A stretch of DNA of 35,732 bases from an uncultured Pseudoflavonifractor sp. GTDB taxonomy: Bacteria; Bacillota; Clostridia; Oscillospirales; Oscillospiraceae. Numbering within the stretch: the stretch's first letter is position 1; every line of letters begins with the position of its first letter. This document shows, one piece after another, positions 1 through 35,732 of the stretch. The notes under the pieces were generated by a model. The model did not search any database. It saw nothing but the letters and a program-made list of their open reading frames with translations, and was not told the origin of the DNA. Where the stretch lies: contig CANPTT010000022.1 of NCBI GenBank assembly GCA_947577065.1, positions 1-35,732 of the forward strand. Reading direction: 5' to 3'. Both the position numbers and the translations under genes were made by a program.

Positions 1-984
1 GGAGGAGGCCCCCACCACCGTGATGCACTCCACCCCCGCCAGGTCCATGAGGAGCTGGAAGGTGGAGGCATAGGCCAGACAGACGCCGTAGCCCCGCACC
101 AGAAGACCGTAGGGATTCAGGTTGTCCTCCCGACCCATGGGGGTCTGAGGGTCGTAAACGGTCTGGTCGTAGCAGCCGTAATAGGTCTGGGTCAGCCAGG
201 CGTGAAGGTTCAGCTCCTTCCGAAAATCGCTCATGCCCACCTCTACACACAGGGGAAGGATCTCCAGGCACCTGGCGTAGATGGCGGCATCCTTCTCCTT
301 AAGGCCGCTGGTATCCCCTGTGGCCCAAGCCTCCCGGATGGCGGTGGTATCGTAGGGGGTCATATCGAACTTGCCGGGCGGGTCAAAGAGCCGCCATCCC
401 CTGTCGTTGACCTCCGCCGTCCAGTCATAGGACTTGGATGGTTCCTCAACGGGACCATAGGGCTTCAACGTCAGATGGGACAGCTTATCCTCCAAGGCCT
501 TTTGGGCGGCGTCCGGGTCGGCGCAGATCAGGAGGAGGACCGCGCTGCCCTCCAGGACCAAGCCCTTCTCCACCAGAGCAGCCTGCTCCGGCTCATAACC
601 GTAGAAATCGGCCAGACGGGTCTGTCGGTAGGTCTCCAAGGCTGCGGCGGCGCTCTGCGTGGAGGCAGCGCCGCAGAGCACCGTGATCTCTCCTGCCCAC
701 ACCCCGCCCAGGGTGTAGATAAGGGCGGCCCCGCCGCGGCTGTCCTCCGGGATGCCGTAGACTTCCGACAGGTAGAATTCCGTATCCTCCGCAGAAAGGA
801 GGTGGTAGCTCTCCCCATCGCTCTGGCTGTCCAGGACCACCCGGGCCAGTTCCTCCGCTCCCTCCTCACAGGTAAGGAGGGCATCCACCCGCGGCGTCTC
901 CACCAGGGTGGGGCTCTCCTCCGCCGGGGCGGTACAGGAGGTCAAAAGGGCCAGCATTATGAGGGCGGCAATGTATTGTTTCAT
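1..984 (-). CDS. DUF4358-transglutaminase-like lipoprotein, 3' end outside window
   Basis: The window holds the first 328 residues and no stop, so the C-terminus lies beyond the left edge. A short hydrophobic N-terminus ends in an LTSC lipobox (Cys17), so an exported, membrane-anchored lipoprotein is likely. Residues about 30-170 resemble DUF4358 (YGIPED, AGEITV, Y-x-PEQ-type elements). Residues about 210-328 look like the start of a transglutaminase/protease-like fold, with the presumed nucleophile in GYGVCLAYAS (Cys302). The His and Asp of the triad would lie in the missing part. Start ATG at 984 is preceded by GGAGGGAGG. It lies 58 bases downstream of uvrC on the same strand and is probably in that operon. 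The substrate is unknown. A peptidoglycan or cell-surface peptide role is only inference. Confidence 0.8.
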   Translation of the reverse strand, partial: MKQYIAALIMLALLTSCTAPAEESPTLVETPRVDALLTCEEGAEELARVVLDSQSDGESYHLLSAEDTEFYLSEVYGIPEDSRGGAALIYTLGGVWAGEITVLCGAASTQSAAAALETYRQTRLADFYGYEPEQAALVEKGLVLEGSAVLLLICADPDAAQKALEDKLSHLTLKPYGPVEEPSKSYDWTAEVNDRGWRLFDPPGKFDMTPYDTTAIREAWATGDTSGLKEKDAAIYARCLEILPLCVEVGMSDFRKELNLHAWLTQTYYGCYDQTVYDPQTPMGREDNLNPYGLLVRGYGVCLAYASTFQLLMDLAGVECITVVGASS

Positions 985-1042
985 CTTGGATCCTCCCTCC
1001 TTCCGCAAATGGGTGGCCCTACAGAAAAGGCTATTCTCTGCG

Positions 1043-2863
1043 TCAGGGGGTATTGTTGAAATAATCGTAGACCACCTTGCCCGTAGCCTTGCCCGCCACC
1101 TCCTGGAGCTCGGCAAGGCTTGCGGCTTTGATGTTTTTCACGCTCTTAAAGTGCTTCAAAAGGGCATTGCGGCGAGTAGGGCCGATCCCCGGTATCTTGT
1201 CCAGCTCGGAGCCCTTCACCCGCTGGGACTGCTGCTGGCGGTGGAACTCAATGGCAAAACGGTGGGTCTCCTCCTGGATCTGGCCCACCAGGGCGAAGAC
1301 CGCCGGATAACGCTGAATGCCGATCTCCTCCCCCGCCGGGGTCATAAGGGCCCTTGTCCGGTGACGGTCGTCCTTCACCATGCCGTAGACGGGAATGGAA
1401 AGGCCCAGCTTCTCCTCCACCCCCACGGCGATCCGGGCGTGCTCCTGACCGCCGTCGATGAAGAGGACGTCAGGCAGGTCCTTGAATTTTTCGTCCCCGT
1501 CCAGATACCGCTTAAAGCGGCGGGTCAATACCTGCTCCATAGAAGCGTAGTCATTGGGAAGCTCCATATCCTTCAGCTTAAAGCGGCGGTAATCCCGCTT
1601 CAGGGGCCTGCCGTCCACATAGACCACCATGGAGGCCACGATATCATCCGCCCCCTGGTTGGAAATATCGTAGGATTCGATGCGGTGGGGGGGCTCCATG
1701 TCCAGCATCTTCCCCAGCAGCTCCAAGGTCTTGGACTGGCGCTCCTCCCGGGAGGTGGCCCGCTCCACCTCCTCCGCCGCGTTCTTGTTGGCCAGTTTGA
1801 TGAGATCCATCTTAGCCCCCCGCTGGGGGGTCACCAACTCCACCCGATGGCCACAGCCCTCCGACAGCAGCCGGGTCACAGGCACCTCGTCCTCCAGTTC
1901 ACAGGGCAGGAGGATCTGTTTTGGAAGCCTGGAACGGTTAACATAATATTGCCGTACCAGAGAGGAGACCGCCTCGCTCTCCTCCCCCTCCATAGGGGTC
2001 TCAATGAGGTCCATATCCTTGGCTGCCAAATCGCCCTCCACGTAGTGGAGGACCACAAAGCAGCTTTTGGCGGCACCCCGGTGGTAGCCCACCACATCGG
2101 TGTCCGCCAGGGAACCGGCCACCACCTTCTGCCGCTTGCCCAAGAGTTCGATGGCCTTTATTTTGTCCCGAAGCTCGGCCGCCCTTTCAAAGCGCATCTC
2201 CTCGGCGGCCAGCTCCATCTCAGCAGCGAGATCGGCCCTGACCTCCTTGAACTGGCCCTCCAGCAGACGAATGGCCTGATCCATGGCCTCCTTATGGCGC
2301 TCGGGATCCATATCGGAGCGGCAATAGCCATCGCACAGACCCATATGGTAGTTGAGGCAGGGCCGCTCCTTCCCCACATCGCGGGGAAATTTTTTATTGC
2401 AGGAGGGTAGCTTCAGAGCGGAGCGAAGGGCGGAAAGCAGAGCCCAAGTCTCATGGCGGCTGCCATAGGGGCCAAAATACCGGCACCCGTCCTCCGCGGC
2501 CTTGTTGACCAGAGAGAACCGGGGATAGTCGGCGTTCACGTCCAGGCGGATGTAGGGATAACCCTTGTCATCCTTCAATAGGATGTTGTAGTGGGGCTGG
2601 TGGCGCTTAATGAGGGAATTCTCCAGCACCAGGGCCTCAAACTCGCTGTCGGCCACGATCACATCGAAGTGGTCGATGGAGGAGACCATGGCCCTTGTCT
2701 TCTCCGTGTGGGAGGCCAGGTTGGCAAAATACTGGGAGACCCGGTTCTTGAGGGCCTTGGCCTTGCCCACATAGATGACCTCATTGTGCCTGTCCTGCAT
2801 GATATACACGCCCGGCTTTAAAGGCAGAGCGTGGGCTTTCTCCTTCAGTTCATCAAAGGTCAT
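1043..2863 (-). CDS. uvrC: Excinuclease ABC subunit C
   Basis: Nucleotide-excision-repair endonuclease that, with UvrA and UvrB, cuts both sides of a bulky lesion. At 606 aa it is full length. The N-terminal GIY-YIG nuclease is visible (GVY at 19-21, YVGKAKALKNR at 31-41). Four cysteines (155, 169, 177, 181) match the iron-sulfur cysteine pattern reported for UvrC. A UVR motif for UvrB contact (MRFERAAELRDKIKAI) lies near 205-225, then the RNase H-like second nuclease (ESYDISN, LFIDGG), then a C-terminal helix-hairpin-helix pair (KIPGIGPTRRNALLKHF). GGAAAGGAGA precedes ATG at 2863. The gene sits between two transglutaminase lipoprotein genes, downstream of mutY. Confidence 0.98.
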   Translation of the reverse strand: MTFDELKEKAHALPLKPGVYIMQDRHNEVIYVGKAKALKNRVSQYFANLASHTEKTRAMVSSIDHFDVIVADSEFEALVLENSLIKRHQPHYNILLKDDKGYPYIRLDVNADYPRFSLVNKAAEDGCRYFGPYGSRHETWALLSALRSALKLPSCNKKFPRDVGKERPCLNYHMGLCDGYCRSDMDPERHKEAMDQAIRLLEGQFKEVRADLAAEMELAAEEMRFERAAELRDKIKAIELLGKRQKVVAGSLADTDVVGYHRGAAKSCFVVLHYVEGDLAAKDMDLIETPMEGEESEAVSSLVRQYYVNRSRLPKQILLPCELEDEVPVTRLLSEGCGHRVELVTPQRGAKMDLIKLANKNAAEEVERATSREERQSKTLELLGKMLDMEPPHRIESYDISNQGADDIVASMVVYVDGRPLKRDYRRFKLKDMELPNDYASMEQVLTRRFKRYLDGDEKFKDLPDVLFIDGGQEHARIAVGVEEKLGLSIPVYGMVKDDRHRTRALMTPAGEEIGIQRYPAVFALVGQIQEETHRFAIEFHRQQQSQRVKGSELDKIPGIGPTRRNALLKHFKSVKNIKAASLAELQEVAGKATGKVVYDYFNNTP

Positions 2864-2900
2864 GCATGAATCTCCTTTCCCTGCCGGGCTGCCGTCGGCC

Positions 2901-4016
2901 TCAGGGTTCTGTCAAGGCCAGGATGTCCTCTTCCCGGTATTGATATTTCACCCCGTCCAACTCGCCAAGGGCGAAGCGTAGGAAGCCAAACTCCCCGGTG
3001 CTTCCCCGGTCAGTGGTGGCGTCGAACCAGAACCATCGGCCGTCCAGTTGGGCTATGTTCCACATGTGATTTTCCTGAAAATACTTTCCCGTAACGGTAT
3101 AGCAGGGGATACCCGCTTTTTCATAGAGCAATTTCAGGGCGTTGGCATAGCCCCCGCAGATGGCGGTGTGGTCCCGGAGCGCCCCCACAGCGGTCTGGGA
3201 CTCATAGGGCATGGCGGTCCGGTCCGAGTCGTACCGCTGGTCATAGGCCACATTGACTGTCAGATAGGCGTACAGGGCCTCGGCCGCCTCCCGTTGGCTC
3301 ATCTCCGGCGTCACGGTCTGCTCCACCACCTGGTCGGCCAGGGCGTCCGCCGCTTCCAGAGCGGCCATGCCCTCCTCCAGGGACATCCCTGCCGGAGGGC
3401 TATATTGAAGGGCGGTACCATCGACATTCAGGGAACAGAGGATATACCCGCCTCCCACCTGCTGAAGGGCCCGATTCATCTTGTCCGGCTCCTGTGCGGG
3501 GTCTGTAATGCGAACGGTCGCCTCCGTCTCCCCCAGATGCTCTTCCGCCACCGCCAGCAGCTCCCCGATGGAGGCTGCCTCTTCCCCGGAAAAGCCCGCC
3601 GGAAAGTCCCCGGTCTTATAGGGCATATAGGAAAACCGGCAAACCATCTCCGTCCCCCGGACCTCCACTGTCAGGTCATAGGCATATTTCATCCCGGGAG
3701 ACTCCGCTATGATCTCATAATAGACATTCTTCCCGTCCAGCTCCGGCTGCTCCAGCCCGGCGGCGGAAATGTCCATGACCCGGGGCTGCCGCAGCTCCTC
3801 CACGGCCGAGACCAGTTCCGCCTTGAGCATCCCCCGGTCCGAAATGGCCAAGGGTTCCTCCCGGGGGATAGGGGTCACCGCAGGCTCGGTCTCCACCGTC
3901 TCCGGGCTCGGCTCAGGGACATTGGAAGGCTCCACCCCGCCGGTGCAGCCGGTCAAAAGCCCCAGACAGAGCAGCACCGCGGGCAAAACACCTTCAATAA
4001 CCTCTTTTTTCTTCAT
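2901..4016 (-). CDS. Transglutaminase-like lipoprotein
   Basis: A 371-aa exported lipoprotein: basic start MKKK, hydrophobic stretch, lipobox LTGC (Cys24), then a Pro/Glu/Thr-rich linker to about residue 55. The C-terminal third is a transglutaminase/protease-like domain with the expected triad: Cys287 in AICGGYANAL, His317 in ENHMWN, Asp332 in FDATTD. Residues 60-240 are not recognised. The ATG at 4016 has GAAGGAGAGG upstream and overlaps the mutY stop (ATGA, 4016-4013), so translation is probably coupled to mutY. The frame stays open 49 codons further upstream, but that stretch lies inside mutY, is Gly/Arg-rich and has no ribosome binding site. The family is clear. The substrate, perhaps cell-wall peptides, is unknown. 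Confidence 0.88.
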   Translation of the reverse strand: MKKKEVIEGVLPAVLLCLGLLTGCTGGVEPSNVPEPSPETVETEPAVTPIPREEPLAISDRGMLKAELVSAVEELRQPRVMDISAAGLEQPELDGKNVYYEIIAESPGMKYAYDLTVEVRGTEMVCRFSYMPYKTGDFPAGFSGEEAASIGELLAVAEEHLGETEATVRITDPAQEPDKMNRALQQVGGGYILCSLNVDGTALQYSPPAGMSLEEGMAALEAADALADQVVEQTVTPEMSQREAAEALYAYLTVNVAYDQRYDSDRTAMPYESQTAVGALRDHTAICGGYANALKLLYEKAGIPCYTVTGKYFQENHMWNIAQLDGRWFWFDATTDRGSTGEFGFLRFALGELDGVKYQYREEDILALTEP

Positions 4017-5035
4017 TCGATCCTCTCCTTCACGATAACGGCAAAGGGGACGAAGGCGCCAGGGAGAGCATATTGCGTCCGCAGGGCGGCCTTGTCCGCC
4101 CAAACCCAGCCGCAGGGCAACTCTTCCTCCTCCGCCTCCACGACATAGGCAGTCATGTGCCATTCCTTATGAGAAAATATGTGCTTTCCCGTCCCGGCAA
4201 AGGAGACTCTTCCCGCCACCGGGCAGGGATAAGGGGCCAACTCGTTGGGATACTCCCACAGCCCTGCCAGCAGACCGCGAGCAGGGCGGCGGCGGAGCGC
4301 CACCCTTCCCTTCCTCAAAATTATGTAAACTTCTCGCTCCTCGATCTTCCGCTCCTTTTTAGGGGGCTTTACGGGCAGGTTCCTGGCCGTATCCCGCAGA
4401 TGGCCCAGGCAAAACTGCCTTGCGGGACATTTTTCGCACAGGGGGGCCCCATTAGGCAGGCACACCGTAGCCCCCAAGTCCATCATGGCCTGATTGAAGT
4501 CACCGGGCATATCCTGGGGGATGGTCTTTTCCAAGGCGGCGCGAATCTCCCTCTTCACCGCCGGGGCTGTCACCGGCCGATGGTCGTCGGTGAGGCGGCT
4601 CACCACCCGGAGAACATTGCCGTCCACCGCCGGAACGGGAATGCCGAAGGCGATGGAGGAAATGGCTCCGGCGGTATAGTCCCCCACCCCGGAAAGGCGG
4701 CGAATGTCCTCATACCGGGAAGGAAATTCCCCTTCGAACTCCTCCATGATCTGCCGGGCCGCCTTTTGGAGGTTCCGGGCCCGGCTGTAGTAGCCCAGGC
4801 CCTGCCACAGCTTCATCAGCCGGTCCTCCGGACACTGTGCCAAGTCGGCCACGGTGGGAAGGATCTCCAGAAAGTGGGCGTAGTAGTCCAGCACGGCGGC
4901 CACTCTGGTCTGCTGGAGCATGATCTCTGAGACCCAGACATGGTAAGGGGTCGGATCACTGCGCCAGGGAAGTGTCCGGGCGTTCTCCCGAAACCACAGC
5001 AGCAGGGGCAGCGGCAGCTTTTTCAGTTGTTCCAT
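4013..5035 (-). CDS. mutY: A/G-specific adenine glycosylase
   Basis: Removes adenine mispaired with 8-oxoguanine in base-excision repair. The 340-aa protein has the HhH-GPD fold: catalytic Glu37 in SEIMLQQTR, helix-hairpin-helix LSGVGDYTAGA (115-125) and catalytic Asp138 in AVDGN. The [4Fe-4S] loop is C192-x7-C200-x2-C203-x5-C209. The C-terminal 110 residues form the Nudix-like 8-oxoG recognition domain. I chose ATG at 5035 because GGAGGGGGAGGAG lies just upstream and a sigma-A promoter ends at 5067. A longer frame reaches 5095 but would start inside that promoter. First gene of the repair/lipoprotein operon. Its stop overlaps the next start. Confidence 0.97.
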   Translation of the reverse strand: MEQLKKLPLPLLLWFRENARTLPWRSDPTPYHVWVSEIMLQQTRVAAVLDYYAHFLEILPTVADLAQCPEDRLMKLWQGLGYYSRARNLQKAARQIMEEFEGEFPSRYEDIRRLSGVGDYTAGAISSIAFGIPVPAVDGNVLRVVSRLTDDHRPVTAPAVKREIRAALEKTIPQDMPGDFNQAMMDLGATVCLPNGAPLCEKCPARQFCLGHLRDTARNLPVKPPKKERKIEEREVYIILRKGRVALRRRPARGLLAGLWEYPNELAPYPCPVAGRVSFAGTGKHIFSHKEWHMTAYVVEAEEEELPCGWVWADKAALRTQYALPGAFVPFAVIVKERIE

Positions 5036-5066
5036 CTCCTCCCCCTCCTTCCCTGTCAGTTTTTTT

Positions 5067-5095
5067 ATTATACTGGGTTTCCAAAGAGATTTCAA
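5067..5095 (-). promoter_or_regulatory. Sigma-A-type promoter for mutY operon
   Basis: On the minus strand, TTGAAA (5095-5090), a 17-base spacer and TATAAT (5072-5067). It lies about 30 bases upstream of the mutY ATG and excludes the longer upstream start. Confidence 0.8.
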
Positions 5096-5158
5096 CGTGT
5101 ATCAGGACAAAACCCCCTTGAATAGAATGGATAAGACTTTTTGAGGGAGGTCTTGCCC

Positions 5159-5854
5159 ATGGTTTCCGCCTGGCTTGTATTAATGCTCCACACACTTTTC
5201 TTTCCCCTTCGGCTGGATCACGCCGCCGGCTCCTTCCCCAGGACCCTCAAGCCCGATGAGGAGCGGGAGTATCTGGACCGCTACGCCGCCGGGGACCAGG
5301 AGGCCAGGGACGCCCTCATTGTACATAACCTTCGACTGGTGGCCCACATCGTCAAAAAATACTACACCCAGTCCTGTGACCAGGACGATCTGATCTCTAT
5401 CGGCACCATCGGGCTCATCAAAGGGATCTCCACCTTTAAGCCCGACCGAAACGTGCGCTTGGCCACCTATGCCAGCCGGTGTATCGAAAATGAGATCTTA
5501 ATGCACTTCCGGTCCCAGCGCAAGCTCCAGGGGGAGGTCTCCCTCTCCGACACCCTGGATGCCGAGGGAGAGGCCGGATCCCTGTCCCTCATGGACGTGA
5601 TCCGGGTGGACGACAACATGCTAGAGGAGCTCTCCGCCAAGGATGCGGGCAAGGCGGTGCGGGAGTGCGTGGAGGAGTGTCTGGATGAGCGGGAAAAGCT
5701 GGTCATCACCCTGCGCTACGGACTTACCGGCGAAAATCCTCTGACCCAGAGGGAGATCGCCCAACAGTGCGACATCAGCCGAAGCTATGTGTCCCGGATC
5801 GAAAAAAAGGCTTTGGAAAAGTTGAGAACGGCCCTGGAAAAGGAGGTTTGCTAA
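5159..5854 (+). CDS. sigK: RNA polymerase sporulation sigma factor, pro-sigma-K
   Basis: Late mother-cell sigma factor of sporulation. The 231-aa protein begins with a hydrophobic stretch (MVSAWLVLMLHTLFFPL, residues 1-17) that resembles the pro-sequence removed by SpoIVFB in Bacillus, followed by GSFPRTLKPDEEREYL. Region 2 is clear (NLRLVAHIVKKYY; DDLISIGTIGLIKGI; RLATYASRCIENEILM). The region 4 helix-turn-helix is TQREIAQQCDISRSYVSRIEKKAL. Start ATG 5159 has GAGGGAGG about eight bases upstream. An in-frame TTG at 5141 is less likely because it overlaps that site. The gene is uninterrupted, with no skin-type insertion. AATAGAAT at 5121-5128 vaguely resembles a sigma-E -10 element, but I see no convincing -35 partner. 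SigE/SigF-like alternatives are less likely given the pro-sequence and the FP-x-PL-like motif. Confidence 0.93.
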   Translation: MVSAWLVLMLHTLFFPLRLDHAAGSFPRTLKPDEEREYLDRYAAGDQEARDALIVHNLRLVAHIVKKYYTQSCDQDDLISIGTIGLIKGISTFKPDRNVRLATYASRCIENEILMHFRSQRKLQGEVSLSDTLDAEGEAGSLSLMDVIRVDDNMLEELSAKDAGKAVRECVEECLDEREKLVITLRYGLTGENPLTQREIAQQCDISRSYVSRIEKKALEKLRTALEKEVC

Positions 5855-5925
5855 ACTCCGCCAAGGGCGACCGCCCGCGTTGGGGCCGGGGCCCTGCCAG
5901 AAAAGGTAATTTTTTATAACGCCGC

Positions 5926-5972
5926 CAAAAAAACAGGAGGGCGCTTCATTTTTGAAGCGCCCTCCTGTTTTT
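5926..5972. terminator. Bidirectional terminator between sigK and the YtxH-like gene
   Basis: Perfect 18-bp stem (5931-5948 with 5953-5970) and a four-T loop, flanked by an A-run on the left and a short T-run on the right. It serves sigK and the convergent small gene. Confidence 0.9.
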
Positions 5973-6145
5973 CAGTGCAGACCCATCTCGTCGGACAGAT
6001 CCTCCATCACTTGGCCCACCGTCTTCATGGCCTTTTCCGCGGCTTTTTTCACATTGGTCTTTCTTTGCGGCGCCATGATAGCTCCCAGCGCCACGCCGGC
6101 CGCTACGCCCATGGTCATGCCCTTGGCAAATTCATGCTGTTTCAT
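5972..6145 (-). CDS. Small YtxH-like protein
   Basis: A 57-aa protein beginning MKQHEFAKGMTMGVAAGVALGAIMAPQ: one short glycine/alanine-rich hydrophobic segment (residues 10-26), then a basic/amphipathic helix. This layout is typical of YtxH-type small envelope-associated proteins. ATG 6145 is preceded by AAGAGGTGG. The frame extends upstream to 6247, but that would add a very basic run (KKRRKRWKR) and has no clear ribosome site. It converges on sigK and shares its terminator. The molecular function is unknown. Confidence 0.75.
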   Translation of the reverse strand: MKQHEFAKGMTMGVAAGVALGAIMAPQRKTNVKKAAEKAMKTVGQVMEDLSDEMGLH

Positions 6146-6225
6146 CCGTTTCCACCTCTTCCTTCGCTTTTTTAAGAAGCCCTCGCTCCCACTTTTATTA
6201 TTGCCCCGGTCCACGCAAAAAATCA

Positions 6226-6254
6226 TTGCGAAAATATCCATTGTCATTTATAAT
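6226..6254 (+). promoter_or_regulatory. Promoter for the PyrC-like operon
   Basis: TTGCGA (6226-6231), 17-base spacer, perfect TATAAT (6249-6254). About 75 bases separate the -10 from the ATG at 6329. Confidence 0.75.
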
Positions 6255-6328
6255 GAAAAAAGAAACCAGCGGGGCGGGGCAAGGGTCCCGGCCCCCTTTT
6301 TACGGCGGTGGAAAGGAGCTGTCACAGC

Positions 6329-7606
6329 ATGAAGACCCTCATTCGGCGGGGACGGCTGGTGGATCCGGTGGGCGGCATCGGTGGAGTGCTGGATATTCTT
6401 GTGGAAAACGGAAAAGTCGCCGTCATCGGCAGCGATATCTCCGCCCCGGACGCACAAGTCATCGAGGCGTCAGGGCATATCGTCTGCGCCGGGCTGGTGG
6501 ATCTTCACGCCCACCTGATGGAGCCCGGATTGGAATACCGGGAAACCATCGCCACCGGCGCCAAAGCGGCAGTGGCGGGCGGCTTTACCTCGGTGGCCTG
6601 TATGCCCGACACCCATCCCCCCATCGACGTACCCGGCGGGATCACATATATCAAAGAGCTTGCCGCTCAAGCCGGAGCGGCCCGGATCTTTCCGGTGGGC
6701 GCCCTGTCCATCGGTCTTCAGGGGCAGGAGCCCTGCGACTATGAGGAACTGAAGGCCGCCGGGGCGGTGGCCCTCTCCGACGCGAGACCTATCCGCAATG
6801 CCAATCTGCTCCGGGACGCTATGATCCTGGCCCACCGGCAGGGGTTGACACTGCTGTCCTGCTGCGAGGACCCGGACCTTACCCAAAGCTTTGCCATCAA
6901 CGAAGGGCGGGTCTCCCGGCAGCTGCGTATTCCCGGGCGGCCCGCCATTGCAGAGGAATTGCAGGTCATGCGAGAGGCCATGCTGGCCGAGGAGACGGGA
7001 GCCGCCGTCCACATCTGCCGAATATCCACCGCCAAGGCAGTGTCCATCGTCCGGCGGTACAAGAAAAAAGGCGTGCCCATCACCTGCGCGACCTGCCCGC
7101 CCTATTTTACCTTTACCGAAAATGAGGTCCTGCAACAGGGCTCACCGGCCAGGCTGGAACCGCCCCTGCGGACTCCTGCCGATGTGGAGGGCATTCTCGA
7201 GGGTTTGAAGGACGGCACCATCGACGCCATCGCCTCGGGCCACTTTCCCCTGGCCGAGGCAGAGACCGCCCGGCCTCTGATCCAGGTCCCCGCCGGGATC
7301 ACAGCGTTGGAGACCGTTCTGGCCGCCTGCCTCACCGCCCTCTATCACACGGGGGAAATGCGCCTGTCCGACATTCTGCGAAAGCTGACCAGCAACCCCG
7401 CCAACATTCTGCGGCTACCCAATGGGGGGCGGCTGGCCATTGGGCTGGACGCCGATCTGGTGATCTTTGACCCCGAGGAGGAGTGGACAGTGGAGCCTCA
7501 GAGCTTTTGTTCCCTGGGGCGAAACACTCCTTTTGCCGGAAAGGTCTTAAAGGGGAAGGTCAAATACACCATGGTAGGCGGAACGCTGGTTTACCGGGAA
7601 GAGTAA
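6329..7606 (+). CDS. Dihydroorotase-like protein lacking catalytic residues (pseudo-PyrC)
   Basis: Its 425 aa run collinear with class I dihydroorotase (PyrC) from GRLVDP at the start to TPFAGKVLKGKVKYTMVGGTLVY at the end, so the family is clear. Activity is doubtful. The first metal pair survives (DLHAHL), but the substrate Arg of HxHxREPG is Met (HLMEPG), MPNT is MPDT, the DDG motif reads SDAR, the metal His of AHCED is Cys (SCCED), CHIST is CRIST, NPPLR is EPPLR, and ATDHAPH with the catalytic Asp is ASGHFPL. These comparisons are to remembered family motifs. The frame is intact, with a good site (GGAAAGGAG) before ATG 6329, so it looks maintained rather than decaying. It may be structural or regulatory, as with non-catalytic dihydroorotase-like subunits. 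It is 12 bases from the next gene. Confidence 0.85.
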   Translation: MKTLIRRGRLVDPVGGIGGVLDILVENGKVAVIGSDISAPDAQVIEASGHIVCAGLVDLHAHLMEPGLEYRETIATGAKAAVAGGFTSVACMPDTHPPIDVPGGITYIKELAAQAGAARIFPVGALSIGLQGQEPCDYEELKAAGAVALSDARPIRNANLLRDAMILAHRQGLTLLSCCEDPDLTQSFAINEGRVSRQLRIPGRPAIAEELQVMREAMLAEETGAAVHICRISTAKAVSIVRRYKKKGVPITCATCPPYFTFTENEVLQQGSPARLEPPLRTPADVEGILEGLKDGTIDAIASGHFPLAEAETARPLIQVPAGITALETVLAACLTALYHTGEMRLSDILRKLTSNPANILRLPNGGRLAIGLDADLVIFDPEEEWTVEPQSFCSLGRNTPFAGKVLKGKVKYTMVGGTLVYREE

Positions 7607-7618
7607 AAGGAGAAACAC

Positions 7619-7957
7619 ATGAAAAAAGGCTATCTTTTGGGCGTCCTTGGCTCCCTCCTTCTAGGTCTGCTGACCTGGAAATTTCTGTTCCCGCAAATCT
7701 CCGGGCTGGACGGCATCTACATCTTCTTTCTGGGCTTTTTCTGCCTGTGGACCGCCGCCGCCATCCTTCTGGGGCTCCTCAGTCCCGACTCGCCCCGGCC
7801 CTACCGGTGGGGCTATGCCGCCATCTTCTTTCTCCTGTTTCTCAATCAACTGGGACAGGCTTTTTTCCACTTTCCGTCCTACATCCTGGTGGATATTCTG
7901 GCGCTGTCCTCCCTCTATCTCCTCCAGCATTTTGAGCGCCGCCAAAAAGACAACTAA
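7619..7957 (+). CDS. Small integral membrane protein, unknown function
   Basis: A 112-aa protein made almost entirely of hydrophobic segments: about 5-22, 33-54, 64-82 and 86-101, suggesting four membrane helices with a short basic tail (HFERRQKDN). ATG 7619 follows AAAAGGAG with good spacing and lies 12 bases after the PyrC-like gene. The PyrF-like gene starts 26 bases after it, so all three are probably co-transcribed. I do not recognise the family. Its place between two degenerate pyrimidine-enzyme relatives hints at a shared role, perhaps membrane anchoring, but that is inference. Confidence 0.75.
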   Translation: MKKGYLLGVLGSLLLGLLTWKFLFPQISGLDGIYIFFLGFFCLWTAAAILLGLLSPDSPRPYRWGYAAIFFLLFLNQLGQAFFHFPSYILVDILALSSLYLLQHFERRQKDN

Positions 7958-7983
7958 ATCCTATCAAAGGAGGGACCGGTCTT

Positions 7984-8757
7984 ATGTCCTTTGATCGTCT
8001 GCAAAGCCTTATCAAAACCACCAAATGTCCCCTCGCTGTGGAACTGGCTCCTACCGGGGAAGAAAGCGCGGAGGTCTTTCTTCCTTTCGCTTTATCTCTA
8101 ACGGACGCCCTCCGGGGCACAGCCCCCGCCCTACGGTTGCCCCTGGGGGAATATGTCCGCCTGGGCTGGCAAGGAGTAAAGGCTCTGGAAGAGCTGTTGG
8201 CCCATGCCCGGGAGGCTGGAGTATTCACTATTCTGGACGCCTCCCCCGGCCGACTCCCCCCCTTCTCCCTGAACTCCGACTGTCTCATTGTCAGCGGCTA
8301 TCTGGGCTCCGATACCTTAGCCCCCATGCTGGAGGCGGCTAGGGGGGAGGACAAGTGTCTGTTTGTTCTGGCCCACTCCGCCGATCCCAGCGCCGGAGAG
8401 CTCCAGGAGTTGGTGGCGGGGGACCGGCTGGTCTACCAAGTGGTAGGGGACCTGGCTCAGCGGCTGGGAAAGAATGACCTGGGCCGGCTTGGGTACAGCC
8501 GGATGGGTATCGTAGCGGAGGGGGTATATCCCTCCGATCTGCGAGCCCTTCGGAAGCGGTGGGAGCAGAGCTTTCTGTTGGTCTCCGGCCCCGTCGGAGA
8601 TGTGCGCTTCGCCTTTGACCAGTATGGGCGCGGGGCCATCGTCACCACGGTGGAGCCCCTTCTGGCCGCCCGGGAGCGTGGGGGGGATCCCTCCGCCGCC
8701 AAGGAGCGCTGCCAGGCTCTGCGGGACGAGCTGAAGCAGTATGTCACCATTCTTTGA
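7984..8757 (+). CDS. Orotidine-5'-phosphate decarboxylase-like protein lacking catalytic residues (pseudo-PyrF)
   Basis: 257 aa with the framework of the long-type OMP decarboxylase (PyrF): MSFDRLQSLI at the start, YLGSDTLAPM, FVLAHSADPSAGELQEL, LGYSRMGIVAEGVYPSDLRALRK. The catalytic D-x-K-x-x-D loop (family form DIKRGDI) reads DASPGR, so Lys and the second Asp are lost and the following helix appears shortened. The early LDTS-type Asp motif is VELAPTG. The phosphate-gripping PGYGAQGG is VSGPVGDVR, and the final phosphate Arg (NSSRG) is TTVEP. Decarboxylation of OMP therefore seems impossible. The frame is open, with AAAGGAGGG before ATG 7984, and codon use matches its neighbours. It belongs to the same transcription unit as the PyrC-like protein. 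Confidence 0.82.
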   Translation: MSFDRLQSLIKTTKCPLAVELAPTGEESAEVFLPFALSLTDALRGTAPALRLPLGEYVRLGWQGVKALEELLAHAREAGVFTILDASPGRLPPFSLNSDCLIVSGYLGSDTLAPMLEAARGEDKCLFVLAHSADPSAGELQELVAGDRLVYQVVGDLAQRLGKNDLGRLGYSRMGIVAEGVYPSDLRALRKRWEQSFLLVSGPVGDVRFAFDQYGRGAIVTTVEPLLAARERGGDPSAAKERCQALRDELKQYVTIL

Positions 8758-8849
8758 GGAGACCGCGCTGCGATATGCCCCTTTTGCAGGGGTGAGCCGC
8801 TCCCCGGCGGATCGTACCTCACCGTGAAAAGAGGGAAAGAGCTTTGTCG

Positions 8850-9980
8850 ATGACCCGAATCTACCTCATCCGCCACGCCCAGTCTGAGGGTAACCTGTAC
8901 CGCCGGGCCCTGGGCTGGTATGACGGGCGTGTGACCGCCCTGGGCTGGAAGCAGATCGCCGCCTTGGAGGCCCGGTTTCGGGATATCTCCATCAACGCCG
9001 TCTACGCCAGCGACCTTAGCCGCGCCAAGGAGACCGCCCAGGCCGTCACCGTTCCTAAGGGCCTGGAACTTCACTCCCAACCCGCTTTTCGGGAGATCCA
9101 CCTGGGGGAACTGACCAACATCCCCTATGGGGAACTCATTTACCATCACCCCGCCCTATACGACGCCTTCTTCTCCTACTCCCCCCAATGGGCTCCAGAG
9201 GGGGGAGAGACCTTTCAGCAGGTGGCCCGGCGTGTCACTTCCGCTTTTTTCCAGGTGGCCGCCACCCACTCCGGGGAGACCGTCGCCATATTCTCCCACG
9301 CCATGGCCATCCACTGCCTTCAGTCCGCTCTCCGGGGCAAGCACCCCGGTCTTGTCACCGATCTGCCGCTGGGGGAAAACACTTCCGTATCCTGCTATGA
9401 GGTCCGGGGAAGCAGATTTCGCATCTTGTTTGAAAATGACGCCTCCCATCTGACGGCTGAACTCACCTCCGCAAGACTGCGGGAAGGCCGGGGCACGCCG
9501 CCGCTGGTTTGGTTCCGTCCCATGGACCTGCACCGCAGGGAGGAGGCTCAGTTTTACTGCTCCGCCCGGCAGGACGCCTGGCAGACCCTGCACGGATCCC
9601 TCCGGGGCTTTGACGGACATGGCTTTCTCTCCGAGGCCCGGGAGCAGCTCCAATGGGATCCACGGGCTCTTCAGCAGGTCATGCTCCGGGGACGGACCGT
9701 TGGACTGCTGCAGTTGGCTACCCTTCAGGATGTGCGGGATGGGGCGGGATACATCCCCTTTTTCTATCTCCGCCCCGATTACCGCCGCCAGGGGATCGGG
9801 ATCCAGCTTCTGGGACAGGCTGTCAGTGTATACCGGCCTATGGGCCGCAAGTTCCTGCGGCTTCTCTGTGACCCTGCCAATATTCCCGCCCAGAGCTTTT
9901 ACCGCCGCTACGGATTTGTAAAGGCCGGACAGGCACCGGGGGCTTTGGGACCTTTGGACCTGCTGGAAATGCCCTTGTAA
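8850..9980 (+). CDS. Histidine phosphatase-GNAT acetyltransferase fusion
   Basis: 376 aa with two domains. Residues 1-190 are a histidine phosphatase (phosphoglycerate-mutase superfamily): IRHAQSEGN with the phospho-acceptor His, SDLSRAKETAQ, and the second catalytic His in FSHAMA. Residues about 220-376 are a GNAT acetyltransferase, with the acetyl-CoA loop RPDYRRQGIGIQLL and a typical C-terminal NIPAQSFYRRYGFVKAG. I chose ATG 8850 because GAGGGAAAGAG lies about nine bases upstream. A TTG two codons earlier is also possible. It follows the PyrF-like gene by 92 bases with no clear terminator. Substrates of both halves are unknown. One protein that dephosphorylates and acetylates related substrates is a guess. 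Confidence 0.85.
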   Translation: MTRIYLIRHAQSEGNLYRRALGWYDGRVTALGWKQIAALEARFRDISINAVYASDLSRAKETAQAVTVPKGLELHSQPAFREIHLGELTNIPYGELIYHHPALYDAFFSYSPQWAPEGGETFQQVARRVTSAFFQVAATHSGETVAIFSHAMAIHCLQSALRGKHPGLVTDLPLGENTSVSCYEVRGSRFRILFENDASHLTAELTSARLREGRGTPPLVWFRPMDLHRREEAQFYCSARQDAWQTLHGSLRGFDGHGFLSEAREQLQWDPRALQQVMLRGRTVGLLQLATLQDVRDGAGYIPFFYLRPDYRRQGIGIQLLGQAVSVYRPMGRKFLRLLCDPANIPAQSFYRRYGFVKAGQAPGALGPLDLLEMPL

Positions 9981-10041
9981 ATTCCCCATTTCCCGTTTCT
10001 TTGGCAAAAACAGAGATTTTATTTTTTCTTTCCCCCTACTC

Positions 10042-10070
10042 TTTACGAATTCCTTCGTGTCTTATATAAT
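10042..10070 (+). promoter_or_regulatory. Promoter for Na/phosphate cotransporter
   Basis: TTTACG (10042-10047), 17-base spacer, perfect TATAAT (10065-10070). Predicted initiation near 10077 gives a leader of about 60 bases and supports the TTG start at 10137. Confidence 0.75.
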
Positions 10071-10136
10071 AATAGTGTTCGCTTTTTGACCTATATGTTC
10101 GGTACTTCCGCATTTGAGAAGGGGGAGGACAAGCCC

Positions 10137-11942
10137 TTGAACGCTACCAATGTGATCTCCATGCTCGGCTCTATCGCACTGTTTCTGTTCGGTATGTCCA
10201 CCATGACCGACGGCTTGGCACAGCTCTCCAGCGGACGTTTGGAGGGGATCCTGGAACGTCTGACCAACAATGTGTTCAAAGGGATCCTGCTGGGAGCTCT
10301 GGTCACTGCTATCATCCACTCCTCCGCCACCACCACCGTTATGTGTGTGGGCTTTGTCAATGCCGGGGTCATGAAGCTGGAGCAGACTGTGGGCATTATC
10401 ATGGGCGCCAACATCGGGACCACCGTCACCGCCCAGATCCTTCGTCTTGCCAGTATCTCGGAAAACAGCAACCCCGTTTTGACCCTCCTCCAGCCCGCCA
10501 TCCTGGGGCCCGTGCTGGCTGTCATCGGCATTGTCCTCTATATGTTTATCACCGGAGGGAATAAGAAGAGTATCGGTCAGGTCGCCATCGGCATGGGGCT
10601 TCTATTCATCGGGATGAACTCCATGACCTCCGCCGTGGCCCCCCTTCAGAACGAGCCCTGGCTTGCCGACCTGTTTACCGCCTTTACCAACCCCATTCTG
10701 GGCATGCTGGTAGGCGCTACTCTCACCGCTCTTTTGCAGAGCTCCACCGCCTTTACCGGCATTTTGCAGGCCCTGAGTACCACCGGCGTCGTCCGTTTCA
10801 ACATGGCGATCCCCCTTATTATGGGGCAAAATATCGGCACCACCCTCACCGCAGTCCTCTCCAGTGCCGGAGCCAATAAGAACGCCAAACGCACGGCACT
10901 CATTCACCTGTTTTTCAATGTGATCGGCTCGGTATTTTTCCTGATCCTCTTCTATGCCGGAAACGCCATCGTTCGCTTTTCCTTCTGGGAAAGCGTCATG
11001 GATATGGGGACCATCGCCAACTTCCACCTGGTGTTCAATCTGGCATGTACCACCCTGCTCCTCCCCTTTCACAAGCAGCTGGTCAAGCTGGTGGAAAAGC
11101 TGGTCCCCGGTGAGATCTCCGCTTTGGACGAGGTCTCCGTATTGGACGAACGGTTTCTCTCCACCCCTTCGGTGGCTTTGGAGCGTGCCCACGACGCCGT
11201 GATCCGCATGGGTGACCACGCCCTGAGCAACTATCGGCTGGCTGTGGAGCTTCTAAAGCACTATGATCCTAAAAAGTTGGAGCGACTCAATGAGACGGAA
11301 GCCGCCATCGACAAGATGGAAAACTCCCTGGACAATTACCTGGTCAAGCTCACCGACCACCCCCTGAGCCCCCAGGACAGCTCCCATGTCTCCGAGCTCC
11401 TTCACACCCTCAGCGATTTTGAGCGGATCGGCGACTACGCCGTCAATGTGGCCGAGTGTGCCTCCGCCCTTCATGACAAGGGGATCGTTTTCTCCCCCGA
11501 AGCCGTCAGAGAGCTTGACGCCCTTACCGGGGCGGTGGATGAGGCCATTGAAAAGGCGTTGAACTGCTACCGGGAGCGCTCTTATGATCTGTCCCTCCAG
11601 GTGGAACCGCTGGAGGAGGTGGTGGACCTGATGAAGGACGAGCTGCACTCGCGGCATGTGGAACGGATCAAGGCGGGCTCCTGCACCATTGAGCAAGGTT
11701 CCCAGTTCCTGGAGCTCCTCATCAATCTGGAGCGGATCTCCGACCACTGCTCCAACATTGCTATCGTTATCCTGCGGCAGACCTCCCCCAAGGACGATCT
11801 GGTCCGCACCGATACCCACGCTTATACCCATGAACTCCATCACGGTCACAACCCCCAGTTTGAGCAGATGTACGCCGAGAGCAAGGCCAAATATTTTGAT
11901 TCCTTGCAGATCGGGAGTTTGACCGCAGCTGAGAAGAATTAA
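10137..11942 (+). CDS. Na/Pi cotransporter family protein with PhoU-like domain
   Basis: 601-aa sodium-phosphate symporter of the NptA/YjbB type. The membrane half carries the two inverted Na-Pi repeats, each with its signature: GALVTAIIHSSATTTV near residue 55 and GATLTALLQSSTAFTG near 200, plus the repeated GxNIGTT motif (MGANIGTTVT, MGQNIGTTLT). Residues about 340-560 are a PhoU-like helical domain (ALERAHDAVIRMG; SDFERIGDYAVNVAE; LERISDHCSNIA). The start is inferred as TTG 10137, eight bases after GAAGGGGGAGG. The frame also opens at a TTG at 10086, but that lies only about nine bases after the predicted transcription start. It is a single-gene unit ending at a strong hairpin. Confidence 0.92.
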   Translation: MNATNVISMLGSIALFLFGMSTMTDGLAQLSSGRLEGILERLTNNVFKGILLGALVTAIIHSSATTTVMCVGFVNAGVMKLEQTVGIIMGANIGTTVTAQILRLASISENSNPVLTLLQPAILGPVLAVIGIVLYMFITGGNKKSIGQVAIGMGLLFIGMNSMTSAVAPLQNEPWLADLFTAFTNPILGMLVGATLTALLQSSTAFTGILQALSTTGVVRFNMAIPLIMGQNIGTTLTAVLSSAGANKNAKRTALIHLFFNVIGSVFFLILFYAGNAIVRFSFWESVMDMGTIANFHLVFNLACTTLLLPFHKQLVKLVEKLVPGEISALDEVSVLDERFLSTPSVALERAHDAVIRMGDHALSNYRLAVELLKHYDPKKLERLNETEAAIDKMENSLDNYLVKLTDHPLSPQDSSHVSELLHTLSDFERIGDYAVNVAECASALHDKGIVFSPEAVRELDALTGAVDEAIEKALNCYRERSYDLSLQVEPLEEVVDLMKDELHSRHVERIKAGSCTIEQGSQFLELLINLERISDHCSNIAIVILRQTSPKDDLVRTDTHAYTHELHHGHNPQFEQMYAESKAKYFDSLQIGSLTAAEKN

Positions 11943-11947
11943 ACCCA

Positions 11948-11988
11948 CACAACAAAGGGGACCCCCATTGGGGGTCCCCTTTGTTGTG
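11948..11988. terminator. Strong hairpin between convergent genes
   Basis: Perfect 19-bp stem (11948-11966 with 11970-11988) and a three-base loop, just after the cotransporter stop and before the convergent kinase gene. T-tracts are poor on both sides, but the position and stability favour termination. Confidence 0.75.
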
Positions 11989-12044
11989 CTGTCAAAAAAT
12001 AGTGGCCCGTGGGGGGAGGGGGCTTCTGTGGTCCGAAGGATCGT

Positions 12045-13280
12045 TTACCGCCTCAGCAGCGCCACCGCCACGTCGTTCACATTGGTTCCGGTAGGTCCAG
12101 TGATAATAAGGCCGTCCACCGCCTTCAGAGCGTGGTAGGCGTTGTTGTCCGCCAAAACCGCAAAGAGGTCCAGGCCCTTGGCCTTCAAGCTTTTCAGCGT
12201 AGTTCCATCAGCATACCCTCCCGCTGCGTCGGTGGGACCGTCGGTACCATCACTTCCCACCGAGAAAACCGCCGCACCGGAAAGCTCCTCAATGCCTTGA
12301 GCGGCCGCCAGGGCCAGCTCCTGGTTCCGTCCCCCCTTACCCTTTCCGGTCAGGTGGACCACCGTCTCCCCACCCGCAATAAAAGCAAGGCTTTTCTTCC
12401 CTTCCGCATGGGTCTTGAGGATCGCCGCCAGAAAGCTGCCCGCCTCCCTGGCCTCACAGCAAAGCCGGTCAGTAAGTAAAATGGGCTCATAGCCCAGCCT
12501 CTCACACTCCCTCGCCGCCGCCGTGCACAGCTCCCGAACCGATCCGGTGATAAGGGTCGTCACATTCTCCAGGTCTTTAGGGGTCTCCCGGTCCAGCAGC
12601 GCCCAGGTCTCGGGGGTAAGCTCCAGCTTGTACTTCTCCGCAATAGCCCTGGCCTCCCCGCAGGTAGAGCTGTCAGGGTAGGCAGGACCGCTGGCGATCA
12701 TGTCCAGGGGGTCTCCCAAAATATCACTTAAAACGATGGAGAACACCTTCGCGGGGGCACAGACCTGGGCAAAGCGCCCCCCCTTCACGGCAGAAAGCCG
12801 TTTGCGGATGGTGTTGATCTCCACAATATCAGCCCCACATGCCAAAAGCTGCCTCGTCACATCCTGGAGGACCTCACCCGGGATCAGGGGCTTTTCAAAA
12901 AGAGCGCTGCCGCCGCCGGAGAGGAGGAAGAGGACCGTATCGTTGGCAGAGAGATCCCTGACCAGGTCCAGGGCCGCCTGCGTCCCGGCAAAGGAGTTGT
13001 CGTCAGGCACAGGATGGCCCGCCTCCCGGCAATCAAAATTGGAAATGGGCCCCATCACATGCCCATATTTGGTGACCACCACACCCGTCTCAATCCGCTC
13101 CCCCATGCAGTCGTGGGCCGCCTTGGCCATCTGCCAGGCGGCCTTACCTGCCGCCACCAGCAGTACCCGACCGGAAAACTCCCGCCCCCGCAGGGCTCTG
13201 GACACCGCCTCATCCGGCTGCACCGCCTTGATAGAGGCCGAAACGATGTCGTTCGCGTCCTTTCTCATCTTTGCTTCCAT
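12045..13280 (-). CDS. Glycerate 2-kinase (MOFRL/DUF4147 family)
   Basis: 411-aa class II glycerate kinase, expected to phosphorylate D-glycerate to 2-phosphoglycerate. Visible family elements: VLLVAAGKAAWQMA near residue 40, LLSGGGSAL, NTIRKRLSAVKGGRFA and SDILGDPLDMIASGP. The C-terminal MOFRL region has AGGETVVHLTGKGKGGRNQE and SVGSDGTDGPTDAAGG. ATG 13280 follows GGGGAGGG with normal spacing. Longer in-frame extension to 13379 runs through the probable promoter. The same family includes enzymes once called hydroxypyruvate reductase (TtuD) in tartrate gene clusters. It is divergent from the larA operon, so glycerate is a plausible product of that pathway. Confidence 0.92.
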   Translation of the reverse strand: MEAKMRKDANDIVSASIKAVQPDEAVSRALRGREFSGRVLLVAAGKAAWQMAKAAHDCMGERIETGVVVTKYGHVMGPISNFDCREAGHPVPDDNSFAGTQAALDLVRDLSANDTVLFLLSGGGSALFEKPLIPGEVLQDVTRQLLACGADIVEINTIRKRLSAVKGGRFAQVCAPAKVFSIVLSDILGDPLDMIASGPAYPDSSTCGEARAIAEKYKLELTPETWALLDRETPKDLENVTTLITGSVRELCTAAARECERLGYEPILLTDRLCCEAREAGSFLAAILKTHAEGKKSLAFIAGGETVVHLTGKGKGGRNQELALAAAQGIEELSGAAVFSVGSDGTDGPTDAAGGYADGTTLKSLKAKGLDLFAVLADNNAYHALKAVDGLIITGPTGTNVNDVAVALLRR

Positions 13281-13302
13281 TCCATATCCCTCCCCGGTTC
13301 TA

Positions 13303-13331
13303 TTTATATGGTCTTCTCCCGTACAATTTAA
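13303..13331 (-). promoter_or_regulatory. Possible glycerate kinase promoter
   Basis: Minus strand: TTAAAT (13331-13326), 17-base spacer, TATAAA (13308-13303). The -35 is weak, so this is tentative. Confidence 0.4.
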
Positions 13332-13467
13332 CACTTCCGAAAAGGTTTGTAAACCATCTCCTCCTGAAGGGCCCGTCAAAATGTCGGGAACCTCTCCTCC
13401 GGAGAAAACCCTTTATTTTTGGCATTTTTCGACAAAACTCGGCCCCTATTCCTTGTGGAAAACGCCG

Positions 13468-13496
13468 TTGACAATCCTTTGCGCCAGGTGTATCAT
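13468..13496 (+). promoter_or_regulatory. Promoter of the larA-uxaA-gntP operon
   Basis: Consensus TTGACA (13468-13473), 17-base spacer, TATCAT (13491-13496). The -10 and the predicted start of transcription both lie inside the palindrome at 13489-13510, the geometry of a repressed promoter. Confidence 0.8.
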
Positions 13497-13510
13497 GTAT
13501 ACATGATACA
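13489..13510. promoter_or_regulatory. 22-bp perfect palindromic operator
   Basis: Perfect dyad with half TGTATCATGTA followed directly by its reverse complement. The TGTATACA core resembles operators of FadR-type GntR regulators. The regulator gene downstream (18063-18749) has GTATCAT over its own -10, which supports it as the binding protein. Confidence 0.8.
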
Positions 13511-13571
13511 AAGAACTTTGTGCATTTTTACAAATTCTATCTAAAATTATTTGGAATATGAGGTGGAAATT

Positions 13572-14849
13572 ATGAAAACTATCCCCATCCCCTACTACAC
13601 CTCCTCCCTGGATCTTCATATCGCAGAGGAAAACCTGGAGGCGGTCATTACTGCCAAGACCGAGGAGTATGATCCCGGCAGGTCCGAGAAGGAGCTGGTA
13701 GAAGAAGCACTGCGGAACCCCATTGGTACTCCCCGGCTCCGGGAGCTGGCCCAGGGCAAGAAAAAAGTAGTCCTGGTCACCAGCGACCATACCCGGGCAG
13801 TCCCCAGCAAGCTGACTCTCCCCATCCTTCTCAGAGAGATCCGGGAGGGCAATCCCAACGCCGATATCACCATCCTTATCGCCACCGGCCTCCACCGCCC
13901 CACCACCGAGGAGGAGCAGCGGCGAATGTTTGGTGACGAGATCGTGGACAACGAGAAGATCGCCATCAACAAGGCGTTTCAGGATGAGGATTTTGACTTT
14001 GTCTGTCCCCTCCCCTCCGGGGCAGAGCTGTGGGTCAACAAGCTGGCTTTGGACTGCGATCTGCTTATCACCGAAGGCTTCATCGAGCCCCACTTCTTCG
14101 CCGGCTTCTCCGGGGGCCGCAAGAGCATCCTGCCCGGCATCTGCAACGCTGCCACGGTGAATGAAAACCACTCCTACAAGGCCATCTCCAGCCCCTACTC
14201 CACCACCGGTGTTTTGGAGCACAATCCGATCCATGAGGATATGATCTACGCCGCCCGAAGGGTCAATGTCCAGTTCATTCTGAATGTGGCCCTCAACGGG
14301 GAAAAGAAGGTGGTGGCCGCCTTTGCCGGAGATCTGGAGCAGGCCCATGCCGAGGGCGTAAAGTTCGTCCGGGAACTGGCACAGTGCCCCAGCATCACCG
14401 GAGACATCGTCATCACCTCCAACGGCGGCTACCCCCTGGATCAGAACCTCTACCAGAGCCCCAAGGCAGTCGCTACCGCCGAGGCATGCTGCAGGGATGG
14501 GGGCGTTATCATTATGTGTGCCTCCTGCTTTGACGGCATGGGGGGAACCAACTTTGAAAAATTGATCGTCAAAGGCTCCGTGGACGAGATCGACGCATAC
14601 CTGTCCAAGATCCCCCCCAAGGAGACCATAGCGGAGCAATGGTGCGCCCAGATCTACTCCCGCATCCTCAAAAAGCACAAGGTCATTCTGGTGACCACCT
14701 ATCTGGACCACGCGTTGGTCCGCAAGGCCAACCTGATCCCCGCCTCCTCCCCTGACGAAGCGTTAGCTATGGCCTATGACATGATGGGCAAGGACGCCCG
14801 GGTGGTGGTCATCCCCGACGGTGTTTCTGTGTTGGCCGTCAAAGAATAA
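13572..14849 (+). CDS. larA: LarA-family nickel-pincer racemase/epimerase
   Basis: 425-aa homologue of lactate racemase. Counting from ATG 13572, the key residues fall at the same numbers I recall for Lactiplantibacillus plantarum LarA: Arg75 (SDHTR), His108 (ATGLHRP), His174 (EPHFFAGFSGG), Lys184 (GGRKSILPG, which carries the nickel-pincer nucleotide) and His200 (NENHSY). Catalytic machinery is therefore complete. LarA homologues act on various 2-hydroxy acids, including lactate, malate and gluconate. The neighbours here (dehydratase, gluconate-type permease) favour an aldonate or other 2-hydroxy acid rather than lactate. The cofactor genes larB, larC and larE are not in the window. Start is supported by GAGGTGG upstream. 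First gene of the operon. Confidence 0.9.
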   Translation: MKTIPIPYYTSSLDLHIAEENLEAVITAKTEEYDPGRSEKELVEEALRNPIGTPRLRELAQGKKKVVLVTSDHTRAVPSKLTLPILLREIREGNPNADITILIATGLHRPTTEEEQRRMFGDEIVDNEKIAINKAFQDEDFDFVCPLPSGAELWVNKLALDCDLLITEGFIEPHFFAGFSGGRKSILPGICNAATVNENHSYKAISSPYSTTGVLEHNPIHEDMIYAARRVNVQFILNVALNGEKKVVAAFAGDLEQAHAEGVKFVRELAQCPSITGDIVITSNGGYPLDQNLYQSPKAVATAEACCRDGGVIIMCASCFDGMGGTNFEKLIVKGSVDEIDAYLSKIPPKETIAEQWCAQIYSRILKKHKVILVTTYLDHALVRKANLIPASSPDEALAMAYDMMGKDARVVVIPDGVSVLAVKE

Positions 14850-14879
14850 TTGGGATATTTTGAACAAGGAGGAATGGAC

Positions 14880-15176
14880 ATGGAACTAAAGCTTGCTCTG
14901 AAAGTTGACGACCTGGACAATGTGGCAACCATCTTTGCCAACGGTATCACTGACGGCACGGAGGTGGAGGTCCGGGACAAGAAGGGCCGGTCCGAGACCA
15001 TCGCCGTCCATGGGGACGTGCCCTATGGGCACAAGATCGCCCTCCGTGACATTGCCAAGGGAGAGCCCATCATGAAGTACGGCGAGTCCATCGGAGCCGC
15101 CAGCCATGATATCAAAAAGGGTGATTACGTACATATCCACAACATGGACGCCATGCGCGGCCGCGGCGACCTGTGA
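14880..15176 (+). CDS. UxaA/SuyA-type dehydratase, small SAF-domain subunit
   Basis: 98-aa SAF domain corresponding to the N-terminal part of altronate dehydratase (UxaA) or to the alpha subunit of (R)-sulfolactate sulfo-lyase (SuyA). Visible elements: DDLDNVAT near residue 10, then DVPYGHKIALRDIAKGEPIMKYGE and the terminal KKGDYVHIHNM. The GHKIAL segment is conserved in the family. ATG 14880 has AAGGAGG seven bases upstream. ATG 14874 is too close to it. The large subunit starts 13 bases after this stop, so the two are co-translated partners. Sequence alone does not separate sugar-acid dehydration from sulfite elimination. Confidence 0.88.
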   Translation: MELKLALKVDDLDNVATIFANGITDGTEVEVRDKKGRSETIAVHGDVPYGHKIALRDIAKGEPIMKYGESIGAASHDIKKGDYVHIHNMDAMRGRGDL

Positions 15177-15189
15177 GGAGGAGAACAGC

Positions 15190-16368
15190 ATGAGCTATCA
15201 ATTTATGGGTTACCGCCGTCCCAACGGCAAATTCGGCGCCCGAAACCTGGTGGCCGTCATCCCCAGCGTTATCTGCGCCAATGATGTGGGCCAGGCCATC
15301 TGCCGCCAGGTCCAGGGTACCATCGGTTACTTCCACCACCAGGGTTGCTGCCAGCTGCCCGTCGACCTGAAGCGGGTCACCGACACCCTGTCCAACCTGG
15401 GCCAGAGCCCCAATGTGGCCGCCGCCCTCATCGTCAGCCTGGGCTGTGAGGGCACCGACCATGAACGGATGGTGGAGGAGATCCGCGCTACCGGCAAGCC
15501 GGTGGAAATCATCCGCATCCAGGAGTTGGGGGGGACCTCCCGGGCCATTCAGGCGGGCATCGACGCCGCCCAGCGGCTGGTCCAGCAAGTCTCCGGCCTC
15601 CAGCGGGAGCCGGTGGATATCTCCGAGGTAGTCATGGCCATCAAGTGCGGCGCCTCGGACACCACCTCGGGCATGGCCTCTAACTGCGTCATCGGCTATG
15701 TGGCCGACAAGCTGGTGGATCTGGGGGCCACTGTGGTCTTTGGCGAGACCACCGAGTTCCTGGGCGGTGAGCACATCCTGGCCCGCCGGGCCGTGGGCGG
15801 CGAGGACGGCCCCGTAGGGCAAAAGATCTATGAGATCGTGGATCGGATGGAGAAGCGGGCCAAATCTATTGGGGAGGATATGCGGGGCGGCCAGCCCACC
15901 CCCGGCAACATTGCCGGCGGCCTGTCTTCCATTGAAGAGAAGAGCCTGGGGGCTATCGTGAAGTCGGGCCACCGGCCCATCCAGGGCGTGCTGGAATACT
16001 GTGACAAGATCACCAGCCAAAAGGGCCTTTGGATCAAGGACGCTCCCGGCCGGGAGCCGGAAATCCTCACTGGTATGGCCGCAACGGGAGCCCAGTTTAT
16101 GATGTTCTCCACCGGCCGTGGCGCTCCCCAGGGCTTTCCCTCCATGCCCGTCATCAAGATCTGCGGCAACCCCAACACCTATGAGCGCATGGGCCACGAC
16201 ATGGATCTGAACGCCGGACGTATCATCACCGGTGAAGCCACCATCGAACAGGTGGGCGAGGAAGCTTTTGAACTGCTACTAAAGGTCCTCAACGGCCAGA
16301 TGACCAAAAATGAGGCTCTTGGCTACTTCGGCTCTATGGATATTTTCTGCCTGGGACCTGTGATCTGA
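15190..16368 (+). CDS. UxaA/SuyB-type dehydratase, large subunit
   Basis: 392-aa catalytic subunit of the UxaA/GarD family, which removes water (or sulfite in SuyB) from a 2-hydroxy acid using a bound metal. The start is characteristic: GYRRPNGKFGARNLVAVIPSV. Family features include conserved cysteines (Cys27 in VICAND, a Cys pair in HHQGCCQ, SLGCEGTD, KCGASD), GETTEFLGGEH and SGHRPIQGVLEY. The size and the separate 98-aa partner match both split clostridial UxaA and SuyB. E. coli UxaA is a single fused chain of about 495 aa. ATG 15190 follows GAGGAGGAGAA. Product is 2-keto-3-deoxy acid if a sugar acid, or pyruvate plus sulfite if sulfolactate. Confidence 0.9.
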   Translation: MSYQFMGYRRPNGKFGARNLVAVIPSVICANDVGQAICRQVQGTIGYFHHQGCCQLPVDLKRVTDTLSNLGQSPNVAAALIVSLGCEGTDHERMVEEIRATGKPVEIIRIQELGGTSRAIQAGIDAAQRLVQQVSGLQREPVDISEVVMAIKCGASDTTSGMASNCVIGYVADKLVDLGATVVFGETTEFLGGEHILARRAVGGEDGPVGQKIYEIVDRMEKRAKSIGEDMRGGQPTPGNIAGGLSSIEEKSLGAIVKSGHRPIQGVLEYCDKITSQKGLWIKDAPGREPEILTGMAATGAQFMMFSTGRGAPQGFPSMPVIKICGNPNTYERMGHDMDLNAGRIITGEATIEQVGEEAFELLLKVLNGQMTKNEALGYFGSMDIFCLGPVI

Positions 16369-16375
16369 TACAGTT

Positions 16376-16450
16376 TAAACGCCGCACTGCTGCGGCTTCC
16401 CCCGGCAGCAAGACCGCCCCATTTGTGGTACTACACGCCTGCGGCGTTTA
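16376..16450 (+). promoter_or_regulatory. Alternative hairpins between dehydratase and permease genes
   Basis: TAAACGCCGCA (16376-16386) can pair with TGCGGCGTTTA (16440-16450). Its GCCGCA part can instead form a short hairpin with TGCGGC at 16391-16396. The two pairings exclude each other, as in an attenuator. It may equally be an RNA-processing element. Confidence 0.45.
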
Positions 16451-16492
16451 GTATAAATCAGAAAGAGAGCAGAAAAAGAGGAGGTAAATCGT

Positions 16493-17950
16493 ATGGCACT
16501 CAATCCCGTCCTGGCAATGTTCATCGGCATTATTGTGATGATGGCCCTGATCATTGCCAACAAGCTCCATCCCTTCCCGGCCCTTATCATCTCAGCCATC
16601 CTCATCGCGGTCCTGGCAATGCCCTTTGGCCCCGAGGGTGGTGTCGTGTCCTCCCTATCCGCCTGTGTTAGCACCGTGACCAAGGGCTTCGGCAACACCA
16701 TGGCCAGTATCGGCGTGGTCATCGGCTTTGGCTGCATCATGGGCATCTTCCTGGAAAAGTCCGGCGCCGCCAAGCAGATGGCTTTGACCATCCTGAAGCT
16801 GGTCGGCGTGAAGAACTGTGATGTAGTCCTGGGCCTCACCGGCTTCGTAGTCTCCATTCCTGTGTTCTGTGACTCCGGCTTTGTCATCCTGTCCTCCCTG
16901 GCTAAGGAGTTTTCCCGTTTGACGAAGAAGTCCATGGTCTGGCTAGGCGGCATCCTGGGCATGGGCCTTTACATCACCCACTTTATGGTCCCCCCCACCC
17001 CCGGTCCTCTGGCTGTGGTAGGTACCTTTAATGAGAACGGCCTGCCCCTGGACCTGGGCATGTACATCCTCTATGGCCTTGCCATCTCGGTCCCCCTGTT
17101 CATCTTCTCCGTGCTCCTGTTCCGGTATTTCGGCAAGAAGTACCCTGACCTGGTGGTTCCCTACGACATTGACCGCAGCCAGTACACCGACGCTCAGCTT
17201 GCCGTTCTGGACAAGATCGACGCCAAGATGAAGGCCGGCCAGGCGTTGGACAATACGGACTTTGCGGATCTGCTCTCCACCGAGAAGCTGCCCTCCGCCG
17301 GCCTGTCCTTTGCCACCCTGCTCATCCCCATCGTCCTCATCTTTGCCAACACTCTGGTGGGCCAGATCGGCTCTCTGAAGGGCACCGCCGTAGCCAGCGT
17401 CATTACCTTCCTGGGCCAGCCTGTCATCGCCCTGTTCATCTCCCTGTGCATGGGCGCTTTCCTGCTGTGCCGTGAGATGGGCAGCAAAGCCTGCGTAGAT
17501 CTGATGCAGGAAGCCTGCCGGGACGCCGGTCCCATTGTCTTTATTACCGCTGCCGGCGGCGCTCTGGGCGCTGTCATCAACACCTCCGGCGCTGCCGGTA
17601 TGATGGCCGACGCCATCGTGAAAATGGGCATTCCCGGCATCCTGATTCCCATCATTATCGGCGTCATCATGAGATTCCCCCAGGGCTCCGGCACCACCGC
17701 CATGATCACCGGTTCCGCTATCGTAGCCCCCATGGTCACCACCCTGGGCATCAATCCCTATCTGGCGGCCCTGGCTCTCTGCCTGACCACCATGTGCCCC
17801 TCCTTCCTCAACGACAGCTACTTCCATGTGGTCACCAGCTTCTCCGGCATGGATATCAAAACCAGCCTCAAGACCTGGACCGTCGGCTCCATCCTGATCC
17901 CTGCTTTTGGCTCGGTGATCTTTGTGATCCTGTCTCTGTTCATTCACTAA
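16493..17950 (+). CDS. GntP-family gluconate/hydroxy-acid permease
   Basis: 485-aa proton symporter of the GntP family, which imports gluconate and related hydroxy acids. About 12 hydrophobic segments can be traced. Family signatures are SIPVFCDSGFVIL near residue 120, THFMVPPTPGPLAV near 160 and RFPQGSGTTAMITGS near 390. A hydrophilic loop at about 215-270 follows the first half. ATG 16493 follows GAGGAGGT. It is the last gene of the larA operon and ends at a strong terminator. Its presence argues that the pathway substrate enters as a free hydroxy or sugar acid. Confidence 0.92.
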   Translation: MALNPVLAMFIGIIVMMALIIANKLHPFPALIISAILIAVLAMPFGPEGGVVSSLSACVSTVTKGFGNTMASIGVVIGFGCIMGIFLEKSGAAKQMALTILKLVGVKNCDVVLGLTGFVVSIPVFCDSGFVILSSLAKEFSRLTKKSMVWLGGILGMGLYITHFMVPPTPGPLAVVGTFNENGLPLDLGMYILYGLAISVPLFIFSVLLFRYFGKKYPDLVVPYDIDRSQYTDAQLAVLDKIDAKMKAGQALDNTDFADLLSTEKLPSAGLSFATLLIPIVLIFANTLVGQIGSLKGTAVASVITFLGQPVIALFISLCMGAFLLCREMGSKACVDLMQEACRDAGPIVFITAAGGALGAVINTSGAAGMMADAIVKMGIPGILIPIIIGVIMRFPQGSGTTAMITGSAIVAPMVTTLGINPYLAALALCLTTMCPSFLNDSYFHVVTSFSGMDIKTSLKTWTVGSILIPAFGSVIFVILSLFIH

Positions 17951-17954
17951 GCTT

Positions 17955-17997
17955 AAAAAAGAAAGGGCCTGGCAAGAAGCCAGGCCCTTTCTTTTTT
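17955..17997. terminator. Terminator of the larA operon
   Basis: Perfect 19-bp stem (17955-17973 with 17979-17997), loop AAGAA, with A-run and T-run arms. It lies between the permease and the convergent GntR gene and works in both directions. Confidence 0.93.
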
Positions 17998-18062
17998 AGA
18001 TCCGCTATGTATAATTTTCGCGGGAGCTGCTAAGCCGGATCGGGTAAAGCTGTCGCCTTCGC

Positions 18063-18749
18063 TTATTCTGGCGGCATTTCCCCATCCTCCGCCATTTGGC
18101 CATGTATCAGCTGCTCCTTGATGGTCCTGCGGGCCAGTTCAAGGTGGATATGCACAGTCTTCTCGGCTGTGACCACATCTCCTACCGCCAAAGCGTGGAT
18201 GAGCTTGCGGTGCTCCTCCATCGACTCATCAAAACGCTGGTGACTGGCCAGGGACAGCACCCGGAACTGCTGATTCATAGACCGAACCCGGTCATAGGTG
18301 GACTCTACCAAGCTGTTTCCCCCCAGCTCTACAAGGCGGATATGAAGCTCCTCGTCTGCCTGGACATACTTTTCCATATCTCCGGCAGCGCAGCTCTTCT
18401 CCAGGATCTCCAGCAGCGCAAAAAGCTTCTGGAGGCGGACTGAGGTCAAATTCTTCCGGCTCTTTTGGATCCCGTAGGATTCCAGCATGACCCGCATATC
18501 AAAAATTTCATCGATATCCCGAAGGGTAAACTCCTTCACAAAAACCCCCTTGTTCGGCACCTCAATGACCAGCCCGTCCGATACAAGCTGCCGCAGGGCT
18601 TCCCGCACCGGGCTACGGCTGACCCCCAGCATCTCCGCCAGCTCCTTTTCCTGAAGCCAAAAGCCCGGTCCGTATTTTCCCGCGCAGATATCGTTTCGCA
18701 GGATCTGATAAACCTGTCCCCGAATGGTTTTGACTCTGGGCTCCTTCAT
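18063..18749 (-). CDS. GntR-family (FadR/FCD subfamily) regulator
   Basis: 228-aa ligand-responsive repressor. The N-terminal winged helix shows YQILRNDICAGKYGPGFWLQEKELAEMLGVSRSPVREALRQL-type elements in residues 10-55, then GVFV. The C-terminal FCD all-helical domain has DIDEIFDMRVMLE and metal-ligand-type residues in ADEELHIRLVEL and HRKLIHAL. FCD members typically sense small carboxylic acids, which suits the adjacent hydroxy-acid cluster. ATG 18749 is preceded by AAAGGGGGCGG. The frame extends upstream to 18833, across the promoter. It converges on gntP. The likely target is the palindrome at 13489-13510, with a half-site over its own promoter. Confidence 0.9.
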   Translation of the reverse strand: MKEPRVKTIRGQVYQILRNDICAGKYGPGFWLQEKELAEMLGVSRSPVREALRQLVSDGLVIEVPNKGVFVKEFTLRDIDEIFDMRVMLESYGIQKSRKNLTSVRLQKLFALLEILEKSCAAGDMEKYVQADEELHIRLVELGGNSLVESTYDRVRSMNQQFRVLSLASHQRFDESMEEHRKLIHALAVGDVVTAEKTVHIHLELARRTIKEQLIHGQMAEDGEMPPE

Positions 18750-18771
18750 ATCGCCGCCCCCTTTTTCATTT

Positions 18772-18800
18772 ATGATACTATATTTTTTTGCTTCCCGCAA
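18772..18800 (-). promoter_or_regulatory. GntR promoter with overlapping half-operator
   Basis: Minus strand: TTGCGG (18800-18795), 17-base spacer, TATCAT (18777-18772). GTATCAT (18778-18772) equals seven bases of the larA operator half and sits on the -10 in the same phase, suggesting autorepression. Confidence 0.55.
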
Positions 18801-18874
18801 GCCTAACCCGGCCCCGGCAAGACGACAGATCATAAATTTGTACGACTCTGTCCCCTTTCAGCTCCCGCAATTTT

Positions 18875-18888
18875 ATTCGTGCACGAAT
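18875..18888. promoter_or_regulatory. 14-bp perfect palindrome
   Basis: ATTCGTGCACGAAT is self-complementary, and an ATTCGT half repeats immediately after. It lies upstream of both the GntR gene and the tRNA promoter. It could be an operator, but its cognate protein is unknown. Confidence 0.4.
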
Positions 18889-18954
18889 CATTCGTCAAGA
18901 GCACCCTCCCCAGCAAAAATGTCGATCTGCTCCCAGCTTTTTTTATCCAAGGGG

Positions 18955-18982
18955 TTGACGAATCTCAAAAATCTGGTATAAT
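18955..18982 (+). promoter_or_regulatory. tRNA-Ser promoter
   Basis: TTGACG (18955-18960), 16-base spacer, perfect TATAAT (18977-18982), about 37 bases before the mature tRNA. Confidence 0.85.
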
Positions 18983-19025
18983 AATTGTCGCTGTCCAACT
19001 TGATTGGAGGCAATGCTTATGACCT

Positions 19026-19117
19026 GCAGCGGTATCGAAGTGGTCATAACGAGCACGATTGGAAATCGTGTGGCCGTCAAAAGCGGCCCGAGGGTTCGAA
19101 TCCCTCCCGCTGCGCCA
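19026..19117 (+). tRNA. tRNA-Ser (anticodon GGA)
   Basis: A 92-base class II tRNA. Acceptor GCAGCGG pairs with CCGCTGC. The anticodon stem CACGA/TCGTG encloses TTGGAAA, with GGA at 19061-19063. A long variable arm (GGCCG/CGGCC) identifies Ser, the T-arm is GAGGG-TTCGAAT-CCCTC, and the 3' CCA is encoded. It decodes UCC and UCU. A promoter lies upstream and a terminator follows. Confidence 0.97.
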
Positions 19118-19123
19118 GAAAGT

Positions 19124-19161
19124 GAAAACCCCTGATACGTTGGTATCTGGGGTTTTCTTTT
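19124..19161 (+). terminator. tRNA-Ser terminator
   Basis: Stem GAAAACCCC-GATAC with GTATC-GGGGTTTTC (one T/T mismatch) and loop GTTG, followed by TTTT. Confidence 0.88.
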
Positions 19162-19249
19162 GTCTTGCAACAGTTTCGACCATTTTTGACGGTATATTAT
19201 TTTATAACCTTTTTAACTCTTCTGTTAATATAATGTGACATTAAACTAA

Positions 19250-19278
19250 AAGGAGGGCGGATAATTTCCGCCCTCCTT
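19250..19278. repeat. Hairpin in gene-less region
   Basis: AAGGAGGGCGG (19250-19260) pairs with CCGCCCTCCTT (19268-19278) around a seven-base loop. It is terminator-like, without a T-run. Confidence 0.6.
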
Positions 19279-19281
19279 CTC

Positions 19282-19623
19282 ATATCCGGCTCAACCTTCT
19301 GAGGCCCCTATTATCAACCCGGACGTTGACGACTCTCGGATATTGCCTACTCTATTTCTTTGAGGTTCGGCGCCGCCATTGGCTACACCTCCTATCCGGC
19401 ATTTTTCAGCAGCCGCATAAAACGTTTAATGTTTTCCCGGCCCCTCCCGCAGTCCGCGGTGCGGCCAGAACAGACGTGTTCTCTGAGTCATTATATCAAC
19501 CGCCCTCTTTTGGGCAAGCCCAAAAGAGGGCGGTTGATTGCAAAAGAGGGAACGGTGGACCCCGGCAGTCCCCTTTCCCCCTGTTCCCTTTGCCGCTCTG
19601 ATACGTTCTCGTCGCAAATGTGT
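19282..19623. other. Stretch without a convincing gene
   Basis: No frame here has a ribosome binding site plus recognisable protein. Short frames exist on both strands but overlap inverted repeats. The main structure is the 44-base palindrome at 19495-19538. GTTCCC-type sequences near 19592 can partly pair with GGGAAC near 19550. Confidence 0.6.
19495..19538. repeat. 44-base near-perfect palindrome
   Basis: 21-base arms, perfectly complementary, around a two-base AA centre. The left arm reads ATCAACCGCCCTCTTTTGGG then C. There is no T-run and no neighbouring gene end, so it is not an obvious terminator. It may be an interspersed palindromic repeat of this genome. Confidence 0.75.
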
Positions 19624-19660
19624 AAAAGCCCCGGGGAGACTGCGTCTCCCCGGGGCTTTC
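19624..19660 (-). terminator. Terminator of the hydrolase operon
   Basis: AAGCCCCGGGGAGA pairs with TCTCCCCGGGGCTT around a short loop. Read on the minus strand it follows the hydrolase stop (19669) and ends in TTTT. Confidence 0.85.
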
Positions 19661-19668
19661 CTCTTCCT

Positions 19669-20418
19669 CTATTTCCGGATCCTTGGAAAATGCCGCTGAA
19701 AGGGCTGTATCTTCGGCTCATGACCCGGCAGTATCCGATCCGCTGAGCGGCGGATCTTGGCATAACTGGCCGCCGTCTGCTCCCGAGAGTACACGGTGCT
19801 CCCCACCAAGTCTTCATCCAAATTCCGCAGGGTACAACAGGCGTCGCCCGCAATGCACAGCGTACCCTCCGCCGTCTGAGCCAAAACGGAAATATGCGCC
19901 GCGGAGTGTCCCGGCGTTTCGATCAAATGCAGACCCTCCAAAAAGGGGACGTCCCCCTCTACAAACCGCCACCGGTCCGGAGAAATGGCCCGCTCATCAA
20001 ACAGTTCCGGCAAATACAGTTCCGCCTGCTCCGCATTGGGATCCGTGGCGGTCTGCCATTCTCTGCGGTGGGTCACAAAAACCGCCCGGGGAAAATCTCT
20101 ATTATGTCCGCAGTGGTCAAAATGCAGGTGGGTATTGATCACATAGTCCACATCCTCCGCTCTCCAGCCCACCCCGTCCCTCAGGGCCGTCATCAGCTCC
20201 TCCTCCGGGGCGCAGACGGCCTCCGCCATATGCGCATTGACCCACTGTGTATCGTGGTGTCCGGTATCCACCACAATGCGGTGGCGTCCGTCCGTGACGG
20301 CGGCCGCCGTCACCGGTACCCAAAACTTTTCTCCCGCTGGACTCTCCGGCCAAAAAATCGTTTTGTCGATCCGGTGCTGTCCCAAAACCAGCGCCGTCAC
20401 GGTCCATGTATTCATCAT
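19669..20418 (-). CDS. Metallo-beta-lactamase fold hydrolase (N-acyl homoserine lactonase-like)
   Basis: 249-aa dinuclear-zinc hydrolase. The HxHxDH motif is THLHFDHCGHN (about residues 95-105), followed by further metal ligands in TPGHSAAH, AGDACC and LPGHEP. The layout matches the lactonase branch (AiiA/AttM-like), but that branch includes many enzymes of unknown substrate. AAGGGGGAA precedes ATG 20418. An adjacent ATG one codon later is equally possible. It starts 11 bases after the GntR-family gene on the same strand and is surely co-transcribed. The divergent ABC transporter suggests the substrate, or a derivative, is imported. Confidence 0.85.
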   Translation of the reverse strand: MMNTWTVTALVLGQHRIDKTIFWPESPAGEKFWVPVTAAAVTDGRHRIVVDTGHHDTQWVNAHMAEAVCAPEEELMTALRDGVGWRAEDVDYVINTHLHFDHCGHNRDFPRAVFVTHRREWQTATDPNAEQAELYLPELFDERAISPDRWRFVEGDVPFLEGLHLIETPGHSAAHISVLAQTAEGTLCIAGDACCTLRNLDEDLVGSTVYSREQTAASYAKIRRSADRILPGHEPKIQPFQRHFPRIRK

Positions 20419-20429
20419 GCTTCCCCCTT

Positions 20430-21161
20430 TTAAGAACGCTCATGCTTACAGCAGGCAGGCCGTGTGTACACCAAGATCTCGCAGTTTTCCTCCGCCACGT
20501 AGTGCTTACTCACGGCCAGGACCGTATTGTCTCTGTCATAGATCACCTCATACAGCATGGTGTAGGCGCCCTCTGCCGACATGCGGTACTTCATCGTCAT
20601 AAATCGGCCGGTATTTGTCTGGGATATGGACAGCGAGCTATAGGCAGCCGCCTCGTATAATCCCCGCTCCAGAAACTCCTCCACCTGCCGAGCATCGGAG
20701 AGGTCGATCTCCGCCTGCGTGGTCACCTCGATGGGGAGAAAGGTGTAGGAATAGGCCACCACCTGGCCCTCATTTTTATACCAATGGTTGCAGACCACTA
20801 CAGCCTGGACCTTTCTATTCAGATTCTGGATATAATAGTCGCTGGGCACATCGATCCGAATGTCTAATTCCGTATCTGTGACCGGCTGTCTACAGCACAG
20901 GTGCAGCGGGTGGGACAGGGTCTCCAGCCCCATGTTTTGCCGGTCACGGCCCCCCAGGACATAATTTCCCTTTCCACGCACATTCTGGATCAGGTGGTCG
21001 TCCTGCAGCAGAGCCAAAGCCTGCCGCAACGTGGAACGGCTGACTCCCATCTGCCGCGCCAGCTCCGGTTCCGTGGGAAGACTGGAGCCCTGCTGTAATT
21101 CCCCGTTGATGATCTGGGAAAACAGGGTGTCGTACACCTTCACATACTTGGGTGTTTTCAT
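20430..21161 (-). CDS. GntR-family (HutC/UTRA subfamily) regulator
   Basis: 243-aa repressor. The N-terminal winged helix (residues 5-70) shows YDTLFSQIINGELQQGSSLP, ELARQMGVSRSTLRQALALL and VRGKGNYV. The C-terminal half fits a UTRA ligand-binding domain (IEVTTQAEIDL and the closing strand VLAVSKHYVAEE). ATG 21161 follows GGAAGGAAA. A GTG ten codons upstream sits on top of a second purine run and is less likely. It is divergent from the BMP/ABC transporter operon, whose leader carries a matching palindrome, so it probably represses both. Confidence 0.88.
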   Translation of the reverse strand: MKTPKYVKVYDTLFSQIINGELQQGSSLPTEPELARQMGVSRSTLRQALALLQDDHLIQNVRGKGNYVLGGRDRQNMGLETLSHPLHLCCRQPVTDTELDIRIDVPSDYYIQNLNRKVQAVVVCNHWYKNEGQVVAYSYTFLPIEVTTQAEIDLSDARQVEEFLERGLYEAAAYSSLSISQTNTGRFMTMKYRMSAEGAYTMLYEVIYDRDNTVLAVSKHYVAEENCEILVYTRPACCKHERS

Positions 21162-21232
21162 TGGCTTTTTTCCTTCCGGCAAGACAGACACCTCTCTTTT
21201 TTAGTCTGCTTTTCCAAACTTGTCTAAAAAAT

Positions 21233-21261
21233 ATTATAGCACCAGTTTTCTTCCACGTCAA
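21233..21261 (-). promoter_or_regulatory. Promoter of the HutC-type regulator operon
   Basis: Minus strand: TTGACG (21261-21256), 17-base spacer, TATAAT (21238-21233). A CTTGTC half-site (21219-21224) resembling the operator at 21357-21374 lies at the predicted transcript start. Confidence 0.8.
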
Positions 21262-21303
21262 TTTCCTTTTATTTTTCTTTGAAACAATCTACTTTTTGTA
21301 ACA

Positions 21304-21332
21304 TTGACAACTTTCTTGATCCATGCTATACT
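21304..21332 (+). promoter_or_regulatory. Promoter of the BMP/ABC operon
   Basis: Consensus TTGACA (21304-21309), 17-base spacer, TATACT (21327-21332). Confidence 0.85.
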
Positions 21333-21356
21333 TTCCAATAAACATACATCACTTTT

Positions 21357-21374
21357 ATCTTGTCCGTACAAGAT
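21357..21374. promoter_or_regulatory. HutC-type operator
   Basis: ATCTTGT-CCGT-ACAAGAT, with seven-base arms and a four-base centre, about 20 bases downstream of the predicted transcription start. CTTGT-N4-ACAAG resembles sites bound by HutC-type GntR proteins. The likely ligand protein is the divergent regulator. Confidence 0.65.
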
Positions 21375-21445
21375 GTTTTTGTTGAAGCCACGCTCCGGCG
21401 TGTTTCAAACCTACAAAATCAGATCAGAAAAGGAGTAGAGTTAGA

Positions 21446-22516
21446 ATGAAAAAGCTGTTTGCCGCCCTATTATCCGCCGCCATGCTGCTGTCTTTGGTCT
21501 CCTGCGGCGGGGATACCGCAACGAGCCCCGCGCCCTCTGCCCCGGCGGCAGAGAGCGAATCCGTTTCTTCCACCTTCAAAGCCGCCATGGTCACCGACGT
21601 CGGCGGCATCAATGACCAGTCCTACAACTCCATGTCCTGGGCCGGTATGCAGAAGGCCCATGACGAGCTGGGGATCGACGTAAAATACTACGAATCCAAA
21701 ACGGACGCCGACTATGAGGCCAACATGATCACCGCCATCGATGAGGGCTACAACCTGATCATCTGCGTAGGATACCTGATGGTAGACGCCCTGAGCGAGA
21801 TCGCCCCTCAATATCCCGATACCAAGTTTGCCATTATCGACGCCTACGTGGATGAGCCCAATGTGACCGGTATTAATTTTGCCTCTGAGCAGTGCTCTTA
21901 TCTGGTGGGTGTTCTGGCCGCTCAGATGAGCCAGACCGGCAACATTGGCCTGGTCATGGGAGGTACCGGCGACGCCATGAACCTGTTTGCCTTCGGCTAC
22001 TATGCCGGCGCTTTGGACACGAACCCCGATATCGCCATTCAGGCATACAATGCGAACAACTATGCCGATGTGGCGGGCGGCAAGTCTGCGGCGCTGCATA
22101 TGTATGCCAATGACGCCGATGTTGTCTATCAGGTGGCCGGCTCCACCGGTCTCGGCGTTATTGAGGCCGCCAAGGAAAAGGGACTGTACGCCATCGGCGT
22201 GGAGGTCGACCAGTCCTACCTGGCCCCCGAGGCCGTCATCACCTCCGCCCTTCGCCTGATCGACAACGCAGTGCTCCAGGTATGCCAAGCCGCCATGGAG
22301 GACACCCTGGAGGGCGGCATCTCCATGTATGACCTGTCCAACAACTGCGTCGGCTATGCCGAGACAGATCTGCTCTCCGCGGAAGCTCTCTCTGCCGTGC
22401 AGGACGCTCAGGCCAAGATCATCTCCGGAGAGATCAAGGTCCCCCGTACCAACGATGATTTTGTGGCCAAGTACGGCGCGGGACTCTATACTTTGGACGA
22501 GGCTTTGAACGGCTGA
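21446..22516 (+). CDS. BMP-family substrate-binding lipoprotein (nucleoside-type ABC importer)
   Basis: 356-aa exported lipoprotein: signal MKKLFAALLSAAMLLSLVSC with lipobox Cys20, an Ala/Ser/Pro linker, then the BMP/PnrA fold from about residue 43 (AAMVTDVGGINDQSYN). Ligand-region elements include VGYLMVDAL, GINFASEQCSYLVGVLAA and GVEVDQSYL. BMP proteins mostly bind purine nucleosides, although other cargo is known. GAAAAGGAG precedes ATG 21446. First gene of a four-gene importer operon, with a hairpin between it and the ATPase gene. Confidence 0.92.
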   Translation: MKKLFAALLSAAMLLSLVSCGGDTATSPAPSAPAAESESVSSTFKAAMVTDVGGINDQSYNSMSWAGMQKAHDELGIDVKYYESKTDADYEANMITAIDEGYNLIICVGYLMVDALSEIAPQYPDTKFAIIDAYVDEPNVTGINFASEQCSYLVGVLAAQMSQTGNIGLVMGGTGDAMNLFAFGYYAGALDTNPDIAIQAYNANNYADVAGGKSAALHMYANDADVVYQVAGSTGLGVIEAAKEKGLYAIGVEVDQSYLAPEAVITSALRLIDNAVLQVCQAAMEDTLEGGISMYDLSNNCVGYAETDLLSAEALSAVQDAQAKIISGEIKVPRTNDDFVAKYGAGLYTLDEALNG

Positions 22517-22537
22517 TCTCCGACGGCATTTTTTGAC

Positions 22538-22572
22538 AGGCGCACTGCAAATAACAATTTTGCAGTGCGCCT
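22538..22572 (+). promoter_or_regulatory. Intercistronic hairpin after the binding-protein gene
   Basis: AGGCGCACTGCAAA (22538-22551) pairs perfectly with TTTGCAGTGCGCCT (22559-22572). No strong T-run follows. It probably stabilises or partly ends the binding-protein message. Confidence 0.7.
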
Positions 22573-22602
22573 ATTTAAATCACAGATAGGAGGCGCTCCT
22601 CC

Positions 22603-24141
22603 ATGGATACTTCTGAAGTCCGGAATATCCCCGCCGTGGAGATGCGGGACATTACCAAGGTCTTCGGCAGGGTACGCGCCAATGACAAGGCGCAGCTGAC
22701 CCTTTATGCCGGGGAGATCCACGCCATTTTAGGGGAAAACGGCGCCGGAAAAACCACCCTTATGAATATCCTCTACGGGCTCTATCAGCCCTCCTCCGGT
22801 AAGATCCTGGTGCGGGGAAACCAGGTGCGATTTTCCGGTCCCAACGACGCCATCGCCGCCGGTATCGGCATGGTACACCAGCATTTCATGCTGATCCCCC
22901 CCTTTTCCGTGGTGGAGAATATCATTTTAGGCATGGAACCCCTGCAAGGAATCGGCCGGATCGACATCAAGACCGCCGCACGTCAAGTGGAGGAGCTCTC
23001 CCGGCAATACGGTCTGCATGTAGACGTCAACGCCAAGATCCAAAATATCTCTGTCGGCATGCAGCAGCGGGTGGAGATCCTGAAGGCCCTTTATCGGGGC
23101 GCCGACATCCTTATTCTGGACGAGCCCACAGCCGCGCTGACGCCACAGGAGATCACGGAATTGTCCTCCATCCTGAAGGGCCTTGCCCAGGAGGGAAAAA
23201 CGGTGGTCATCATTACCCACAAGCTCAAGGAGATCAAAGCCATGGCCCACCGCTGTACGATAATGCGGCAGGGCAAATATGTAGGTACTGTAGATGTGAA
23301 TGCGGTGAGCACCCAGGATATGGCGGCTATGATGGTGGGACGTCAAGTGGAATTCACCACGAAAAAAGGGCCCTTCCGGCCCGGAAAAGACATTTTACGG
23401 ATCCGCGGCCTCCACGCCCGGGATTATCGGGGTGTGGAGATCCTAAAGGGTCTTGACCTGTCCGTACGCCAAGGTGAGATCGTGGGCTTAGCCGGGATCG
23501 ACGGAAACGGTCAAACGGAGCTTGCGGAGATCCTATCCGGGCTTCGAAAGGCAGACTCCGGCAGCATCACCATTTGCGGCGCCGACGCCTTCAACAAAAC
23601 TCCGGACGTTCTTTTCTCCCTCGGCGCCTCCAGCATCCCAGAGGACCGGCAAAAATACGGCCTGATCCTGGATCTGTCCGTATCACAAAATCTTGTGATC
23701 CAGAACATAGGCAAGGAGCCCTTTTCCCGCCGGGGCAGGCTTTGTCCCAAGGCCATCGGCGCCTATGCCAAGGAGCAGATCCTACAGTTTGATATCCGAC
23801 CCCAGGACTGCGAAAACCGTCCCGCCCGCCAACTCTCAGGCGGCAATCAGCAGAAGATCATCGTTGCCAGAGAGGTCCAAAACAACAAGGAGCTCCTGAT
23901 CGCAGTCAACCCCACCCGCGGCCTGGACGTGGGTGCCATCGAATATGTCCACCGCTATCTTGCCGCCCACCGAGATCAGGGAAAGGCTGTTCTGCTGATC
24001 TCCTTTGAATTGGATGAGATCATGGATCTGGCGGACACCATCCAGGTCATCTACGATGGGAAGATCACCGGTGGCATGTCCAGCGATATGGCGGACGAAA
24101 AGCAACTGGGACTTATGATGGCGGGAGGTGACCAGGCATGA
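22603..24141 (+). CDS. ABC transporter ATP-binding protein, double NBD (NupO/YufO-like)
   Basis: 512-aa ATPase with two fused nucleotide-binding domains. Domain 1 (about 5-245) is intact: Walker A GENGAGKTT, Q-loop VHQHF, signature SVGMQQR, Walker B ILILDEPTAAL, and the switch His in VIITHK. Domain 2 (about 260-500) has the degenerate Walker A usual for this group (GIDGNGQTE, no Lys), a good signature LSGGNQQK, and a Walker B lacking the Glu (LLIAVNPTRGLD). One hydrolytic site per chain is therefore expected. ATG 22603 follows AGGAGG. Its stop overlaps the next start as ATGA. Confidence 0.95.
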   Translation: MDTSEVRNIPAVEMRDITKVFGRVRANDKAQLTLYAGEIHAILGENGAGKTTLMNILYGLYQPSSGKILVRGNQVRFSGPNDAIAAGIGMVHQHFMLIPPFSVVENIILGMEPLQGIGRIDIKTAARQVEELSRQYGLHVDVNAKIQNISVGMQQRVEILKALYRGADILILDEPTAALTPQEITELSSILKGLAQEGKTVVIITHKLKEIKAMAHRCTIMRQGKYVGTVDVNAVSTQDMAAMMVGRQVEFTTKKGPFRPGKDILRIRGLHARDYRGVEILKGLDLSVRQGEIVGLAGIDGNGQTELAEILSGLRKADSGSITICGADAFNKTPDVLFSLGASSIPEDRQKYGLILDLSVSQNLVIQNIGKEPFSRRGRLCPKAIGAYAKEQILQFDIRPQDCENRPARQLSGGNQQKIIVAREVQNNKELLIAVNPTRGLDVGAIEYVHRYLAAHRDQGKAVLLISFELDEIMDLADTIQVIYDGKITGGMSSDMADEKQLGLMMAGGDQA

Positions 24142-25250
24142 GCTCAAAAAAATCTTCAGCCCCGTCCACCCTGGGCCGCTCCTTCTGGCAGCGCGTCCTG
24201 TTTCACAATATGTCCGACACTCTGCTCGCCATTGTTCTGGGGTTTCTTATGGGAGCGCTGGCGCTGGTCATTGCGGGATATTCGCCGCTGACCGCGTACG
24301 GAAAGCTCTTCTCGGTCATCTTTGGCTCTCCCCGAAACATGTCCTACAGCTTTATTGAGTTTGCCTCCCCCTATATCCTCACCGGACTCTCCGTGGCCTT
24401 CTCCTTTAAAACCGGTATTTTCAACATCGGCGCGGAGGGACAATATGTGGTAGGGAGCGTGGCCGCCCTTCTGGTGGGATACTTTATCCACGCCCCCGCT
24501 TTTATCCATATCCCGCTGTGCATTTTTGCCGCCATCCTGGCCGGAGTCCTCTGGGGAGCCCTGGTGGGCATACTAAAGCTGCGCTTTGGCACAAATGAGA
24601 TCCTATGCATGATCATGTTCAACTGGATCGCTTACTATCTGTCCAACTATATCGTAAATCTCCGCCCGGTCCTGTCGGCCCCCGGAAAGACCTGGTCCCA
24701 CACCATTCAGGATACGGCCAAGATCACCATCTCCGGCTGGTCAAGCCTTCTCTCCAACAAGGTCCACGCGGGAATATTCCTGGCCCTGGCCGCCGCCTTG
24801 GCCGTCTACTACATTCTGTACAAGACGACCCTGGGCTTTCGGCTCAAAGCGGTAGGACACAATATAAACGGTGCGAAGTTTGCCGGTATCCCCACCGAAA
24901 AAGCCACCATGATCACCCTGATGATCTCCGGCGGTCTGGCCTCTCTGGCCGGAGGGTTACAGGTCCTGGGCGTCACCTATAAGATCAGCCAATTCGCCGG
25001 TCAGGAGGGCTACGGCTTTCAGGGCATCACGGTCGCCCTGATCGCCTCCTCTCATCCCCTGGGGGTCATATTGGCCGGTCTCTTCTACGGCGCTATGAAA
25101 TTCGGCGGCACCCGCTTTGACGCCCCCTCTGAGATCGTAGACATCATTATGGGCTGTATCGTATTTTTCATCGCCATATCCGGACTGATCCGGGCCAATA
25201 TCCAACGGCTGGCCGAAAGGAGAGATAAGCATGCAGCAAATGATCCGTGA
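24138..25250 (+). CDS. ABC transporter permease (NupP/YufP-like)
   Basis: 370-aa inner-membrane permease of the nucleoside-type BMP importers, with about 8-10 hydrophobic segments. Family elements: TGLSVAFSFKTGIFNIGAEG near residue 82, FGTNEILCMIMFNWIAYY near 150, LGFRLKAVGHN near 230 and QEGYGFQGITVALIA near 285. Its ATG overlaps the ATPase stop (24138-24141), so the two are translationally coupled. It pairs with the next permease to form the channel. Confidence 0.94.
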   Translation: MSSKKSSAPSTLGRSFWQRVLFHNMSDTLLAIVLGFLMGALALVIAGYSPLTAYGKLFSVIFGSPRNMSYSFIEFASPYILTGLSVAFSFKTGIFNIGAEGQYVVGSVAALLVGYFIHAPAFIHIPLCIFAAILAGVLWGALVGILKLRFGTNEILCMIMFNWIAYYLSNYIVNLRPVLSAPGKTWSHTIQDTAKITISGWSSLLSNKVHAGIFLALAAALAVYYILYKTTLGFRLKAVGHNINGAKFAGIPTEKATMITLMISGGLASLAGGLQVLGVTYKISQFAGQEGYGFQGITVALIASSHPLGVILAGLFYGAMKFGGTRFDAPSEIVDIIMGCIVFFIAISGLIRANIQRLAERRDKHAANDP

Positions 25251-26205
25251 TATCGCCGTCATTCTGAACGCCACTCTGATGTACACTCCCCCTCTTCTCT
25301 TTGCAGCCCTTGGATCCTGCTTTTCAGAAAAATGCGGTGTTGTGAATATCGGCATAGAGGGCATGATGACCATCGGCGCCTTTGTCGGCGCCGCCGCCGG
25401 ATACTACACCGGGAACCCCTGGCTGTCCTTTCTTCTGGCCGGGGTCGCCGGCGGACTGCTGGCCCTGTTCCACGCCTTTGCCTGTATCACTTGCAGAGCG
25501 AATCAGACCATTTCCGGTACCGCTATCAATTTCTTATCCAGCGGCGTCTCCGTTTTTGTCTGTCGGCTCCTTTTTTCGGGCAATACGGAGACCATCCCTG
25601 TCTCCAACAAGCTTCCCCTCTTTTTGAGCGGCCTGTTTTCCTGGTGCGCAGAGCATCTCCCCGCTCCTCTGGCAGGTCTATTTCGCCCTAACGGTTTTTT
25701 GGACAATGTATTCAATACCTATGCCTCTACCTACCTGGCCTTTCTGGCGGTCCCCATTGTATGGTACGTTTTTTACCGCACCCAGTTTGGCCTTCGGCTG
25801 AGAGCCGTAGGAGAATACCCTCGGGCCGCCGACACCCTGGGGATCCATGTCGCGGGAGTACGTTACATCTGCGTGATCCTCTCCGGCATCCTGGCCGGTC
25901 TGGGTGGAGCTTCCCTCACCCTGGCCACCGTGTCCGCTTTTCGCCCCTCCATCGTTCTGGGGCAGGGATTTATCGCCATGGCCTCTGTCATCTTTGGCCG
26001 CTTCAGACCCCAGGGCGCCATGCTGGGCTGCATTTTGTTCGCATTCTGCAGCGGTCTGCGGGTCATCGTGGGCAGCAACACCTCCATTTCCGTCAATTTG
26101 ATCTCCATGATCCCCTATGTCGCTACCATTCTCTGCCTTGTCCTCTTTGTGGGGAAAAGTCAGATCCCCGCCGCCAGCGGTCTTCCCTACGAAAAATCAA
26201 AATAA
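25231..26205 (+). CDS. ABC transporter permease (NupQ/YufQ-like)
   Basis: 324-aa second permease, with about 8-9 hydrophobic segments. Family elements: YTPPLLFAALGSCFSEKCGV then NIGIEGMM near residue 35, a TISGTAINFL element near 95, GLRLRAVGEYPRAADTLGI near 190 and GQGFIAMASVIFGRF near 245. GAAAGGAGAG precedes ATG 25231, which lies 20 bases inside the previous gene. The operon then ends at a strong bidirectional hairpin. Confidence 0.94.
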   Translation: MQQMIRDIAVILNATLMYTPPLLFAALGSCFSEKCGVVNIGIEGMMTIGAFVGAAAGYYTGNPWLSFLLAGVAGGLLALFHAFACITCRANQTISGTAINFLSSGVSVFVCRLLFSGNTETIPVSNKLPLFLSGLFSWCAEHLPAPLAGLFRPNGFLDNVFNTYASTYLAFLAVPIVWYVFYRTQFGLRLRAVGEYPRAADTLGIHVAGVRYICVILSGILAGLGGASLTLATVSAFRPSIVLGQGFIAMASVIFGRFRPQGAMLGCILFAFCSGLRVIVGSNTSISVNLISMIPYVATILCLVLFVGKSQIPAASGLPYEKSK

Positions 26206-26211
26206 AAAGCA

Positions 26212-26256
26212 GGCCCGTGTTTCGGCAGGACATTCCGAAACACGGGCCCGTTCTCA
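26212..26256. terminator. Bidirectional terminator
   Basis: Perfect 14-bp stem (26212-26225 with 26235-26248) and a nine-base loop between the permease and the convergent perR-like gene. TTCTCATTTTTT follows on the plus strand. Confidence 0.88.
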
Positions 26257-26652
26257 TTTTTTCCCTTCATCCCGCTTCCCACACTCCGGGCAAAGCCCGG
26301 TAAAGGTCAAATCATGGCCCTCCACCCGAAAGCCGGGAGCCGCCTTGGCTGCCGCCGCGTCGATAATAGGATCCTGCTCCAATTCCAAATCGAAGACCTT
26401 TTCACAGCCCTTACAGCGAAAATGGCTATGGGGACGGACGTCCCCGTCATATCTCTCCACCGGGAAAGGCATTCGGATCAAGATCCCTTCCTGAGCCAAC
26501 AAGCTCAAGTTCCGATATACTGTCCCCAGGCTCAGGTTTGGATTGGTCGGCTTTAACCACTGGTAGACCATTTCCGCCGTAGGATGCTCTTTACTGCCCA
26601 CTACCGCATTATAGATCAGTTCCCGCTGTCTTGAATATCGTTTTCCGGCCAT
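26254..26652 (-). CDS. perR: Fur-family regulator, PerR-type
   Basis: 132-aa metal-dependent repressor. The winged helix (to about residue 60) shows HPTAEMVYQWLK and LSLGTVYRNLSLL. The structural zinc pair CxxC occurs twice (Cys80/Cys83, Cys121/Cys124). The sensing site fits PerR: Asp69, His75, His77 and Asp88, at the spacings of Bacillus subtilis Asp85, His91, His93, Asp104. The Asp at the last position (Glu in Fur and Zur) is the main reason for calling PerR. His23 would match His37 approximately. It probably controls the peroxide response. GGAGAA precedes ATG 26652. Confidence 0.83.
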   Translation of the reverse strand: MAGKRYSRQRELIYNAVVGSKEHPTAEMVYQWLKPTNPNLSLGTVYRNLSLLAQEGILIRMPFPVERYDGDVRPHSHFRCKGCEKVFDLELEQDPIIDAAAAKAAPGFRVEGHDLTFTGLCPECGKRDEGKK

Positions 26653-26676
26653 AGTGCGTTCTCCTTATAACAGGAA

Positions 26677-26720
26677 TTATTCTTATTATTAAAAGTACCA
26701 TATCCGCTCTAAAAAGGCAA
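26677..26720 (-). promoter_or_regulatory. perR promoter and candidate Per box
   Basis: Minus strand: TTGCCT (26720-26715), 17-base spacer, TACTTT (26697-26692), followed by TAATAATAAGAATAA (26691-26677). The last element matches 11 of 14 defined positions of the Per box I recall (TTATAAT-N-ATTATAA). Its position suggests autorepression. Confidence 0.5.
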
Positions 26721-26830
26721 GTGTTTTTTTGACTTTTTTGCTTCCTTTTTCCGTCAATCTTCCGCCGGTTTTGGGACATACTATCGCTTGGATGGAGATT
26801 CCAACGATCATGTTTCAGGAGGAGAGGGAA

Positions 26831-27106
26831 ATGAAGCGGAAAATTGGCTTAACAGCCCTGGCTCTTACGTTGACCGCCGCTTTGGCGGCCTGCAGCAGCA
26901 CCGCAGAGAACGATCCTGACCCCTCGGCCCCGGCAGTGGCTCCCACTGCCTCTGCCCATCCCAGCCCCACGGCCTCGCCTAACACGGTGACCAAGGGTCT
27001 GGACCGGGCAGCCCGGGACGTGGGGGACGCGGCCCGCGGAGCCGTGAACGGCACGGGTCGGATGATAGAAAACGCCGGCGACGCGATCCAGAACAGCACA
27101 TGGTAA
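26831..27106 (+). CDS. Small lipoprotein, unknown function
   Basis: 91-aa protein: basic start MKRK, hydrophobic helix and lipobox LAAC (Cys21), then a Pro/Ala/Ser/Thr linker (about 22-52). It ends in an amphipathic Gly/Ala/Asp/Arg-rich helix (GLDRAARDVGDAARGAVNGT) near residues 56-75. GGAGGAGAGGG precedes ATG 26831. It stands alone, divergent from perR, with a GC hairpin after it. I do not recognise the family. Short lipoproteins of this shape occur in Clostridia without assigned roles. Confidence 0.75.
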   Translation: MKRKIGLTALALTLTAALAACSSTAENDPDPSAPAVAPTASAHPSPTASPNTVTKGLDRAARDVGDAARGAVNGTGRMIENAGDAIQNSTW

Positions 27107-27111
27107 AAAGA

Positions 27112-27139
27112 GGGGCGGCCGGAAGATCCCGGCCGCCCC
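27112..27139 (+). terminator. GC-rich hairpin after the small lipoprotein gene
   Basis: GGGGCGGCCGG (27112-27122) pairs with CCGGCCGCCCC (27129-27139). No T-run follows, so termination efficiency is uncertain. Confidence 0.6.
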
Positions 27140-27286
27140 ACCCATCGTACGTAATCCACATTTGTGCCTGTGAAGTACGGAAGAACCAGGGCTGACACCG
27201 GTGGCCGCCCGCCGATACACCCCTGCCAACCCAGCGTGCTTTGCAGAACTCAGGCGTTCATCCCTCACCCCCACGCACTCCTCCCC

Positions 27287-27315
27287 TTGCCTTTTCCCCT
27301 TGGATTTGGTATGAT
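27287..27315 (+). promoter_or_regulatory. Promoter of the aconitase-like gene
   Basis: TTGCCT (27287-27292), 17-base spacer, TATGAT (27310-27315), about 37 bases before the ATG. The stretch 27140-27286 holds nothing else I can support. Confidence 0.6.
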
Positions 27316-27351
27316 ATTCTTATATATTTTATCCTGGAGGAGAGAGTATCC

Positions 27352-29559
27352 ATGAGCGTATCTGTCAAACGGGAAGGATTTTTTTATAGAAACGGCGGCT
27401 TTGCTCCCGCCCGATCCGAGCCCGGCGGAGCGGCGGCTGGTCGGGCAAAAACTATGGCCTATTCCATTCTGTCCACTCACAACCGGAGCGGAGATATGTC
27501 CCGGCTCCAGATCCAATTTGACGCCATGGCCTCCCATGATATCACCTATGTGGGTATTATTCAGACCGCTCGGGCTTCGGGACTGGAGAGCTTTCCTCTC
27601 CCCTACGTGCTCACCAACTGCCACAACTCTCTGTGCGCTGTAGGCGGCACCATCAATGAGGACGATCACCTCTTTGGTCTCTCCGCCGCCAAAAAGTACG
27701 GCGGAGAATTCGTCCCCGCCCACCAGGCCGTGATCCACTCTTACATGCGGGAGCGGTACGCCGCCCCCGGAAAGATGATCCTGGGCTCCGACTCCCACAC
27801 CCGGTATGGCGCTTACGGCTGTATGGCGATCGGGGAGGGTGGACCGGAGCTGGCCCGCCAGCTTTTGAAAAAAACGTATGATATCCCCTATCCCCCTGTG
27901 GTCGCCATTCACCTCACCGGCTCCCCCCGTCCCGGTGTGGGTCCTCAGGACGTGGCCCTGGCCCTGGTAGGGGCCACCTTCCAGAGCGGGGCGGTAAAGA
28001 ACGCCGTGCTGGAGTTCCTCGGTCCCGGCGTGGCCGCTCTCTCCATGGACTATCGCTCCGGCATCGACGTGATGACCACCGAAAGTACCTGTCTGTCCTC
28101 CGTCTGGTGTACCGATGAACGGACAAAGGCCCACCTGACAGCCCTGGGCCGGGGAGACCAATATAGAGCCCTCTCCCCCGCTGACGGGGCTTACTACGAT
28201 GGTTTGATAGAGATCGACCTGTCCGCCGTGGAACCCATGATCGCCCTGCCCTTCCACCCCTCCAACGCCTATCCCATCCGGGAGTTCAAGGCCAATATGC
28301 AGGACCTACTCCACCAGGTGGATGTGGATACCGCCGAACGCCTCGGCGTGAAGAATTCCCCTTCTCTTCTCTCCAAGGTCCAAGGCCATACCTTCCAGGT
28401 GGATCAGGGGGTCATCGCCGGCTGCTCCGGCGGTACCTACCAAAACCTGAAACGGGCCGCGGAAATTTTGAAGGGAGCCTCCACAGGAAGCGGCGGGTTC
28501 TGGCTCAGCTGCTACCCCGGCTCCATGCCCATCCATCTGGAGCTAACCAAGAACGGCTACCTGGCCGACCTGATGACCGCTGGATGCTCCATCCGCTCCT
28601 GCTTCTGCGGCCCTTGCTTTGGGGCGGGAGACGTGCCCGCCAACGGATGCTTCTCCATCCGCCACTCCACCCGGAACTTTCCCAACCGGGAGGGCAGCAA
28701 GCCGGGAGACGGGCAAATTTCCTATGTGGCCTTGATGGACGCCCGCTCCATTGCCGCCACAGCTTTGAACGGCGGCATCCTCACCGCCGCCGACGAACTG
28801 GAGGCCGTCCCCGCCGACCGTCCCGACGAGAGCTGGACTTATGACGATAGCGCCTACAAGTCCCGGGTCTACTACGGCGTGGGAAAGCCCCGGCCCGAGG
28901 AGCCCCTGGTTTTTGGCCCCAACATCACCGACTGGCCGGAGCAGATCCCCCTGCCGGAGAACCTGCTTCTCACCTGCTGCGCCGCCATCTACGACCCGGT
29001 GACCACCACCGATGAGCTCATTCCCTCGGGAGAGACCTCCTCTTACCGTTCCAATCCCATCAAGCTCTCCCAGTTCGCCCTTTCCCGTAAGTGCCCCAAG
29101 TATGTCTCCAACGCCCAGAAAGTCCAAGCCGAGGAAACGAAACGCCGCTCCGGGGCGGCGAAGGATTTCCCTGTGGACACAGGCATTGGCTCCTTCATCA
29201 TGGCCCTCAAGCCGGGGGACGGCTCGGCCCGGGAGCAGGCCGCCTCCTGCCAGCGGGTGCTGGGGGGCTGCGCCAATGTGGCGGCGGAGTACGCCACCAA
29301 GCGCTACCGCTCCAACGTTATCAACTGGGGAATGCTCCCCTTCATTGCCAAAGATGTGAAGGACTGGAACATCCAGGAGGGGGACTCTCTCTGCATCCCC
29401 GGTATCAAGGCTCTGCTGGAGGGGGACGGGGAGGAAATCGATGCCACCCTCATCCAGGAAGGCAAGCAGACCCCGGTAAGACTGACGCTCCCCGGCCTCA
29501 CCCGGGAGGAGCGGGATATCATTCTTGCTGGGTGCCTCATCAACTACTACGCCAAATAA
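27352..29559 (+). CDS. Aconitase-family hydratase (YbhJ-like)
   Basis: 735-aa member of the aconitase superfamily, closest in layout to the uncharacterised hydratase YbhJ. The [4Fe-4S] ligands fit: a Cys in [11 protein letters not shown], then 60 residues on, C-x2-C in [13 protein letters not shown] (62 residues separate them in mitochondrial aconitase). It also has [28 protein letters not shown] and a C-terminal swivel-domain element [13 protein letters not shown] 27352 follows GGAGGAGAG. It is monocistronic and converges on fhs. The substrate is unknown. The departures from canonical aconitase motifs argue against assuming citrate. Confidence 0.85.
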
Positions 29560-29560
29560 A

Positions 29561-29602
29561 AAGCCACCGCCCGATCTCAGCAGAGATCGGGCGGCTTGAT
29601 TT
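29561..29602. terminator. Bidirectional terminator between the hydratase and fhs
   Basis: AAGCC plus CCGCCCGATCTC pairs with GAGATCGGGCGG plus CTT around AGCA, followed by TTTTT. Confidence 0.9.
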
Positions 29603-29603
29603 T

Positions 29604-31277
29604 TCAAAACAGTCCGCTGATCCTTCCATCCTCATCCACGTCGATCCTCTCCGCCGCCGGGACTTTGGGCAGTCCCGGCATGGTCATGATATCCCCGGTG
29701 AGGGCCACGATAAACCCCGCTCCAGCGGAGACCTTCAGATTCCGGACAGTCACGTCAAAGCCCCCCGGCGCCCCCAAGAGAGTTGGGTCATCGGAGAAGG
29801 AGTACTGGGTCTTTGCCATGCAGATAGGCAGATCCCCAAAGCCCAGCTCAAAAAGTTTCTGGGCCTGCTTCTGGGCGTTGGGGGTAAGGATGGCCCTCTC
29901 CCCACCGTAGACCCTATTCACAATGGCGTTGAGCTTATACTGGATGGAGGTGTTCTCCTCATAGGCGAAGGTGAAGGACTCCAGCCGGGGCTCCTCCTCA
30001 CACAGGCGGATCACCTCCCGGCCCAAACTCTCGCCCCCGGCGCCCCCCTTGGCCCACACCTCGCTGAGGGCCACGTTGACGCCCAGCTCCCGGCATTTGT
30101 CCTCCACCAGCCTCAACTCGGCAGGGGAATCGGTGGGAAAAGCGTTAATGGCCACCACACAGGGCAGATGATAGGTATTTTTAATATTATCCACATGGCG
30201 CAAAAGGTTGGGAATCCCTTTCTCCAATGCCTCCAGGTTCTCATTGCCCAACTCAGCCTTGGCAACGCCCCCGTGATGCTTCAACGCCCGGACGGTGGCC
30301 ACGACCACCACCGCGTCAGGGGTCAGCTCCGCCATACGGCACTTGATATCCAGAAATTTCTCCGCCCCAAGATCGGCGCCGAATCCCGCCTCGGTGACTA
30401 CGTAATCCCCCAGCTTCAGGGCTGCGTCGGTGGCGATGACGCTGTTGCAGCCGTGGGCGATATTGGCAAAGGGCCCGCCGTGGATAAAGGCGGGCGTTCC
30501 CTCCAGGGTCTGCACCAGATTGGGCTTGAGGGCATCCTTGAGCAGGGCGGCCATGGCCCCCTCCGCCTTCAGGTCATGGGCGGTCACCGGCTCCCCGGAG
30601 CGGGTGTAGGCCACCACCATCCGGCCCAGCCGGGCCTTCAGATCGGCCAGATCGGCGGCCAGACAGAATACCGCCATCACCTCGCTTGCCACGGTGATAT
30701 CAAAGCCGTCCTCTCGCGGCACTCCCTGCATCCGTCCCCCCAGACCGTCGATAACGTTCCGGAGCTGGCGGTCGTTCATGTCCACGCACCGCCTCCAGGT
30801 AATATTCTTCCCATCGATGTCCAGAGCGTTGCCCTGTTGGATGTGATTATCCAGCATAGCCGCCAGCAGGTTGTTGGCCGCTCCGATGGCGTGGAAATCC
30901 CCGGTGAAGTGGAGGTTGATGTCCTCCATGGGGATCACCTGGGCATACCCACCCCCGGCAGCCCCCCCCTTCACGCCAAATACAGGGCCCAGGGAGGGCT
31001 CCCGCAGGGCGAGGCAGGTCTTCTTCCCCAGCCGGGACAGGGCATCGGCCAAGCCCACGCTGGTGGTGGTCTTTCCCTCCCCCGCTGGGGTGGGATTGAT
31101 GGCGGTGACCAGGATGAGCTTCCCCTTCCGGGGTTTGCTTTTGTATGCGGCGGGCTCTACCTTGGCCTTGTCATATCCATAGGGGATCAGAGCTTCCGCC
31201 TCCAAGTCCAACTTGTCGGCGATCTCCTGGATAGGCTTTGCTTTCACGCTCTGCGCGATCTCAATATCAGTGAGCAT
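29604..31277 (-). CDS. fhs: Formate-tetrahydrofolate ligase
   Basis: 557-aa cytosolic enzyme that makes 10-formyl-tetrahydrofolate from formate, ATP and tetrahydrofolate. It feeds one-carbon metabolism and, in acetogens, the methyl branch of the Wood-Ljungdahl pathway. The P-loop TPAGEGKTT is near residue 65. Other family stretches are [32 protein letters not shown] and the C-terminal [19 protein letters not shown]. Length is normal. GGAAGGAAGGG precedes ATG 31277. The SDR gene lies 18 bases upstream on the same strand, so they are likely co-transcribed. Confidence 0.98.
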
Positions 31278-31295
31278 GGCGATCCCTTCCTTCCC

Positions 31296-32066
31296 TCAAA
31301 TCTTTCTCAGCTTATCCCAAAGGGCCATGGGCACACAGGCAGGCAGCGCCTTTCCTCCCACCCGCATCAGGAAGGGGATGGGTCCACAGGTGACCACTCC
31401 CACCCCCAGGCCGCTCATGGTAAGACTCCAGGCCGCGGCGGCCTCCGGCCGCATGGCAAAGGGAGTGTGCCGGACAGCCTCCGGATTCGCGGTATCCCGG
31501 GCCACCGACATAAATTCCGTTTTGAGCCAGTAGGGACACACCGCCGTCACCAGCACTCCCCGGGTAGCCAGCTCCCGACGGAGCGCCTGGGTATAGTGGA
31601 GCAAAAATGCCTTGGTGGCGGCGTAGAGATTCATTCCCGGCAGAGGCTGAAAGGCGGCGCAGGAGGCGACCTCCAACACCCGGCTTCCCCTGTGAAGATA
31701 AGGGATGCATACCCTTGTCACCTCCACCGCGGCACGACAGTTAAGGGCGATCATATCCTCCGTTTCCCGGGCTGTCATATCCTCCGCCCCACCAAATTTT
31801 CCAAAGCCGGCAGCACAGACCAAAATGGATATCCAGGGCTTCTCCTCCTCCAGAGCTTGTTGTAGCATGTCAATGCTCCCCCGCTCTGTCAGATCCAAAG
31901 CCAGGATCCGACAGTCGCAGGCCAGCGAATCGGCCAGCGTGACCAGCCGTTCCTCCCGGCGTGCGATAAGCCACAACTCATCCAAGTCCATGACCTTATC
32001 TATATGTTTGGCGTAAGCCCGTCCCAGTCCGGAGGACGCCCCGGTAATGATCCCAACCTTTTTCAT
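31296..32066 (-). CDS. Short-chain dehydrogenase/reductase
   Basis: 256-aa classical SDR. The cofactor motif TGASSGLG (residues 9-16) is followed by an acidic-to-basic region (IARREERL) that suggests NADP(H). CAAGFGKFG stands in for NNAG, and the catalytic Tyr and Lys are in YAATKAF, with Ser in VASCAAF. The long C-terminal tail, including PEAAAAWSL, resembles the group of SDRs acting on lipids or ketones, but the substrate is unknown. GGAGGG precedes ATG 32066. It is 18 bases upstream of fhs with no terminator between, although no functional link is evident. Confidence 0.9.
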   Translation of the reverse strand: MKKVGIITGASSGLGRAYAKHIDKVMDLDELWLIARREERLVTLADSLACDCRILALDLTERGSIDMLQQALEEEKPWISILVCAAGFGKFGGAEDMTARETEDMIALNCRAAVEVTRVCIPYLHRGSRVLEVASCAAFQPLPGMNLYAATKAFLLHYTQALRRELATRGVLVTAVCPYWLKTEFMSVARDTANPEAVRHTPFAMRPEAAAAWSLTMSGLGVGVVTCGPIPFLMRVGGKALPACVPMALWDKLRKI

Positions 32067-32106
32067 ACTCTTCCCTCCTCAGGAGGTAGTATGGCCTTCT
32101 GCCCTC

Positions 32107-32135
32107 ATTTTACCACCAGAGGTAATTTGCTACAA
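32107..32135 (-). promoter_or_regulatory. Promoter of the SDR-fhs operon
   Basis: Minus strand: TTGTAG (32135-32130), 17-base spacer, TAAAAT (32112-32107). Confidence 0.7.
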
Positions 32136-32193
32136 GGGAAAATTTTATTTCCTGTTTTTGGGAAAAACACATAAATTTTTAATACATCCTTCA

Positions 32194-32222
32194 TTGACCC
32201 TCCGTCCTCGCTGTGGCATAAT
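32194..32222 (+). promoter_or_regulatory. Promoter of the DUF4342 gene
   Basis: TTGACC (32194-32199), 17-base spacer, CATAAT (32217-32222), about 50 bases before the ATG. Confidence 0.8.
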
Positions 32223-32273
32223 AAAAAGGCACGGGCGGAAGGCCCATCTCATTTTTTCAAGGAGGTCGTTCCC

Positions 32274-32534
32274 ATGGTGGAAGACATGAAGGACAAAAAG
32301 CTGGCGGAGGAGATCGTTGAAAAGCTCAAGGAACTGGTGAAAAAGGGCAACGTCACCAAGATCCAGGTCCTGAAGGACGGAGAGACCATCGTCAACTTCC
32401 CTCTGAACGTAGGCATTGTGGCCGGTGTGGCCGCCGCTCCCTGGGCCCTGATCCTGGCCGCTGTCACCACTCTTGGCATGGATTGCCACATTGATGTGGT
32501 GAAGGATGACGGCGAAGTGATCCATATCATCTGA
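32274..32534 (+). CDS. DUF4342 small membrane-associated protein
   Basis: 86-aa protein with a charged N-terminal helix (to about residue 30), then the DUF4342 pattern: GNVTKIQVLKDGETIVNFPLN, a hydrophobic segment GIVAGVAAAPWALILAAVTTL (about 47-67, split here only for reading), and a short C-terminal strand. It lacks the extra N-terminal UBA-like part found in some members. AAGGAGG precedes ATG 32274. Monocistronic, own promoter and terminator. Function unknown. Confidence 0.85.
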   Translation: MVEDMKDKKLAEEIVEKLKELVKKGNVTKIQVLKDGETIVNFPLNVGIVAGVAAAPWALILAAVTTLGMDCHIDVVKDDGEVIHII

Positions 32535-32571
32535 AAAAGAAACGCCGCCCTCCGGGCGGCGTTTCTTTTTC
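32535..32571. terminator. Bidirectional terminator
   Basis: AAAAGAAACGCCGCCC (32535-32550) pairs with GGGCGGCGTTTCTTTT (32554-32569) around a three-base loop. It lies between the DUF4342 gene and the convergent flavoprotein gene. Confidence 0.93.
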
Positions 32572-32587
32572 AAAATTTCAGCTTTCT

Positions 32588-34546
32588 TTACTCCTTCACA
32601 AACATTTTCTTCAGGGTGTCGATCATGGCGTTGGAGTCCAGTGTGGCGCCGGAAATAGCATCTACCTCCACACTCTGGGTATTGATGACCTCGTCAAAGA
32701 AGCTCTGAAGTTGAGCGTCATCCATAAACATGACGTCTCGACCGCTGACGATCTCCATATTGGTGATCTTGCCTCCGGCCACCTCCACCTTCAAAGTGAA
32801 TTCACCGTGATTTCCTTTGATCAACTGCTCATAGCTACCGTCGGGCTTGCCCGCAATATCATACTCCTCTTTCTTCATAATAAGGGGCGCCGCCACGGTG
32901 GACCGCCCACCAAAAGCGGTATCGGCCGCGCTTCGACCGGTGGCGATGGCCTCAGCCAGGAACATCCCGTTTTGATACAGGTTCGATACGAAAGATCCCA
33001 GTTCCCCTGCTTCATACAGGTTGGGGATAACCGTGCCATCCCAGCGCAGGACCTGAGCCTTGGTGTTCCGCTCGGCGCCGCCGGTGGTCCCTACCAGGCA
33101 GGGGGCGATCCCCACAGCATAGAAGGGAGCGGTATCAATGGGGCTCATCTTCTCAGCACTGCGGCCAAATTTGGTGTCTTTTCCGGCCTTTGCCATGGCA
33201 TTATACTCATCGATGGTAGCCTTCAGCGCCGCAGGGTCCCGGCCCAGCTTCCGGGCCAATTCCTCAATGGTGTCGGCCTTGATGATCCAGCCCTTATCCA
33301 ACTCCACGCTGTTGTCGTCAGACCAGACATAGCCCTCTGTCGTAATGGGCCAGCTCAGCCACTTGGTCACGATGGGGCCGGCAGTACGGGTCTTTTCATC
33401 GAAAATCAGATCTACGGGGAGTACCCGGTCATGGATCAGATCCACATAATGCCCGTACTCCTTAAATTTCATGTGCTGACGGTGATAGGCCCCCGTCTCG
33501 TCATAGAACCGGGTGTTGTCGGCGGCAACTTCGATCCAGGAGGTGCCCACCATGGAGAAGTTCCGCATAAACGCCGCGTCAAAGTCGGGAGTCTTGATCC
33601 CCAACCAGAAGCCGCCGGACTGGGTCTGGTTCTTCATGTGCCAGATTTTGGCCCCCGCGGCCATCAGGACCTGGATCGCGTCGCCGGTGTCGCCGGGAGT
33701 GCCGCCGGTATATACCATATCCATACCGTGAAAATCCCGCTGCATCTCCAGATTGTTTTCATAGCCGCCACACGCCAAAACCACTCCCTTAGCGGAGCCG
33801 ATGGTAAATTCTTTGCCGTCCTTATCGGTGGCTACCACGCCCAGGACCTTGCCATCCGCATCCTGGATAAGGGACTTGAAGGCAGTCTCAAAGCACAGTT
33901 CGATGTTCTTCCGGGCCCGGACCGCCAAGTCAAAGCCATGCCACACACCACCGTTTTCAAAGGTGGTCCCCACCTTGCGGACGTGGGAGGAGCAACCGGA
34001 GAAGCTGGCGCCGTCCAGGTCCGGGAACTCGGTGACCAGAGAACCCCAGTTGATGGGACCGCCGCCCACATAACCAAACTCATAGTCCACCTTCTCTACG
34101 GTACCCTGGATCCACTCGCCCTGTTCTGCAAACTCCTTGACCAGATAGTCCAGGTATTCGTCTTTGATGGGGTTGGGCTGGGAACAGGCATACAGATAAC
34201 GGCGGAAGGTATCCAGATCGTCGGGATTGGGCAGGATCACCGTCTGGCCCGAGGCGATAGAGTTGCCACCGGCCAGCTTCTCAGGCATTTTCTCCAGCAC
34301 ACAGATCTTAGCATCGGGGTCGATATCGTTGGCCTCCAAAGCAGCCGCTTCACCGGCCAGACCATAACCCACAATGAGAAAATCTACCTCCCTGTCAAAT
34401 TCAGGGACCACGGTAGGCGCAGGAGCTTCGGGGGTGGGGGCAGCTTCGGGGGTGGAACAGGAGGCCAGCAGTCCGGCCATAGTCAGACTGGCGGCCCCAG
34501 CCACTCCCCCCTTCAAGAAATCGCGGCGTGACAGTTTTTTTGCCAT
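32588..34546 (-). CDS. Tat-exported lipoprotein FAD/FMN reductase (fumarate reductase/urocanate reductase-like)
   Basis: 652 aa. A twin-arginine signal (SRRDFLKGG, residues 6-14) runs into a hydrophobic stretch with lipobox LASC, then a Pro/Ala linker. Residues about 50-540 are an FAD_binding_2 reductase: FLIVGYGLAGEAAALEA with the dinucleotide fold, GGNSIASGQ, VVLACGGYENN and NLYEAGELGSF. Residues about 565-652 are an FMN-binding domain ending in DAISGATLDSNAM, whose Thr is the attachment site used by ApbE. No haem CxxCH motif is present. Such proteins pass electrons to organic acceptors outside the membrane. The substrate is unknown and active-site residues differ from the canonical fumarate set. 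ATG 34546 follows GGAGAGGGAGAG. It is divergent from lysR. Confidence 0.9.
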   Translation of the reverse strand: MAKKLSRRDFLKGGVAGAASLTMAGLLASCSTPEAAPTPEAPAPTVVPEFDREVDFLIVGYGLAGEAAALEANDIDPDAKICVLEKMPEKLAGGNSIASGQTVILPNPDDLDTFRRYLYACSQPNPIKDEYLDYLVKEFAEQGEWIQGTVEKVDYEFGYVGGGPINWGSLVTEFPDLDGASFSGCSSHVRKVGTTFENGGVWHGFDLAVRARKNIELCFETAFKSLIQDADGKVLGVVATDKDGKEFTIGSAKGVVLACGGYENNLEMQRDFHGMDMVYTGGTPGDTGDAIQVLMAAGAKIWHMKNQTQSGGFWLGIKTPDFDAAFMRNFSMVGTSWIEVAADNTRFYDETGAYHRQHMKFKEYGHYVDLIHDRVLPVDLIFDEKTRTAGPIVTKWLSWPITTEGYVWSDDNSVELDKGWIIKADTIEELARKLGRDPAALKATIDEYNAMAKAGKDTKFGRSAEKMSPIDTAPFYAVGIAPCLVGTTGGAERNTKAQVLRWDGTVIPNLYEAGELGSFVSNLYQNGMFLAEAIATGRSAADTAFGGRSTVAAPLIMKKEEYDIAGKPDGSYEQLIKGNHGEFTLKVEVAGGKITNMEIVSGRDVMFMDDAQLQSFFDEVINTQSVEVDAISGATLDSNAMIDTLKKMFVKE

Positions 34547-34593
34547 ATGTATCTCTCCCTCTCCTTTTATTGTGTTGGCTTTCCTCTGCACAT

Positions 34594-34642
34594 ACTATAG
34601 CAAATTTGTGAATTGACAAACAATCTGACTATTTGCTATAAT
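34594..34642. promoter_or_regulatory. Divergent, mirror-image extended -10 promoters
   Basis: TATAGCAAAT (34596-34605) is the exact reverse complement of ATTTGCTATA (34631-34640). Read outward they give extended -10 elements: TGCTATAGT towards the flavoprotein gene and TGCTATAAT towards lysR. The lysR side also has TTGACA at 34613-34618 with an 18-base spacer to TATAAT (34637-34642). Confidence 0.7.
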
Positions 34643-34661
34643 GATAGAAAAATTTTATCAT
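34641..34661. promoter_or_regulatory. LysR-type T-N11-A box
   Basis: ATGAT-N11-ATCAT, followed by T-ATGAT. It overlaps the lysR -10 and is centred about 64 bases upstream of the predicted flavoprotein transcription start, the standard LysR recognition position. Confidence 0.7.
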
Positions 34662-34743
34662 TATGATCCTCAGCAAAATTGGCGGCCTGCAAGATCCCTC
34701 TCCGCCAGCTTTTTCCGAGGTTACGGCAGGAGGGGGAACCGAC

Positions 34744-35622
34744 TTGAACACGACGCAAATTTCATGTTTTCTGGAGGTGGCGCGGCAGCTCAGCTTTGCC
34801 CGCGCCGCGGAGAGCCTATACAGCTCTCAGCCGGTGGTGAGTTATCAGATCAAATCCTTGGAAGAAGAATTGGGGCTTAAGCTCTTTACCCGCAGCAACC
34901 GTGCGGTGGCCCTTACGGAGGCGGGCACTTACCTCTACACCCGCCTGGGCCCCATCAGTCGCCAGATCTCTGAATCCGTCACGGTGGCCCAGGCCATCCA
35001 GAGCCGGGAGCGGTCCATCATCCTTCTTCTGGTGCGGCGGCTCACCGACTACTCCAATTTGACCCGGACCATAAAGGATTTTTCGGACACTCACCCCTCC
35101 ACCCAGGTGGATATTTTTACCCAAAATGACACCGGCACATGCAAATTGCTGCTCAGCGGAAAGATCCAGCTGGCCTTTTGCTACCAATTTGAGATCCCAT
35201 CCCACTCCCGGCTTCGCTTTCTCCCCCTCAAGCGCATCGACTACTATGTGCTGGTCAATAAGGAGCATCCTCTGGCCCTATATAAACAGTTGACTTTGAA
35301 AGACCTGAATGGGGAACGGCTGGTCCTGGCCGAGTCCGAGCTGCAAAAAAATTCCGGTCTTATTTCCCGCAGCGAACTGGAAAAGCACGGTATTCATCTC
35401 TCGCCCATATGCAGTACCTTTGACGGAATGCTGCTGACGGTGGAGTCCGGCGTGGGCTTTACCATTCTTCCCTGCGACACGAAAAAGCGGTTTTCCGGCC
35501 TTATCAAGATCCCGGTCAAAGACCTCTCTCACACCGCCGTAGGACTTGCCTGGGATCCCTCTTCCGCCGGTCCGGCAGTTCTGGAGTTCATAGAATTGGC
35601 AAAGACCGGTTTGAAAAAATAG
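34744..35622 (+). CDS. LysR-family regulator
   Basis: 292-aa regulator, the usual family length. The N-terminal helix-turn-helix shows ISCFLEVARQLSFARAAESLYSSQ-type residues at 6-30, then PVVSYQIKSLEEELGLKLFTRSNR. Residues about 90-290 form the ligand-binding domain. I infer TTG 34744 as start: AGGAGGGGGAA lies eight bases upstream and the protein then begins one helix before the HTH. A longer frame from an ATG at 34663 adds 27 untypical residues. The last 110 bases of the window (35623-35732) hold no gene I can support. It probably controls the divergent flavin reductase and itself. Confidence 0.9.
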   Translation: MNTTQISCFLEVARQLSFARAAESLYSSQPVVSYQIKSLEEELGLKLFTRSNRAVALTEAGTYLYTRLGPISRQISESVTVAQAIQSRERSIILLLVRRLTDYSNLTRTIKDFSDTHPSTQVDIFTQNDTGTCKLLLSGKIQLAFCYQFEIPSHSRLRFLPLKRIDYYVLVNKEHPLALYKQLTLKDLNGERLVLAESELQKNSGLISRSELEKHGIHLSPICSTFDGMLLTVESGVGFTILPCDTKKRFSGLIKIPVKDLSHTAVGLAWDPSSAGPAVLEFIELAKTGLKK

Positions 35623-35732
35623 TCCCAATTCGGCTTTGTGTGTTCAGATGAATAGTTACTCAATATGACAAATCCCGATTTATCTGTCAAATTCTCTTGA
35701 AGCCCTGATATATCAAGTCTTTTCGCTGATTA

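What the first reader, a model, noticed from the sequence alone, without database searches (positions are those of the whole stretch)
6226..8757. Operon pairing a catalytically dead PyrC relative with a catalytically dead PyrF relative
Two adjacent genes from the same pathway family both keep their fold signatures and open frames but have lost nearly every active-site residue. A four-helix membrane protein of unknown family lies between them, and the run has its own promoter. Loss in both, without stops or frameshifts, points to reuse (scaffold, sensor or new chemistry) rather than decay. It may be an undescribed pyrimidine-linked regulatory or membrane complex.
Basis: partly seen in the sequence, partly recalled or inferred. 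Interest (0 to 1): 0.78.

Follow-up and report, generated by a model that had tools for sequence, protein, structure and literature searches.

The report
Retained dead PyrC–PyrF gene pair
Two enzymes for making pyrimidines have lost their working parts in a small group of related bacteria, yet their genes are still kept intact by selection, so the proteins seem to have taken on another, non-enzymatic job of which I found no description.

Summary
The window has promoter, leader terminator, pyrC-like gene, small four-helix membrane protein and pyrF-like gene. The PyrC-like protein has lost 6 of 9 catalytic positions, the PyrF-like 9 of 10 plus its active-site and phosphate loops. In 7 of 15 congeners the orthologues are canonical or nearly so. 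In a six-species clade, the window included, they are dead: PyrC in 5 of 5 that keep it, PyrF in 6 of 6. They stay open and under purifying selection: dN/dS 0.12 and 0.19 for PyrC, 0.18 and 0.31 for PyrF. Four of the six carry a separate canonical pyrC and type-1 pyrF. The window's assembly, 84.6% complete, shows no carB, pyrB, pyrD, pyrE or second pyrC or pyrF over cut-off. So retention for a non-catalytic role is likelier than decay. The membrane protein is probably not the novelty: weakly similar ones lie between canonical pyrC and pyrF elsewhere. Dead dihydroorotases are known (Pseudomonas pDHO). My searches found no dead OMP decarboxylase, nor such a pair kept without its pathway. The function is inferred; a non-catalytic adapter is my best guess.

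The parts
6226..6254 (+). promoter TTGCGA-17-TATAAT
   Evidence: 10 of 12 consensus letters; same pattern upstream of pyrC in 9 of 12 genomes examined, window included, among them 5 of 5 with a dead PyrC
6271..6301 (+). leader terminator-like hairpin (6271-6294) and T run (6297-6301) between promoter and pyrC
   Evidence: hairpin plus T run in the leaders of 9 of 9 genomes in which the promoter pattern was found, with differing stem sequences. Against: not listed by the generic scan; 6256-6306 alone folds no better than shuffles (z -0.44); 6256-6331 z -2.28
6329..7606 (+). pyrC-like gene: pseudo-dihydroorotase, 425 aa
   Evidence: TIGR00857 343.8 bits; 6 of 9 catalytic positions lost, DDG shortened; dN/dS 0.122 against G014
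7619..7957 (+). small four-helix membrane protein, 112 aa, unknown family
   Evidence: AlphaFold2 pLDDT 91.3, helices 3-23, 30-50, 60-83, 88-111; no Pfam or NCBIfam match; similar proteins between pyrC and pyrF elsewhere; no PDB fold match at E <= 0.001
7984..8757 (+). pyrF-like gene: pseudo-OMP decarboxylase, type 2, 257 aa, about 50 aa shorter than canonical
   Evidence: TIGR02127 89.4 bits, below cut-off 110.6; 9 of 10 catalytic positions lost; model pLDDT 85.4, best PDB match 3r89, E 3.4e-14, TM 0.83 by query length; dN/dS 0.183 against G014
8850..9980 (+). downstream histidine phosphatase-GNAT fusion, a neighbour of the pyr genes in the family; context, not itself degenerate
   Evidence: PF00300 158.2 bits and PF00583 46.7 bits; found in 32 of 38 loci of the genome-contig scan

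Best explanation
The window carries the remnant of this genus's own pyr operon (pyrC - membrane gene - pyrF), kept after the de novo pathway was lost or replaced by another pyr operon. Shown: catalytic and substrate-binding residues are lost in a clade with shared changes, and both genes are still under purifying selection. Inferred: they are expressed from the old promoter and leader. Inferred, my best guess: both now work without catalysis, as folded adapter or scaffold subunits. The ex-dihydroorotase keeps most of its non-catalytic invariant positions; the ex-OMP decarboxylase keeps above all the helices around residues 141-160 and 181-200. They would be kept for protein contacts rather than for making or sensing a pyrimidine. 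The membrane protein may anchor them where present, but is dispensable.
For: Canonical or near-canonical orthologues in 7 of 15 congeners, at the same place where the flanks are in the fetched stretch. H232R, N278E, K72R, G154A and the DDG deletion in 5 of 5 dead PyrCs. The six species are split from six others at 99/99 in an unrooted 3-gene neighbour tree; NaPi alone groups five of them at 97/98. Dead-pair dN/dS with 95% bootstrap: PyrC 0.122 (0.090-0.163), 0.193 (0.141-0.263); PyrF 0.183 (0.119-0.270), 0.307 (0.221-0.426); canonical PyrC 0.101 and 0.162, canonical PyrF 0.073 and 0.195. About 37 and 24 stops would be expected per neutral substitution per site; the frames of 5 PyrC and 6 PyrF are open over their length. 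Of 135 non-catalytic invariant positions 113-123 are kept in each dead PyrC. Position 180 is C, C, F, F, Y and 309 is L, Y, Y, F, C among the dead, which argues against a new active site. PyrF lost its phosphate loop. The pair is kept with a separate canonical pyrC and type-1 pyrF (G007, G014, G011) and where no carB, pyrB, pyrD or pyrE is found over cut-off (G000, G008).
Against: No partner, expression or phenotype is known. G012 lost both genes; G005 and G013 have no PyrF-like match and no syntenic pyrC match; G015 has no PyrC at the old place. So the role is not essential across the genus. PyrF constraint is weaker: up to 0.31 within pairs and 0.38-0.53 in deeper dead-dead and dead-canonical comparisons, which also fits slow erosion. 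All six assemblies are fragmented (30-220 contigs in the listing for most), two are 67% complete (G008, G011). G008 has a second TIGR00857 match over cut-off (342 bits, with Y for D153), probably another amidohydrolase, but not excluded as a dihydroorotase. dN/dS is pairwise NG86 with dS up to 1.1. PyrC was not modelled, so 'surface' is not tested.
Confidence: 0.55

Rival explanations
1. Slow decay: both genes are relics of a pathway no longer needed, and low dN/dS reflects recent inactivation.
For: G001 looks like an early stage: no carB, pyrB, pyrD or pyrE over cut-off, PyrC R65C and N278D, PyrF I to M only. G012 has deleted the pair. PyrF branches in the dead clade are long.
Against: The dead changes are shared by five PyrCs, so loss predates their split; dS between dead copies is 0.47-1.1. 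The 5 PyrC and 6 PyrF frames are open. dN/dS of dead PyrC is close to that of canonical PyrC.
Confidence: 0.17
2. Subunits of the replacement pathway, as Pseudomonas pDHO is for aspartate transcarbamoylase: dead PyrC assembles PyrB, dead PyrF assists another pathway enzyme.
For: An inactive DHOase is needed for ATCase activity in P. aeruginosa (PMC7053772, passages). G007 and G014 have a pyrB in the new operon.
Against: No pyrB, pyrD, pyrE or carB over cut-off in the assemblies of the window species (84.6% complete) and G008 (67%). G005 and G012 have a related new operon without the dead pair.
Confidence: 0.08
3. New enzymatic activity, or a sensor for another ligand, in the remodelled barrels.
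For: Some new residues are fixed in 5 of 5 dead PyrCs (R at 232, E at 278, A at 154); H61 and D153 stay in 5 of 5, H63 in 4 of 5. Reuse of such barrels is common (recalled).
Against: Other former metal and substrate positions differ between dead copies, H63 is R in G007, D305 is G in two of five; PyrF loops differ in length and sequence between subclades.
Confidence: 0.15
4. The proteins still work as dihydroorotase and OMP decarboxylase with unusual residues, being the only copies in this genome.
For: No other pyrC or pyrF is found in the window's assembly; the C4 hit, just over the PF00215 cut-off with its neighbours, reads as ribulose-phosphate 3-epimerase (my reading of the frame).
Against: Three metal ligands, the catalytic Lys and two Asp of PyrF and the phosphate loop are gone; carB, pyrB, pyrD and pyrE are not found either; four relatives with dead copies carry a separate canonical pyrC and type-1 pyrF.
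Confidence: 0.03

Closest known systems
Pseudomonas pDHO (pyrX), the inactive DHOase subunit of class A2 aspartate transcarbamoylase
   Same: a DHOase homologue without activity, kept intact by selection
   Different: pDHO works with PyrB (PMC7053772, passages); here no pyrB is found in the window's assembly and the neighbour is a dead pyrF
Pseudo-DHOase domain of fungal CAD-like proteins
   Same: inactive DHOase domain lacking zinc ligands and substrate residues
   Different: fused into a CPS-ATCase polypeptide (PMC4581275 and PMC7053772, passages); here free-standing in a bacterial gene cluster
OMP decarboxylase type 2 (TIGR02127)
   Same: barrel and order of elements; closest solved relative by sequence and fold is 3r89
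   Different: 9 of 10 catalytic or phosphate-binding positions and the active-site and phosphate loops lost; about 50 aa shorter
OMP decarboxylase suprafamily enzymes with other functions (KGPDC, HUMPS; recalled)
   Same: the same barrel reused
   Different: those are enzymes with conserved active sites; here the site is not conserved among the dead copies
Catalytically dead paralogues that activate an enzyme (T. brucei AdoMetDC prozyme, trypanosomatid deoxyhypusine synthase; PMC5201418 and PMC3663545, search listing only)
   Same: dead metabolic enzyme kept for protein contacts
   Different: those pair with an active paralogue of the same enzyme; the window's assembly shows none

Membership tests
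type I dihydroorotase (TIGR00857) | family score above cut-off over nearly full length | tested here: met
   343.8 bits, cut-off 279.05, residues 22-424 of 425
type I dihydroorotase (TIGR00857) | metal ligands H61, H63, D153, H180, H232, D305 (Aquifex numbering, roles recalled) | tested here: not met
   H180C, H232R, D305G in the window
type I dihydroorotase (TIGR00857) | substrate residues R65, N95, H309 (recalled) | tested here: not met
   M, D, L in the window
OMP decarboxylase type 2 (TIGR02127) | family score above cut-off | tested here: not met
   89.4 bits, cut-off 110.6
OMP decarboxylase type 2 (TIGR02127) | catalytic D, K, D-x-K-x-x-D set and phosphate-binding Q and R (roles recalled) | tested here: not met
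   9 of 10 checked positions changed or deleted
OMP decarboxylase type 2 (TIGR02127) | fold | tested here: met
   predicted model against 3r89: E 3.4e-14, TM 0.83 by query length
Pseudomonas-type pDHO | DHOase homologue without catalytic residues | tested here: met
   by sequence only
Pseudomonas-type pDHO | pyrB partner in the genome | tested here: not met
   no pyrB candidate in the 84.6% complete assembly
Pseudomonas-type pDHO | required for ATCase assembly and activity | not testable with these tools
   needs biochemistry
pseudoenzyme | loss of catalytic residues together with purifying selection | tested here: met

The most novel reading that the evidence does not exclude
The first pseudo-OMP decarboxylase, kept together with a pseudo-dihydroorotase as a two-protein non-catalytic module that outlived its own metabolic pathway, because PyrC and PyrF of this lineage already had a second, structural job before the pathway was lost or swapped.
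Probability: 0.4. Interest if true: 0.75.

Novelty: new variant of a known kind. Interest (0 to 1): 0.58.

Why it matters
Pseudoenzymes are mostly thought of as arising by duplication next to an active sister (recalled). Here two neighbouring genes of one pathway seem to have lost catalysis in place, and living relatives show what look like stages: canonical, first changes with the pathway gone (G001), dead and retained, deleted (G012). That makes it testable whether ordinary PyrC and PyrF carry a hidden non-catalytic role. It also warns that annotation by family score would report a working dihydroorotase here, since the dead PyrC scores above the curated cut-off.

Tried and rejected
Rejected: that the genome's other PF00215 hit is a second pyrF; its frame reads as ribulose-phosphate 3-epimerase (my reading). 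Rejected as likely: that the membrane protein is an innovation of the dead pair; proteins of like size, hydropathy and position lie between canonical pyrC and pyrF, though identity to the window's is only 11-24% in eight of eight canonical-side sequences and 35% in G011, with one invariant Trp. Rejected: that the new pyr operon of G007 lies at the same site in the window's genome; rplA and the rplJ leader are adjacent there (gene names by my reading).

Tried without result: Rfam on 5800-10100 of the window, no match, and on seven relatives' loci, only a glycine riboswitch and a tRNA. PDB fold search with the membrane protein, no match at E <= 0.001. Pfam on 12 membrane proteins, no family in more than 2 of 12 (UbiA, best E 0.0007; none for the window's). 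Paper searches: pseudoenzyme with dihydroorotase, 2 papers on viral infection; 'inactive dihydroorotase', 7 papers, two of them read in passages; pseudoenzyme with orotidine, 0; pyrC/pyrF/Oscillospiraceae/pyrimidine, 15 of 102 listed, none of the 15 holding the family name; OMP decarboxylase/catalytically inactive/paralog, 15 of 1,474 listed, none of the 15 holding 'OMP decarboxylase'; pseudoenzymes in metabolism, 11 papers, none on this by title and start of abstract. Family-wide search for the PyrF-like protein in 400 genomes drawn from a larger group: 180 matched at 1e-20; in the listed part, cut by the tool, only the window, G014 and G007 matched over residues 1-257 at 50% identity or more; I did not read the residues of most other matches. 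The genome-contig scan used two short peptide patterns, one of which many canonical proteins do not match, so its 38 loci are a part of what exists. Trees disagree on whether G000 or the G007/G008 pair is nearest to G014, so whether G000 lost the new operon or never had it is open. I did not model PyrC or any complex; the two structure jobs went to PyrF and the membrane protein.
Full report
OBSERVATION. The three frames are open as described, with Shine-Dalgarno-like sequences before each start. The first is a nearly full-length match to type I dihydroorotase (343.8 bits, cut-off 279.05), the third a match to type 2 OMP decarboxylase below its cut-off (89.4 against 110.6 bits). Against the Aquifex enzyme the PyrC-like protein has R65M, N95D, H180C, H232R, D305G and H309L and one residue less in the DDG motif, while H61, H63 and D153 remain (residue roles recalled). 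The PyrF-like protein has lost 9 of 10 checked catalytic or phosphate-binding positions and about 50 residues, most of them in loops of the active site. Its model (pLDDT 85.4) is still an OMP decarboxylase barrel: best PDB match 3r89, E 3.4e-14.

ORIGIN. The genus set has 16 genomes, the window's included. Seven (G001, G002, G003, G004, G006, G009, G010) carry orthologues with canonical residues, except that G001 has PyrC R65C and N278D and PyrF I to M. Where the fetched stretch reaches, these genes lie between the same sigma-factor gene and the HisPhos-GNAT and Na/Pi transporter genes; G009's stretch shows no sigma gene and G003's contig is too short for either side. In six of the seven a pyrD lies within about 2.2 kb behind pyrF; G001 has none. 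In six species the copies at this place are dead: PyrC in G000, G014, G007, G008, G011 (5 of 5 that have one), PyrF in these and in G015 (6 of 6). G012 has deleted both, so that sigma and HisPhos are close together. G013 and G005 have no PyrF-like match; G005's only strong pyrC match is the one in its new operon, and G013's is below the cut-off. An unrooted tree of three neighbouring genes in 12 genomes splits the six dead species from the other six at 99/99 (G003, G005, G012 and G013 not in it). The NaPi tree of 15 genomes groups five of them at 97/98 and leaves G015, a long branch, open.

WIDER SET. Of the other 34, 34 of 34 PyrF rows have canonical residues where sequence is present (L127 is partial), and 32 of 32 PyrC rows likewise (L120 is partial; L124 and L127 carry none). 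Of 21 further PyrF loci, which may overlap with these in species, 20 are canonical and one (L028, G027) has Lys to Met.

WHAT REPLACED THE PATHWAY. G007 has an operon pyrC-carB-pyrK-pyrD-pyrF(type 1)-pyrE-pyrB between rplA and the rplJ leader (pyrK and the ribosomal genes by my reading). In G014 the pyrC end of a like operon lies next to the same rplJ leader, while its rplA lies on another contig beside other genes, so that locus is not closed. G005 and G015 have related operons elsewhere; G012's lies on contigs without that flank. G011 has pyrC, pyrD, pyrE and type-1 pyrF on contig C6 in another order, and no pyrB or carB over cut-off (67% complete). In the window's genome rplA and the rplJ leader are adjacent, and carB, pyrB, pyrD, pyrE and any second pyrC or pyrF are missing over cut-off, with only weak partial hits. 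The assembly is 84.57% complete, so auxotrophy is likely but not proven. G001 (96%) and G013 (98%) also lack carB, pyrB, pyrD and pyrE over cut-off, so pathway loss recurs in the genus. G008 (67%) lacks them too; it has a second TIGR00857 match over cut-off (342 bits) with Tyr for D153, beside genes that read like nucleoside hydrolases, which I take for another amidohydrolase.

SELECTION. Pairwise NG86 dN/dS with 95% bootstrap: dead PyrC G000-G014 0.122 (0.090-0.163), G007-G008 0.193 (0.141-0.263); canonical PyrC G002-G006 0.101, G009-G010 0.162. Dead PyrF 0.183 (0.119-0.270) and 0.307 (0.221-0.426); canonical PyrF 0.073 and 0.195. HisPhos 0.219 and 0.250 in the dead pairs. Membrane protein 0.344 (G007-G008) and 0.215 (G000-G008). 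Deeper comparisons, dead-dead and dead-canonical, give higher PyrF values, 0.38-0.53. The dead PyrCs share H232R, N278E, K72R and the DDG deletion in 5 of 5, so the pairwise values mostly measure evolution after the loss. Among 144 columns invariant in 37 canonical PyrCs (G001 and L120 left out), the dead ones changed 4-6 of 9 catalytic and 12-22 of 135 other positions (Fisher p 0.0001 to 0.04). In PyrF 67-75 of 134 invariant positions are changed in the four short copies and 40-45 in G011 and G015, so PyrF is far more eroded than PyrC. Its best-kept stretches are residues 141-160 and 181-200.

REGULATION. The promoter TTGCGA-17-TATAAT (6226-6254) and a GC hairpin with a T run (6271-6301) precede pyrC. 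The promoter pattern was found in 9 of 12 genomes examined, five with a dead PyrC and four canonical; it was not found in G003, G009 and G010, and G015 was not examined. In 9 of 9 the leader holds a hairpin with a T run, whose stem sequence differs between groups. The generic scan does not list the window's hairpin. That stretch alone folds no better than shuffles (z -0.44); with the start region z is -2.28, and the model then pairs the T run with the Shine-Dalgarno stretch. How the leader acts is unknown.

MEMBRANE PROTEIN. It is predicted as four helices (pLDDT 91.3). Eight proteins of like size and hydropathy lie between pyrC and pyrF in six genomes with canonical genes (G010 two, G004 two, L100, L101, L109, L112), and one in G011. 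Identity to the window's is 11-24% and 35%, with one invariant Trp, so their common origin is likely but rests on position as much as on sequence. It is absent from G014, which keeps both dead genes.

MECHANISM. Shown: residue loss shared in a clade, retention under purifying selection, and presence of the pair both with and without other pyr genes found. Inferred: expression, and a non-catalytic role. I prefer an adapter or scaffold role: catalytic and ligand residues are lost and mostly vary among the dead copies, while most non-catalytic positions of PyrC are held. A pDHO-like service to PyrB is unlikely, because no pyrB is found in two assemblies with the pair (G000, G008, both incomplete) and pyrB is present in two without it (G005, G012).

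KNOWN OR NEW. Dead dihydroorotases are known: P. aeruginosa pDHO (PMC7053772: passages) and fungal CAD-like proteins (PMC4581275: passages). I found no report of a dead OMP decarboxylase or of such a pair in the searches, which cover openly licensed PMC papers only and of which long lists were seen in part. I file it as a new variant of a known kind (pseudoenzymes), not as a member of the pDHO system.

Noticed in passing
L069 3800-13200 (G007): A pyr operon with type-1 pyrF sits between rplA and the rplJ leader, splitting a ribosomal protein gene cluster; the site is uninterrupted in the window's genome and several congeners.
   Followed up: partly
L028 (G027): A full-length PyrF with the catalytic Lys changed to Met (DTMRGD) in a 95% complete genome with no TIGR00857 match; possibly an independent dead OMP decarboxylase.
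   Followed up: partly
L076 (G001): PyrC with R65C and N278D and PyrF with DMG for DIG in a 96% complete genome without carB, pyrB, pyrD or pyrE over cut-off: perhaps an early stage of the same process.
   Followed up: partly
window 6256-6331: The leader folds so that the T run of the terminator pairs with the Shine-Dalgarno stretch of pyrC (z -2.28); untested.
   Followed up: no
L077 8274-9174, L082 3948-4571, L100 2312-2704, L101 7609-7992, L109 7605-7982, L112 4775-5140: Small predicted membrane proteins without a firm Pfam family between canonical pyrC and pyrF, sometimes two in a row.
   Followed up: partly
window 8850-9980: Histidine phosphatase fused to a GNAT domain, near pyr genes in 32 of 38 loci of the scan; its role there is unknown.
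   Followed up: no
window 5972-6247: Small divergent minus-strand frame upstream of pyrC; by eye a like sequence lies near the same genes in some congeners.
   Followed up: no
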